Assembly (NCBI GenBank): GCA_003278165.1
Contig: QCGU01000003.1
Location: 1 to 64,000 of the forward strand
Length of the DNA: 64,000 nt
Direction of reading: 5' to 3'
DNA from: Pelagibacteraceae bacterium AG-390-A02
GTDB lineage: Bacteria; Pseudomonadota; Alphaproteobacteria; Pelagibacterales; Pelagibacteraceae
This document shows, piece after piece, positions 1 to 64,000 of the stretch (position 1 is its first letter; each line of letters opens with the position of its first letter). The notes beneath the pieces are model-generated. The model ran no database searches and was not told where the DNA came from. It saw nothing but the letters and a program-made list of their open reading frames with translations. A program made the position numbers and the translations under genes.

Positions 1-27
1 TATGAGAGATTTGCTTAACTTTTCATA

Positions 28-681
28 ATGAATGAAAAACAAAAAGCAAAAGTTATAATTAAAACTCTAAATAAAATTTATCCTAAAGCCCCTGTTCCTT
101 TAAAAAGTAAAAATACATTTACATTATTAATTTCTGTGCTGCTTTCTGCACAATGTACTGATGTAAATGTTAATAATGTAACTAAAGATATTTATCCAAA
201 ATACTTTAAACCTGAGCATTTTGTAAAATTAGGAAGAAAAAAAATTGAAAAATTGATAAAAAAAATCGGGATTTTTAGAGTTAAAGCCAAAAGCATTTAT
301 TTGATGTCAAAACAAGTGCTGGAAAAACATAAAGGCAAAGTGCCTAGAACTTTTGAAGAACTCGAAAAATTACCTGGTGTAGGCCATAAAACAGCAAGTG
401 TAGTAATGTCCCAAGGTTTTGGACACCCAGCTTTTGCAGTTGATACTCACATTCATAGGCTCGCACAACGGTGGGGTTTAACAAATGGGAAAAATGTAGT
501 TCAAACTGAAAAAGATTTGAAAAGAATTTTTCCTAAAAAAAAATGGTCCAAACTTCATCTACAAATAATATTTTATGGTAGAGAATATTGTAAAGCCAGG
601 GATTGTTATGGTTTAAGATGTGAAATATGTACTACTTGCTACCCAAATAGAAAAAAACCTGTTATTACCAAAAAAGCTTAA
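28..681 (+). CDS. nth: Endonuclease III
   Basis: HhH motif LPGVGHKTASVV, catalytic VDTHIHRLAQRWG, C-terminal 4Fe-4S cysteines CKARDCYGLRCEICTTC. Confidence 0.95.
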   Translation: MNEKQKAKVIIKTLNKIYPKAPVPLKSKNTFTLLISVLLSAQCTDVNVNNVTKDIYPKYFKPEHFVKLGRKKIEKLIKKIGIFRVKAKSIYLMSKQVLEKHKGKVPRTFEELEKLPGVGHKTASVVMSQGFGHPAFAVDTHIHRLAQRWGLTNGKNVVQTEKDLKRIFPKKKWSKLHLQIIFYGREYCKARDCYGLRCEICTTCYPNRKKPVITKKA

Positions 682-682
682 T

Positions 683-1612
683 ATGAAAATTTTAGGAATA
701 GGTAATGCAATTGTAGATGTTATTTGTAAAGTGGATGACAGTTTCATTGAGCAAAATAATCTTACAAAAAGTACGATGAAATTATTCTTTGATGAAAATG
801 AATTCAAAAGTTTATTAAAAAATCTTAAAATAGAAAAAACAGTATCTGGAGGATCGGTTGCAAACTCAATAGTTGGTATATCTCAACTTGGCGATAAAGT
901 TGGTTTTATAGGTAAAATTTCCGATGATCAGTTTGGTAGTAATTATGAGGCAGGGTTAAAAAAAGAAAAAGTTGAGTTTTTTTATTCAAAAAAAAAAGAG
1001 GAGTTGCCAACTGGAACGTGTCTAATATTAGTAACACCTGATTCTGAAAGAACAATGTGTACTTTTTTAGGTACAGCAGGAAAAATAAATGAAAATGATG
1101 TTAGTTCAGAAGCTATTAAAAAAAGCGAAATAATATTTTTAGAAGGTTATTTATGGGATGAAGGGGATCCAAAAAAAGCATTTGATAAAGCTATAAATAA
1201 CGCAAACAAGGTTGCAATGTCACTCTCTGACTTGTTTTGTGTGGATAGACACAAACCTCATTTTTTAAACTTAGTTAAAAACAAACTAGATATAACTTTT
1301 GCTAACGAACAGGAAATTACGTCATTAATTGACGCAAATAATTTTAATGAAGTTGTAAATTTTTCAAAACAACTAAATAAATTAATCATTATAACCAGGG
1401 GTGAAAAAGGTGCAGTTGCAATTAATGGTAATGCAGTTGTTGAAAGTGGTATTCAAAAAAATCTAAACATAGTTGATCTTACAGGTGCAGGTGATCTCTT
1501 TGCTGCTGGATTTTTACATGGGTACATAAATAAACTGTCTACAAAAGATTGCCTTGAAAAAGGTACTGAAATGTCATCAAAAGTAATACAACAAATTGGA
1601 GCAAGGCTTTAG
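683..1612 (+). CDS. PfkB-family carbohydrate/adenosine kinase
   Basis: MKILGIGNAIVDV start; GGSVANS and DLTGAGDLFAAGFLHG PfkB motifs; the listed ORF start at 620 lies inside nth, so the ATG at 683 is preferred. Confidence 0.9.
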   Translation: MKILGIGNAIVDVICKVDDSFIEQNNLTKSTMKLFFDENEFKSLLKNLKIEKTVSGGSVANSIVGISQLGDKVGFIGKISDDQFGSNYEAGLKKEKVEFFYSKKKEELPTGTCLILVTPDSERTMCTFLGTAGKINENDVSSEAIKKSEIIFLEGYLWDEGDPKKAFDKAINNANKVAMSLSDLFCVDRHKPHFLNLVKNKLDITFANEQEITSLIDANNFNEVVNFSKQLNKLIIITRGEKGAVAINGNAVVESGIQKNLNIVDLTGAGDLFAAGFLHGYINKLSTKDCLEKGTEMSSKVIQQIGARL

Positions 1613-1614
1613 GT

Positions 1615-1734
1615 TTAAATTTTCTTTCTTTTAAAACTACCCTTACCTTTTTTAGGTTTGATTGTTTTTGGTTTATACTTTTTAGAAAATAAGTTTTTAG
1701 CAATAGGGTTTTTCTTAATTAATTTGATAACCAT
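1615..1734 (-). CDS. ArfA-like alternative ribosome-rescue factor (39 aa, not in ORF track)
   Basis: Hand translation MVIKLIKKNPIAKNLFSKKYKPKTIKPKKGKGSFKRKKI*; KKGKGS(F/Y)xRK signature resembles ArfA; start overlaps the 3' end of the upstream minus-strand gene. Confidence 0.65.
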   Translation of the reverse strand: MVIKLIKKNPIAKNLFSKKYKPKTIKPKKGKGSFKRKKI

Positions 1735-2296
1735 TTTTTTTACTGATTATAAATTCATTATCCTTAAAAGTATTTAAAATTTTTTTTCTTAAACGATATA
1801 TATGAGTCTCAACAGTGTGGGTTTCTATGTCAGTTTGATAACTCCATACTTTTTCTTGTAACTCATCGATGCTAACTGGTTTATTTGATTTAGACAAAAA
1901 TATAATTGTATTAATTTCTTTTTCAGTTAATTTGAGCTTGATGTTTTTTGCTGATATTTCTCTTGAATTTAAATCTATAATATAATTATTTACTTTGACT
2001 TCTGATTGACTGTTGAATTGTACTTTTAAAAATTCAATATTTATTTTTTCTTTAAATTTAGAAATGTTGACAGGTATATCATTTAAAACAAATTGATGGC
2101 TAATACCTGAATATTCTCTATCTGTTATAATCAAATAATTATTAAGATCTTTAATTGTATCGTTTAAAATATTTTCATTATCTACAAATAAAATTTTAAA
2201 ATTTAAATCTAACTCTATTTCTTTAAGGATATGATATAGTTGCGAAAATTTATATATTATTAAATTCTGAGCTTGCACAATTATAGAATATGACAA
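1715..2296 (-). CDS. Winged-helix (OmpR-type C-terminal) transcriptional regulator with degenerate N-terminal receiver-like region
   Basis: LTEKEINTIIFLSKSNKPVSIDELQEKVW...VETHIYRLRKKI...IISKKNGYQI is typical Trans_reg_C; start codon is TTG in the track. Confidence 0.75.
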   Translation of the reverse strand: MSYSIIVQAQNLIIYKFSQLYHILKEIELDLNFKILFVDNENILNDTIKDLNNYLIITDREYSGISHQFVLNDIPVNISKFKEKINIEFLKVQFNSQSEVKVNNYIIDLNSREISAKNIKLKLTEKEINTIIFLSKSNKPVSIDELQEKVWSYQTDIETHTVETHIYRLRKKILNTFKDNEFIISKKNGYQIN

Positions 2297-2784
2297 TTTT
2301 ACTGAAAAATAAACATACTCTTCAAATAGATGAATTTATGTTTAAGTGTTGTTTAGGAAAAAAAGGAACAACAAAGAATAAAAAAGAGGGAGATAAAAAG
2401 ACTCCAATAGGTACCTTTAAAATTGAAAATCTTTATTTTAGGAAGGATAGATTAAAAAAACCATTAACTTCATTAAGATGTATTGAAATAAAAAAAAATA
2501 TGGGTTGGTGTGATGATATTCATTTTCCTAAAAAATATAACAAGCTTATCAAAATTGAGAAAAAAGTTGGTCATGAAAAATTACTAAGAAAAGATCATAA
2601 ATATGATTTTCTAATACCAATTAAATATAATTTTGAAAAACCTATTACTGGTCTAGGAAGTTGCATTTTTATTCACTTAACTAAAGATTACAAGCCTACA
2701 GATGGATGTGTTGCTATAAATAAAAAGGATTTTCTAATCCTACTTAAATTAATTAAAAAAAATTCTAAAATTAAAATTTTTTAA
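2290..2784 (+). CDS. L,D-transpeptidase (YkuD-like) family protein
   Basis: GSCIFIHLTKDYKPTDGCVAINKKD matches the HX(n)[S/T]xGC YkuD active-site pattern. Confidence 0.8.
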   Translation: MTILLKNKHTLQIDEFMFKCCLGKKGTTKNKKEGDKKTPIGTFKIENLYFRKDRLKKPLTSLRCIEIKKNMGWCDDIHFPKKYNKLIKIEKKVGHEKLLRKDHKYDFLIPIKYNFEKPITGLGSCIFIHLTKDYKPTDGCVAINKKDFLILLKLIKKNSKIKIF

Positions 2785-3440
2785 TTTCTGTGACCAAAAA
2801 TACTAGATCCAATTCTAACATAGGTAGCGAAATGCTTAACAGCATTGAGATAATCTGAGGACATGCCCATACTTAACTCTTCAAAACCAAAGGATTTATT
2901 AAGTCTGTTCATCTCTTCAAAATAATTATTAGGATCAACATTTGCTGGAGGAATACACATTAAGCCAATTAAATCTAATCCAATTTCTTTACAATAAGTA
3001 ACTAGCTGGCTTACCTCGGTTTTATTAATGCCTGATTTCTGATTTTCATCGCCTATGTTTATCTGTAAAAAAACTTTAATTTTTTTATTTATTTTATTTT
3101 GTTCATCAGAAATTTTTTTTGCAAGTTTTGCACTATCAACGGAATGAATGTAATCAAATATTTTAACAGCATATTTTACTTTGTTTGTCTGTAATTTACC
3201 AATCATGTGCAACTTAATTTGTAAATTATTTTTTTTAATATCTGTCCATTTTTCAATTGCTTCCTGAACTTTATTTTCTCCAAAATCGATATGTCCATAT
3301 TCTATAAGTGGTAAAATTTTATCAATTCTAAAAGTTTTAGATACTGCTATAATTTTGGACTTGCTATTAATATTTAATTTATTGAGATGAACTTTAATAT
3401 TATTATCAATTTCTAATAAATTTTTTACAGTATTATGCAT
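2781..3440 (-). CDS. YggS/PLPBP-family pyridoxal-phosphate homeostasis protein
   Basis: IIAVSKTF, DFGENKVQEA, LHMIGKLQTNK, LSMGMSSDYLNAV motifs. Confidence 0.92.
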   Translation of the reverse strand: MHNTVKNLLEIDNNIKVHLNKLNINSKSKIIAVSKTFRIDKILPLIEYGHIDFGENKVQEAIEKWTDIKKNNLQIKLHMIGKLQTNKVKYAVKIFDYIHSVDSAKLAKKISDEQNKINKKIKVFLQINIGDENQKSGINKTEVSQLVTYCKEIGLDLIGLMCIPPANVDPNNYFEEMNRLNKSFGFEELSMGMSSDYLNAVKHFATYVRIGSSIFGHRN

Positions 3441-3959
3441 AAAGATATTAAATATTACTTCATAAATAAATTTGAAACAAACAATATTGATAAATTAGAT
3501 AATCAAACAACTATTATTTATAGAAATTATTCCTCAGAAACAGTAAATGAAAAACTTATTTTAAAAATTAAAAACTATTGCAAAAAAAAAGGAATAAAGT
3601 TTTACTTATCTAATAATATTAGAATTGCAATAAAACTTAATTTAGATGGAGCATATATTCCATCTTTTAATAAAAACACAAAACATCTAGCTTATTCTTT
3701 TAAAACAAATTTTGAAATTGTGGGATCAGCTCATAATCTTGGAGAAATTAGAACTAAAGAGGCACAAAAAGTTGGTAAAATTTTTCTATCCTCTTTATTT
3801 AAAAAAAATAAAAATTATTTAGGGATAAATAAATTTAAACTACTTTCACAGCTCACACGAAAAGAAGTTGTTGTTTTGGGTGGTATTTCAAAAAAAAACT
3901 TAAAAAAACTTAAAATTTTGAAACAGACTAAATTTGCTGGAATATCTTATTTTGAGTAA
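3435..3959 (+). CDS. Divergent thiamine-phosphate synthase (ThiE/TenI)-like protein
   Basis: TIM-barrel-like LDGAYIPS..., EIVGSAHNLGE, VVVLGGISKKN pattern; short and divergent. Confidence 0.6.
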   Translation: MHKDIKYYFINKFETNNIDKLDNQTTIIYRNYSSETVNEKLILKIKNYCKKKGIKFYLSNNIRIAIKLNLDGAYIPSFNKNTKHLAYSFKTNFEIVGSAHNLGEIRTKEAQKVGKIFLSSLFKKNKNYLGINKFKLLSQLTRKEVVVLGGISKKNLKKLKILKQTKFAGISYFE

Positions 3960-3992
3960 AAAAAAGGCCCCTAAAAAGGGGCCCTTTTTATA
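3957..3992. terminator. Bidirectional intrinsic terminator between convergent genes
   Basis: aaaaaGGCCCCTaaaaAGGGGCCcttttta: GC stem with A-tract and T-tract on opposite sides. Confidence 0.85.
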
Positions 3993-4011
3993 ATTATTTA
4001 TCTAGACTAAA

Positions 4012-4938
4012 TTAGAATGCAAATGATGCACTTAATTTCCATCTGTCTTTTTCTGATGTAGCGCTGTTTCCAATACCTTCACCTTCATATTGTGCTGCAC
4101 CTAATGTCATACCACCAGTTGTGTAAGAGATATTAAATCCTCTCATCTCTTCATCAACTGAACTTCCTGCAGTATCAAAAGTTTCAACACCGTAACCGAT
4201 AGAAATATCATCAGATACTGTATAAGCAACATTGTAAGATGTTACTTCTCTGTCTGATGCACCAGTTTTGTCAGCTTCTGTTTTTGAAGCACCTAATGTG
4301 AAAGAACCTACAGCATATGATGCTTTCATAGTTGTAGAAGTTACTTCAGATCCTGGAGCTCCAGAGTCACCTTGACCATAGTTCAAAGTTAAGCCTTCAA
4401 CACCTGTGTAAGCTAAAGCAAACGCAGTGTGTGAGTCTTGTGAAGCTCTTCCTGGTGAGTAAGATGCTGTAATTGCAACACCATCAACCATTGCAGGCAA
4501 TGTGTAGAACATGCTGTTGTCTCCAGACTGAGCAGCAGTTATACCAGTAATACCTGAACCGTTGTTCCATAAATCACCAGCTGCAGTAGTATCTATAGCA
4601 CCTTGAGCTGAAGATCCACCGTGACCAGCGAATACTAAAGTTCCAAGTCCATCAGAACTTAAAGTCATTGAATGACTGTCAAACGGACCAGTTCCAGTTC
4701 CAGTATCAACACCTGAATCTAATTCAAATGATAAAGACACATTGATACCATTATCTAGTTCTCCACCACCAGATAAGATAACACTGTTACCCATTGTCCA
4801 TGATTTACCAGTCTGAGTCCCTGAATCATTTTTCAACGCCATACTAGCTGTACCACTTGCTGACATTGCACCAGCATGTGCAGAAGTAACTACAAGCGAT
4901 CCCGCTAATGCAGTTAAACCTATTTTTTTAATGTTCAT
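4012..4938 (-). CDS. Outer-membrane porin
   Basis: Signal peptide MNIKKIGLTALAGSLVVTSAHA; beta-rich repeats; C-terminal ...WKLSASFAF ending in Phe; strong SD (AAAGGAGTAATTAATATG). Confidence 0.85.
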   Translation of the reverse strand: MNIKKIGLTALAGSLVVTSAHAGAMSASGTASMALKNDSGTQTGKSWTMGNSVILSGGGELDNGINVSLSFELDSGVDTGTGTGPFDSHSMTLSSDGLGTLVFAGHGGSSAQGAIDTTAAGDLWNNGSGITGITAAQSGDNSMFYTLPAMVDGVAITASYSPGRASQDSHTAFALAYTGVEGLTLNYGQGDSGAPGSEVTSTTMKASYAVGSFTLGASKTEADKTGASDREVTSYNVAYTVSDDISIGYGVETFDTAGSSVDEEMRGFNISYTTGGMTLGAAQYEGEGIGNSATSEKDRWKLSASFAF

Positions 4939-5048
4939 ATTAATTACTCCTTTTATTAGTTTTTATTATTAATAATAAACGTCGTATATTTATCACTGTG
5001 GGCCATATTTTTATGAAAAAACCTCTAAATCTTTATAAAAATTGAATT

Positions 5049-5068
5049 ATGTTGCATTTTTGCAACAT
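5049..5068. promoter_or_regulatory. Candidate operator: perfect 8-bp inverted repeat ATGTTGCA-TTTT-TGCAACAT
   Basis: Located in the divergent porin/DUF3576 intergenic region. Confidence 0.4.
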
Positions 5069-5129
5069 TCTATCCTATTTTCTTAATATTTAAGCAAAAT
5101 TAACTTTATAATGTATAAGAAACAGAAAA

Positions 5130-5693
5130 ATGATAACAAAAATTTTTTCTCACAACTCATTAAAAAAACTCCTTTTTTTTACTTTAATTCCATTACTTTT
5201 ATATTCTTGTAACGGAAAAATTCCAGGTGCAGACGCAAGAAAATTCCCTGCAAATCCCGAAGAAAGAGTGAAAAAAAATATAGAGGAAGGTCGAGGATTT
5301 ACACTAAATAACGACTTGTTCGAAAGTGGAAAAGGTGGGGTTTTTGAGTTTGCAAGTGCAAATGAGCTTTGGAGAGCTTCATTGGATGTAATAGATTTCA
5401 TGCCTTTATCTTCTGTAAATTATAGTGGCGGCGTCATTATAACAGATTGGTACTCATCTAATCAAAATTCAAATGAAAGTATAAAGATATCTATTAGATT
5501 TCTCACAAACGAAATTAGATCAGATGCTTTAAAAATAAAAGTTTTTAACAGAAATTGTGAAGCGAATTTTATGAATTGTAAAATCTCAGAAAATAATGGT
5601 GCACTTACATCAGAGTTAAAGAAAGAAATTCTAGCAAAAGCTTCCCTTTACAAAGAGGAAGATAAAAATAAAAAAAAAAATAAAAAGAAATAA
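5130..5693 (+). CDS. DUF3576-like lipoprotein
   Basis: Lipobox LLLYSC; ANELWRASLDVIDFMPLSSVNYSGGVIITDWYS motif; Lys-rich C-terminus. Confidence 0.75.
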   Translation: MITKIFSHNSLKKLLFFTLIPLLLYSCNGKIPGADARKFPANPEERVKKNIEEGRGFTLNNDLFESGKGGVFEFASANELWRASLDVIDFMPLSSVNYSGGVIITDWYSSNQNSNESIKISIRFLTNEIRSDALKIKVFNRNCEANFMNCKISENNGALTSELKKEILAKASLYKEEDKNKKKNKKK

Positions 5694-5732
5694 TCTATTT
5701 TAGTTGGTAAAAACCCTGCTTAAGAAAAATTT

Positions 5733-8276
5733 ATGGAACGTTACAATTTTAAAATAATAGAAGAAAAGTGGCAAAATTATTGGGACAAAGAAAAAAGTTT
5801 CAAAGTAAAAACAGATAAGAATAAAAAAAAGTTCTATTGTCTTGAAATGTTTCCTTACCCATCTGGAAAAATTCACATGGGCCATGTTAGAAATTACACT
5901 ATCGGAGATGTTCTTGCACGATATAAATCTTTGCAAGGTTATAATGTTTTACATCCTATGGGATGGGACTCTTTTGGAATGCCAGCAGAAAATGCAGCAA
6001 GACAAAATAATTTAAATCCTAAAGATTGGACTGAAAAAAATATTTTAACAATGAAGTCTCAGCTTAAAAAATTAGGACTTTCTATTGATTGGGATAGAGA
6101 AATTTCAACTTGTTCTCCAGAATATTATAAACACCAACAAGAATTTTTTTTAGAACTTTATGATAAAGGACTTGTTTATCGAAAAGAAAACTATGTCAAT
6201 TGGGATCCAGTTGATCAAACAGTTTTAGCGAATGAACAAGTAATAGATGGTAAAGGTTGGAGATCTGGAGCAACAGTTGAAAGGAGAAAGTTAAATCAAT
6301 GGTTTTTTAATATTTCCAAATTTTCTAATGACTTACTCCAAGGATTAGATGAATTGCCTGATTGGCCTAAAAAAGTAAAAGTTATGCAGAAAAATTGGAT
6401 AGGTAAATCTTTTGGTTGCGAAATAAATTTTAAAATAGAGTCAGAAAAGAATATTAAAGAAATTAAATGTTATACTACTAGACCAGATACTTTATTTGGG
6501 ATGTCTTTTTTAGCATTATCTATAGATCATCCTATCGCAGAATTTTACTCATCAAATCCTGATTTCAAAAAATTTAGAGAAGAATGTTCTAAGACAGGTA
6601 CAACTGAAGAGTCTATTGCGGTAGCGGAAAAACTGGGTTTCAAGACTGATTTACTAGCGATAAACCCTTTAGATCCAAAAATTAAAGTACCAGTTTATTT
6701 TGCTAATTTTGTATTAATGGATTATGGATTGGGTGCAGTTTTTGGATGTCCTGCACATGATCAAAGAGATTTAGATTTTGCAAGGAAATATAATTTGCAA
6801 GTAACACCTGTTGTTAGGCCTAAAGATAAAGATAATATTATTATAAATGAAAAAGCTTTTATTGAGGAAGGAATACTTTTTAATTCAAAATTTTTAAACG
6901 ATTTAAAAGTACCAAATGAATCAATACCAAAAACTATTGATTATTTAGAAAAAAATAATTTAGGAAAAAAACAGATTAATTTTAGATTAAAAGATTGGGG
7001 AATTTCTAGACAAAGATATTGGGGGTGTCCAATACCAATTGCTTACGATGAAAAAAATAACCCTGTTAAGGTTCCAAAAGAATTGCTTCCTATAAAATTA
7101 CCAGAAATAAATAAATTTAATTCAACTGGAAATCCTCTAGATGAAATGAAAAATTGGAAAAAAATAATTATTAATGGAAAGGAACACACTAAAGAAACTG
7201 ACACCTTGGATACTTTTGTTGACTCCTCATGGTATTTTTTAAGATTTTGCTCAGCAGATAAATCAAGTTATGGTTATGATTATGAAGACATAAAATATTG
7301 GATGCCAGTAGATCAATACATAGGAGGTGTAGAGCACGCTATACTTCATTTGTTATACTCTAGATTTTTTATGCATGCCCTTTCATTAGATAATCAAAAA
7401 TTTGATATTAAAGAACCTTTTAAAGGATTGTTCACCCAGGGTATGGTTTGTCATGAAACATATAAAGACCAAAATAATAATTGGGTAAGCCCGGATGAAT
7501 TGATAACTATAGATGGAAAAAAATTTCTAGAAAAAGATTCAACACATCCAGTCAAAGTTGGTCCATCTGAATCAATGTCAAAATCAAAAAAGAACACAAT
7601 TGATCCAGAAAGAATAATTAAAGAATATGGTGCTGATGCTGTAAGAATTTTTATATTATCAGATAGTCCTCCAGAAAAAGACGTTCAATGGTCAGATGAA
7701 GGAATGAGTTCATCATTCAAATTTTTACAAAAATTATGGTACTTAAATTTAAAAATACTAAATGAAATTGAAAACAATCATAAAGGTAAATCTCAAAATG
7801 ATCTTGAGAGAATTACCACAGAATTTGTGAACTCTGTTCAAAATAATATTGAAAATTTTAGTTTTAATAAAATAATTGCAAATTTTCACGAGGTTTATTC
7901 ATCAATAAATAAAATAATTAATAGTCAAATTAACCGTGAGACATGGGTTGAAAATTATACTAAGATTTTAATAGCAATGAGTCCGGTTATTCCTCATTTT
8001 TCTTCTGAATGTTTAAAAAATTTAAACATCGCCAACCCAAAAAACACATTTTATTGGCCAAAAATAAATAAAAAAATATTAATTACTGATAAGATCAATT
8101 TTGTAATTCAAATTAACGGAAAAACAAGAGGGGTAATGGAAACCAAAGCTGATCTTAAGGAAAAGGATATACTAGAAAACATTAAAAATAATCAAAAGAT
8201 TAATAATTATATTAAAGATAAATCAATAAAAAATATAATTTTTATTCCTAATAAACTTATGAATATAATAATCTAA
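5733..8276 (+). CDS. leuS: Leucyl-tRNA synthetase
   Basis: [19 protein letters not shown] and [11 protein letters not shown] motifs; full length 847 aa. Confidence 0.97.
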
Positions 8277-8281
8277 ATCGG

Positions 8282-8749
8282 ATGTTTAAAAAAATAATAT
8301 CAATATTAATTATATTTAATTTAATATCTCATTGTGGATTCTCTCCAATACATTCAAATAATAAAAATGCTAATTTTTCAATTACATCAATAGAGTTAGA
8401 GGGTGAAAGAATTTTAAATAATTATTTGAAAACATATTTAGGCAAATTTCAAGATGACAAACATAATAAAAAATTCAAAATTAAAATAATTTCTAATTAT
8501 AAAAAATTAATTTATTCAAAAGATAAGGCAGCTAATACAAAAAACTTTGAACTATCTGCAGAAGCTAATATTACAATTATTACTAAAGAAAAAGTTTTAA
8601 AGGAAATTACAATAGTAGAGAAAAAAATTATAGATAAAAATGACGATAATTTTGAAGAACAAAAGGAAGAAAGAATTATAAAACAAAATTTTGCATCTTC
8701 AATTTCAAATAAAATTATTATGGAGCTTTCAATTTTGAATGATAATTAA
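8282..8749 (+). CDS. lptE: LPS-assembly lipoprotein LptE
   Basis: Lipoprotein signal ISHCGFSPIH; position between leuS and holA. Confidence 0.8.
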   Translation: MFKKIISILIIFNLISHCGFSPIHSNNKNANFSITSIELEGERILNNYLKTYLGKFQDDKHNKKFKIKIISNYKKLIYSKDKAANTKNFELSAEANITIITKEKVLKEITIVEKKIIDKNDDNFEEQKEERIIKQNFASSISNKIIMELSILNDN

Positions 8750-9731
8750 AAGTTTTGAAATAAAAAAAATAAATATAAAAAAAAATTCAATTATTCTTTT
8801 ATATGGAAAAAATGAAGGTTTAAAAAATCAAATAAAATCTTCTTTATTGGTAAACAAAGTAATTTCGTCAAATTACGAAGAGTCAGAAATATTAAGTAAA
8901 CCTAACGAATTCTTTGAAACTATAAGCTCTAAATCATTTTTTGAGGAGGAAAAAATCATTTTTATATCAAGAGTAACGGACAAAATATGTGAAATCATAT
9001 CAGAAATAGTAGAAAAAGAGTTTGAAGATCTAATGATTATTCTTGACTCAGATAGTTTAGAGAAAAAATCTAAAATAAGATCTTTATTCGAGAAATCTAA
9101 AAAACACTTTTGCATTCCATGCTATCCAGATACAGACGAAACTCTCACAAAGCTTGCATTTCAAATTCTTAAAAAAAATAATATCTCAATCTCATCATCA
9201 AATTTAAATCTTGTTGTAAACAGATGTAATGGAGATAGAAAATTATTATTTATGGAATTAGAAAAAATCACACATTTCGTTAAAAATGGAAAAAAAATCA
9301 ACTATGAAAATATATCAAAATTAACCAATTTGGTTGAAAACCATAGTTTTATAGAATTAATTGATAATTGTTTGGCAAAAAATAAAAACAAAACAGTTAA
9401 TATTTTAATTGAAAATAATTTTAGCAGTGAAGACAGTATAATAATAACAAGAATTTTTCTAAGTAAACTAAAAAAAATATTAAGTCTTTGTACAGAGTTT
9501 CAAAAAAATAAAAATTTGGATCTAACTATTTCAACTGCAAAACCGCCAATTTTTTGGAAAGAAAAAGAAATTACCAAAAAACAAATTATAAATTGGACGC
9601 CTCAAAAAATTAAAGAGGCACTTTATCAATTAAGTGATATTGAGTTATCTATAAAAAAAAATTACAATAATTCAATCAATCAGATAACAGATTTTTTATT
9701 AGATTTAGTATCTAAAAAAACTAATAATTAG
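8739..9731 (+). CDS. holA: DNA polymerase III subunit delta
   Basis: HolA-like architecture (LLYGKNEGL N-terminus, C-terminal helical region) and leuS-lptE-holA context. Confidence 0.85.
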   Translation: MIIKSFEIKKINIKKNSIILLYGKNEGLKNQIKSSLLVNKVISSNYEESEILSKPNEFFETISSKSFFEEEKIIFISRVTDKICEIISEIVEKEFEDLMIILDSDSLEKKSKIRSLFEKSKKHFCIPCYPDTDETLTKLAFQILKKNNISISSSNLNLVVNRCNGDRKLLFMELEKITHFVKNGKKINYENISKLTNLVENHSFIELIDNCLAKNKNKTVNILIENNFSSEDSIIITRIFLSKLKKILSLCTEFQKNKNLDLTISTAKPPIFWKEKEITKKQIINWTPQKIKEALYQLSDIELSIKKNYNNSINQITDFLLDLVSKKTNN

Positions 9732-10563
9732 TTTTAATTATATCTATAATTTTATTTAATTGATCTAAATCTTTATATTCAAAACTTATTTTTCCCTTAT
9801 TTCTTTTATTATTTTTAATATCTACATTTAGACCAATTTTATTTGAGATAGACAATTCAAGAGCAATAATGTTTGAATCTTTAATAATACTAGATTTAGG
9901 TTTGTTATTTTTAAACAATTTAACAAAATTTTCAGTTTGTCTAACAGAGAGTTTTTTTTCGACAATTTTTGATGCTACAAAACTTGAATTTTTAAGACCA
10001 ACTAAAATTTTTGCGTGACCAGATGTTAATTTTTTACTTTCAATTAATTGAATTACATCATCAGGCAAACTAAGAATTCTCAATGCATTTGCTATATGAC
10101 TTCTGCTTTTGCCGATAAATTTTGCTACTTTCTCCTGATCATAAGAAAATTCATCGATTAATCTTTTATAACCTTGCGCTTCTTCAAGAGGATTAAGATC
10201 ATGTCTTTGAACATTTTCGACGATCGCAAATTCTAAAGATTTCAAGTCATCAGCTTCAGTAATAACTACAGGGACATTATGAAGACCAGCTCTTTGTGCC
10301 GCAAGCCACCTTCTCTCTCCTGCTATTATTTCAAATTTTGATTTATCATCATTTGATTTTCTGACAATAATTGGCTGTATCATACCTCTTTCTTTAATAG
10401 AATTGGTTAGCTCTTCCAAATTTTTTTCATCAAATATTTTTCTTGGTTGATACTTATTTGGGACAAGTTCACTAACTTGCAATTGATTGGCTTGGGCTTC
10501 CGCTTTTACTTCACCGATCAATGATGATAAACCTCTTCCTAGACCTTTTTTAATTTTATTCAT
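9721..10563 (-). CDS. parB: Chromosome partitioning protein ParB
   Basis: KKGLGRGLSSLIG, PNKYQPRKIF, GERRWLAAQRAG, ENVQRHDLNPLEEA motifs. Confidence 0.97.
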   Translation of the reverse strand: MNKIKKGLGRGLSSLIGEVKAEAQANQLQVSELVPNKYQPRKIFDEKNLEELTNSIKERGMIQPIIVRKSNDDKSKFEIIAGERRWLAAQRAGLHNVPVVITEADDLKSLEFAIVENVQRHDLNPLEEAQGYKRLIDEFSYDQEKVAKFIGKSRSHIANALRILSLPDDVIQLIESKKLTSGHAKILVGLKNSSFVASKIVEKKLSVRQTENFVKLFKNNKPKSSIIKDSNIIALELSISNKIGLNVDIKNNKRNKGKISFEYKDLDQLNKIIDIIKTNY

Positions 10564-11357
10564 TAAGCAGCACTCCCTATTGTTGACTCTTGATTTATAA
10601 ATTCATCTGTGAAGCTAAAATATGACTTACTACCTGGGCATGATTTATCATAAATTAAAACTGGTACTCCATGAGATGGTGCTTCCGATAGTCTAACATT
10701 TCTTGGTATTACTGTTGAGTAAACTTTCTCACTAAAATAATCTCTAGCCTCTTTCTCAACTTGTGATGATAGCTTATTTCTTTTGTCATACATCGTTAAA
10801 AGTATGCCTCGGATTTTTAATTCTGGATTTAAACTTACTTTTATTCTTTCAATAGTCTTCATGAGCTGTGTTAAGCCCTCTAGTGCAAAAAATTCTGTCT
10901 GCAGAGGAACCAGAAGTGAACTAGAGCATACTAGGGCCATGACAGTGAGCAAACTAAGTGAAGGAGGGCAGTCAATAAGTATATAATCATAATTTCCTCT
11001 AGAATCGTTTAAATAGGCGGCTAATTTACGCTTTAGAATAAATGCTCTATTAGTGTCATTAGCTGTTTCAACTTCTAGACCTGATAAGTCAACGTTTGAA
11101 GTTATCAAATCCAAATTTTCAAACTGTGTTTTCTTTATTGCTTGATAAATTTCCTTAGTTCCGTTCAGCACACCATAAATTGTGTCACTTGAGTTATCCG
11201 TATTTGATAATCCAAGACCTGTAGTGGCATTTCCCTGAGGATCTAGATCAATAACTAAAATTTTTTTATTAAGTTGTGACAGACCAGCAGCTAGATTGAT
11301 TACGGTTGTGGTTTTTCCTACCCCACCCTTTTGATTTATGACTGAAATAATTTGCAT
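10563..11357 (-). CDS. parA: Chromosome partitioning ATPase ParA
   Basis: NQKGGVGKTTTVINLA deviant Walker A; DLDPQGNATTGLG. Confidence 0.97.
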   Translation of the reverse strand: MQIISVINQKGGVGKTTTVINLAAGLSQLNKKILVIDLDPQGNATTGLGLSNTDNSSDTIYGVLNGTKEIYQAIKKTQFENLDLITSNVDLSGLEVETANDTNRAFILKRKLAAYLNDSRGNYDYILIDCPPSLSLLTVMALVCSSSLLVPLQTEFFALEGLTQLMKTIERIKVSLNPELKIRGILLTMYDKRNKLSSQVEKEARDYFSEKVYSTVIPRNVRLSEAPSHGVPVLIYDKSCPGSKSYFSFTDEFINQESTIGSAA

Positions 11358-11378
11358 TTATTTTTTTTAAATTTCTTT

Positions 11379-12023
11379 TTAATTTTTCTTTTTAATTTTT
11401 TTTATATTTATCAAGAATGAATCCTTACTTGTTAAACTTTTCTTTTCTATATATTCCAAATTCCATTTTTTTTTAGAATTTTCAAAAACTTTTTTTCCGT
11501 TTTTACCCATAAAGAAAATTAAATTTTTATATTTCGAAAAATTTTCATAAACTAAATCTAAAACAACAGGCATAGGTTTAAATGCTCTCGACATAACTGT
11601 TCCTGTCTCTAAATTTTTTATCTCAAAAATATTTTTTTGAAAAACTTTTGTATTTAAATTTAATTTTTCTGAAACTTCTTTTAAAAAATGGCTTTTATGG
11701 TAGCTTTTTTCATATAGATGCACATTCATTTTATTTTTCATGTTTTTTAATATAATTGCCACTATAATTCCTGGGAAACCAGCCCCAGAGCCTAAATCTA
11801 CGGTTGTATTGCAATTTAAATCAACAAAATCAATTATTTGTGCTGAATCTATAATATGACGCTCAATTATAGCGTTTTTTGACGCTGTATTTTGACCAAT
11901 TATGTTAATTTTTTTATTTTTTTCAAGAATCAGAGATATATAGTTTTCAAAGTCTAAAAATGTTTCACGTGAAACATTTAGATCATTAAGTCTAGAGTAA
12001 GAATTTAAAATTTCTTGATCCAT
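11379..12023 (-). CDS. rsmG: 16S rRNA (guanine527-N7)-methyltransferase
   Basis: TVDLGSGAGFPGIIVAI SAM motif; operon context. Confidence 0.93.
   Translation of the reverse strand: MDQEILNSYSRLNDLNVSRETFLDFENYISLILEKNKKINIIGQNTASKNAIIERHIIDSAQIIDFVDLNCNTTVDLGSGAGFPGIIVAIILKNMKNKMNVHLYEKSYHKSHFLKEVSEKLNLNTKVFQKNIFEIKNLETGTVMSRAFKPMPVVLDLVYENFSKYKNLIFFMGKNGKKVFENSKKKWNLEYIEKKSLTSKDSFLINIKKIKKKN
11961..11976. promoter_or_regulatory. parS centromere site TGTTTCACGTGAAACA (perfect palindrome)
   Basis: Exact 16-bp bacterial parS consensus, encoding NVSRETF of RsmG, beside parAB. Confidence 0.95.
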
Positions 12024-13894
12024 TAAGCTATATGCTTAATAGACTTTCTTTTTACATGTGACAACAAAATATATACAGCTGCTGGGGTTATTCCATCAAT
12101 TCTTAGGGCTTGACCCATGGTTTTAGGCTTTATTTTTTTAAATTTAGCTTTTACCTCATTAGATAAACCTGAAAGCCCATCATAATTAATTTTATCAGGA
12201 ATAATTAAGTTCTCATCTCTCTTAAATGCTAAAATATCAGCTTTTTGCTTCTTTAAATATCCCCTGTAATGAGCATTAATTTCTACCTGTTCATCAATTT
12301 CTTTACTAAAATAGGGTATTTCAGGCCATATTTCCCTAATTTTAATCATATTTACGTCCTTTTGGGTTAGCAACTCATTTGAAGACCTCAATATTCCATC
12401 TTTCGCTATTTTAATTCCAAATTTTGCTGCTTTAGATGGTGTAATACTTGATTTGCTCATTTTTAAATTAATTTTTTCAATTTTGTCAAATTTATCTAAA
12501 TATAAAGCTTTTCTTGCCTCTCCAATTAACCCAATTTCTATTCCCTTGGCTGTCAATCTTTGATCTGCATTATCTGCTCTCAAACTCAATCGATATTCAG
12601 CTCTTGATGTAAACATACGGTATGGCTCCGCTACTCCCTTAGTAACTAAATCATCAATCATTACCCCAATGTAGGCATCTGATCTATCAAGAATAAAAGG
12701 CTCAGAATTCTTAACAGATAAAGCTGCATTTATACCGGCTATAAGTCCTTGTGCAGCGGCTTCTTCATATCCCGTAGTTCCGTTAATCTGTCCAGCAAGA
12801 TATAGATTGCTGATCTTCTTTGTTTCAAGGGTCAAGAATAGTTCACGTGGATCTATATAGTCATATTCTATAGCATATCCTGGTCTTATAATTCTAACAT
12901 TATCTAAACCATTGATATTATTACATATTTCTTCTTGTACATCAGCTGGGAGCGATGTAGAGATCCCATTTGGATAAATTGTGTGGTCATTAAGCCCTTC
13001 TGGCTCTAAAAAGATCTGATGACGAACTTTATCTGCAAATTTTACTATCTTGTCTTCTATAGATGGACAATATCTTGGACCGACTCCTTTTATGTTACCT
13101 GAGTACATTGCACTTTTGGCTAAATTTTTTTCTATAATTTTATGAACCTTCTCATTTGTATAAGTCATTCGACATGACACTTGTTTGTTTAAATTTTTAT
13201 TAGTTAAGAAAGAAAAAAAATAAGGATCATCATCTGCAAATTGTTCCTCAAGATTTTCAAAATTAATCGTTCTTGCATCTAACCTAGGAGGTGTTCCAGT
13301 TTTTAATCTTCCAATTTTAAAATCATATTTTGCTAATTGTTCACTTAAACCTGTTGAAGGTTTTTCATCATACCTTCCTGCTGGTGTTCTTTCATCACCT
13401 ATATGTATCAAACCATTTAAAAAAGTTCCTGTTGTTAGTATTAACTTATTACATGATACCTTCTTACCTTCTTTTGTTTCAAAACCACTTATGGCATTAT
13501 TATTAAAAATAAACTTTATTACAGGATCTGAAAAAATGCTTAAATTACAGTAGTTTAGCAGTTTTTCTTGCATAAATTTACGATATAGCGCCCTATCTGA
13601 TTGCGTTCTTGGTCCACGCACAGCTGGCCCTCTGCTTCTATTTAATAATCTAAATTGTATGCCTGATTTATCTGCAACATCTCCCATAACACCATCGAGT
13701 GCATCTATTTCTCGAACTAAATGACCTTTACCTAAACCACCTATTGCAGGGTTACATGACATCTCACCAATCGTTTCTATCTTATGAGTGAATAAGGCTG
13801 TGTTTACACCTAGACGAGCTGAAGCTGCAGCTGCCTCACATCCTGCATGACCACCACCAATTACAACTACATCAAATGTCAAATCATTTTTCAT
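12023..13894 (-). CDS. mnmG: tRNA uridine-5-carboxymethylaminomethyl modification enzyme MnmG
   Basis: [45 protein letters not shown]. Confidence 0.97.
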
Positions 13895-14011
13895 GAGTTG
13901 AATTTATATGTGAATACATAATTTACAAGACAGGCTCATTTTTTTGTAAATAAATATTAATTATCAACAGTTTTTGATAAAAAATGCCTAAAAAACAAGG
14001 AAAATGGGGGA

Positions 14012-15343
14012 TTACTTACCGATGCAAAAATCGTTGAAAATACTACCTAATATCTCTTCTACATCAACTTTTCCAACGATCATACCCAAATGTCTAGTAG
14101 CTAATCTTAAATCTTCTGCTGCTTTATCAAAATCTTCTATTTCTTTTTTTTGATTAAAATTATTCAAATGGTCTAAACACTGTTTTAAATGTTGTCTATG
14201 TCTTTCTCTAGTAATTAAAATATCATCACTAGTTATAAATTTATTTTTTAAATTATTTTTTATTTTTGAAATTAGTTCATCAATATTTTTGTTATCTTTA
14301 ATTGAGATTAAAACATGATTTATATTTTTTATTTCTGAATCTATTTCTTTTTCTAAAAGATCAGACTTGTTTATAACTAAAATTGCATTTTCATCTAATA
14401 AACCCTTCAAAACATCAGTAAAATCAAGGCTTTTTGCGTCTACCACTACAAGCTTTAAATCTGCTTCTTCGGCTCTATTTAAAGATAATTTAATACCTTT
14501 TTTTTCTATCTCATCTTTAGATTCTCTTATCCCCGCGGTGTCAGATATTATTACGGGATAACCATCTATATTAAGATGAGTTTCGATAACATCTCTTGTA
14601 GTGCCAGCTATTTCAGAAACAATTGCAACATCTCTATTTGATAAATGATTTATTAAACTAGATTTCCCTGCGTTAGTAGGTCCAAGAATTGCAATCTTAA
14701 AACCTTCTCTAATTCTTTCTCCGACTTTTTGATCATTTAAAATCTTTTCAATTTTTTCAATAACATCATTTGAATCATTTTTGATTTCATCCAATATATT
14801 GTTCGGCAAATCTTCATCCGGAAAATCAATTTTAGCTTCAACATGAGACAAAATTTTTAAAAGTTTTTCTCTTAAAAAATTAAATTGATCTGCAGACTTT
14901 CCATTCATAATTTTAATTGCTTGTTGTCTTTGAATTTCTGTTTCAGATGAAATTAGATCAGCTATACTTTCTGCTTCTAATAAGTTTATTTTTCCATTTT
15001 GAAATGCAAGTTTAGTAAATTCGCCTGGCTCTGCTAATCTACAATTTCCAATTTGAGAAATAGAAGAGTGGAGGGCGTCTACTACAGCTTTACTACCGTG
15101 AACTTGTATCTCAGCCATATCTTCGCCTGTGTAGCTCTCAGGCCCAGGAAACCATAGTATTAGACCTTCATCAATTAGCTCAGAAGTGTTGATTTTATTG
15201 ATTTTTCTTAATGTTGCTATTCTTGGCTTAGGAATCTTTTTGCCTGTTAAGGCCTCAATTACTTTAGAAGACTCCTCCCCTGAAATTCTAATAATAGCAA
15301 CACCTGAAATGCCAGGTCCAGTCGATAAGGCATAAATTGTCAT
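14012..15343 (-). CDS. mnmE: tRNA modification GTPase MnmE
   Basis: GPTNAGKSSLINHL G1, DTAGIRES G3, NKSD G4, C-terminal FCIGK. Confidence 0.97.
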   Translation of the reverse strand: MTIYALSTGPGISGVAIIRISGEESSKVIEALTGKKIPKPRIATLRKINKINTSELIDEGLILWFPGPESYTGEDMAEIQVHGSKAVVDALHSSISQIGNCRLAEPGEFTKLAFQNGKINLLEAESIADLISSETEIQRQQAIKIMNGKSADQFNFLREKLLKILSHVEAKIDFPDEDLPNNILDEIKNDSNDVIEKIEKILNDQKVGERIREGFKIAILGPTNAGKSSLINHLSNRDVAIVSEIAGTTRDVIETHLNIDGYPVIISDTAGIRESKDEIEKKGIKLSLNRAEEADLKLVVVDAKSLDFTDVLKGLLDENAILVINKSDLLEKEIDSEIKNINHVLISIKDNKNIDELISKIKNNLKNKFITSDDILITRERHRQHLKQCLDHLNNFNQKKEIEDFDKAAEDLRLATRHLGMIVGKVDVEEILGSIFNDFCIGK

Positions 15344-15402
15344 TTAAAGATTATATCTTCAAATTAACATCACTGTAAAACTTAAAATGTTATAGAAAAT
15401 TT

Positions 15403-16671
15403 TTATGCTGGTTTATTCATTGAGTTAAAGAACTCAGCATTATTTTTAGTATCTTTTAATTTTGAATTTATAAACTCAATTGCATCCATAGTTCCCATTG
15501 GAGCAATTATTCTTCTTAACACATTCATTTTCTGTAAATCATTTTTATCAAACAAGAGTTCCTCTCTTCTTGTTCCAGATTTTGTTATATCAATTGCAGG
15601 ATAAATTCTTTTATCTGCAATTTTTCTATCTAAGACGGTTTCGCTGTTACCTGTTCCTTTAAATTCTTCAAAAATAACTTCATCCATTCTGCTACCAGTA
15701 TCAATCAGAGCAGTAGAAATGATTGTTAATGATCCACCTTCCTCAATATTTCTTGCTGCTCCAAAAAATCTTTTAGGTCTCTGAAGCGCATTTGCATCAA
15801 CACCTCCTGTCAAAACTTTTCCTGAGCTTGGTATGACAGCGTTATAAGCCCTACCTAATCTTGTTATGGAGTCTAATAAAATAACGACATCTTTTTTATG
15901 TTCAGTTAATCTTTTTGCTTTTTCAATTACCATTTCTGCGACAGCAACGTGTCTTTGTGCTGGTTCATCGAATGTAGAACTAATTACTTCACCTTTCACT
16001 GTCCTTTGCATATCTGTAACTTCCTCAGGACGTTCATCTATTAATAAAACTATCAAATAACACTCTGGATAATTTTTAGCTATTGAGTTTGCAATACTTT
16101 GTAATATCATAGTCTTACCCGCTTTAGGTGGTGAGATAATTATTGATCTTTGCCCTTTACCGATTGGGCTAACGAGATCAATTAATCTTGGGGTAAGATC
16201 TGGTTTTTTTTCTACCTTAGTTGTCTCTATTTCCATTACTAATTGTTTATCTGGATACAATGGCGTTAAGTTATCAAATGCAATTTTATGTCTTGTTTTT
16301 TCAGGCTCTTCAAAATTAATTTTACTTACTTGTAATAATGCAAAGTATCTTTCTCCCTCTTTAGGAGCTCTAACTGGTCCTTCGACAGTATCTCCTGTTC
16401 TTAAACCAAATTTTCTAATCTGACTTGGACTTACATAAATATCATCTGGTCCTGGAAGATAATTAGACTCCATTGCTCTAAGAAAACCAAAGCCATCTTG
16501 TAGTAACTGCAAGACACCTACGCCAGTTATTTCCTCTTTTTCTGCAACTTTTTTAAGTATAGCAAAAAGAATTTCTTGTTTTCTTAATGTGCTAGCATTC
16601 TCAATACCAAGCTTTTCTGCTTGTGTAATAAGCTGTTCGGATGATTTAAGTTTAAGTTCTTGAATGTTCAT
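15403..16671 (-). CDS. rho: Transcription termination factor Rho
   Basis: [54 protein letters not shown]. Confidence 0.98.
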
Positions 16672-16686
16672 GATTTATTTTTTGAT

Positions 16687-16704
16687 AAGGACTTATCGGT
16701 CCTT
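16687..16704. other. Hairpin AAGGAC-TTATCG-GTCCTT between hemJ-like gene and rho
   Basis: 6-bp perfect stem in the leader region of rho. Confidence 0.4.
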
Positions 16705-16736
16705 TTAATATATATACTGAATTTATTATTTCAACC

Positions 16737-17171
16737 CTAGATTGGCTTAAAAATAACTAAAAATACCACAATAATCAAAATTACTGTTGGTATTTCATTA
16801 ATAATTCTAAAGAATTTAGCAGATCTTGTATTTGTAGAATTTTTTAGGTTATCAAGACATTTCCCCAAAAAGTCATTATAGGCTGATAGTAAGATTATCA
16901 AGACGATCTTTATTTGAAACCACAATTGCGAAAAAATTTCTATTCCATTTAAGTAAATCAAAACTAATCCGAACACCCAAGTAAATATCATTGCAGGACG
17001 CATAATATAAAAGAATAATTTTCTCTCCATCACTTCAAATATGCTGGTAGCTTCTTTCTTTTCTTTATTCTCGACATGATAAACAAAAATTCTTGGTAAA
17101 TATAAAAGACCTGCCATCCAGGAAACAACTGCAATTAAATGTAAAGATTTAAATAATAAATATGTGTTCAT
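16737..17171 (-). CDS. hemJ: Protoporphyrinogen IX oxidase HemJ-like membrane protein
   Basis: LKSLHLIAVVSWMAGLLYLPRIFVYH and hemH/hemE neighbours. Confidence 0.85.
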   Translation of the reverse strand: MNTYLLFKSLHLIAVVSWMAGLLYLPRIFVYHVENKEKKEATSIFEVMERKLFFYIMRPAMIFTWVFGLVLIYLNGIEIFSQLWFQIKIVLIILLSAYNDFLGKCLDNLKNSTNTRSAKFFRIINEIPTVILIIVVFLVIFKPI

Positions 17172-17174
17172 TAA

Positions 17175-18167
17175 TCAAAGGTTGTTTTCAATTAAAGACT
17201 TTATCAAAAATATATGGTCATCATTATCATTAAGACATGGGACCATATCAAAATTAATCCCTCCGGCATTTATAAAACTTTCTTTGCCTTGAATTAATAT
17301 TTCCTCTAAGGTTTCTACACAATCAGATGAAAAACCTGGGCAAATTGTAAGAACATTCTTAATTCCTTCTTTGGGTAAATTTTCTAAAGTTTTATCAGTA
17401 TATGGTTGAAGCCATTCTTGCGGCCCAAACCTTGACTGAAAAGTAGTTTTTAATTTAATAGAATTAAATTTTTCTGTAATAAGCCTTGTGGTTTTATGAC
17501 AATAGCAATGATACGGATCCCCTTTATCAAAATATTTTTTTGGTATCCCGTGATAGGAAGCTATAATTAAGTCTGGCTTCCAACTGATTTCATTAATTTT
17601 TTTATTAATTGAGTTAACAAGCGCATCAATGTAAAGAGGGTTGGATTCGTAATGTGGTATTATTTTTAAAGAAGGTTGCCATCTCATTTTCATTAGTGTT
17701 CTATAAACTTCATCACAAACTGTAGCCGTTGTTGCTGCTGCATATTGAGGATAAAGAGGAAGGATTACTAAATTTTCACATCCCATCTCATGTAATTTAT
17801 GTATCTTCTTATTAATACTTGGATTGCCATATCTCATCGCAAAATCCAAAACAACATCTTTTTTTTGTAATGACAGAGAAGTTTTTTCACTTTGTTTTTT
17901 TGTATAATATAAAAGTGGAGACATATTTTCATTTTTCATCCAAATCTCTTTATAAGCTTTAGCAGTTTTTGAGGGTCTGAAAGTTAAAATAAATAAATTC
18001 AAAATTATTTGCCAAATTATAGGGTTTACTTCAATCACTCTTCTATCTGAAAGAAACTCTCTTAAATACTTTCTTATATCAAGCCAACTGGTTGAATCTG
18101 GTGTGCCTAGATTAATAATTAGAACGCCTGTTTTTCCATGTTTTATAGGTGGATGATTAATGTCCAT
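17175..18167 (-). CDS. hemH: Ferrochelatase
   Basis: GVLIINLGTPDS, SYHGIPKKYFDKGDPYHCYCHKT, QSRFGPQEWLQPYT. Confidence 0.97.
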   Translation of the reverse strand: MDINHPPIKHGKTGVLIINLGTPDSTSWLDIRKYLREFLSDRRVIEVNPIIWQIILNLFILTFRPSKTAKAYKEIWMKNENMSPLLYYTKKQSEKTSLSLQKKDVVLDFAMRYGNPSINKKIHKLHEMGCENLVILPLYPQYAAATTATVCDEVYRTLMKMRWQPSLKIIPHYESNPLYIDALVNSINKKINEISWKPDLIIASYHGIPKKYFDKGDPYHCYCHKTTRLITEKFNSIKLKTTFQSRFGPQEWLQPYTDKTLENLPKEGIKNVLTICPGFSSDCVETLEEILIQGKESFINAGGINFDMVPCLNDNDDHIFLIKSLIENNL

Positions 18168-18170
18168 ATT

Positions 18171-19172
18171 TTAATTATTTTTTACTATTTTTATTAAGTT
18201 TTCAACCATCTCTGGATCTGTCTCAGGAAGAATACCATGACCTAGATTAAATATATATGGATGGTCTTTAAAAATTTCTAAATATCTAGAAGTTTCTTTT
18301 TTTAAATTTTCATAATCTGTTAAAAGAACTTTGGGATCTAAACCTCCTTGAATAGGAATTTTTATATCTTTAAGTATTCTTTTGGGATCTACATTGTAAT
18401 CGATACTTATTGCATCGGGTTTAACAATCTCACAAAACTCTTTATAATTTTTAATTTCCCTTGGAAAACATATTACCGGTATATTTAGAGATTTAACATA
18501 TTCCACTAAATTTAAGGTAGGTGTATAAATATAATTTGGTAAGTCTTTTTCTTCTAGTAAACCAGCCCAACTATCAAAAATTTGAATAACATTTGCTCCA
18601 TTATCTATTTGGTTTTTGATATGAACTTTTAAAAATTTTTCTATAATTAATAAAATTCTGTTTATTAAAAACTCATCTTTGAAAAAATTTTCATTCAAAT
18701 CCTTTTTTGGGGATTTCAAATTAATCATATAAACTAGAAGAGTCCATGGGGCGCCTACAAATCCAATGGTATTTTTGTTTTTTACGATTGGATCTGTGCT
18801 TACTTTTTTAATTGCTTTATAAACAGGGTATATTTTTTCAACAAAGTCTATTTCGTCAATTTTTGCTACATCATTTAAATCTAATTCTTCTAACTTAGGA
18901 CCAAAATTTTTCTCAAATTTTACATTTTGACCTAGACCATAAGGTAACATTAAAATATCTGAAAAAATTATTGCAGCATCAATATCAAATCTTCTTAATG
19001 GTTGTAATGTTATTTCAGCTGACAAACTATCATTCAAACATAAGTTAATAAAATCAGGATTTTTTTTTCTAATTTCTCTAAACTCAGGTAAATATCGACC
19101 TGCTTGCCTCATTATCCATATAGGATTAAATGACGTATCTTTGTTAGTAATTACTTTGTTTAAAGGTTTCAT
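18171..19172 (-). CDS. hemE: Uroporphyrinogen decarboxylase
   Basis: PIWIMRQAGRYLPEFRE, FSDILMLPYGLG, FNLGHGILPETDPE. Confidence 0.97.
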   Translation of the reverse strand: MKPLNKVITNKDTSFNPIWIMRQAGRYLPEFREIRKKNPDFINLCLNDSLSAEITLQPLRRFDIDAAIIFSDILMLPYGLGQNVKFEKNFGPKLEELDLNDVAKIDEIDFVEKIYPVYKAIKKVSTDPIVKNKNTIGFVGAPWTLLVYMINLKSPKKDLNENFFKDEFLINRILLIIEKFLKVHIKNQIDNGANVIQIFDSWAGLLEEKDLPNYIYTPTLNLVEYVKSLNIPVICFPREIKNYKEFCEIVKPDAISIDYNVDPKRILKDIKIPIQGGLDPKVLLTDYENLKKETSRYLEIFKDHPYIFNLGHGILPETDPEMVENLIKIVKNN

Positions 19173-19440
19173 AAATAAGTCTTTTTTAATTATTGTAGTA
19201 TTAATATATCCTGTGAATAAAGGTGATTATTTTTTATAAACATTATGTTCACAATTTATCAACATGTTTAATGATTAAAATTGTTTAAAATGAAGCTTTT
19301 TTGATTATTTTAATTTTTGTGGATTGTTTTAGACTATTTATTATTATTGTTAATAAAAGTCAGGTTTTACATGTCTTATTAGGGAAATTTAAAATTGTAT
19401 AATTTAATTAAAATAATACAAATTTATTAACAATTTATTC
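19173..19440. other. Candidate chromosomal replication origin (oriC)
   Basis: hemE/ppsR-like intergenic region, very AT-rich, with DnaA-box-like TGTGAATAA (19212-19220) and near-boxes 19256-19264 and 19424-19432; perfect TGTGGATAA at 19641-19649; gene orientation flips here. Confidence 0.6.
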
Positions 19441-20268
19441 ATGAGTAACACATATCAAATTTATTTAATATCTGATTCAACTGGTGAAACTTTAGACAGA
19501 ATATTTTTAGCTCTTAAAGCACAATTTCTAAATATAGAATATAAAGTTCACTCTTACTCATTTACAAGAACAGAAAATCAAATTTTAAAAATTTTAGAAG
19601 ATGCAAAAAAAAATGAAAATTCAATAATTTTATATACTATTGTGGATAATAATCTCGCTAAATACTTGGCGAATGAAAGTGAAAAAAAAAAGATACCCTG
19701 TTTTGGAGTATTAGGTAATTTAATTTTGAATTTTTCTAAAATTTTAAATCAAAAAGCTTCTCATGAACCTAGCGGTCAACATGTTTTGAATGATGAATAC
19801 TATGATAGAATTGAAGCTATTCAATTTACCATGAACCATGATGATGGTAATTTAATAAGTGAAGTTGAAAAATCTGATATTATTCTTGTTGGTGTCAGTA
19901 GAACCAGCAAAACACCAACTTCTATATATTTGGCAAATAAAGGCTTTAAAACTTCCAACATTCCTCTGGTAAATGAAAATTCTTTACCTGAAAAACTTAA
20001 GCAAAATCCTCATATGACTTGTGTCGTTGGATTAAGCACAGAGCCCGAAAGATTGGCAGATTTGAGAAAAAATAGAATGAATTCATTAAAAGAAACCGAA
20101 AGTATTAATTATACCAATTTAGAAAATATAAAAAAGGAAGTTCTACAAGCAAAAAAAACATTCCAAAAATACAAATGGCCTTTAATAGATGTAACAAGAA
20201 AATCTGTTGAAGAAACCGCTGCTTCAATTATTAAAATACACGAAATATATTCAAATAATGCAAAATAA
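19441..20268 (+). CDS. Pyruvate,phosphate/water dikinase regulatory protein (DUF299 kinase/pyrophosphorylase)
   Basis: LISDSTGETLDR, GVSRTSKTPTSIYLANKG P-loop. Confidence 0.92.
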   Translation: MSNTYQIYLISDSTGETLDRIFLALKAQFLNIEYKVHSYSFTRTENQILKILEDAKKNENSIILYTIVDNNLAKYLANESEKKKIPCFGVLGNLILNFSKILNQKASHEPSGQHVLNDEYYDRIEAIQFTMNHDDGNLISEVEKSDIILVGVSRTSKTPTSIYLANKGFKTSNIPLVNENSLPEKLKQNPHMTCVVGLSTEPERLADLRKNRMNSLKETESINYTNLENIKKEVLQAKKTFQKYKWPLIDVTRKSVEETAASIIKIHEIYSNNAK

Positions 20269-20845
20269 AATTATCCTAGCATCCAAAAGTAAGGTTAGAA
20301 AAAATATTTTAGATAAAAACAATATTGAAAGTGTTGTTGAGCCTTCGAATGTTGATGAAGATATTGTAAAATTAGCTTTACTAAAAGAGAATGCCAATCC
20401 CGAAATTATTTCAAAGAATTTAGCAGAATTAAAAGCAAATAAAGTTAGTGCGAAAAAGCAAGACCAAATAGTGCTTGGTGCAGATAGTGTTATCGATTTA
20501 AATGGGGAGCTAATTTCAAAACCTGAGAGCAGAGAAGAAGCAATGACAATATTAAAAAAACTTAATGGAAAATTACACCACCTAATAAGCTCTGTTTGTA
20601 TTTCAAAAAATGGTTCAATGATTTGGAATTACACAGATAAAGCTAACTTAAATATGAAAAATTTTTCAGATCTAGAATTAGAGGAATATTTATCCAAAAT
20701 ATCAGATGAAAATCTTTATGCTTATAATGTTTATCAAATTGAGGGAGAGGGTAGAAATTTGTTCAGCAGCATAGAAGGAGACGAAGATACAATAATGGGC
20801 TTACCTATTAAAAAAATTAAGGAATATTTGGAACTACAAAAATGA
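20258..20845 (+). CDS. maf: Maf family nucleotide pyrophosphatase
   Basis: IILASKSKVRKNIL, VLGADSVI, YAYNVYQIEGEG; start placed at 20258 rather than track start 20207. Confidence 0.92.
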   Translation: MQNKIILASKSKVRKNILDKNNIESVVEPSNVDEDIVKLALLKENANPEIISKNLAELKANKVSAKKQDQIVLGADSVIDLNGELISKPESREEAMTILKKLNGKLHHLISSVCISKNGSMIWNYTDKANLNMKNFSDLELEEYLSKISDENLYAYNVYQIEGEGRNLFSSIEGDEDTIMGLPIKKIKEYLELQK

Positions 20846-21636
20846 AAAAATATTTTGTAGTTGGAAATCCAATTAATCATTCTTTTTCTCCAAAACTACA
20901 TAATTATTGGTTAAAGCAAAATAATATTGATGCAGTCTATGAAAAAATTAAACTTGAGGAAAATGAAGTTGAAAATTTCATTTTAAAGATAAAAAATCAA
21001 GAAATAAATGGCAGCAATATTACTGTTCCATTTAAAAAAAGTGTAATTCCTTTCTTAGATAAATTAAGTTTAGAAGCAGAACAAACTCAATCAGTCAACA
21101 CAATATGTTTCCAAGATGGTAAATTAGTTGGTCACAATACCGATATAAATGGTTTTGAAAAAGCTATAAATAATTTGAATTATAAGATTAAAAACAAAAA
21201 AATTTTAATTTTAGGTGCTGGTGGAGTAGTCCCATCAATAATTTTTGCCCTAAATAAAATGGAAGTATCCGAAATAATTGTGAGCAACAGAACCTATAAA
21301 AAAGCTGAAAATTTAAAAAATCAATTTGAAAAAGTTAAAATCATAAATTGGGGTGAAATTCCTGACTTTGATGTGATTATTAATGCGACCAGTTTAGGTT
21401 TGAATAATGAGAAATTTGATTTGGATATTTCTAATATCGGCGATGGTAAATTGTTTTATGATGTGATTTACAATCCTAGTGAAACTAATTTTTTAAAAGT
21501 AGGAAAAAAATTAGGAAATCAAACAGAAAATGGAAAATACATGTTTATCTATCAAGCTTTTGAAGCATTTAAATTGTGGCAGGGCATTGAGCCAAGTGTA
21601 AATAATGATGTTCTGAATTTATTAGATAATGATTAG
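20842..21636 (+). CDS. aroE: Shikimate dehydrogenase
   Basis: VVGNPINHSFSPKLHN, GSNITVPFKK, NTDINGF, LGAGGVVPSI. Confidence 0.96.
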   Translation: MKKYFVVGNPINHSFSPKLHNYWLKQNNIDAVYEKIKLEENEVENFILKIKNQEINGSNITVPFKKSVIPFLDKLSLEAEQTQSVNTICFQDGKLVGHNTDINGFEKAINNLNYKIKNKKILILGAGGVVPSIIFALNKMEVSEIIVSNRTYKKAENLKNQFEKVKIINWGEIPDFDVIINATSLGLNNEKFDLDISNIGDGKLFYDVIYNPSETNFLKVGKKLGNQTENGKYMFIYQAFEAFKLWQGIEPSVNNDVLNLLDND

Positions 21637-22198
21637 AATAGGCATAGTAGGTGATATTGGATCTGGAAAAACATTTGTTGCAAATAATTTTGGATATCCA
21701 GTATTTAATGCAGATCACGAGGTTTCAAAATTATACAAAAAAAATAAAAATATTTTTATTAAACTAAATAAAAAATTACCAAAATATATTTTTACATTTC
21801 CTATAGACAAAGCTGAGTTAACAAACGCAATATTATCTAATAAAAAAAATCTTAATATAATAAATAATATTGTTCATAAAGAAGTTAGAAAAAAATTAGA
21901 TATTTTTTTAAAAAAAAATCAAAAAAAAAAGATTGTTATTTTGGACATCCCATTATTTATTGAAAATAAAATTTTCAAAAAAAACGACATATTAATTTTT
22001 GTCCACTCAAAAAAAAAAGATATTAATGAAAGAATTAAAAAAAGAGCAAATTACAATGTTAATCTTATAAATATGTTTAGAAAAATTCAATTAAATCTAA
22101 GTTATAAAAAGAAAATATCACATTTTATAATTAAAAATACTTTTACTAAAATACCTGTTAAAAATTCAATTAGAAAAATCTTGAATGAAATTTTATAA
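21629..22198 (+). CDS. coaE: Dephospho-CoA kinase
   Basis: IGIVGDIGSGKTFVANNF; FNADHEVSKLY; VILDIPLFIE. Confidence 0.93.
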   Translation: MIRIGIVGDIGSGKTFVANNFGYPVFNADHEVSKLYKKNKNIFIKLNKKLPKYIFTFPIDKAELTNAILSNKKNLNIINNIVHKEVRKKLDIFLKKNQKKKIVILDIPLFIENKIFKKNDILIFVHSKKKDINERIKKRANYNVNLINMFRKIQLNLSYKKKISHFIIKNTFTKIPVKNSIRKILNEIL

Positions 22199-22861
22199 AT
22201 GAAAGAAATAGTTTTAGATACAGAGACAACAGGGATATCGGTAAAAGAAGGCCATAGAATTGTTGAAATTGGTTGTATAGAGTTGGATAATTTAATTCCA
22301 ACAAAAAATAAATTTCATTGTTATCTTAACCCAGAAAGAAAGGTTTCAGAAAAAGCATTTGATGTGCATGGTTATTCTGATGAGTTTTTATCTCAACAAA
22401 AAAAATTTTATGAAATTTGTGAACAGTTTCTTGATTTTGTAAAAGGAAAAAAATTAATAATTCATAATGCTGAATTTGATCTGGCTCATATAAACAATGA
22501 ACTTTCTAAAATTGGAAAAGATAACATTTCAAACGAAATAATTGATACACTTGTTCTTGCTAGAGATAAATTTCCTGGATCTCAAATAAGTCTAGATGCA
22601 TTATGTAAAAGATACAAAATTGATAACTCTAAAAGAGTTAATCACACAGCATTGATTGATTGTGATTTATTAAGCAAAGTTTATATAAATTTAATTGATC
22701 AAAAAGAACCGACCCTTGATTTTACTAATCAGGATTATGAAAAAAAAGATTATAGCAAAGCTAATTTAAGTTATTATAAAAAAGTTATTAAGCCCTCAGA
22801 GAATGAGTTAAAAAACCATAGGGAATATCTTAAAAATAGCCTAAAAAAAAATTATTTTTAA
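22199..22861 (+). CDS. dnaQ: DNA polymerase III epsilon subunit
   Basis: VLDTETTGISVKEGHRIVEIGC; IIHNAEFD; HTALIDCDLL exonuclease motifs. Confidence 0.96.
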   Translation: MKEIVLDTETTGISVKEGHRIVEIGCIELDNLIPTKNKFHCYLNPERKVSEKAFDVHGYSDEFLSQQKKFYEICEQFLDFVKGKKLIIHNAEFDLAHINNELSKIGKDNISNEIIDTLVLARDKFPGSQISLDALCKRYKIDNSKRVNHTALIDCDLLSKVYINLIDQKEPTLDFTNQDYEKKDYSKANLSYYKKVIKPSENELKNHREYLKNSLKKNYF

Positions 22862-23283
22862 TTTAACCTTTGATTATAAAGTTCTTCGAAGTTTATTTTT
22901 TTCTCAAATTTTATTTCTGGATATCCTGAATTATGAAGTAAATCTAAAAGAGATTTCTCCAAATCTGGATATATTTCTATTTGTACATCACATAAAATTA
23001 TTTTTTCTAATTCCTTTTTCTCTTTAATTTTTTCGTTTACCTTTATTATGGTTGCAAAATTTATTTCAAAGTGAGATTTTTTTTTATTTGTCTCTTTGTC
23101 TTCAAATTTTAGAATTGTGTTAATTTCAACGGTTTTATTCTTTAGAGGTTTTGAAACAATATCTATATTCAATTTATAATTTACGATGTAATCTTTTACA
23201 TAAACATAAGTTTCAACATCAGGTGTTTCAGAGGACATGTCTTTTATAAATTTACCAATTATTTCATAATTTCTTGACATCAT
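22858..23283 (-). CDS. secB: SecB-type protein-export chaperone
   Basis: IGKFIKDMSSETPDVETY, SecB-like beta domain; coaE-dnaQ-secB context. Confidence 0.85.
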   Translation of the reverse strand: MMSRNYEIIGKFIKDMSSETPDVETYVYVKDYIVNYKLNIDIVSKPLKNKTVEINTILKFEDKETNKKKSHFEINFATIIKVNEKIKEKKELEKIILCDVQIEIYPDLEKSLLDLLHNSGYPEIKFEKKINFEELYNQRLN

Positions 23284-23689
23284 CGTCCTCTATATCTTCA
23301 AATTCACCGTCAATAAAATTATTTTTTGAATATTTTTTTTTTTTAATTTTATTTAAAAATTTAGAAAATATTAATCTTCTAGTTATTGGAAAAATTAATA
23401 AAAAACCCAATATATCTGTAGCAAAACCAGGAACAATCAAAAGTACAGCAGCAAAAGCAATGACAGCACCGGAAATAACCTCATAAGCAGGTGTTTCATT
23501 TTTACTCAATTGTGAAAAACCTGCCTTTAATGTGTTTAACCCCTCGTATTTGGCGTAATACACTCCTAGTATTGCTGTAAAAAATATAAGCAAAATGGTT
23601 GTTAATGCTCCAATTTCACCTCCTATTTTAATAAAAAGATAAATTTCAATAGCAGGCACTATAATAATTAATAATAGTATTGGGTTCAT
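23264..23689 (-). CDS. FxsA-family membrane protein
   Basis: LLIIIVPAIEIYLFIKIGGEIGALTTI...ALLLIVPGFATDILGFLLIFP-like FxsA pattern. Confidence 0.85.
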   Translation of the reverse strand: MNPILLLIIIVPAIEIYLFIKIGGEIGALTTILLIFFTAILGVYYAKYEGLNTLKAGFSQLSKNETPAYEVISGAVIAFAAVLLIVPGFATDILGFLLIFPITRRLIFSKFLNKIKKKKYSKNNFIDGEFEDIEDDDVKKL

Positions 23690-23747
23690 TTGTCTTTAGT
23701 CTAAATTGCTGGTTGAAATTAATCAATAGAGTAATTACTATCAACTC

Positions 23748-24344
23748 ATGAATTACAGTTTCCAGTATATTGATATTATTTTATTGGCAATGATTGCAGG
23801 ATTTATTTTTCTGAGACTTAGAGGTATTCTTGGTCGAAGAACAGGATTCGAGGGTAAATCTCCTGCTCAATTTAAAGAAGTTCTAAAAAATATTAAAACA
23901 GATCAAGCACCAAAACCCAAAGAAAACTTTGATGATGAAGCTCAAAAAGAATTTCTTAAAGGAGCAAAAATCGCTTACGAAACTATAATTACAGATTTTA
24001 GTGATAATGATAATAAAATTACAAATGCTAAACCTTTATTAAACAAAGATATCTTTAATCAATTTGATGATGCTTTGAAAGAAAGAGCAAAAAGAGGTCA
24101 TTTTGCTGAAATCACCTTCATAGGAGTAAATAAAGCAGAAATAAAAGAACACAAAATAACTGGAAATATTTTAAATGTAACTGTGAATTTTATAGCAGAA
24201 GTAATTACCTGTATAAAAGATAAAGATAAGAAAATTGTTTCCGGAGATCCTGAAAAAATTAAAAAAATTTATGATACGTGGGTTTTTTCAAGAGACATTA
24301 CTTCTTCAAACCCTAATTGGCAGCTAGTTAATATCTTAACTTAA
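23748..24344 (+). CDS. Tim44/TimA domain-containing protein
   Basis: N-terminal TM then Tim44-like domain ending DTWVFSRDITSSNPNWQLVNI. Confidence 0.88.
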   Translation: MNYSFQYIDIILLAMIAGFIFLRLRGILGRRTGFEGKSPAQFKEVLKNIKTDQAPKPKENFDDEAQKEFLKGAKIAYETIITDFSDNDNKITNAKPLLNKDIFNQFDDALKERAKRGHFAEITFIGVNKAEIKEHKITGNILNVTVNFIAEVITCIKDKDKKIVSGDPEKIKKIYDTWVFSRDITSSNPNWQLVNILT

Positions 24345-24767
24345 TTGAACGACAATATTTCAGACAAAGATAAAAGAGATTGGCAAACTTTTATTTCAAG
24401 TAAAGAAAAAATTCTAGATAAAGATTTTAAGTCTCAAAAAAAAGATTTACCTAAAATAAGATCCATTGACCTTCATGGATATACCCTCGAAAAAGCAAAT
24501 ATTGTTATCGAGGAATTTATACTTAAAGCATTTGAAGAGAGCGTAAGTAAATTAATTGTTGTTACTGGGAAGGGTATTCATTCAGATGTTGAAAAAGATC
24601 CTTATGTTTCTAAAGACCTAAGTATTTTAAAATATTCTGTACCTGAATTTATTAATAATAATGAAAATTTAATGAGAGTTATAAACGATATACAAGATGC
24701 CACAATAGAAGATGGTGGTAGTGGTGCTTTTTACGTTCTTCTAAAAAAGAAAAGATCTATAAAATAA
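24345..24767 (+). CDS. Smr-domain protein
   Basis: [34 protein letters not shown] start. Confidence 0.88.
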
Positions 24768-26130
24768 ACTTAGAAAGATCAGAATCTTTTACTAAATTAT
24801 CTAGATTTTTATTAATATACTCTTTATTTATTATAATTTTTTCTCCAGATCTGTCTGTTGCTGTAAAACTGATATCATCTAATATTTTTTCAATAATTGT
24901 ATGTAATCTTCTTGCCCCAATATTCTCTACTGTTGCATTCACTTCTGATGCAATATTTGCAATTGTATCAATACCATCATCAGAAAATTCAAGCTCTACA
25001 TTTTCAGTTTTTAAAAGAGCTACATATTGTTTTATTAAACTGTAGTCTGGTTCTTTTAGTATTCTTTTAAAATCCTCACTTGTTAAAGCTTCCAATTCAA
25101 CTCTTATAGGTAATCTTCCTTGTAACTCAGGTAGTAAATCAGATGGTTTTGCAAGTTGGAAAGCACCTGAAGCAATAAATAAAATATGATCGGTTTTGAT
25201 AGGACCGTGCTTAGTATTTACAGTTGTCCCTTCTATAAGAGGTAACAAATCTCTTTGCACTCCTTCTCTAGAAACATCACCACCAACACGATCAGTTCTT
25301 GCTGAAATTTTATCTATTTCATCTAAGAATACTATACCGTTGTTTTCTGTTGATAATTTAGCAGCTTTAACAATTTTATCTTGTTCAATTAATTTGTCTG
25401 ACTCATCATTAATTAAAATTTCATGAGATTCTTTAACTGTCATTTTTTTCTTTTTCTCTTTGTTACCCATAGATTTACCAATCATTTCCCCAATGTTTAT
25501 CATTCCAACATTAGCACCTGGCATTCCTGGGATTTCAAAAGATGCACCGTTTGAGCCAGTATCATTTACAGCGATTTCTATTTCATTGTCATCTAAGTCA
25601 CCATTCCTTAGTCTTTTTCTAAAACTTTCTCTCGTTGCAAGGCTTGCTTTTTTTCCAACTAAAGCATCTAAAACTTTTTCTTCTGCAGCTTTTTGAGCTT
25701 TTGCAAAAACTTCTTTTCTTTTTTTTACTTTTTCCATTGCGATGGCAATTTCAATTAAATCTCTAACAATTTGCTCAACATCCCTTCCAACATAACCAAC
25801 TTCTGTAAATCTTGTTGCCTCAACTTTAACAAAAGGAGCTTCCGCAAGTTTTGATAGTCTTCTAGAAATTTCTGTTTTTCCAACTCCTGTTGGTCCTATC
25901 ATCAAAATATTTTTTGGTAAAACCTCATTTTTCATTTCACCTTTTAAAGCCTGTCTTCTCCATCTATTTCTTAATGCGACAGCAACAGCTTTTTTTGCTT
26001 TATTTTGTCCAACAACAAAACGATCTAATTCTGAAACTATTTCTCTTGGTGAAAGGGCGCTTACTAGAGAAGCTTCTTCTTTCTGAGTTTTTTCTTTAGG
26101 GTGCAAAGGTGTTACGTTTGAATTATCCAT
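24757..26130 (-). CDS. hslU: HslU ATPase subunit of HslVU protease
   Basis: [42 protein letters not shown]. Confidence 0.97.
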
Positions 26131-26645
26131 TATATTTTTTCAATTTTAACATTTTCATTTGTAAAAACACATATATCAGCTGCAACCTTAATTGCTTTTT
26201 TGGCAACTTCTTCTGCGGATAAATTACCTTCCATTAAAACTTTTCCTGCAGCTAAAGCATAATTTCCGCCAGAACCTATTCCTATTACATCACCTTCAGG
26301 TTCTAGAACATCTCCGGTTCCAGAAATTATATAACTATTACTTTTATCACCCACAGCCATTAATGCTTCTAGTCTTCTTAAATATTTATCAGTTCGCCAA
26401 TCTTTTGCTAATTCAACCGCAGCTCTCGACAAATTACCAGCATGCTTTTCTAATTTTCCTTCTAATCTCTCAAACAAAGTTAATGCATCAGCAGTTGATC
26501 CTGCAAATCCTGCAACGACATCTCTTTTTTCAATTTTTCTAACTTTTGATGCTGTACTTTTGACAACAGTATTCCCCATACTTACTTGCCCATCTCCAGC
26601 TACCACAACTTCATTATTTTTTCTAACTAGTACAATTGTTGTCAT
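26130..26645 (-). CDS. hslV: HslV peptidase subunit
   Basis: [24 protein letters not shown]...[18 protein letters not shown]-terminal catalytic Thr. Confidence 0.97.
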
Positions 26646-26734
26646 GTCTAATAAATGGTAACTATTTTTGATACTTCAAGTCTTTACACTAATATTGATA
26701 TAGTTGGATTAAGTATGTATACCATTTAAATTAT

Positions 26735-27325
26735 ATGGCTAGAAAAGGAAAAGTATCTCGTAAAACAAAAGAAACCAGTATCAATGTTGAATTAAACATT
26801 GATGGAAAAGGTAAATACCAGATTGATACTGGAATAGGTTTTTTAGACCATATGCTTGAACAACTATCAAAGCATTCTTTAATTGACCTGAAAGTAAAAG
26901 CAAAAGGAGATACTCATATTGATCTTCATCACACAACAGAAGATACAGGAATCGCAATTGGTGAAGCTTTAAAAAAAGCTGCAAAAAAATTTGTAGGTAT
27001 CAAAAGATATGCACACAGAGTTATTCCTATGGATGAAACATTAACTAGAGTTGCAATAGATGTTTCAAACAGACCTTATTTAATTTGGAAAGTAAAATTA
27101 AAAGTTGAGAAACTTGGTGAGATGGATACAGAACTATTTAAGGAATGGTTCCAGGCATTTTCACAGGCCGCAGGTATTACAATGCATGTTGAAAATATTT
27201 ATGGTGATAACAGTCACCACATCATTGAGTCTTGTTATAAAGCATTAGCAAGATCATTAAGAGAGGCACTAGAGATGGACCCTAGAAGCAAAAAAAGTAT
27301 TCCATCCACTAAAGGCTCATTATAA
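26735..27325 (+). CDS. hisB: Imidazoleglycerol-phosphate dehydratase
   Basis: [33 protein letters not shown]. Confidence 0.97.
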
Positions 27326-27330
27326 GTTTA

Positions 27331-27957
27331 ATGAACGTCACAATTGTTGATTATAATTCGGGCAATATAAGCTCGGTAATTAACTCCTTTAAGGAGGTTG
27401 CGAAAGATAAAGTAAATATCGAAGTAACATCGGATATAAATAAGATTAAATCTTCTGACAAAGTTGTTTTGCCAGGACAGGGTTCGTTTAAGAGTTGTGT
27501 TGATGCACTTAATAATATTAATGGTTTAGTAGATACATTAGACGAATTTGCAATAAGTAATAAAAAACCACTTCTAGGAATTTGTGTAGGACTTCAAATG
27601 TTTGCAGATATTGGTTACGAAGAAACAGAAACAAAAGGACTGGGTTGGATTTCTGGAAAAGTGTCAAAGATAGATAATCAGAATGGAAAATTTAAACTTC
27701 CTCACATCGGCTGGAACGAAATTAATATAATAAAAAATAGTAAAATTTTTAATAATATTGAAAATAAATCTCACATGTATTTTGTTCACAGTTATGAATT
27801 TGTTCCAGAAGATAAAAATGTAATTTCAGCAACAACAGATTATTCTTCAAATATCGTTTGTTCAGTTGAAAAGGAAAATATTTTTGGAACGCAGTTTCAT
27901 CCAGAGAAAAGTGATAAAATCGGACTCAAAATAATTGATAATTTTATAAATTTATAA
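27331..27957 (+). CDS. hisH: Imidazole glycerol phosphate synthase, glutaminase subunit
   Basis: IVDYNSGNISSV, GICVGLQMF, GTQFHPEKS. Confidence 0.97.
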   Translation: MNVTIVDYNSGNISSVINSFKEVAKDKVNIEVTSDINKIKSSDKVVLPGQGSFKSCVDALNNINGLVDTLDEFAISNKKPLLGICVGLQMFADIGYEETETKGLGWISGKVSKIDNQNGKFKLPHIGWNEINIIKNSKIFNNIENKSHMYFVHSYEFVPEDKNVISATTDYSSNIVCSVEKENIFGTQFHPEKSDKIGLKIIDNFINL

Positions 27958-27959
27958 AA

Positions 27960-28685
27960 ATGAAAATATTTCCCGCAATAGATATTAAAGACAAAAAATG
28001 TGTGAGGCTAGTTAAAGGAGACTTTGATAATAAAACTGAATATGAAATGTCTCCAATTGAACAGGCTGGAAAATATAAGGATTATGGTTTTAAAAACTTA
28101 CATATAGTAGATTTAGACGGAGCTTTAACTGGAGAAACAATTAATTTGGATATTATTCAAGAAATAGTAAAAAAATTTGATCTCAATATTGAAATTGGCG
28201 GAGGTATCAGAAATCTTGAGAGTATTCAGAAATATACTGATGCTGGTGTTGAAAAAGTTATTTTAGGAAGTGCTGCTATAAAAGATAAAAATTTTTTAAA
28301 AGAAGCTTGTGAAAATTTTCCAAATAAAATTGCATTAGGTTTAGATGCTAAAGATGGTTATTTATCGGTCTTAGGTTGGAAAGAAAATTCAAATCAATTA
28401 ACTTTAGATTACTTAAAAGAAGTGAATGATTATGGGGCAAGTAGATTGATTTATACCGATATTAATAGAGATGGTATGAAGCAAAGCCCAAATTTTGAGG
28501 AAACAGTAAAAGTTGCTGACACATCAAATTGTCCAGTAATTATATCAGGTGGAGTTTCATCAATAGATGACATTAAAAAGGCTAAGGAATTAAATAATAA
28601 AAATATTGAAGGTATTATAGTTGGAAAAGCTATATATGATGGCGATATAAAATTGGATGAATTAGCTAAGGAAGTAAATGCTTAA
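27960..28685 (+). CDS. hisA: HisA phosphoribosylformimino-AICAR isomerase
   Basis: [28 protein letters not shown]. Confidence 0.97.
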
Positions 28686-29433
28686 AAATAGAATAATACC
28701 TTGTTTAGATGTTAAAAATGGTCGTGTTGTAAAAGGGATTAACTTTATTGATCTGCAGGATGCAGGTGATCCAGTCGAACAGGCTAAAATTTACTCTGAT
28801 GGAGGAGCAGATGAAATTTGTTTCTTAGATATAACTGCATCAAATGAAAATAGAGATACAATTTATGATGTCGTAAAGAAAACTTCAAAAAAATGCTTTG
28901 TTCCATTAACAGTTGGAGGAGGTGTTAGAAGTGTTGATGATATAAATAAATTACTTAATTGTGGAGCAGATAAAGTTTCTATTAACACTGCAGCGGTTCA
29001 AAATTCAAAGGTGGTAGTTGAAAGCTCAAAAAAATTTGGGTCACAATGCATTGTGGTAGCTATTGATGCTAAAAAAAATGATGATAAATGGGAAATTTTT
29101 ACACATGGCGGAAGAAACAATACTGGAATTGATGCAATAGAATTTTCATCAAAAATGGAAAGTAGTGGAGCAGGTGAGCTATTAGTAACATCAATGGATA
29201 GAGATGGTACCCAGGTAGGTTATGATATTGAGCTTATGTCTAAAATTTCATCCAAGGTAAATATTCCTGTCATTGCATCAGGCGGAGTAGGGAATTTAGA
29301 TCATTTAGTTGATGGAATTAAATTGGGAAATGCTAGTGCAGTTTTAGCAGCATCAATATTTCATTATGGCAAACACTCTGTAAAAGAGGCTAAGGAATAT
29401 CTGGATTCAAAAGGAATACCTGTTAGAATTTAA
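28678..29433 (+). CDS. hisF: Imidazole glycerol phosphate synthase, cyclase subunit
   Basis: [29 protein letters not shown]. Confidence 0.97.
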
Positions 29434-29434
29434 T

Positions 29435-29707
29435 ATGCTTAATACATTAGAAAATTTAATTAGACTTGCAAGAGAGAGGAAAACTAACCCAGTTGAAGGT
29501 TCTTATACAAACAAATTACTTACAGATAAATTTCTCAGCAAAGCTAAGGTCTTAGAAGAAATTGATGAATTAATTGAAGCTATAGAAGAAAATACAAATA
29601 AAATACACGAAGCTGCTGACGTATTTTATCATTTATTAATGTATTTAGAAGCTAATGATGTGAAAATTGAAGATGTAATGGAAGAATTAGAAAAAAGAAA
29701 AAAATGA
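29435..29707 (+). CDS. hisE: Phosphoribosyl-ATP pyrophosphatase
   Basis: EEIDELIEAIEENTNKIHEAADVFYHLLMYLE. Confidence 0.9.
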   Translation: MLNTLENLIRLARERKTNPVEGSYTNKLLTDKFLSKAKVLEEIDELIEAIEENTNKIHEAADVFYHLLMYLEANDVKIEDVMEELEKRKK

Positions 29708-30069
29708 GCTACGATGACAATAATATTTTTGCTAAAATTTTACGTGGAGAGATACCTTGTAATAAAATTTACGAAGATGATTATGTTTTGTCATTTCATG
29801 ATATCAACCCACAAAAGAAAGTTCATGCTTTAGTAATTCCTAAGGGAAAATATATTGACCTTGATGATTTTAGTATGAATGCATCATCAGAAGAGATGGT
29901 GGGTCTTTTAAAAGGTATTAATATAGTTGCAAAAAAGCTAGGTATATCAACAGAAGTAGGCCAAGGTTATAGGGCACTCGCTAATATTAGTGAACATGGG
30001 GGTCAAGAGGTACCTCATTTACATTTTCATTTATTTGGTGGTGAACGTGTTGGAAAAATGGTCGAGTGA
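29704..30069 (+). CDS. HIT family protein
   Basis: Terminal VPHLHFHLFGG histidine triad. Confidence 0.95.
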   Translation: MSYDDNNIFAKILRGEIPCNKIYEDDYVLSFHDINPQKKVHALVIPKGKYIDLDDFSMNASSEEMVGLLKGINIVAKKLGISTEVGQGYRALANISEHGGQEVPHLHFHLFGGERVGKMVE

Positions 30070-30569
30070 AAGAAGAAGTTAAAAGAAATTATCTAGAAAT
30101 AAACTCACTTCATGATTTAAAAGAGGGTGAACAACCTTCAGAAGATTATAAAGTTAATTTAATTGAACCAACTGATTTTCAGTTAAATAAATTTTTTTAT
30201 AAAAATATTGGTAAAAAACATAAGTGGATTGATAGATTGATATGGAATGAAGAGCAGTGGATCAAATATGTCTCTAATAAAAACGTCAAAACATTTGTAT
30301 TAATGAATAAAAAAGATTTGGTAGGTTTTTTTGAATTAATTATCCATCTAGATAAAAAAGAGGTAGAGATCGCATATTTTGGAATATTAGAAGAATATCA
30401 AAATAAAAAATTAGGATCATTTTTGTTATCAGACGCCATTAAAAAATCATTCCAAGAAAATGTAGATAGAGTTTGGCTTCATACATGTTCTTTAGATCAC
30501 AAAAATGCACTTTATAATTATTTAGCAAGAGGAATGAAAATTTTTAAATCAGAGATTGTTAAAATTTAA
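30066..30569 (+). CDS. GNAT-family N-acetyltransferase
   Basis: VEIAYFGILEEYQNKKLGSFLLSDAI acetyl-CoA-binding motif; GTG start overlapping upstream stop. Confidence 0.82.
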   Translation: MKEEVKRNYLEINSLHDLKEGEQPSEDYKVNLIEPTDFQLNKFFYKNIGKKHKWIDRLIWNEEQWIKYVSNKNVKTFVLMNKKDLVGFFELIIHLDKKEVEIAYFGILEEYQNKKLGSFLLSDAIKKSFQENVDRVWLHTCSLDHKNALYNYLARGMKIFKSEIVKI

Positions 30570-31111
30570 TTTTGAAGAGGAGTTTTAAATATTTTTTCGT
30601 CAACTATTTGATTTGATTTAACTGAATAAAGAAGTGTTACCGCAGAATTTTGATATACATCTTTAGTTTGCCAGCCAATTAAATTGTAATCATTTATATC
30701 AAAAAAAATCTCTATAGATTGATTATTTTCTTTAATTGTAAATTTTATTAGAGAATTATTAATATTTTCTTCATTCAATTCTGAAATTTTTTTTAACAAG
30801 AAATTTTTATCTAAAATAAAATTCAAAGGTGTTTTATCCAATGGGTATCTATAATAGCTTGAAGTGGTTTTTATAACTAAAGATTTTCCATTTGAAACTA
30901 TAACTTTATTTTTTTTATCATAATCACAAAACATTTTTTTTGGATATTGAATTGTACATTTCCCAAATTCAATTTTTCCATTAATATTTTGTTCAAAATC
31001 AAAATTTAAGTTTGAAGTATTTTTTAATTTATTAATTATTTGATCTTTATTATTTGCATTTACTTCGCTAGATAAACTAATGAGACAAACTAAAAATAGG
31101 ACTCTCAACAT
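30566..31111 (-). CDS. lolA: Outer-membrane lipoprotein carrier LolA-like
   Basis: Signal peptide, LNFDFEQNINGK, ftsK-adjacent as in other alphaproteobacteria. Confidence 0.78.
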   Translation of the reverse strand: MLRVLFLVCLISLSSEVNANNKDQIINKLKNTSNLNFDFEQNINGKIEFGKCTIQYPKKMFCDYDKKNKVIVSNGKSLVIKTTSSYYRYPLDKTPLNFILDKNFLLKKISELNEENINNSLIKFTIKENNQSIEIFFDINDYNLIGWQTKDVYQNSAVTLLYSVKSNQIVDEKIFKTPLQN

Positions 31112-33195
31112 TAAAGAACGTCTCTTTTACCTACATGATTTGCTTTGCTAACAATTCCATTAGCTTCCATCATGTCAATTATTCTTGCAGCCCTATTGTA
31201 ACCAATTTGAAGTTTTCTCTGTAAGAATGAGGTAGAAGCTTTTCCTTCAGATCTAATTATTTCAACAGCTTGTTGATATAACTCATCCCTATCTCCTTGA
31301 TCTGTATTTGATCCCAATTCCTTTTCGTCTGCAAAATTCAAGATCTCGTCAATATAGTCTGGTTCTGCTTGTGATCTTAAAAAATTGTTTATTTTCTCTA
31401 TTTCATTATCTGAAACAAATGGAGCATGAATTCTTACTATTCGATTAGCAGATGACATATATAGCATGTCTCCCTTTCCTAATAACTGTTCTGCTCCTTG
31501 TTCACCTAGAATTGTTCTACTATCTATTTTTGAAGTTACTTGAAAAGATATTCTTGTTGGAAAATTAGCTTTAATTGTACCTGTTATTACGTCAACACTA
31601 GGTCTTTGTGTAGCCATAATAATATGAATCCCAGCAGCTCTAGCCATTTGAGATAATTTTTGAATATAGTTTTCTATCTCTTTACCTGCTACTAACATTA
31701 AATCTGACATTTCATCTACAACCACCACTATGTAGGGCATAGGAAGTTTATGCTTGGTGTTGTAACCATCAATATTTCTAACTCCTTCTTTTGTCATTAA
31801 CCTGTATCTACTCTCCATTTCTTTTACTACCCAACCAAGAACTGATGCGGCTTTTTTAGCTTCAGTTATTACAGGGCAAAGTAAGTGAGGTATGCCTTCA
31901 TAAGTTGATAGCTCAAGCATTTTAGGATCTATTAATATAAACTTACATCTTTCAGGTGTGTGGCGGTAAAGAAGTGATAAAATAATTGTATTAATGCAAA
32001 CAGATTTTCCTGAACCTGTAGTACCGGCAATTAGCAAATGAGGCATAGATGATAGATCTCCCACAATAGGTTTCCCAGAAATATTTTTACCAAGAGCTAT
32101 TGGTAATTTTGTTTCCTTCTTTTTAAAATCGGCATTATTTAAAATTTCACTAAGATAGACATTTTCTCTAGAATTATTTGGTAACTCAATCCCTACAGTA
32201 TTGTTGCCTGGTATAGTTGAAATTCTTGCAGATTCAGAACTAGTATTTCTAGCAATATCATCAGATAAATTTATAATTTTAGAAACCTTTACCCCAGCAG
32301 CTGGCTCAAATTCATTGAGTGTTACAACTGGACCATGACTTACTTTTTGAATTTCTCCCTTAACCCCAAAGTCCATTAGTATTTTTTCTAAAAATTTAGG
32401 GTCCGTCGCCTCATTTTTGTCTGAGTTTTCTCTTTCTTTCTTTAATGGAACTTTTAATAAATCTATCTTAGGTAATTGAAATTTATTTTTGCTGCTCGAT
32501 TTACTCTCTGCTTTAATAAATGGTAAATCCTCTTGTATTAAGTTTTTGATTTCTTCTTGAGGAATATATTCACTTATAAGTTCACTTCTGTCTGTATATG
32601 ATTTATTTTCTTTTTTAGAAAATAATTTGATAATTTTAATTATTGAATTATAGAATTTAATTGGATGAAAATTGATACTTAATAAAAATAAAGAAATTAC
32701 CAATATAATTAAAACATAATAAATTAAAGTTTCATTTATAAGAATAATCGAAGTTAAAAAGGTTTGTCTAAAATAATTTCCAACAAAACCTCCATTTCCA
32801 TTTATATAAAGTGTGAAAGCATCAGAATAAAAATAGCTTAAAAATAATGTCCCAAAAATAGTATACAATACAGCTATAAAAGTATTTTCAATTATTAAAA
32901 AAAACTCTTTTAGACGAAAAATATTGATTCCAGTTATTATGTATGTGAAAGAAATTAGATAAGCAATAAATCCAAAAGATTGAAAAAAAAGATCAGAAAT
33001 AAAACTTCCTTGAAAACCTAATAAATTTTTAATTTTAGTATCTTTAGGAAAAATAAAGTTAGGGTCCTCAGGTGAATATGAAAAAAGTGCAATAAATAAA
33101 AGAATACCAACAGAAAAAATCATGATGCCAGATATTTCTGCTAATCGCTTTAAAGTAAAATTAAGTAATAAATTAGCTGTTTTTTTAATATCCAT
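31111..33195 (-). CDS. ftsK: DNA translocase FtsK
   Basis: PHLLIAGTTGSGKSVCINTII, VDEMSDLM, C-terminal gamma domain YNRAARIIDMMEANGIV. Confidence 0.97.
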   Translation of the reverse strand: MDIKKTANLLLNFTLKRLAEISGIMIFSVGILLFIALFSYSPEDPNFIFPKDTKIKNLLGFQGSFISDLFFQSFGFIAYLISFTYIITGINIFRLKEFFLIIENTFIAVLYTIFGTLFLSYFYSDAFTLYINGNGGFVGNYFRQTFLTSIILINETLIYYVLIILVISLFLLSINFHPIKFYNSIIKIIKLFSKKENKSYTDRSELISEYIPQEEIKNLIQEDLPFIKAESKSSSKNKFQLPKIDLLKVPLKKERENSDKNEATDPKFLEKILMDFGVKGEIQKVSHGPVVTLNEFEPAAGVKVSKIINLSDDIARNTSSESARISTIPGNNTVGIELPNNSRENVYLSEILNNADFKKKETKLPIALGKNISGKPIVGDLSSMPHLLIAGTTGSGKSVCINTIILSLLYRHTPERCKFILIDPKMLELSTYEGIPHLLCPVITEAKKAASVLGWVVKEMESRYRLMTKEGVRNIDGYNTKHKLPMPYIVVVVDEMSDLMLVAGKEIENYIQKLSQMARAAGIHIIMATQRPSVDVITGTIKANFPTRISFQVTSKIDSRTILGEQGAEQLLGKGDMLYMSSANRIVRIHAPFVSDNEIEKINNFLRSQAEPDYIDEILNFADEKELGSNTDQGDRDELYQQAVEIIRSEGKASTSFLQRKLQIGYNRAARIIDMMEANGIVSKANHVGKRDVL

Positions 33196-33257
33196 TTATA
33201 CAAATCAATTATACCACTTTGTATCATCTAATTTTTGTTGTTAAAATTAAAAATAAT

Positions 33258-34334
33258 ATGAGGATTTGTATAATAGGAGGTGGACTCACTAGTTTAGCTT
33301 TAGCGAAAGCTTTAGTTAATCAGAATATATATGTTGATATCTTAAGCGATAAAAAAAAACAAATAATCGATCAATCTAGAACTATTGGAATTACAAAAAG
33401 TAATATTGAATATTTTAATAATAATATAATTAATATTGATAGAGTAATTTGGAAATTAAATAAAATTGAAATTTTTTCTGATAAATTAAATAAAGAAAAA
33501 TTATTAGAATTCCAAAATAAAAACCAAGAACTCTTTTCAATGGTTAGAAGTTTTGATATTTATAATATTCTAGAAAAAAGTCTCAAAAGAAATAAATTTT
33601 TTAAAATACAAAATAAAATAAATTTAGAAAATATTCAGAATAAGTATAATCTTTTGATAAATTTAAATTTTTCAAACTTAATTACAAAAAAATTTTTTAG
33701 TAAAAAAATTATCAAAAAATATAAAAGCTCAGCTTATACTTTAATATTGGAACATGATAAAATTAGCAATAAAATTGCAAGACAAGTTTTTACAAGGATT
33801 GGACCCTTAGCATTTTTACCTATCTCTGACAAAAAAACTTCTATTGTATATTCAATAAAAAATAGTGCTAAAATAAAAAAAGAAAATCTGATAGAACTTA
33901 TAAACTTATACAATCCCAACTATAAAATTAAAAAATTTGAAAAAATTTCTTCATTTGAATTGTTATCTGTTAATCTAAGAAATTATTATCATAAAAATGT
34001 CTTAGCTTTTGGTGAATTAATTCACAAAATACATCCTCTAGCTGGACAAGGTTTTAATATGACTATTAGAGATATAAAAATCTTATTAGAGATAATTCAA
34101 AATAAAATAGATCTTGGATTACCATTAAATAGTTCAGTTAATCAAGAATTTCAAAACAAAATAAAACATAGAAATTTTATTTTTTCAAACGGAATTGACT
34201 TCATTTATGAGTTTTTTAATTACGAGAGAAAAATTAAAAATAATTTTCTTGTAAACTCTATAAAATACATGGGTAGCAAAAGTTATATAAACAACATGCT
34301 AAAAAAAATAGCGGATAATGGTTTAAATTATTGA
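33258..34334 (+). CDS. UbiH/VisC-type FAD-dependent monooxygenase
   Basis: MRICIIGGGLTSLALAKAL; LAFGELIHKIHPLAGQGFNMTIRDI. Confidence 0.85.
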   Translation: MRICIIGGGLTSLALAKALVNQNIYVDILSDKKKQIIDQSRTIGITKSNIEYFNNNIINIDRVIWKLNKIEIFSDKLNKEKLLEFQNKNQELFSMVRSFDIYNILEKSLKRNKFFKIQNKINLENIQNKYNLLINLNFSNLITKKFFSKKIIKKYKSSAYTLILEHDKISNKIARQVFTRIGPLAFLPISDKKTSIVYSIKNSAKIKKENLIELINLYNPNYKIKKFEKISSFELLSVNLRNYYHKNVLAFGELIHKIHPLAGQGFNMTIRDIKILLEIIQNKIDLGLPLNSSVNQEFQNKIKHRNFIFSNGIDFIYEFFNYERKIKNNFLVNSIKYMGSKSYINNMLKKIADNGLNY

Positions 34335-34976
34335 TTATTGTATAGTGTTATTTTCATAGATATCGTGAGTATATGTTTTTAATATCTCAGCAATTTTATT
34401 TTTTCTAATATCTATATTTTGAGCTTCTAATAAAACTTGTTTTTCCTCTAGAGAAAAGGGTGATGCCATAGCTAAGGCATTTATTGTTTCTTCAAGATTC
34501 TGATTTTGTAAAGCCTTCCAGTTTATAATAAAACCTTTTTTGTCAAACAACGATTTTAAATCTTTAAAAATTAATTCAAGATCTGAAAATTTTAGTTCAT
34601 TATTTTTTACATCCAAGTCATTTAAATATTTTTTGCAATCTACTTCAAATTCTCTATATTTTTTATTTGAAATTATTTCATTTAATTTTTCAAATCTAAT
34701 TATACCTTTAAGTTCAATTAAATATCTTCCGTCTTCGGTTTTGTTAAAACTAGTAATTTTTCCAATACAACCAACTTTATGCAGTTCTGGTTTTATTTTT
34801 TCTAATTTATCTAAATTCATTGGTTGTATAATCCCGATTAATTTATTTGATTTCATAGCATCATCAACCATGTCTAAATATCTAGGCTCAAAAATATTTA
34901 ATGGAACAGATGTTTTTGGGAAAAAAATGAAATTATTCAAAGGAAATACAGGAATTATTTTTGGTAATTTGTTCAT
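34335..34976 (-). CDS. LON peptidase substrate-binding domain protein
   Basis: IIPVFPLNNFIFFPKTSVPLNIFEPRYLDMV. Confidence 0.9.
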   Translation of the reverse strand: MNKLPKIIPVFPLNNFIFFPKTSVPLNIFEPRYLDMVDDAMKSNKLIGIIQPMNLDKLEKIKPELHKVGCIGKITSFNKTEDGRYLIELKGIIRFEKLNEIISNKKYREFEVDCKKYLNDLDVKNNELKFSDLELIFKDLKSLFDKKGFIINWKALQNQNLEETINALAMASPFSLEEKQVLLEAQNIDIRKNKIAEILKTYTHDIYENNTIQ

Positions 34977-35019
34977 AAATTATTTAAGAATATTATTATT
35001 TATATAAAGTAATTAATAA

Positions 35020-36633
35020 ATGAACAATACACCTTTTACTACAAATTCTTTAATTTTAAATGCTTTTGAATTTATAAAAAAAAAAGATTTCTTAAAGGCT
35101 AAAAAATTATTGGAAAAAGCAATTTCTATTAACCCAGAAATATTTGAGGCAAATCACAATTTAGCTATATTAAATTTTCAATTAGGTAATATAGATGACT
35201 CAATTTTATTTTTTGAAAAATCTAAAAAATTAAAACCTGAATTCACTCAAGTATATTTCAACACAGCTTTAGCATATGATAGGGCAAATAATATAGAATT
35301 GGCAATTCAAAATTTTAAAAAGGTTACAGAACTAGATTCCACTAACTCTTTAGCATTTCTTAATATTGGCATTTTGTATAAAAAGAAATTTAACTCAATT
35401 AAAGCCGTAGATTACTTAAATAAATCTTTAGATTTAGACTCAAATAATCTTTTAGCTTATCATGAATTATTTGGTTTGTATGAGAGATCTAACCAAATGA
35501 AAGAATATGAAATATTACTTGATAAGTTTAAAAAATCATCAATAGAAGAAGATCTATTTAATTTTTATTATGCAATTTATAATTTTAGCCAAAAGAATTA
35601 CCATAAGGCTATTGAAGTTTTTGAAAAAATAAATTTAAAAAAAGAGTATCTACATCAAAATATAAATAAACATACATTCCTGGCTAAAAGCTATGATCAT
35701 ATAAATAAATTTGATAAAGCATACCAGCACTTTAAAAAAAATAATGAACTAGTAAATTCTGCTTTTGGTAAAAATATTAATGAAAAAAATTTTGTAAATT
35801 ATATAAATCTGAGAATTAACTTCTTTAAAAATTTTAAGCAACAAAACTGGAAGAAATTTCATATTAAAAATGACTATAAAGAGCCTATTTTTATAATTGG
35901 TTTTCCCAGATCTGGAACAACTCTACTGGATACTGTTTTAAGAACAAATAAATTTGTTGAAGTTGTGGAGGAAAAACCAACCTTAAGAAATTTTTTAACT
36001 GAGCTAGAAAAAAAAACTAATAGTGACCTTAGTTTGATAAACGATCTAGACGAAGAATATATATATAAGATGCAAAATTTTTATTTTTCTGAAAGAGAAA
36101 AGTATTTAAAAAATAAGAACGTAGATTTTATAATTGATAAAATGCCATTAAATATAATTCATATTGGTGAAATTTTACGTTTTTTTCCTAATGCAAAATT
36201 TATATTTGCATTAAGAAACCCTTATGATTGTGTATTAAGTTGTTTCATGCAGCAGTTTGATTTAAATCCTGCAATGAAAAATTTTTTAAGTATTGAGGGT
36301 TCAGCTAATTTGTATGATTTAGTAATGAAATTATGGAAAATTTATACAAATAAATTTCAAATTAATTATCATTTTGTAAAATATGAAGATATTGTCTTAA
36401 ATTTTGAAAAAACTACAAAAGATCTTTATAATTATTTAGAATTGACCTGGTCTAACGATGTTAAGAATTTCTATATCACTGGAAAAAATAGACTGGATAT
36501 TTCAACACCGAGTTATAATCAAGTCAGTTCGCCATTGTACTCCAGATCTTTAGAAAGATGGAAAAATTATAAAGAGCATTTCGTAGATTTAGAAAACATT
36601 TTAGATTTTTGGGTTAATGAGTTTAATTATTAA
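35020..36633 (+). CDS. TPR-domain sulfotransferase
   Basis: N-terminal TPR repeats; FIIGFPRSGTTLLDTVLRT 5'-PSB motif; ALRNPYDCVLS 3'-PB-like motif. Confidence 0.9.
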   Translation: MNNTPFTTNSLILNAFEFIKKKDFLKAKKLLEKAISINPEIFEANHNLAILNFQLGNIDDSILFFEKSKKLKPEFTQVYFNTALAYDRANNIELAIQNFKKVTELDSTNSLAFLNIGILYKKKFNSIKAVDYLNKSLDLDSNNLLAYHELFGLYERSNQMKEYEILLDKFKKSSIEEDLFNFYYAIYNFSQKNYHKAIEVFEKINLKKEYLHQNINKHTFLAKSYDHINKFDKAYQHFKKNNELVNSAFGKNINEKNFVNYINLRINFFKNFKQQNWKKFHIKNDYKEPIFIIGFPRSGTTLLDTVLRTNKFVEVVEEKPTLRNFLTELEKKTNSDLSLINDLDEEYIYKMQNFYFSEREKYLKNKNVDFIIDKMPLNIIHIGEILRFFPNAKFIFALRNPYDCVLSCFMQQFDLNPAMKNFLSIEGSANLYDLVMKLWKIYTNKFQINYHFVKYEDIVLNFEKTTKDLYNYLELTWSNDVKNFYITGKNRLDISTPSYNQVSSPLYSRSLERWKNYKEHFVDLENILDFWVNEFNY

Positions 36634-36659
36634 AATTAATTTTTTAGGATTGTAGGCTA

Positions 36660-37514
36660 ATGATTTTTTGGATAGCATCGTATCCCAAAAGTGGAAATAC
36701 GTGGATACGTGCTTTAATAAGTTCTTATTACTACACAGAAGATGGTATTTTTAATGAAAGTAAAATACACAATATTGATCAATTCCCTCAAAAGAAATAT
36801 TTTAAAGACTTTAAATACGATCAAACTATTGTAAATGATACTGCTAGACTTTGGTTGAAAGCGCAGAAAAAAATTAATTTAGATAAAAGATTAAGATTTT
36901 TTAAAACTCATAATGTATTTGGAAATTTAAATGGGAACCCTTTTACAGATAATTCAAATTCTATTGGAGCAATTTATGTAGTTAGAGATCCTAGAAATGT
37001 AATTACATCTTTAAAAAATCATTATGAGCTAAATGACGATCAGGCTTACAGTTGGATAATTAATGAAAATAATTACATTTATGATACTCATAATTTTGAG
37101 GAGGATGGTTATAGCGATTTTCAATTTATTAGTTCTTGGAGTACAAATTATAAATCATGGAAAGTTCAAAAGAAAATTCCAATTAAAATAATTAAGTATG
37201 AAGATCTTCTCAATGAAACTTACTTAATTTTTAAAGATCTTATCAATTTTATTAATATGCTAGTAAATAATAGTGAGCAGATAAATAGGGATAAATTAAA
37301 AAAAGTAATAGACTCAACATTATTTGACAAATTAAGAAAAGAAGAACAAGATAAAGGTTTTACCGAGTCAGTTGTGTCTAGAGATGGAAGAAGAAAGATA
37401 CCATTTTTTAATTTAGGACCAAAGAATGATTGGAATAAAATTTTAAATATCAAAATGGCAAAAAAAATAGAGGAAGTTTTTGCAGATAGTATGAAAGATT
37501 TAAGTTACAGATAA
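36660..37514 (+). CDS. Sulfotransferase domain protein
   Basis: WIASYPKSGNTWIRALIS 5'-PSB; VVRDPRNVITSLKNH 3'-PB. Confidence 0.9.
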   Translation: MIFWIASYPKSGNTWIRALISSYYYTEDGIFNESKIHNIDQFPQKKYFKDFKYDQTIVNDTARLWLKAQKKINLDKRLRFFKTHNVFGNLNGNPFTDNSNSIGAIYVVRDPRNVITSLKNHYELNDDQAYSWIINENNYIYDTHNFEEDGYSDFQFISSWSTNYKSWKVQKKIPIKIIKYEDLLNETYLIFKDLINFINMLVNNSEQINRDKLKKVIDSTLFDKLRKEEQDKGFTESVVSRDGRRKIPFFNLGPKNDWNKILNIKMAKKIEEVFADSMKDLSYR

Positions 37515-37583
37515 AATTTAAATCAAATATTTTTCTCACTCTAAAAGATGGTTAATTAAAAATTTTATAAATTTTCTTATTGC

Positions 37584-37612
37584 TTGCAATTATAAAGGTC
37601 GCTATTTATAAT
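37584..37612 (+). promoter_or_regulatory. Candidate sigma70 promoter for tRNA-Gly (TTGCAA-17 nt-TATAAT)
   Basis: TTGCAA 37584-37589 and TATAAT 37607-37612, 17-nt spacer, 13 nt before the tRNA 5' end. Confidence 0.65.
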
Positions 37613-37625
37613 ACTTTTAAAATAA

Positions 37626-37700
37626 GCGGGCATAGCTCAGTGGTAGAGCGTCTCGTTGCCAACGAGAAGGTCGAGGGTTCGACCCCCTTTGCCCGCTCCA
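37626..37700 (+). tRNA. tRNA-Gly (GCC)
   Basis: Acceptor GCGGGCA/TGCCCGC, anticodon loop TTGCCAA, T-loop TTCGACC, encoded CCA. Confidence 0.97.
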
Positions 37701-37706
37701 AATTTT

Positions 37707-38054
37707 ATGAGTGATGATCTTTTAACCAAAAAATGTTTACCTTGTGAAGGTGGGGTTATTCCTTTTGATATATCTGAAATTCACAAATACCAAAAGAAAG
37801 TTGATGGTTGGGATATTAAGGAAGAGGGAAATAAAATATTTTTTTTATTTAAAAAATTTAAATTTGAAAATTTTATAAAAAGTCAAAAGTTTGTTAATGA
37901 GGTTGGTAAAATATCTGAAGAAGAGGGTCATCATCCAGATATAAGTTTTGGTTGGGGTTATGCAGAAATTAAAATTACCACTCATGCAATTAAAGGTCTT
38001 TCAGAAAATGATTTTATTTTAGCTGCTAAAATAGATAAAGTTACTAATGTCTGA
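37707..38054 (+). CDS. 4a-hydroxytetrahydrobiopterin dehydratase (PCD/DCoH)
   Basis: KVDGWDI..., EEEGHHPDISFGWGYAEIKITTHAIKGLSENDF; start corrected downstream of the tRNA. Confidence 0.92.
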   Translation: MSDDLLTKKCLPCEGGVIPFDISEIHKYQKKVDGWDIKEEGNKIFFLFKKFKFENFIKSQKFVNEVGKISEEEGHHPDISFGWGYAEIKITTHAIKGLSENDFILAAKIDKVTNV

Positions 38055-39579
38055 AATGCCTAGTTTTAGAGAAGACTAGAATTGTATCTGTTTCATTTGC
38101 AAATTTAATTATTTCTCTGTCTCTAATAGATCCCGAGGGCTGAATTACAGCTTGAACTCCTGATTGAACTAATTTTTCAATTCCATCTACAAAGGGAAAA
38201 AAAGCATCTGATGCTGCAACCAAATTATTTCCAAATAAGTTAAATTTTCTCATTTTTTTAATTGCTATTTCACAACTATCTAACCTACTTGGTTGTCCTG
38301 AACCAATACCGACTGTTGATTCATCTTTTGCAAGAACAATTGCATTTGATTTTACGTATTTACAGACATTAAATGCAAAAATTAGATTCCTAATTTGTTT
38401 AGAATTTGGTTTCCTTTTGGAGACAACTTTAAAATCTTTATTTTTAAATATTTTTAAGTCTTCAGATTGAACTAATATTGCCTCATTTGATGAAGTGAAT
38501 TTTGTAATTTCATTAACTGAATAATTTGTTGCATCAATAACACGTAAATTTTTTTTAGATTTAAATATTTTTAGGGCATCATTATCAAAACCATTAGCAA
38601 TAATTACTTCTAAATATAGTTTACCTAATTCAACTGCAAGATCTTTCTTTATTTTAAAGTTACAAGAAACAATTCCCCCAAAAGCACTCACAGGGTCACA
38701 TGCTAAAGCAGAATTATAACTATCTACAGGATTTGATTTTATTGAAACACCGCATGGGTTTGCATGTTTTACAATTACAGTACCTCTGTTTTTTGGTAAA
38801 GATTTTGAAATAGTTAATGCAGCAAATATATCATTATAATTATTATAGCTTAGTTGTTTTCCATGAATTTGTTTTAAATTAGTTTTTAAATTTTTTGAAT
38901 AATACCCACTAAATTGATGTGGATTTTCTCCGTATCTAAGTGTTTCAATTAAATTTGCTGATAAAACTTTCTTTTCCGGTAAATGTATATTCGTTTTTTT
39001 ATTAAAATAGCCTGATATTATCGAATCATAATAAGCAGTTTCCGTAAAGGCAGTTCTTGATAGTTTTTCTCTAAACTTTAATGATGTAGCTCCATTATGT
39101 TTATTCATCTCATCTATTAATTCTTGATATTGATCTGTAGAGATAACCACTGTTACATCATTATAATTTTTAGCAGCAGACCTAACCATTGTAGGACCTC
39201 CCACATCTATCTTTTCAATTATTTTGTTGTGATTATTTGTGTTTTCTAAAGTTTTTTCAAAGGGATAAAAGTTTACAATTACTAGATCAATATTTTCAAA
39301 ATTATTTTTTCTTAAATCATTTAAATGTGTTTTACTATTTCTTTTATTTAGGATTCCTGCATGTATTTTAGGATGTAGAGTTTTAACTCTGCCATCTAAA
39401 ATTTCAGGAGAATTTGTAAAATCAGATACTTCTAAACAACTAAATTTTAATTTTTTAATTTCTTTATATGTACCACCAGAACTAATAATTTTTATATTAA
39501 ATTTTTTTAGAATTTGTAAAATCGGTTTTAAATTATTTTTATCAGATACAGAAATAAGAGCTGTCTTTATTTTTCTCAT
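38044..39579 (-). CDS. purH: Bifunctional AICAR formyltransferase/IMP cyclohydrolase
   Basis: ALISVSDKNNL, DGRVKTLHPKIHAGIL, VKHANPCGVS, QPSGSIRDREII. Confidence 0.97.
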   Translation of the reverse strand: MRKIKTALISVSDKNNLKPILQILKKFNIKIISSGGTYKEIKKLKFSCLEVSDFTNSPEILDGRVKTLHPKIHAGILNKRNSKTHLNDLRKNNFENIDLVIVNFYPFEKTLENTNNHNKIIEKIDVGGPTMVRSAAKNYNDVTVVISTDQYQELIDEMNKHNGATSLKFREKLSRTAFTETAYYDSIISGYFNKKTNIHLPEKKVLSANLIETLRYGENPHQFSGYYSKNLKTNLKQIHGKQLSYNNYNDIFAALTISKSLPKNRGTVIVKHANPCGVSIKSNPVDSYNSALACDPVSAFGGIVSCNFKIKKDLAVELGKLYLEVIIANGFDNDALKIFKSKKNLRVIDATNYSVNEITKFTSSNEAILVQSEDLKIFKNKDFKVVSKRKPNSKQIRNLIFAFNVCKYVKSNAIVLAKDESTVGIGSGQPSRLDSCEIAIKKMRKFNLFGNNLVAASDAFFPFVDGIEKLVQSGVQAVIQPSGSIRDREIIKFANETDTILVFSKTRHFRH

Positions 39580-41204
39580 TATATTTTACTTATTTCCCAT
39601 TTAATTATTTGTTCACTTTCATTATTCATGCCCGAAATAAATATATTTTGGTTTTCTTGATATGAATTTTTATTACCGAAATATAAACCATTATCAATAT
39701 TTATATCATATTTATCACAACTAAATTGCCAACCCTCGTTTTCTAATTGTATTAATATGAACTTATTATTTTGAGTTTTCATAACTTTGGAGTCAGGATG
39801 AAGGTGAAATCTAATATCAAATTTAATTTTTTTGTCTGGATTTTTATTTAATATTTTATCATGACCGACAAATTTAAATTGTTCAGGATAGAATTCTATT
39901 TCTCTTTGGTGGTCTATTCTAAACTTTTGGAAGTAACCATTATGACTAGCTGAAATTTTCCAATAATTATTTTCAAAAACTACATTTTTATTTACAATTT
40001 TTGGACCCCTTTGTATTAAATAATTGTTACTAGTTTTAATAAAATCACATGAAGAATAATCCTCAATTGAAAGTGTATTTTGTAATGCGGTACTTTTAGA
40101 CAATTTATTGAGTTTGTTTTTTTTGTTTGGATAGTATCCAGAATTTGAAATTAATTTTTTATCATTAGAAAAAATTTCAAAAGATAAGGCACCTGCCTGA
40201 TAATCATTGGTATATATTTTTTCAGGAATTGAACCGATGTCTGCTGCTAGAATAAATTTTTTATTTCGTAGTACTGCATATCCTGCTAATTCATTAATCT
40301 GATTTTTAAAAGTATATCCAAATCGTTTTAAATATTGGTCGAATTCATGATTATTAGATGAATGATTTCCATTAAAAAATATATCTTGTTTTATATTTTG
40401 CCAAATAAAAGCATAACTGGATCCTAAATAATATATAGTTTCATCAACATATTCTGGAATTGAATTTTTCGATTCTTTAAACCATTCTCTAATAATTATG
40501 AGATATTTAAGATAAAAAACTAAATTTTGTATATTTCTTGATTTGGGAAAACCTTGTTTATCAAGAGAATGTTTAATTATATTTTTCAATATATTTAAAC
40601 CATTGTCTAAATAATTTTTCTCATTTTTATACGCTAAACCTGTTAAAATTATTGCAGCACAGCCAATTAGTTTTTCTTCTATTTCATTTAAATTTTTGAT
40701 TTCATTTAATAAATGGTTAGTTTGTTTCTGAACCATATGATTAAAAAATAATCTATATTCCTCGTTACTATCCTCATAAGTTAACTGATGATTTGAAAGC
40801 CAAGCAATAATTCTTTTTGCAGTAATATTGAATTCCCAGGTATTTTCATCAAATTTTTTATTTTTATTCATCCAATTGAAAATAATTGATTGTGTAGTTT
40901 CTTTAGATGATTTTAAATCTAAACTAAAAAACCAAAAAAAATTATTTAGTTTTTTAAAGTCCTTAGATGAAATATTGTTTTGCCAAATACTCTTGGTTGC
41001 AAAATCTTCAATTTTATGCTTTTTTTTCTGATATTTTATAATTGAAGATAGAAGATGAGGACTTGGTTTGTATCCAAACTTTTTATCAAAAGTTTTTGAA
41101 ATTTTCTTGTCATAAAAATTTGAATTTTTGTATAATTTTTTGAATGAAGATTTTAATTTAAAAAATATTCCATTAGAAATATTTAAGGAATTTTGAGATT
41201 GCAT
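39579..41204 (-). CDS. Heparinase II/III family protein
   Basis: GNHSSNNHEFDQYLKRFGYTFKNQINELAGYAVLRNKKF..., purH/rpe neighbourhood. Confidence 0.75.
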   Translation of the reverse strand: MQSQNSLNISNGIFFKLKSSFKKLYKNSNFYDKKISKTFDKKFGYKPSPHLLSSIIKYQKKKHKIEDFATKSIWQNNISSKDFKKLNNFFWFFSLDLKSSKETTQSIIFNWMNKNKKFDENTWEFNITAKRIIAWLSNHQLTYEDSNEEYRLFFNHMVQKQTNHLLNEIKNLNEIEEKLIGCAAIILTGLAYKNEKNYLDNGLNILKNIIKHSLDKQGFPKSRNIQNLVFYLKYLIIIREWFKESKNSIPEYVDETIYYLGSSYAFIWQNIKQDIFFNGNHSSNNHEFDQYLKRFGYTFKNQINELAGYAVLRNKKFILAADIGSIPEKIYTNDYQAGALSFEIFSNDKKLISNSGYYPNKKNKLNKLSKSTALQNTLSIEDYSSCDFIKTSNNYLIQRGPKIVNKNVVFENNYWKISASHNGYFQKFRIDHQREIEFYPEQFKFVGHDKILNKNPDKKIKFDIRFHLHPDSKVMKTQNNKFILIQLENEGWQFSCDKYDINIDNGLYFGNKNSYQENQNIFISGMNNESEQIIKWEISKI

Positions 41205-41208
41205 TAAC

Positions 41209-41868
41209 TTATTTTGTTTTTAATAAATTAATATTCTTTTTAATATCTCCATCATTACTTTTAAAAACTGTTGTACCAGATACAAGAATATTAGCACCAG
41301 CTTCAATTGCTATTTTGCAATTATCAAAATTTATCCCACCGTCTATTTCAATATCAAAATTAAGTTTTTCTATTTCTTTAATTTTTTTTAATTCTTTAAT
41401 TTTTTCTAAAACTTCTGGCATGAATTTTTGTCCACCAAATCCAGGATTTACACTCATTATTAAAACTAAATCAATCTTATTTAATAGATTTTTAATTAAA
41501 TCTATACTTGTCTCAGGATTAAGTGAAACACCTACTTTTTTCTTAAGATCTTTTATTTTATTTATCGTTTTTTCTAAATTGTTGGTTGCTTCAGGATGTA
41601 CAGTAATTATATCTGCTCCAGCTTCAGCATACTCTTCTATGTATTTATGCACTGGTGAAATCATTAAATGAACATCAAATTTTAATGAACAATGTTTTCT
41701 AAGAGCTTTAATTACAGGAGGACCTATTGTTAAGTTAGGTACAAAATGACCATCCATAACATCCACATGAATCATATCAGCTCCACCGTCTTCAAGCCTT
41801 TTAATTTCATTACCTAATTGGCTAAAATCAGCTGATAAAATTGATGGTGATATTTGTATATTTTTCAT
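41209..41868 (-). CDS. rpe: Ribulose-phosphate 3-epimerase
   Basis: ISPSILSADFSQLG, MIHVDVMDGHFVPNLTIGP, MSVNPGFGGQKF, EIDGGI. Confidence 0.97.
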   Translation of the reverse strand: MKNIQISPSILSADFSQLGNEIKRLEDGGADMIHVDVMDGHFVPNLTIGPPVIKALRKHCSLKFDVHLMISPVHKYIEEYAEAGADIITVHPEATNNLEKTINKIKDLKKKVGVSLNPETSIDLIKNLLNKIDLVLIMSVNPGFGGQKFMPEVLEKIKELKKIKEIEKLNFDIEIDGGINFDNCKIAIEAGANILVSGTTVFKSNDGDIKKNINLLKTK

Positions 41869-41895
41869 TGATATCTAAAAATACTAGTATCAATT

Positions 41896-42252
41896 TTAAA
41901 ATTTAATTGAATTAAAAAATTGATAAATCTGCCTAGAAATTTCACTCTCAAGAGGAAACGATAACATACCCATAACTGAATATCCCAAGATCCAAGGCAT
42001 TAAATAAAACCTAATCATGAAAAAAAACCAAGCCACATAAAGAGGTACCAATGGTTGAATAATAAAAGAAGGGGTAACAGGTTTAAAAGTTCTTAATAGG
42101 GGATTGGTAAATTTTACGAATGCTTTCATAAAGAAAAAACTTGAGTCTTCTCTTTGAAAGATGTTCATCGCTACTCTCCCAACCAAAGTCCACATGATAA
42201 TCCCTAAAATGTAGTCAATTATATATACTAGGGGATGAAAATTGGCAGACAT
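41896..42252 (-). CDS. Small YggT-like integral membrane protein
   Basis: Hydrophobic helices flanking FTNPLLRTFKPVTPSFIIQPLVPLYVAW, reminiscent of YggT. Confidence 0.5.
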   Translation of the reverse strand: MSANFHPLVYIIDYILGIIMWTLVGRVAMNIFQREDSSFFFMKAFVKFTNPLLRTFKPVTPSFIIQPLVPLYVAWFFFMIRFYLMPWILGYSVMGMLSFPLESEISRQIYQFFNSIKF

Positions 42253-42284
42253 TAAGGAATTTATATTTGATCTTAAAAAAAATA

Positions 42285-42310
42285 AAAGGGGCGAAATTAA
42301 TCGCCCCTTT
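42285..42310 (-). terminator. Rho-independent terminator after the symporter gene
   Basis: 10-bp stem AAAGGGGCGA/TCGCCCCTTT, loop AATTAA, followed on - strand by a T-rich tract. Confidence 0.9.
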
Positions 42311-42320
42311 AAAAGATTGT

Positions 42321-44132
42321 TTATTTTTGGCTAATCACTTGTGTACCCGCAGGCACCCTAGAATCATCAACCATTTTTTGTGTTGCAGCACTAGGTTCTG
42401 AAGTCATTAAACTTACAACAACCATAGCTACTAAGCTAACAGTAGATCCGAAGATACCAAATGTTAACTGAGTAATTCCTAAGAATCCGCTTCCACCACT
42501 TCGTACCCAAACTAGATACGCAAATCCAGAAACTAATCCTAAGACCATACCAGCTATAGCACCTTCTTTATTAGCTCTCTTCCACCATACACCTAGTACA
42601 AGTGGCCAGAACAATCCAGACATCGCAAAGTCAAAAGCCCAGATAACTGAACCTAAAATACCTTGGATCTCCATTGCTGCAATAGTTGCTCCTGCAAAAC
42701 CAATTATTACAAGTAATACCCTTGCTACAACTAGTCTCTTAGCAGTTTCAGCTTTAGGGTCTACCATTTTGTAGTAAACGTCATGCGAGATTGCATTTGC
42801 GATTGCAAGAATCAAACCATCCGCAGTTGACATCGCAGCTGCCAAACCTCCAGCAGCAACTAGACCTGAGATTACATATGGTAATCCTGCAATTTCTGGA
42901 GTTGCTAATACAACGGCTTTACCACCCATGAAGAACTCGTTTAATTCAACAGTTCCATTTCCGTTAAAGTCGCTTACAAACATCAGATTTGCTTGGTTCC
43001 AGTTTTGATACCAATCGATTGCTTGAACTTCTGCAATTGATTTACCAATAATACCTGTTGGTAAGTTTGGATCAATCAAAGCAAGTTTAGATAGTGTCGC
43101 TAACATTGGTGCAGAAGAATAAAGTAGGAAGATAAAGAATACTGACCAACCTACTGATTTTCTTGCTGCTTTTACACTTGGAGTAGTAAAGAACCTCATC
43201 ATTACGTGTGGTAATGAAGCTGTTCCCATCATCATTGCTAATGCTAATGAGATGAAAGCCCAAGGTGTTGCATTTACTTCAGAGTGAGCCTTAGTAATAC
43301 CAGCTAACCCTTTAGGTACTGTAGCTAAATCAGCAGCAGAGTTTTTAACAAAACCAAACTGTTGTTCTAACTCACCGATTCTAGCAACTTCATCAGCTAA
43401 CATGAAGTGTGGGAAGAAACCCGCACCAATGTTGTTACTGATCCAGAATACTGGAAGTAGATAAGCTATAATTAGTACAATGTATTGTGCAACCTGTGTC
43501 CAAGTAACCCCTCTCATACCACCAAGCATTGAACATAGTAAAATACTTACTAGTCCAACATATACTGCGTATTGAAATGGGATATCTAAAGCAACAGCTG
43601 CAATAGTACCTGTAGCGTTAATTTGTGCAGTCACATATGTGAATGATGCAACAGTTAAAACGATAACTGCCATTAATCTTGCAGTATTACCACCGTATCT
43701 TGTACCTACGAAATCTGGAACTGTATAACAGCCAAATTTTCTTAAGTATGGTGCCAATAAAGTTGCAACCAACACATAACCACCTGTCCAACCCACAAGC
43801 AAAGCCATATATCCATAACCTTTGAAGTAAATTCCACCTGCCATTGCAACGAAAGAAGCACCAGACATCCAGTCGGCTGCTGTTGCCATTCCGTTGAATA
43901 CAGTTGGAACCGTTCTTCCAGCTACGTAATAGTTACTTGCTTGGGCTGTTCGAGATAGCCAGCCAATTAGTGCATAGATGAAAATGGTAAAACCTACAAA
44001 GCAAATACCAATTGCTTTTGCAGACATACCCATCTGCTCACCAATTGCCATCAAGATTATGAAACCAATAAATCCACCAGTGTAGATTCCATAAACTTTA
44101 GGCAAGTTATCTATAAAATTACCTTTAATCAT
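42321..44132 (-). CDS. Sodium:solute symporter large subunit (acetate/VC_2705-like type) with EF-hand loop
   Basis: SSS-family TMs (YYVAGRTVPTVFNGMATAADWMSGASFV); paired with small DUF4212 subunit; DFNGNGTVELNE insert. Confidence 0.88.
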   Translation of the reverse strand: MIKGNFIDNLPKVYGIYTGGFIGFIILMAIGEQMGMSAKAIGICFVGFTIFIYALIGWLSRTAQASNYYVAGRTVPTVFNGMATAADWMSGASFVAMAGGIYFKGYGYMALLVGWTGGYVLVATLLAPYLRKFGCYTVPDFVGTRYGGNTARLMAVIVLTVASFTYVTAQINATGTIAAVALDIPFQYAVYVGLVSILLCSMLGGMRGVTWTQVAQYIVLIIAYLLPVFWISNNIGAGFFPHFMLADEVARIGELEQQFGFVKNSAADLATVPKGLAGITKAHSEVNATPWAFISLALAMMMGTASLPHVMMRFFTTPSVKAARKSVGWSVFFIFLLYSSAPMLATLSKLALIDPNLPTGIIGKSIAEVQAIDWYQNWNQANLMFVSDFNGNGTVELNEFFMGGKAVVLATPEIAGLPYVISGLVAAGGLAAAMSTADGLILAIANAISHDVYYKMVDPKAETAKRLVVARVLLVIIGFAGATIAAMEIQGILGSVIWAFDFAMSGLFWPLVLGVWWKRANKEGAIAGMVLGLVSGFAYLVWVRSGGSGFLGITQLTFGIFGSTVSLVAMVVVSLMTSEPSAATQKMVDDSRVPAGTQVISQK

Positions 44133-44392
44133 TAGTCGTCTCCTTTTTCACTGAAGCCGAACTCTTCATCAATTTTTTCTTGTCTACCCGCAAACCAGAA
44201 AATAAGGATTACAAATATTGCAAGAGAACCTTGACATGTGAACCAATAAGTTAATGGATACCCAAATGGTCCAGTAACTTCGTTCATTTCAGCTCCGAAA
44301 AGGAATATACCCATTGAGAATACAGCCCAGATTGCTAGTGTTACAAATAGCAAACCTCTGGTCTTTTCCCAGTGTTGAGCGTTTTTCGCCAT
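44132..44392 (-). CDS. DUF4212 sodium/substrate symporter small subunit
   Basis: Two-TM protein with GAEMNEVTGPFGYPLTYWFTCQGSLAIFVILIFWFA. Confidence 0.85.
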   Translation of the reverse strand: MAKNAQHWEKTRGLLFVTLAIWAVFSMGIFLFGAEMNEVTGPFGYPLTYWFTCQGSLAIFVILIFWFAGRQEKIDEEFGFSEKGDD

Positions 44393-44514
44393 GTATACCT
44401 CTCTTTTTTAGTTATAACTGGTAAAACCATAACCATTATGAAAGAGAATAAAAGTGTAAAATTCGCCGTATTAGGTTAATTTTTTCATATATTTTCAATA
44501 AAATTAACTTTTTT

Positions 44515-45138
44515 ATGATTAAAAAAAAATTTAGTTGGAAAGATTTATCTTTGAGTGATTTCAAAGTTTATTTTTTTTCTTTATTTAAAGCTTTTATTCC
44601 TAAATCAAAAATTAAAACTTTAGATGAGTTAGAAGAATTTATCCAAACAAAATCTGCATGGGTATCTCAAGTTACACTTTATAGTTATTTAAAAACTAGA
44701 ATGGGAACAAGATATGTTCTCCATTTTGATAATGATGAATTTATGAAATCTGTAAATGAAGCTAAATGGAATATCTATTCTGTTGCTCTTCAAGATTTAA
44801 CTTTTTTTACTTTTTCATATCTAAAAGTTCATTCTAATTTTCACGAAATAGATAAGTCTAAAGAAATTTTTCTAAAAATTTTAGATGATGAAACTACAAA
44901 TAATATGCCTTCAAATATTATTGAAGAAGCAAAAAAAGAATTTGATGAAAGAATTATTAAAATTGATTGGGAAAAGTATTACAATGACCGTCCATTTAAC
45001 CCAAGTGCTCTGTCTCTGTATAAATGGGCACCTATAGCTGACGAACTAAAAACTCTTGATAGAAAAATAGTTTTAAACTCTGCTATTTTAAAATGGGACG
45101 TTATAAAAAAAGAATTTAAAGATAGAATACAGTTTTAA
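44515..45138 (+). CDS. Hypothetical protein between symporter and acs
   Basis: Intact 207-aa ORF; no recognised motif. Confidence 0.7.
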
Positions 45139-47201
45139 ATATTTTTTCTGTTTTCAACTAAACTATCTACAACGCTAGGATCAGCCAAAGTAGTTGTATC
45201 TCCTAATTGACCATGTTCATTTGCAGCGATTTTTCTTAAAATTCTTCTCATAATTTTTCCAGATCTTGTTTTTGGAAGTCCCGGAGTGAAATGAATTAAG
45301 TCAGGTGTAGCAAGTGGACCAATCTGTTTTCTAACCCAAAGTTTTAGATCTCTTTCAAGTTCACCAGTTTCTCTTTCACCAGCATTTAATGTTACGTAAC
45401 AATACAATCCATTACCTTTAATATCGTGTGGGTAACCTACGACTGCTGCCTCTGCTACCTTTGGATGAGCTACAAATGCACTTTCAATTTCAGCAGTACC
45501 CAAATTGTGTCCTGATACAATAATTACATCATCTACCCGACCTGTAATCCAGTAATATCCATCTTTATCTCTTCGACATCCGTCACCAGTAAAATATTTA
45601 CCCTCAAACTGAGAAAAATAAGTATCAATAAATCTTTGATGATCACCATATACTGTTCTCATTTGTCCAGGCCATGATTGTGCTATACAAAGTCTTCCTT
45701 CTCCGGCTCCTTTAATTTCTTTACCTGATTTATCAACTAACAGAGGTTTTATTCCATAAAATGGCTTTGTTGCAGAACCAGGTTTTAGAGGAATAGCACC
45801 TGTTTGAGGAGCAATTAATATCCCTCCTGTTTCTGTCTGCCACCATGTATCTACAATTGGGCACTTAGAATTTCCAACTGTTTTATAATACCACATCCAA
45901 GCTTCAGGGTTTATTGGTTCACCAACAGTTCCAAGTAATTTTAAAGATTTTCTAGAAGTTTTTTTGACAGGCTTATCACCTTCTCTCATTAGGGCTCTGA
46001 TCGCAGTAGGCGCAGTATAAAAAGTATTTACTTTGTATTTATCTACTATCTGCCACCATCTAGAACTATCAGGATAGTTTGGTATTCCTTCAAACATTAT
46101 AGTTGTTGCGCCATTCGAAAGGGGACCATAGATAATATAACTATGACCTGTTACCCAACCAATGTCGGCAGTACACCAATAAATATCTTTTGGTTTGTAA
46201 TTAAATATATATTGATGAGTCATTGATGCATACACCATGTACCCACCTGTTGTATGTAGAACTCCTTTTGGTTTTCCAGTTGAACCCGATGTGTATAAAA
46301 TAAATAAAGGATCTTCTGCGTTCATTTCTTCAGGCTCACACTGAGAAGGAACATCTTTAATTAAATCATGATACCAGACATCTCTATCATAATTCCAACC
46401 AATTGAATTACCAGTACGTTTAACGACGATACATTTTTTTACGTTAGGACAGCTCTCTAATGCTTCATCGGTTGTTTCTTTTAAAGGAATAGTTTTTCCA
46501 CCTCTAACACCTTCATCAGCTGTAATTATATATTCAGATTCACAGTCATTCACTCTTCCCGAAATAGAGTCTGCTGAAAACCCTCCAAAAATAATTGAGT
46601 GAACTGCGCCAATTCTAACGCATGCCAACATTAAAATAGCAAGCTCAGGTATCATTGTTAGATAAATTGTAACTCTGTCTCCCTTTTTAATACCTAATTT
46701 TTTTAAACCATTTGCAGCTTTAGAAACTTTTTGGTGAAGTTGTTTGTAAGTTATTTTTTGACTATCTTTTGGGTCATCACCAACCCAAATTATTGCTGTT
46801 TTATCTTTTTTGTCTTTTAAATGTCTATCAATACAGTTTGCGGATGCATTTAGTGTCCCATCTTCAAACCATTTAATTTTAACTTCTTTAGAACTATATT
46901 TAACATCTTTAATTTTTTTATACGGTTTAATCCAAGTAATTCTTTTTCCTTCTTTTTTCCAAAATTCATCGTTATTTTTAATAGATTGAGAATATTTTTG
47001 TTCATATTTACTTTTGTTAGCTAAACTGCTTTTAATCCATTCAGGTTTAGTTTTTATAACCAATTCTGGAGTAGTTTTTTCACCTTGTTTTAAATTTTTT
47101 TTTGATTTTTTTCTTTTAACTTTAGTTTTTTTCTTAACTCCAGTTTTCTTTATTACTTTAGTTTTTTTTTTAGATTTTGCTTTTTTCTTTTTTTTTGGCA
47201 T
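45135..47201 (-). CDS. acs: Acetyl-CoA synthetase with Lys-rich N-terminal extension
   Basis: [45 protein letters not shown]-term [16 protein letters not shown]... Confidence 0.96.
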
Positions 47202-47214
47202 GGATTATTTTTTT

Positions 47215-47628
47215 TTAAATTTTACTCATGTTATTTATAATTTTCCAGCTTTTATCATCAATTGGCATTACTGAAAGTCTACTTTGTTTAATAAGCGCTA
47301 AATCCCTTAAATCCTTATTTTTTTTGATATTTTCAAGTGTCACTGTTTTAGAGAACTTACTTATAAATTGGACTGTTACTGCAACAAATCTCCCGGTCTT
47401 GTCAGTTTTATCTAAATAGTGTTCTTTAATTACTTTTACTATTCCAACTATTTCTTTACCAATATTAGAGTGATAAAAAAAACATAGATCACCCTTCTTC
47501 ATGCTTTTTAGATTATTTGCTGCTTGATAATTTCTAACACCATCCCACGGTGCACCTTTTTTGCCAGCTTTTATTTGTTGATCAATTGACCAAACATTTG
47601 GTTCAGATTTTAATAACCAGTATTTCAT
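47215..47628 (-). CDS. EVE (PUA-like) domain protein
   Basis: YWLLKSEPNVWSIDQQ, WDGVRNYQAANNLKSMKKGDLCFFYHSN. Confidence 0.95.
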   Translation of the reverse strand: MKYWLLKSEPNVWSIDQQIKAGKKGAPWDGVRNYQAANNLKSMKKGDLCFFYHSNIGKEIVGIVKVIKEHYLDKTDKTGRFVAVTVQFISKFSKTVTLENIKKNKDLRDLALIKQSRLSVMPIDDKSWKIINNMSKI

Positions 47629-48701
47629 TACAATTGTACTCCTGCTCCTTTTAAAAATGTAGCTTTCTCATCCAAAGGCCATCTTGGTTTTGCTGGATAA
47701 TCTAAATTATTAAATTCATTTAACTTATATTTCTCAAGACCTACCATTGCAATCATTGCAGCATTGTCCCCACAAAGTTCTATTGGCGGGAATATACTTT
47801 TATAATTATTAGCCTCACATAAATTAATTAACATGGATCTAATTTTTTTGTTAGCAGCAACTCCGCCAGCTACTACAAAAACTTTTTCTTTTAATTCATT
47901 TTCTTTTTCAAATTCTTCAAATGCTATCCTCGTTTTTTTATTAAGAATATCCTCGACTGTTTTTTGAAAAGAAGCTGCCAAGTCAAATTTTTCTTGCTCT
48001 GTTTTTATAGATTTTGCAATTTTTAAAATTGCAGTTTTTAATCCTGCAAAAGATAAATTACATCCACCTTTATTAAAAATTGGTTTAGGTAAATCATATT
48101 TTTCTGGGTTTCCTTTTTTTGCTAAAACTTCGATTTGTGGTCCACCAGGAAATTCAATTCCTAAAAGTTTAGCTGTTTTATCAAAGGCTTCACCTAATGC
48201 ATCATCAATAGTAGTTCCTAATCTTTTATATTTTCCAAGACCTTGAACACTTAGATATTGTGAATGACCCCCTGAAATTAGTAATAATAGATAGGGATAA
48301 TTTAAATGAGAATTTAACTTAGGACTTAATGCATGACCTTCAAGATGGTTAACTGCAATGAAAGGTTTATTGATTGCGGTTGCAAAAGCTTTTCCGAAAC
48401 TTAAACCAACTGATAAACAAACAATTAAACCGGGGCCAGCAGTTGAAGCAACAGCATCAATTTCTTCAATTTTTTTTCCACTATCAGAGATTGCTTTTTC
48501 AACAATCCAATCAATTTTTTCGACGTGTGATCTTGCAGCTAGTTCAGGGACCACTCCCCCAAATTCTTTGTGAACATCGACCTGACTAGAAACAATATTA
48601 GATAAAACTGTTGGAATTCCTTTGTCATTTTCAGTTATTAAAGATGCTGCTGTCTCATCACAGCTAGTTTCTATTCCAAGAATTAAGGGTTTTTTACTCA
48701 T
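47628..48701 (-). CDS. tsaD: tRNA t6A biosynthesis protein TsaD
   Basis: ILGIETSCDETAASL, NHLEGHALS, LLLISGGHSQYL, VAGGVAANKKIR. Confidence 0.97.
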   Translation of the reverse strand: MSKKPLILGIETSCDETAASLITENDKGIPTVLSNIVSSQVDVHKEFGGVVPELAARSHVEKIDWIVEKAISDSGKKIEEIDAVASTAGPGLIVCLSVGLSFGKAFATAINKPFIAVNHLEGHALSPKLNSHLNYPYLLLLISGGHSQYLSVQGLGKYKRLGTTIDDALGEAFDKTAKLLGIEFPGGPQIEVLAKKGNPEKYDLPKPIFNKGGCNLSFAGLKTAILKIAKSIKTEQEKFDLAASFQKTVEDILNKKTRIAFEEFEKENELKEKVFVVAGGVAANKKIRSMLINLCEANNYKSIFPPIELCGDNAAMIAMVGLEKYKLNEFNNLDYPAKPRWPLDEKATFLKGAGVQL

Positions 48702-48756
48702 TCAAATAGTTTTTAATAATTGTACAATCTCAATACAAGTAAGAAATAAATTTTTA

Positions 48757-49674
48757 ATGAATAGAAAAATTATAATAGGTTCTAGAGGAAGTAAATTAGC
48801 TTTGCTTTATGCGCAAAAAGCTAAAGATAAAATTATTGAAGCTTTAAATTTACCAGATGATCAGATTATTATTCAAACTATTACAACAAAAGGTGATCAA
48901 ATACAGGACCAAAGATTATCTGAAGTTGGTGGTAAAGGTCTATTTTCGAGTACAATCGAAAAAGAACTTAAAGAAAAAAAAATTGATATAGCCGTTCATG
49001 CATTGAAAGATATGCCAGCAATCGAAACTAAGGGACTAAGAACAGACTCATTTTTAGAGAGAACAGATCCAAGAGAAATTCTAATAACAAATGACAAGAA
49101 AAATATTAAAGAATTAAAACAAAATGCAATAGTGGGAACTTCATCTTATAGAAGAGAATTTCAAATTAAAAAAATAAGATCAGATGTTAGCTGCAAACTA
49201 ATAAGAGGAAATGTAGATACTAGAATTAAAAAGTTAAAGGAAGGCATTTATGATGCAATAATTTTATCTTATACAGGTATTAAATATTTAAATTTAAATA
49301 ATGAGATTTCAGAAATTTTTTCGACTGATCAGATTATTCCAAGTGCAGGCCAAGGTATTATTGCTTTACAGTGTAGAGACGATGACAGTGAAATCATATC
49401 AGTTTTAGAAAAAATAAATCACAAAGACACATATAAGAGAGCTCACATTGAAAGAAATATTTTAAAAGTATTGGAAGGTGATTGTGAAACAGCAATAGGT
49501 GCTCATTCAATTATAGAAGGGAACAAAATTACAGTTGAAGCTGAACTATTTTCATTAGATGGTTCTCAAATATTTTATGAAAAAAAATCTGGTAATATTG
49601 AAATGTTTAAAGAAATTGGAATTGAAGTTGGTGATGCTTTAAAAATTAAATCAAATAATTCATATAAAAAGTAA
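48757..49674 (+). CDS. hemC: Hydroxymethylbilane synthase
   Basis: IIIGSRGSKLALLYA, HALKDMPA, GTSSYRREFQ, RGNVDTRI, EGDCETAIGA; start moved from 48622 to 48757. Confidence 0.96.
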   Translation: MNRKIIIGSRGSKLALLYAQKAKDKIIEALNLPDDQIIIQTITTKGDQIQDQRLSEVGGKGLFSSTIEKELKEKKIDIAVHALKDMPAIETKGLRTDSFLERTDPREILITNDKKNIKELKQNAIVGTSSYRREFQIKKIRSDVSCKLIRGNVDTRIKKLKEGIYDAIILSYTGIKYLNLNNEISEIFSTDQIIPSAGQGIIALQCRDDDSEIISVLEKINHKDTYKRAHIERNILKVLEGDCETAIGAHSIIEGNKITVEAELFSLDGSQIFYEKKSGNIEMFKEIGIEVGDALKIKSNNSYKK

Positions 49675-49675
49675 A

Positions 49676-50374
49676 ATGCATATTTTGTTAACTAGACCCT
49701 TAGAAGATTGTTCAGAAATGATAGTAAAGTTTCAATCTTTAGACCACAAAGTTTCTCACCTTCCATTAATAAATGTTGAAAAAGTTTATCATGAAAAAAT
49801 TAACTTTGCTGATTATGGTGGTGTAATTTTTACAAGTTCCAATGCTGTAAAAAATTTAAGTGTAGAAAATTTAAATAAAAAACTAATTTGTTTTTGTGTT
49901 GGTGGTACAACAGAAAAAAAAGCTAGAAGTTTGGGATTTCAAAACACAATCGCTGCAGAAGGAAATGTTTCAAACCTTAAAGAACTAATTTTGCAAAATT
50001 ATGAATTAAAAGAAACTCCTCTCCTTTATGTAAGTGGTGAGATCATATCAACTGATTTAGACCAACAATTACTAAGAGAAGGCTATGTTGTTAAAAGAAT
50101 TATAAATTATAAGGTAAATCATACTGAAAAATTTGATGAAAATTTTGTTAACGAATTAAAGCAGAATATGCCAGACATTGTTTATGTTTATTCTCAAAAC
50201 AGTGCCTCCAGTTTCTTAAATTTTATAAAAATCTATCAAACAGAAAACCTTTGGATGAATACAAACTTGATGTGCATAGGTGAAAAAACCTCGTCAATAT
50301 TGAATGAAATTAAATGGAAAAAGATATTTCTTTTTAATCCTGGAGAAGAAGAGTTTTTGTTATATAAAATTTAG
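49676..50374 (+). CDS. hemD: Uroporphyrinogen-III synthase
   Basis: LLTRPLEDC, VIFTSSNAVKNL; adjacent to hemC. Confidence 0.85.
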   Translation: MHILLTRPLEDCSEMIVKFQSLDHKVSHLPLINVEKVYHEKINFADYGGVIFTSSNAVKNLSVENLNKKLICFCVGGTTEKKARSLGFQNTIAAEGNVSNLKELILQNYELKETPLLYVSGEIISTDLDQQLLREGYVVKRIINYKVNHTEKFDENFVNELKQNMPDIVYVYSQNSASSFLNFIKIYQTENLWMNTNLMCIGEKTSSILNEIKWKKIFLFNPGEEEFLLYKI

Positions 50375-50376
50375 GT

Positions 50377-51462
50377 ATGGAATTAATAAATAATTTTTCT
50401 GAGATATTCTTATCTGTTTGGAGTAGAGGAATACTTGGTGTTGATATTTTTCAAATTTTAATTGGAATAGGTATATTCTTACTTTTTTTAGTCTTTAGAG
50501 GATTAATTAGTAAGTTAATTATAAAAAAATTAGAAATTATATCAAAAAGAACAACAAATAAATTAGACGATACTTTTGTTCAGTCATTAATTGGTCCAGC
50601 TAGATTTTTACCGATTGTATTAGGTTTTTTTATTGCAAGTTATTATATGACATTTTCAACAGAGGGAAGAGAAGTAGTTGATACAATTAATAGAACGTTA
50701 ATTACGATATTAATATTTTGGGTTATTCATCAGATTATTGAACCCATTTCATATATCTTAAGTGGACTAGATAAACTTTTAACCAGAGAACTTATTGGTT
50801 GGATTATTAAATCACTTAAGATCTTAATATTTATTTTAGGATTAGCTGCGGTACTAGAATTATGGGGAATTAAGATAGGTCCTATTATTGCTGGTCTTGG
50901 TTTGTTTGGGGTTGCAGTTGCACTTGGAGCACAAGATTTATTTAAAAATTTAATTTCTGGAATTTTAGTATTAGTTGAAAAAAGATTTAAAATTGGAGAC
51001 TGGATTGCAGTTGATGGAATCATTGAAGGTACAGTTGAAAAAATTGGTTTTAGATCCACAACAATTAGAAAGTTTGACAAATCTCTAGCTATTATTCCTA
51101 ATTTTCAATTTGCAGAAAATGCTGTTGTCAATGTGAGTGAAACATCTAATTGGAGAATTAGATGGATAATTACTTTGCAGTACGACTCCACAATTGATCA
51201 ATTGAAAAAAATAAGAGAGGAAATTGAGAGTTATATTAATAACAGTAAAGATTTTAATCAATCAACTGGGGTCGCAGTTAGAATTGAGAAGTTTTCTGAT
51301 AGCTCAATAGATTTACTGGTAAGATGTTTTACAGACTCAAATAGTTGGAGTAATTCACTGGAAGTTAAGGAGAGATTGGCAATTCAAATTAAGCAGATTG
51401 TAGAAAATAATAATGCTTCTTTTGCTTTCCCAAGTCAGTCAATTTATGTTGAGAAAAAATGA
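50377..51462 (+). CDS. MscS-family mechanosensitive channel
   Basis: GLGLFGVAVALGAQDLFKNLISGILVLVEKRFKIGDWI. Confidence 0.93.
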   Translation: MELINNFSEIFLSVWSRGILGVDIFQILIGIGIFLLFLVFRGLISKLIIKKLEIISKRTTNKLDDTFVQSLIGPARFLPIVLGFFIASYYMTFSTEGREVVDTINRTLITILIFWVIHQIIEPISYILSGLDKLLTRELIGWIIKSLKILIFILGLAAVLELWGIKIGPIIAGLGLFGVAVALGAQDLFKNLISGILVLVEKRFKIGDWIAVDGIIEGTVEKIGFRSTTIRKFDKSLAIIPNFQFAENAVVNVSETSNWRIRWIITLQYDSTIDQLKKIREEIESYINNSKDFNQSTGVAVRIEKFSDSSIDLLVRCFTDSNSWSNSLEVKERLAIQIKQIVENNNASFAFPSQSIYVEKK

Positions 51463-51749
51463 TAGCAATTTTTTATTTAGTTTTACAGATATTGAAACTG
51501 TATTCTTATGTTGTAATAGCAAATGTAATAATAAGTTGGTTGATAGCTTTTAATGTTTTAAATACCCAAAACAGATTTGTTTATTCAATTTTAGAGCTTA
51601 CATATAAATTAACTGAGCCAATACTTAATAAAATCAGACGTTTTTTGCCTAATTTAGGATCGCTAGATATCTCACCAATCGTTCTTCTTTTATTGATTTG
51701 GTTTATTGAAATGTGTATGAAGCTCTACATTGCACCAATAATATTTTAG
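51459..51749 (+). CDS. YggT family membrane protein
   Basis: YSYVVIANVIISWLIAFNVLNTQN...LTEPILNKIRRFLPNLGSLDISPIVLLLLI. Confidence 0.92.
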   Translation: MIAIFYLVLQILKLYSYVVIANVIISWLIAFNVLNTQNRFVYSILELTYKLTEPILNKIRRFLPNLGSLDISPIVLLLLIWFIEMCMKLYIAPIIF

Positions 51750-51757
51750 AAATTAAA

Positions 51758-52603
51758 ATGATTTTAATTGACGGAAAAAAAGCTGCAGCTGAACTAAAAG
51801 AACAATTAAAACAAGAAGTATCAGGGCTTAAATCTAAATATAATAAAGTACCTGGTTTAACTGTAATATTAATTGGGGATCTTACTCCCAGTCAAATTTA
51901 TGTTCGTAATAAAGAAAAATCAGCAAATGAAGTAGGTTTAAAATCAGAGGTAATTAAATACCCAGATAGCGTTGAAGAAAAAACTGTTTTAGAAAAAATT
52001 GAAGAATTAAATAAAGATGAAACAGTTTCAGGAATTTTAGTTCAATTACCATTACCTAAACATATAGATAAGCAGAAAATTATTGAATCAATTGATCCTT
52101 CTAAAGATGTAGATGGTTTTCATCCTATGAATGTAGGAAATCTTTCATCAGGTTATGAAAGCTCAGTTCCTTGCACACCTCTTGGCTGTTATTTGTTAAT
52201 AAAAAAAATTGAACCAAATTTAAGTGGAAAAAAAGCAGTAGTAGTTGGGAGATCAAATTTAAATGGAAAACCAATGACGCAATTACTTTTGAAAGAAAAT
52301 TGTACTGTAACAATTACCCATTCAAAAACTAAAGATTTAAAAGCTGAATGTTTAGAAGCTGATATAATTGTTGCGGCAGTTGGAATACCTGAGCTTGTAA
52401 AAGGTGATTGGGTTAAGAAAGATGCGATAGTTATTGACGTAGGTATTAACAAAACTGATAAAGGTATTGTTGGAGATGTTGATTTCGAGGATGTTTCAAA
52501 AAATGCAAAAGCTTTAACTCCAGTACCAGGTGGTGTGGGACCAATGACCATTGCTTGTTTACTTAAAAATACTATTGACTGTTTCAAAAGATCGCAAATT
52601 TAG
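51758..52603 (+). CDS. folD: FolD methylenetetrahydrofolate dehydrogenase/cyclohydrolase
   Basis: GILVQLPLPKHID, DVDGFHPMNVG, PCTPLGC, VVGRSNLNGKP, TPVPGGVGPMT. Confidence 0.97.
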   Translation: MILIDGKKAAAELKEQLKQEVSGLKSKYNKVPGLTVILIGDLTPSQIYVRNKEKSANEVGLKSEVIKYPDSVEEKTVLEKIEELNKDETVSGILVQLPLPKHIDKQKIIESIDPSKDVDGFHPMNVGNLSSGYESSVPCTPLGCYLLIKKIEPNLSGKKAVVVGRSNLNGKPMTQLLLKENCTVTITHSKTKDLKAECLEADIIVAAVGIPELVKGDWVKKDAIVIDVGINKTDKGIVGDVDFEDVSKNAKALTPVPGGVGPMTIACLLKNTIDCFKRSQI

Positions 52604-52641
52604 CATTTAAATCACTTGCTTTAATCTGTTAGTTTAAGAGG

Positions 52642-52845
52642 ATGAAAAAGCCTAAACGTCCTTACAGATTTGGTATAATATTTCTCCTGCTTACTGTTCC
52701 ACCAATTGGTGCCACACAACTTGGTTGGTATTTACATGACAAGCAAACTGGTTTTGACTATGGTATGATTGTAGGTACAGTATCAGTAATATACGCTGCA
52801 TACTTAATGTATGAAAAAAAATGGAGAGAAGAAGATGAGGATTAG
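52642..52845 (+). CDS. Small membrane protein of unknown function
   Basis: 67-aa ORF with two predicted TM segments. Confidence 0.6.
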   Translation: MKKPKRPYRFGIIFLLLTVPPIGATQLGWYLHDKQTGFDYGMIVGTVSVIYAAYLMYEKKWREEDED

Positions 52846-52848
52846 TTT

Positions 52849-53115
52849 ATGGAAAAAATAATATTTTTTGGTTTGGCAATTCCTATTTTAGCGTATGTCC
52901 TGTATCTAGGTGGTACTGCAATTATGAAAGGATTTTCAGCAAAGGAGGCAAATAGAGTAGAAAAAGAGGAGGCTGAAAGTCAGACCAATTTAGAAACCAA
53001 TGACCAAAGTATAAATTTAAGTGAAGAGCTATCAAAGTTAAATGATTTAAAAGAAAAAGGAATTATTTCTCAAGAAGAGTTTGAAAAGGCAAAAAACAAA
53101 CTATTAAATAATTAA
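52849..53115 (+). CDS. SHOCT-domain membrane protein
   Basis: C-terminal ELSKLNDLKEKGIISQEEFEKAKNKLL. Confidence 0.85.
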   Translation: MEKIIFFGLAIPILAYVLYLGGTAIMKGFSAKEANRVEKEEAESQTNLETNDQSINLSEELSKLNDLKEKGIISQEEFEKAKNKLLNN

Positions 53116-53124
53116 TAGTTAATC

Positions 53125-54012
53125 ATGTTTATTGGATTTAAAAAAAAATTTATAAAAGTAAATAAAGGAAAAATTTTTTGTAGATTTAAAGGAAACGGTC
53201 CTCCCTTATTATTACTTCACGGATACCCTCAAACACATGTAATGTGGCACAAAACTGCCCCAGAGCTTAGCAAGTATTTTACAGTAATTGTTGCTGATCT
53301 TAGAGGGTACGGAGATAGTTTTGTTTTACCTGGTGGAATTAATCATAAAAATTACTCTAAAAGAGAAATGGCTAAAGATATGGTTCAGCTAATGAGCAAA
53401 ATGAAATTTAAAAAGTTTTATGTTGCAGGCCATGACAGGGGTGGAAGAGTTGCACACAGAATGGCGAGAGATTTTAGAGACAAAATTTTAGCTTTGAGCG
53501 TTTTAGATATTTGTCCGACTCTGGATATGTATGAACATACAGATATGAAATTTGCATCAGGATATTTTCATTGGTTTTATTTAACACAGCCAGCACCTTT
53601 ACCAGAAAAAATGATCATGGCAGATCCTCAAAGATGGCTAAAAAGTCGTTTTAATAGGTCATCTAAACTTGCGGTCGGAAAAGTTGAGGTTGAGTATTTA
53701 AGAACCTTTAAACAAAAAAAAAGAATTTATGCAACCTGTGAAGATTACAGGGCCGCGGCCACTATAGATTTAGAGCATGATAAAAAAGACCGGAAAAAAA
53801 AATTAAACATTCCTATACAAGTATTGTGGGGGAAAAAGGGAGTTGTTGGAACGCAATTCAAATCAGTTAAAATTTGGCAAAAATACACAAACAAAAAAGT
53901 TTATGGAGCAGAAATTAATTCAGATCATTTCATACCAGAGGAAAGTCCTAAACAAACGATTAATCAGCTAAAAAAATTTTTTTTAAAAAATGTTAAAAAT
54001 AATTCCAAATAA
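53125..54012 (+). CDS. Alpha/beta hydrolase, haloacetate-dehalogenase-like
   Basis: LLLHGYPQTHVMWHKTAPELSKYFTVIVADLRGYGDS, VAGHDRGGRVAHRMA, LWGKKGVVG. Confidence 0.85.
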   Translation: MFIGFKKKFIKVNKGKIFCRFKGNGPPLLLLHGYPQTHVMWHKTAPELSKYFTVIVADLRGYGDSFVLPGGINHKNYSKREMAKDMVQLMSKMKFKKFYVAGHDRGGRVAHRMARDFRDKILALSVLDICPTLDMYEHTDMKFASGYFHWFYLTQPAPLPEKMIMADPQRWLKSRFNRSSKLAVGKVEVEYLRTFKQKKRIYATCEDYRAAATIDLEHDKKDRKKKLNIPIQVLWGKKGVVGTQFKSVKIWQKYTNKKVYGAEINSDHFIPEESPKQTINQLKKFFLKNVKNNSK

Positions 54013-54781
54013 AAAAAATATTGGGGCAGAAATAATTGTAAATTTAAAAGAAATTACAAATAAAGATATTTTTCAAATTAAAAAAGCACTTAACAAATAT
54101 GGAATGTTGTATTTTAAACAACAAGAATTAACCTCTAAACTTTATATACAGTTTGCGAAATATTTTGGAAATTTAGCCAACTATCCAAGATTAAAAGGTT
54201 TAAATAAAAAATTTCCTCAAATTACTGTTGTGCAAAGAAAATCAACTGATAAAGGACCAAGTTTTGGTGAGCAATTTCATACTGACTCCATTTACACAAA
54301 AAAACCACCAAGATTTACAATGTTGCTTTCTAAACTTGTGCCAAAAAAAGGAAAAGCTAATACAGAATTTTGTTCTCAATATCTTGCTTATAAAGAATTA
54401 CCGAGTTCAATAAAAAAAAAATTAAAAAATATTAAAGCTAAATATTCCTCTGAGGGTCCAATTTCAGTTACAACAAAAGAAAGAGTAAAAGAAAAAGGAA
54501 AAAATATTAAAGAACTTAAATCTTCACATAAAATATTTAAAAAAATTAGTAAAAATTACTCGATTTATTGTAGCCCAGGACATTTTGTTGGTTTTAGTTC
54601 AAAAATAAAAAATCAGGAAAAATTAAAAAATTTTCTATTTAATCATCAAATAAAAAGGAAATTTCAATTTTCATTGCCTTGGGAAAAAAATCAATTGGCT
54701 ATATGGGATAACAGATCTATGCTTCATCAGGCAACACCCTTTAAGGGAAATAGAATAATGCATAGAATAACAATTAAATAA
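53990..54781 (+). CDS. TauD/TfdA-type 2-oxoglutarate-dependent dioxygenase
   Basis: QFHTDSIY (HxD) and C-terminal MLHQATPFKGNRIMHRITI. Confidence 0.85.
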   Translation: MLKIIPNKKNIGAEIIVNLKEITNKDIFQIKKALNKYGMLYFKQQELTSKLYIQFAKYFGNLANYPRLKGLNKKFPQITVVQRKSTDKGPSFGEQFHTDSIYTKKPPRFTMLLSKLVPKKGKANTEFCSQYLAYKELPSSIKKKLKNIKAKYSSEGPISVTTKERVKEKGKNIKELKSSHKIFKKISKNYSIYCSPGHFVGFSSKIKNQEKLKNFLFNHQIKRKFQFSLPWEKNQLAIWDNRSMLHQATPFKGNRIMHRITIK

Positions 54782-54784
54782 TTT

Positions 54785-55711
54785 ATGTTCACAATTTTTT
54801 TAGGACTAACTCCATTTATATTTATTACCTTTTTAGGGTTTGTATTTGGTAAGTTAAAAGTCTTAGACCTTAGTCATGCTAAAATTTTAAATCTTTTCTT
54901 ATTCTATATTGCAGTCCCAGCACTGATAATAAAGCTAATAGCACAAAATGAAATTGGACAAGTAGATTTTAAACAAATTTTCTCATATTTAATTATGCAA
55001 TCGATATGTGGAATTATCGCTTACTTAATTACTTCAAAATATTTTAAAAGATCAATCCAAGAGTCTATAATTTGGGCTTTAACAGTTGCATTATCAAACC
55101 ATGTGACTTTGCTTTTGCCAATAACAGAAATTTATTTTCAACAAAATGTAATTACACAAGTTGCAAGTATTATATTAATGGATGGGATAATTTTATTATC
55201 TATAATTGCTTTTTTCCTCGAATTATCTACAAAAAAAAATGTAAAATTATTTAATTTTATTAAAAATTTATTTTTAAACCCATTTATTCTTTCAATAATT
55301 ATAGGTCTATTATTTTTATTATTAAATTTTAATATTGATCAAACACCGATTGAATACACTTTGTCTAAACTTGCAGCATGTGTTTCACCAGTTGGATTGT
55401 TTGCAATTGGCATAATTCTTTCTTTTTATACTAAAAATGTAATTAATAAATTATCTGTTTCTATTTCAGTTTTAAAATTAGTCATTTCCCCGATAATTTT
55501 ATTGTTAATTGGATTAGTGATTTTTAATGCAGGATTGCCAGCTGAAATTCCAGGTGCTTTCTTTGTGAGTGTTGCGCCTTGCGGAGTTACTTCTATAGTT
55601 TTATGTGCTGCTTATAATGTAAGTCCCGAAAATATAATTAAAGCAATTTTTGTTTCTACTATTGCTTCTATAGGGACTATATTTTTTGCAATTAAGTATT
55701 TAACTTTATAG
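54785..55711 (+). CDS. AEC (auxin efflux carrier) family transporter
   Basis: Ten hydrophobic helices; NLFLFYIAVPALIIKLIA, AAYNVSPENIIKAIFVST. Confidence 0.88.
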   Translation: MFTIFLGLTPFIFITFLGFVFGKLKVLDLSHAKILNLFLFYIAVPALIIKLIAQNEIGQVDFKQIFSYLIMQSICGIIAYLITSKYFKRSIQESIIWALTVALSNHVTLLLPITEIYFQQNVITQVASIILMDGIILLSIIAFFLELSTKKNVKLFNFIKNLFLNPFILSIIIGLLFLLLNFNIDQTPIEYTLSKLAACVSPVGLFAIGIILSFYTKNVINKLSVSISVLKLVISPIILLLIGLVIFNAGLPAEIPGAFFVSVAPCGVTSIVLCAAYNVSPENIIKAIFVSTIASIGTIFFAIKYLTL

Positions 55712-56689
55712 AATTTTTTCTAGAGGACTAACTTCTCCAATTTTAAAAATAATTGCATCTTCTTTATTAAAACCATATTTTTCAGCACTATCTTTAAATC
55801 TAATTGGGGGTTCCATAATCGGCTCTAATGACAATACAAATGTTCCCCAATGCATTCCTAATACTTTTTTACTTTTTAGGTCTTGTGCAACATTCAGGGC
55901 TTCTTCTGGTGTAGTATGATAAATAGTTTTATCAAACATTGGTTTAAAATTATAAGCGCCAATATTTATCATTGTTAGATCTATAGGACCATATTTTTCA
56001 CCTAGTTTTTTGTAGACTTCCCCATATCCAGTGTCACATGCGAATAAAATTTTTTTATTTTTATATTCTAAAAGAAAATTACCCCACAAAGTTTTATTAG
56101 TGTCTGTTAAACTTCTCTTTGACCAATGAACTGCAGGAAGTAAAGATATTTTTAAATTCTCATTTATAATTATTTTATCATACCAATCCATTTCATTTAC
56201 ATCCTTATATCCTTTAAAATATTTACCAAGGTTTAATGGTGTTAATACTTTTGCACTCTTAAAAGGAAAATTTCTAATTGTTGACATGTCCTGATGATCG
56301 TAATGATTATGAGTGAGTAAAAATATATCGGTTTTAGGTATCTCGTTTAATTTTATTGCAGGATTAGTAAATCTTTTTGGACCAAAGATTAGTGGTCCAG
56401 CGTTCTTTGAAAATACAGGATCTGTTATAATTGTAGTTCCACCTAATTTTATAAGGTATGTCGCGTGACCTATCCAAGCTATATAATCATTATCTTTATA
56501 TTTTTCTAAATCAGCTAAGACTTTTTCTTTTTCAATAACATGTTCTTTTGGATAAGATAAATCAACTTTCTTTCTCAATTTACTGAAAGTCCTATAAGAA
56601 AACTTTCCTGACTTAGATATTATTACTGGAGATCCTTTAGGATTTCTGAAAGTACCATTAGGTAAATGATGATAAGGTCTTTCTTTCAT
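55706..56689 (-). CDS. MBL-fold metallohydrolase (UlaG/NAPE-PLD-like)
   Basis: WIGHATYLIKLGGTTIITDPVFS, LLTHNHYDHQD, FACDTGYG, LGMHWGTF. Confidence 0.92.
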   Translation of the reverse strand: MKERPYHHLPNGTFRNPKGSPVIISKSGKFSYRTFSKLRKKVDLSYPKEHVIEKEKVLADLEKYKDNDYIAWIGHATYLIKLGGTTIITDPVFSKNAGPLIFGPKRFTNPAIKLNEIPKTDIFLLTHNHYDHQDMSTIRNFPFKSAKVLTPLNLGKYFKGYKDVNEMDWYDKIIINENLKISLLPAVHWSKRSLTDTNKTLWGNFLLEYKNKKILFACDTGYGEVYKKLGEKYGPIDLTMINIGAYNFKPMFDKTIYHTTPEEALNVAQDLKSKKVLGMHWGTFVLSLEPIMEPPIRFKDSAEKYGFNKEDAIIFKIGEVSPLEKIL

Positions 56690-56690
56690 A

Positions 56691-57758
56691 TTAATTTTTT
56701 TTCTCCATTAGCCATAAGCTATTCCCCGCAAGAAAATATATTTTTCCATTAACCGGGTGAACTTGTATGTCTCTTATTCTCCCAATTTTATCTTTAAAAA
56801 CAATTGTTTCCTTAATCTTAGATAAATTTTGAAAGTTTAATTTTCTTATTGATTTATCTTTTAAAGAAGCAATGAGCGCTTCTCCATTCCACTCATTAAA
56901 TTCTTTTCCCTTATAAATAGTTATTGCGCTTGCAGCTATTGAAGGTACCCAGTATTGGATTGCCTTGGTAAAACCTGGTTTCCATTTAGGTCCAATTTTT
57001 GAGCCTGAATAATTTGTCCCACCCCAACCTAAAATTTTCCAACCATAATTTTCTCCTTTTTTAATTTCACCAAACCAATCACCACCTTTTGCACCATGGT
57101 TGCTTGCATAAATTTTTCCATCAAAAGAGGAATAGGTTAGGCCTTGAGGATTACGAACACCAATTTGATATATTTCTGGTAACCAATCTGATTTACCTTC
57201 AAACTTAGGATTATCTTTTGGTATACTGCCGTCTAAATGAATTCTGATAATACTCCCAGGATGATTTGTTGGATCTTGAGCGATCATGCCTCCACCTCTC
57301 TCTCCAGCAGATGCAAAAAGATAATTATCTTTTATAGCTAATCTTGAACCGAAATGATAACCAGATTCTATTGGTGGTTCAGCTTGAAATATATTTTTAA
57401 AATCTAAATTTTTTTTATTTAATTCAGCTTTTGCAATCGAGGTACTAGTTTTCCAATCCCCGCGATTTTCTGAATAAGAAATCCATAAGTGATTATTTTG
57501 GTAAATAATATCTAATAAACCTCCCTGTCCGTGAACAAAATAATTTAAGTTATGTTCAACTTCATAAACTTCTTCAGAAATAATATTTGCTATTTTTATT
57601 TTTCCAGTTTTTTCAGTGATAATAAGCTCTTCATTATTTATAAAAGACGATCCCCACGGCTCGTTTAAATCAACTAATTTTTTAAAAGTAAAATTTTCAG
57701 AAAAACTTTTTGATGAAAATAAAAAAAAGAAAAATATAGAAAAAAAATATTTGATCAC
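56691..57758 (-). CDS. PQQ-dependent sugar dehydrogenase (soluble GDH-like)
   Basis: GGLLDIIYQ, SAGERGGGMIAQDPTNHPGSIIRIHLDGSIPKDNP, IGVRNPQGLTY; GTG at 57758 preferred over track start 57794 because it gives a signal peptide without overlap. Confidence 0.88.
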   Translation of the reverse strand: MIKYFFSIFFFFLFSSKSFSENFTFKKLVDLNEPWGSSFINNEELIITEKTGKIKIANIISEEVYEVEHNLNYFVHGQGGLLDIIYQNNHLWISYSENRGDWKTSTSIAKAELNKKNLDFKNIFQAEPPIESGYHFGSRLAIKDNYLFASAGERGGGMIAQDPTNHPGSIIRIHLDGSIPKDNPKFEGKSDWLPEIYQIGVRNPQGLTYSSFDGKIYASNHGAKGGDWFGEIKKGENYGWKILGWGGTNYSGSKIGPKWKPGFTKAIQYWVPSIAASAITIYKGKEFNEWNGEALIASLKDKSIRKLNFQNLSKIKETIVFKDKIGRIRDIQVHPVNGKIYFLAGNSLWLMEKKN

Positions 57759-57759
57759 T

Positions 57760-58470
57760 TTATGAAAGTTTAGATCTACCACCATCAACAGCAATTATTT
57801 GGCCTGTCACCCAAGAACTATCTTCTGTTAGTAAGAATTTAGCAAGAGCAGCCGAATCTTTACCTTCGCCCAATCTTTTTAGAGGATGTGCTTTTGCAAT
57901 ACCTTCAGCTATAGCAGTATTTTTTAACATTGGTTCTGCTATTTTAGATTTAGTTAAACTCGGTGCCACACAATTTACTCGTATGTTTGGAGCAAATTCT
58001 GCTGCAAGAGAAACCGTCAATCCTTCAACAGCTGCTTTTGCTGAAGCTATGATTGCATGATTGGTAAAACCTCTTTGAGCAGCGACGGTTGAAAACAATA
58101 CTATCGAACCTTTATTTTTTTTTAAACTTTCTTGAAATCCTTTAATAGCCTCTACAGCAGAATAAAGATTAAGTTTCATGCATTTTTGAAAGTCTTGTTC
58201 ATTTACCATTCTTAATGGTTTTAAATCAATTGAACCAACACAATAAGCTAGCCCTTTAATTTCAGAAATATCTGATTTAACTTTTTCAATAAATCCTTCC
58301 TCTAAAACATCTGCAACAGTATGTGAGCATCCAAGTTTTACAGAGATAGAACTAAGTTCACTTTCATTTCTACCAACTAAATGAATATCGTTTCCAGAGT
58401 TTTTTAATTGTTCTGCTAAACTTGATCCAATAGAACCTGTCGCACCAAAAATTACATATTTTTCTGACAT
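57760..58470 (-). CDS. Short-chain dehydrogenase/reductase
   Basis: YVIFGATGSIGSSLAEQL, SIVLFSTVAAQRG, C-term VTGQIIAVDGG. Confidence 0.93.
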   Translation of the reverse strand: MSEKYVIFGATGSIGSSLAEQLKNSGNDIHLVGRNESELSSISVKLGCSHTVADVLEEGFIEKVKSDISEIKGLAYCVGSIDLKPLRMVNEQDFQKCMKLNLYSAVEAIKGFQESLKKNKGSIVLFSTVAAQRGFTNHAIIASAKAAVEGLTVSLAAEFAPNIRVNCVAPSLTKSKIAEPMLKNTAIAEGIAKAHPLKRLGEGKDSAALAKFLLTEDSSWVTGQIIAVDGGRSKLS

Positions 58471-58497
58471 AAAAAATTTAATTAGTTATATTTAACT

Positions 58498-59988
58498 ATG
58501 AAGTTATTTTTTATACTTGGTAATCAATTATTTCCAACAAAATACCTAGACCGCTTCAAAAAAGACCACCTATTCTTTATGGCTGAAGATAAGGGTTTAT
58601 GCACATATGAAAAGCATCATAAACAAAAAATTTTATTATTTTTATCTTCAATGCGTTCTTATGCAGATGGGTTAAGAAAAAATAAATTTAAATTAGATTA
58701 CCTAAAAATCGAAGATAAAGAATTTAGTGATGATTACTTAAAAAAACTAAAAAAAATAATCGCACAAAAAAAAATAAAAGAAATTTCAAGTTTTGAAGTA
58801 GAGGATAAATTTTTTGAAAAAAAGATTTCACAATTTCTAAAAAAAGAAAAAATAAATTGGAATATTGTTCAAACTCCCATGTTTTTAAATTCTAGAGAAG
58901 AATTTAAAAATTATTTATCAAAATCAAAAAAACCATTCATGGCAACTTTTTACAAAGAAGTTAGAAAAAAATCTGGAATACTGATGGGCTCAGATGGTAA
59001 TCCTATTGGAGGTAAATGGAGTTTCGATGAAGATAATAGAAACAAACTACCAAAAAATATTTCAATTCCTAAATTCCCAAAAATTAATGAAACAACCCAC
59101 ACAAAAAAACTAAAGCCTATTATTGAAAAAGAATTTAAAAATCATCCTGGAAGTACAGACAATTTTTGGTTCGCAACAGAATACGATGACGTTGTCAAAC
59201 TTTTAAATTTTTTTATAAAAGAAAAATCAAATTTATTTGGTGATTATGAGGATGCAGTTGATCAAAAAGATAATATCCTATTTCATAGTGCATTAAGTCC
59301 TTATATAAATTTAGGTTTAATTACACCTGAATTTGTTATCCAAAAAGTTTTAGAATTTCACAAGAAATATAAAATTAGAATGAATTCTTTAGAGGGCTAC
59401 ATCCGTCAAGTGATTGGTTGGAGAGAATTTATGCGTGGAATTTATCAGTCTTATTCCCACGAAATGGAAACTGGAAATTTTTTTAAACAAAATAGAAAAA
59501 TGAAAAGTTCTTGGTACGATGGCACAACTGGTCTTCCACCTTTAGATTATGCAATTAAAAATGTAGTTGATCATGGTTGGTCACATCACATTGAAAGGTT
59601 AATGATCTTATCAAACATTATGAACCTTTGTGAAATCAAGCCAACAATTGTTTATAAATGGTTTATGGAGATGTTCGTAGACTCCTCAGATTGGGTAATG
59701 GTTCCCAATGTATATGGAATGGGATTATTTAGTGATGGAGGAATTTTTGCAACCAAACCTTATATTTCCGGATCTGCATACTTTATGAAAATGATGGATT
59801 TTAAAAAGGGTGAGTGGTGCAACATAATGGATGGACTTTATTGGAGATTTATAGATAGAAATAGAAAATTTTTTATAAAAAATCCCCGTTTATCAATGAT
59901 GGTAAGAATATTTGATAAAATGAAACCAGATAGAAAAAAATTAATTTTAACTGAAGCCGAAAAATTTATTAAACAAAATACTGCGTAG
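58498..59988 (+). CDS. Cryptochrome/photolyase-related (FeS-BCP/DPRP family) flavoprotein
   Basis: FFILGNQLFP..., EGYIRQVIGWREFMRGIYQ, HIERLMILSNIMNL, VPNVYGMGLFSDGGIFATKPYISGSAYF. Confidence 0.9.
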   Translation: MKLFFILGNQLFPTKYLDRFKKDHLFFMAEDKGLCTYEKHHKQKILLFLSSMRSYADGLRKNKFKLDYLKIEDKEFSDDYLKKLKKIIAQKKIKEISSFEVEDKFFEKKISQFLKKEKINWNIVQTPMFLNSREEFKNYLSKSKKPFMATFYKEVRKKSGILMGSDGNPIGGKWSFDEDNRNKLPKNISIPKFPKINETTHTKKLKPIIEKEFKNHPGSTDNFWFATEYDDVVKLLNFFIKEKSNLFGDYEDAVDQKDNILFHSALSPYINLGLITPEFVIQKVLEFHKKYKIRMNSLEGYIRQVIGWREFMRGIYQSYSHEMETGNFFKQNRKMKSSWYDGTTGLPPLDYAIKNVVDHGWSHHIERLMILSNIMNLCEIKPTIVYKWFMEMFVDSSDWVMVPNVYGMGLFSDGGIFATKPYISGSAYFMKMMDFKKGEWCNIMDGLYWRFIDRNRKFFIKNPRLSMMVRIFDKMKPDRKKLILTEAEKFIKQNTA

Positions 59989-60119
59989 TGAAAAAGGGAA
60001 ATCTGCCATCCAAAATTTGTTTAGTTTGCAACAGACCATTTAAATGGAGGAAAAAATGGAAGCTTAACTGGGACAGAGTTAAATACTGCTCAAAAAGGTG
60101 CTCTAATAAAAAAATTTAA
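59988..60119 (+). CDS. DUF2256-like small zinc-ribbon-type protein (43 aa, not in ORF track)
   Basis: Hand translation MKKGNLPSKICLVCNRPFKWRKKWKLNWDRVKYCSKRCSNKKI* (GTG start overlapping TAG as TAGTG). Confidence 0.88.
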   Translation: MKKGNLPSKICLVCNRPFKWRKKWKLNWDRVKYCSKRCSNKKI

Positions 60120-60121
60120 GT

Positions 60122-60655
60122 ATGAATTTAGAAAAATATAAATGGAAAAGTAGAATTTTATTAGTAATTACACCAAATTTTAAGGATAAATCATATCAAA
60201 AAGTAAAAAAAATATATCAAAGCAACATTAAGCAATTCCACAAAAGATATGTAAAATTAATTTGTAAGACAAATAAAAACAAAACTTTTTCAGTAAATCT
60301 TATTGGTTTTGACGGAAAAATAAAAAAAGTAATGAATGATATAAACCATAAGTTAGTTTTTCAAATAATTGACAAGATGCCATTAGGAAAAAAAATTAAA
60401 CCAATTAACCTATCTTTATACTCAGATTATAATCCTAAAACTACAACATATGGATTAGGATTTAAAAATAAAGAAAAAGCATTATTTACTATTAATGCAA
60501 TTAAAAATAGATCTGCCAAATATCAAGTGAATGTAGTTTCAACTATGTTAGGCAGAGCCAAAAATCATCCAAACAAAACAAAAGATATGAGTGATGCAAT
60601 AAGGGTATTTAATGATTGGATGAAAAAATATAAGAGAAATAAAAATGAAAACTGA
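60122..60655 (+). CDS. Two-part hypothetical: DUF4174-like N-terminus plus conserved-looking helical C-terminus
   Basis: LEKYKWKSRILLVITPN... GFDGKIKK...IIDKMPLGKK resembles DUF4174; C-term AKYQVNVVSTMLGRAKNHPNKTKDMSDAIRVFNDWM unassigned. Confidence 0.6.
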   Translation: MNLEKYKWKSRILLVITPNFKDKSYQKVKKIYQSNIKQFHKRYVKLICKTNKNKTFSVNLIGFDGKIKKVMNDINHKLVFQIIDKMPLGKKIKPINLSLYSDYNPKTTTYGLGFKNKEKALFTINAIKNRSAKYQVNVVSTMLGRAKNHPNKTKDMSDAIRVFNDWMKKYKRNKNEN

Positions 60656-62087
60656 GTTATATAATTTTTTTAAAAAAATAATATTTTTATCAGTTTTAAT
60701 AATACCAAACATTGTTAATGCTGATTTTTTTGAGGATATAACCGCTAAAATTTCAGATAATCCAAAAAGACTTAGCTACGGTATTTCTGTCGCCGATATA
60801 GATCAAAATGGAAAGTATGAATTTATAGTTACGGGATTTGGTTATCCAAATTTAGCACTCTCATATGAAAATGGAAAATTAATTAATATTGCTAATCAAA
60901 ATATATTTTTAGATGAATCTAGAAAAACAATTGGCGTTGCTGCATGTGATGTTGATAGAGATGGATATGAAGAAATATATTTTCTTAATACAGATACTTA
61001 TAGTGGAACAAAAAAACATTCTGATAGACTTATAGATTTAGTTGAAAGTAAGTTTTTAGATATGTTTGAAATTAAAAAAAACAAAGAGGATTTAAATTTA
61101 ACAGCAGGCAGATCAGTCGCTTGTGTGGATAGGAAAGGCGATGGCAAATATGGTATTTACGTATCAAATTATGGGGGCCCAACAAGGTTTTATGAAATTG
61201 AAAACAAAAAGATTAAAGACAAATCAGTTAATTTAAATTTAGATAAGGTTACAGGTGGAAGGGCGGTTGTTTCAGGTCATATTTTAACCGACAGATCTGA
61301 CATTTTTGCAGCAAATGAAAGAGGAGCAAATTTTCTTTTAAAAAATAACAATGGAGTCTTTGAGGATTTAGCGTTTAATTACCGTGTAGATGATGTGATC
61401 CAGAACGGTAGAGGAACTGCACTTTCAGACATACTTTATCGAGGAAGATTAGATATAATAAGTGGAAATTGGCAGGGTTATCATAGAGCTTATGTTTTAA
61501 AAGATAATCAGTTTAAAGATATAGGAAATAGTAAGTTTGATAAACCTTCTAGAATTCGGACGATAATATCTGCAGACTTTGATAATGACGGTTACGATGA
61601 AGTTTTTATGAACAATATAGCTGAGCCGAATAAGCTATTTAAAATTAGAGAGAATGGAAAATTTGAGGAAATAAAATTAGAGACTGGTTTAGAAGCTGAT
61701 GGATACGGTACGGGAGCTGCAGTTGCTGACATTGATAATGATGGTATTTTAGAATTATTAGTTTCGCGTGGTGAAAGTAAAGAGCAACCATTAACTTTAT
61801 ACAAAGCAAAAATCGACAAACAAACTAAATATTTAAGAATTAAACCCATTAACAAATTTGGTGCTCCAGCAAGAGGTGCAACAGTAACATTACTTTCTAA
61901 TCAAAGAAAACATTCAAAAACTATAGATTCTGGTTCAGGTTATTTGTGTCAAATGGAGCCTGTGGCACATTATGGAATTAGAAAAAATGAAAAAGATTTT
62001 AGAGTAGAAGTAAAATGGACTAATGGAAGTAAAGATATAATTAAAATAAACTCATTAAATCAAACTATTATTGTAAATCAAAAATGA
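60645..62087 (+). CDS. Secreted FG-GAP/VCBS repeat protein with ASPIC/UnbV-like C-terminus
   Basis: Repeated DxDxDG loops (DVDRDGYEEIYF, DFDNDGYDEVFM, DIDNDGILELLV); C-term RGATVTLLSNQ...VEVKWTNGSKDIIKI; signal peptide. Confidence 0.85.
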   Translation: MKTELYNFFKKIIFLSVLIIPNIVNADFFEDITAKISDNPKRLSYGISVADIDQNGKYEFIVTGFGYPNLALSYENGKLINIANQNIFLDESRKTIGVAACDVDRDGYEEIYFLNTDTYSGTKKHSDRLIDLVESKFLDMFEIKKNKEDLNLTAGRSVACVDRKGDGKYGIYVSNYGGPTRFYEIENKKIKDKSVNLNLDKVTGGRAVVSGHILTDRSDIFAANERGANFLLKNNNGVFEDLAFNYRVDDVIQNGRGTALSDILYRGRLDIISGNWQGYHRAYVLKDNQFKDIGNSKFDKPSRIRTIISADFDNDGYDEVFMNNIAEPNKLFKIRENGKFEEIKLETGLEADGYGTGAAVADIDNDGILELLVSRGESKEQPLTLYKAKIDKQTKYLRIKPINKFGAPARGATVTLLSNQRKHSKTIDSGSGYLCQMEPVAHYGIRKNEKDFRVEVKWTNGSKDIIKINSLNQTIIVNQK

Positions 62088-62773
62088 AAGGAAATTTATT
62101 AAAATTTTTAGTAATCTTTTTTGTATTAATTCAATTTGACTCAATATCAGAGGAAAAAAATTATCATAAAGAGTTAATAGCTGACTGGTCTAGAATATTT
62201 CCTGATCAAAATAGAAATGCAGGTGGACCGATGTTTTTTAAATATATAATTGATAAAGAAATAACTTACAAAGATTTCAAAGAATTTAATAAATTATATT
62301 GCGCTGTTTCCGGATCGTTAATTGACCCTAATGCTGAACCAGATTTCATATATGCAAAAGAAAGTAAGACTGGAGAAAAAATTTGTGGCAGCTACTATAA
62401 GTGTTGCATTCCCTGTTCATGTGATATTATGAAATATTCAGAAGTTGAAAAGATGAAACATAAATTTTTGGATGGTTTAAAAGAATTTTATGTTTTCACA
62501 ATTAGAAATCCTTGCAATAAAAAAGATTTTCCAAATAGAGTTAATAAGAATTATTTTTGTGATGGTGAAAACATTAACGATGACCAAGTTTATAGTCTTA
62601 ATGATAAACTAGTAATAGGCTTATTACACGAAGGAGAAAATTGTAAAAAAAATGATATAGACTTTGTTAATAGCCATCAAGTAACAGGAAGATTTTGTGA
62701 ATTACGAAATAATACCCCTTTAGAAAATTTAAAAACCGGGATGGGTGATATCTTTATAAAGCTTGCAAGATAG
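62084..62773 (+). CDS. Secreted Cys-rich protein of unknown function
   Basis: N-terminal signal-like segment; CGSYYKCCIPCSC cluster; ATGA overlap with upstream gene. Confidence 0.65.
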   Translation: MKGNLLKFLVIFFVLIQFDSISEEKNYHKELIADWSRIFPDQNRNAGGPMFFKYIIDKEITYKDFKEFNKLYCAVSGSLIDPNAEPDFIYAKESKTGEKICGSYYKCCIPCSCDIMKYSEVEKMKHKFLDGLKEFYVFTIRNPCNKKDFPNRVNKNYFCDGENINDDQVYSLNDKLVIGLLHEGENCKKNDIDFVNSHQVTGRFCELRNNTPLENLKTGMGDIFIKLAR

Positions 62774-62820
62774 TAATATTTAAATTGTTCAAAGAACTAT
62801 TCTAAGTTAAGCTTAAATTA

Positions 62821-63540
62821 GTGAACATAATAGTACTCCAACATATAAAAATAGAAGATCCAGGTTACATTAAAGATTTAATGTTGGCTGATGGATTTAA
62901 ACTTACGACTATTGAATTAGACGAAGGTGAAAAAATACCAGAGGATTTAAGTAAATTTGATGGAATGTTTTGCATGGGAGGACCAATGGATACCTATATG
63001 GAGCAAGAATATCCTTGGTTAATAGAGGAAAAGAAAAAAATTAAAGAATTTGTTATGAATTTAAAAAAACCCTATTTAGGTTTTTGTTTAGGTTGTCAGC
63101 TTTTAGGAGAGGTAATTGGTGGAAAAGTGGTTAAATCTAAACCAGCAGAAATAGGGATTATGGATATTAATTTCTCTAATAAAAAAGATGAAGATAAATT
63201 ATTTTCAAAATTTCCTAACACGATTAAAAGTTTACAATGGCATTCTTATGAGGTTCAAGATATTGAAAATAATAAAGATGTAACTTTATTAGCCTCTTCC
63301 CCAATCACTAAGTATCAAATTTTTAAATATCAAAACCATGCATATGGAATTCAATTTCATATAGAAATAAAAGATACTACGGTCAGTGAGTGGGGGTGTG
63401 TTCCAGAATATAAAAAAGCTTTGGAGGATCAGCTTGGTAATAGTGCATTAGAAAAATTTAATCAATCAGCAAAAGATAACATTAAAGATATGAATAACTA
63501 TTCTACAATCCTTTATGATAATTTTAAAAAACTTTTATGA
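62821..63540 (+). CDS. Class I glutamine amidotransferase (GMP-synthase-like GATase)
   Basis: FCMGGPMDTYMEQEYPWL, YLGFCLGCQLLGEVIGG, YGIQFHIEI; GTG start. Confidence 0.92.
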   Translation: MNIIVLQHIKIEDPGYIKDLMLADGFKLTTIELDEGEKIPEDLSKFDGMFCMGGPMDTYMEQEYPWLIEEKKKIKEFVMNLKKPYLGFCLGCQLLGEVIGGKVVKSKPAEIGIMDINFSNKKDEDKLFSKFPNTIKSLQWHSYEVQDIENNKDVTLLASSPITKYQIFKYQNHAYGIQFHIEIKDTTVSEWGCVPEYKKALEDQLGNSALEKFNQSAKDNIKDMNNYSTILYDNFKKLL

Positions 63541-63758
63541 ATAATAAAATTTTTGAATGGACAGGGGTTATAACTGCAATATTGTATTCTTTGTTTGTCG
63601 CTTTAAATATAGGAATAGAATTTTTTGGTTTTTGCTTATTACTTTTGTCAGCTATTTTAATTGGAATTTGGGCTTATAGGGGTGGACATAAAGGAATTTT
63701 ATTTTTACAATTTTTTTATGCAACAGCCGGAATTATAGGTATGATTCGTTGGTTTTAG
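63537..63758 (+). CDS. Small integral membrane protein
   Basis: 73-aa hydrophobic ORF, ATGA overlap with upstream gene. Confidence 0.65.
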   Translation: MNNKIFEWTGVITAILYSLFVALNIGIEFFGFCLLLLSAILIGIWAYRGGHKGILFLQFFYATAGIIGMIRWF

Positions 63759-64000
63759 TTCAAGCTTGAAACTATTTTTGGAATATAATTTTTAAAATTA
63801 AAAAAACCTTTATTGCAGTATTGCCAAGCTAATTGATCAAGATTTCTATATAAAAAATCTATCTTTAAATTATTAGAAATTAAAAAATCTAAATTTTCAC
63901 CTACAGTTGGATACAAACTGTAATAATTTTCAATATTTGTTAATTCACTTATATCTATAATTTGACAATCAATAGATTGATTTTTTAATCTTTGTTCTTG
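63755..64000 (-). CDS. Partial hypothetical CDS (C-terminal part; 5' end beyond window)
   Basis: Hand translation on - strand: open from window edge ...LYPTVGENLDFLISNNLKIDFLYRNLDQLAWQYCNKGFFNFKNYIPKIVSSLN*. Confidence 0.7.
   Translation of the reverse strand, partial: QEQRLKNQSIDCQIIDISELTNIENYYSLYPTVGENLDFLISNNLKIDFLYRNLDQLAWQYCNKGFFNFKNYIPKIVSSLN

Follow-up and report, generated by a model that had tools for sequence, protein, structure and literature searches.

An ArfA-family gene in SAR11 bacteria encodes a predicted backup ribosome-rescue factor of 39 residues

Results

Organization and conservation of the locus

The window, a stretch of 64,000 nucleotides, belongs to a SAR11 genome whose assembly comprises 1.08 Mb and is 79% complete. 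A preliminary description of this DNA had pointed to a short ArfA-like open reading frame (ORF) at positions 1615-1734. The ORF is present exactly there on the minus strand, where its 39 codons, opening with ATG and followed by TAA, read MVIKLIKKNPIAKNLFSKKYKPKTIKPKKGKGSFKRKKI*. The genes and features of the region are:

28..681 (+): nth, endonuclease III-like (HhH-GPD), a conserved neighbour
683..1612 (+): pfkB-family sugar kinase (PF00294), convergent with arfA
1615..1734 (-): arfA, 39 aa, ATG at 1734 and TAA at 1615-1617; PF03889 match, purifying selection on orthologues
1618..1659 (-): basic tail KPKKGKGSFKRKKI, corresponding to the part of E. coli ArfA that occupies the vacant mRNA channel
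1715..1734 (-): overlap of 20 nt between the arfA 5′ end and the regulator gene 3′ end, in different frames
1715..2296 (-): regulator gene upstream of arfA, 193 aa, C-terminal winged-helix Trans_reg_C domain (PF00486, E = 4e-13)
2290..2784 (+): L,D-transpeptidase (YkuD)-like gene, a conserved neighbour past the regulator (Pfam match and synteny)

As the preliminary description had it, arfA starts within the 3′ end of the winged-helix regulator gene. The two genes probably share one transcript. At its other end, the arfA stop lies tail to tail with that of pfkB, 2 nt away. The N-terminal half of the regulator gave no match to a receiver domain in Pfam, and this gene diverges faster than its neighbour pfkB.

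The pfkB locus of the window is up to 95% identical to those of named Pelagibacteraceae single-cell genomes, and the same arfA gene is present in Candidatus Pelagibacter ubique SCGC AAA795-A20 (L227). We assembled an orthologue set anchored on pfkB, comprising 80 named genomes and the window's own locus. The arfA frame is open in 80 of these 81 loci, the sole exception (L195) being a contig that ends 60 nt past pfkB. Nearly all of ~60 loci in five genera preserve the gene order, with nth-pfkB on one strand, arfA-regulator on the other and then ykuD and yggS, so that arfA is found downstream of the same winged-helix gene across relatives. The overlap between arfA and the regulator is 20 nt in 61 of the 72 measurable loci and 1-29 nt in the other 11, while the gap between the pfkB and arfA stops is 2, 1 or -4 nt in 69 of 80 loci.

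Membership of the ArfA family

The suggested likeness to ArfA was borne out by profile searches. The window protein matches Pfam PF03889 (ArfA) at 27.7 bits (E = 1.8e-6), above the curated gathering cut-off of 25.5 bits, and matches no other Pfam family, DUF7230 (PF23876) included. When the whole genome was searched in six frames with PF03889, a single match stood out, namely the arfA ORF (25.9 bits, E = 9.4e-6). No NCBIfam model matched the protein, which at 39 aa and without a GGQ motif is not an ArfB.

An alignment of 25 SAR11 sequences (A1) strengthens this assignment. All 25 match PF03889 individually and KKGKGS..R is invariant among them; in SAR11 orthologues the tail takes the form KKGKGS[YF]xRK, with F commoner than Y. 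A single-sequence search of solved structures ranked E. coli ArfA first (E = 0.16), and with the A1 profile E. coli ArfA was the sole molecule among all PDB chains at E<=1 (E = 6.1e-7). The alignment between the two is colinear and ungapped over 33 residues, non-basic positions included. Based on these comparisons, it is close to certain that the ORF is homologous to arfA and represents the arfA gene of a SAR11 (Pelagibacteraceae) bacterium.

Selection on the reading frame

Among 79 distinct Pelagibacteraceae orthologues, the median dN/dS is ~0.05-0.08 in moderately diverged pairs, which make up most of the comparisons, and 0.16 in 30 very close pairs, indicating purifying selection. Pairwise differences at the three codon positions are 0.079, 0.086 and 0.347, and thus fall mainly at the third.

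Distribution in SAR11 and other Alphaproteobacteria

Of 148 genomes drawn from the SAR11 order, 106 gave strong matches of the A1 profile to the GKGS form of ArfA; this form was tallied at E below ~1e-13 and the remainder was read from a search for a second form. The second form is a related protein of 35-50 aa without GKG, encoded at other loci in 32 of the 148 genomes (alignments A2 and A3). It occurs in 13 genomes belonging to the window's genus, in both of those from genus g6, and in all but one of the 18 sampled from the second family (17 of 18). It keeps the N-terminal half NPxA..L.....+..+, and the profiles of the two forms align with each other (probability 96, E = 3.9e-9). One example of the GKG-lacking form (L162-L173, L107-L117) is MSKKRKKLKKKNPMAKLLSSPMLRNKIVKNKKKIYNRKKFKLENE, encoded near photolyase-like genes.

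None of the 148 genomes carries both forms, and 10 carry neither. Shared descent accounts for part of the 106/32/0 split, so we attach no probability to it. The pfkB-regulator locus is intact without arfA in five of the 10 genomes with neither form (G063, G066, G067, G072 and G105), and also in three genomes with the GKG-lacking form. Since no other relative was found in those five, arfA is dispensable in some lineages.

Across the class, ArfA matches at E<=0.01 were obtained in 10 of 388 alphaproteobacterial genomes, SAR11 ones included, and the family is therefore rare outside the order. A few non-SAR11 Alphaproteobacteria have a clear ArfA, such as NPVAARLSRARFQPKQVIPRKGKGSYKRRSKH (L065). 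Like E. coli ArfA, two of the proteins encoded at L065, L066 and L067 have KH in their tail (RSKHPQG).

The form from SAR11 genus g6 (L113) scores 27.0 against DUF7230, exactly at the cut-off, and DUF7230 may be related to ArfA. It was also considered as a widespread alphaproteobacterial ArfA relative and rejected, being found in only 5 of 289 genomes of the class. A donor tree of 150 cores placed SAR11 in 17 separate groups with modest support; at 31 residues the core is too short to resolve them, and we therefore claim no direction of ArfA transfer.

Other rescue systems in SAR11

ArfB (NF006718) scored above the cut-off in none of the 148 SAR11-order genomes. E. coli and Caulobacter were among the controls that gave a signal, and two controls scored above the cut-off. 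By both frame length and score, the weaker ArfB matches (one or two in each genome) correspond to RF1 and RF2. By contrast with ArfB, tmRNA (RF01849) was found in 141 of the 148 genomes. The window's genome encodes a permuted tmRNA with the tag ANESYALAA, together with RF2 (prfB, 494 bits). The predicted role of arfA as a minimal backup rests on this genome content, with tmRNA and RF2 present and ArfB absent, and ArfA seems to replace ArfB, the usual backup factor, in SAR11.

A survey of 15,259 genomes counted ArfB in 2,022 and ArfA in none of 2,376 alphaproteobacterial genomes (PMC11633108), and arfA has been stated to be absent from Alphaproteobacteria (PMC10070815). Among the papers searched for ArfA together with SAR11, a single one was relevant, and it dealt with a phage gene (PMC12753301). 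Judged by its sequence, arfA is a genuine ArfA-family gene of predicted function, with no earlier description from this group of hosts in the searchable literature. That the ORF falls below usual length cut-offs and matches no NCBIfam model may be why it was missed.

ArfA relatives in phages

ArfA-like genes are common in marine viral contigs, where scanning with A1 confirmed at least 308 encoded relatives. Translation of 151 viral loci yielded many distinct ArfA-like proteins (contigs L276-L435), inspection revealed phage genes in the flanks of several of them, and four representatives passed PF03889. Two cultured SAR11 phages, HTVC027P (gp30, MN698241) and HTVC034P (gp63, MW273922), encode GRGS or GKGS forms, and HTVC115P gp18 is a GKG-lacking form similar to the SAR11 one. 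Named phage copies are mostly annotated "hypothetical protein", although annotated examples exist in other phages (PMC8953757; PMC12753301), and HTVC027P gp30 has been identified as PF03889 and is expressed during infection (PMC12753301). A tblastn search of named phages with the 39-aa protein found nothing, whereas longer phage versions did find matches. Two PHROG phage families that have no assigned function, phrog_20887 and phrog_37108, probably represent ArfA too, with matches to ArfA sequences of both SAR11 and phages.

Discussion

Proposed mechanism and the residues behind it

In E. coli, the basic stretch of ArfA lies in the vacant mRNA channel, and RF2 is recruited by the middle of the protein (PMC5378476, PMC8012679). 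SAR11 ArfA would be expected to act likewise, entering the A site once a ribosome has run past the 3′ end of its mRNA and placing its KKGKGSFKRK tail in the empty channel. Its middle part would recruit release factor 2, which would then hydrolyse the peptidyl-tRNA without a stop codon.

The residues underlying this activity in E. coli are partly kept. There, a hydrophobic patch of Leu19, Leu24 and Phe25, with a small residue at position 18, orders RF2, and A18T is inactivating (PMC5378476); a protein shortened to 40 residues is also inactive (PMC8012679). In the ungapped alignment, SAR11 ArfA keeps Leu20 and has Tyr or Phe at the Phe25 position, but Ala18 is replaced mostly by Lys, Leu19 by Asp, Asn or Glu, and Leu24 by Lys. 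The SAR11 protein lacks the KH motif that E. coli ArfA has near residue 44, and it terminates at roughly the position corresponding to that residue. Several of the changed positions contact RF2 or the decoding centre in E. coli. As the tail, Leu20 and the aromatic are kept while positions 18, 19 and 24 and the KH motif are changed, the homology is firm and the details of RF2 activation may differ. On the RF2 side, the positions that meet ArfA (contacts from PMC5378476) are kept in the window's genome, with E. coli V198 present as I and F217 and W319 unchanged. Our analysis establishes that the gene belongs to the ArfA family, is conserved in sequence and position and is under selection, in genomes that lack ArfB and contain tmRNA and RF2; that arfA is translated, recruits RF2, rescues ribosomes and is controlled in the way set out below is an inference.

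Control of expression

The characterised ArfAs share regulation through a non-stop mRNA, a trait that the Pfam definition does not include. The preliminary description had noted that, unlike E. coli arfA, this gene ends in an ordinary stop directly after the basic tail, and such a stop is common to all 80 orthologues. We found no terminator inside arfA, nothing unusual in the folding of its mRNA (z = 0.57), and no conserved RNA structure or hairpin across orthologues (consensus fold -1.05 kcal/mol). With an ordinary stop and no hairpin, non-stop control of the E. coli kind is not evident for SAR11 arfA. The protein would probably be made directly, rather than only upon tmRNA failure as in E. 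coli, and its translation is perhaps coupled to the upstream regulator gene.

The tail-to-tail placement of pfkB and arfA recalls E. coli arfA and mscL, whose 3′ ends are complementary (PMC10070815), and an antisense route to a truncated arfA mRNA is conceivable, although purely hypothetical. We rejected a site in antisense pfkB, at 1337-1317 (-), that resembles a terminator: 5-8 of its 8 pairs remain in 80 relatives, which coding conservation could explain.

Alternative explanations

The overlap with the regulator gene and the close abutment to pfkB raise the question of whether arfA is an untranslated chance frame that owes its conservation to its neighbours. The conserved core lies outside the regulator overlap, however, substitutions concentrate at the third positions of the arfA frame itself, and pfkB and the regulator adjoin each other in lineages without arfA. 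The codon-position pattern and the arfA-less loci refute this explanation in practice, and we give it virtually no weight. A translated small basic peptide of another role, such as ribosome assembly or RNA binding, could owe its likeness to ArfA to convergence, as short lysine-rich sequences can resemble each other; the lack of an NCBIfam match would also fit. We consider this very improbable, given that the colinear match extends to non-basic positions and exceeds the curated cut-off, that the reverse profile search of structures returns only ArfA at E<=1, and that relatives in other Alphaproteobacteria have the longer RKGKGSYKRRSKH form.

It is somewhat easier to imagine, although still unlikely, that the protein belongs to the ArfA family and its altered N-terminal half serves another purpose, either by engaging another partner (RF1 as well as RF2, like ArfT) or by merely blocking the channel of vacant ribosomes. 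The likeness to ArfT, which works with RF1 as well as RF2, is drawn from its literature description only (PMC8012679). The positions of E. coli Ala18, Leu19 and Leu24 are changed throughout SAR11, and forms in sister lineages have lost GKGS yet keep the N-terminal half, both of which would suit such a shift. Against it, the Phe25-position aromatic and the whole tail are retained, as are the RF2 residues that meet ArfA, although these are conserved in RF2 generally. Taking the analysis as a whole, we think it highly likely that arfA encodes an RF2-recruiting backup to trans-translation, predicted to act in ArfB's place in SAR11.

Implications

Pelagibacteraceae are among the most abundant bacteria of the ocean. 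The conservation of ArfA across this family, in genomes without ArfB, goes against the conclusion of two surveys that ArfA is absent from Alphaproteobacteria. It offers a concrete case in which one backup rescue pathway would have been replaced by another, in genomes strongly pressed to stay small, and a natural ArfA that is apparently not controlled through a non-stop mRNA as its E. coli counterpart is. With so many copies in phages, it becomes possible to test what ribosome rescue does during marine infections.

A wider scenario, which we put forward as speculative and rather doubtful in its entirety, is that SAR11 swapped ArfB for an ArfA free of tmRNA control that acts alongside trans-translation and not just upon its failure. 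In this scenario the slot would be filled by two interchangeable forms, one without GKGS, and the family would circulate between SAR11 and phages, which would carry ArfA to keep host ribosomes available during infection.

Comparison with known systems

Several known factors share parts of this picture. DUF7230 shares the half NP[IV]A..LR...F..+V..KK with the SAR11 forms lacking GKGS, and itself lacks GKGS. ArfB (YaeJ/ICT1) backs up trans-translation in Caulobacter and other Alphaproteobacteria, the role predicted here for ArfA, but differs from ArfA in having its own GGQ catalytic domain. BrfA of Bacillus subtilis resembles ArfA in that it is described as recruiting RF2 for rescue and as placing a basic tail in the mRNA channel (PMC8012679); by its literature description, it is set apart from SAR11 ArfA by the structure of its N-terminal part, which differs, and by its non-stop mRNA. 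HTVC027P gp30 has a similar tail, KKGRGSFKR, but is 58 aa long with an N-terminal extension, and its gene adjoins that of the terminase small subunit.

The closest comparison is with E. coli ArfA (YhdL). The E. coli protein has 72 aa against 39 in SAR11, where the stop follows directly after the tail with no hairpin or terminator. SAR11 ArfA also departs from it at Ala18, Leu19, Leu24 and the KH motif, and its host belongs to an alphaproteobacterial order. The two nevertheless share the KKGKGS[YF]xRK tail, the 33-residue colinear match and the aromatic at the Phe25 position, and in both cases tmRNA and RF2 are present in the same cell. Both genes also have a convergent tail-to-tail neighbour, which is mscL in E. 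coli (PMC10070815) and pfkB in SAR11.
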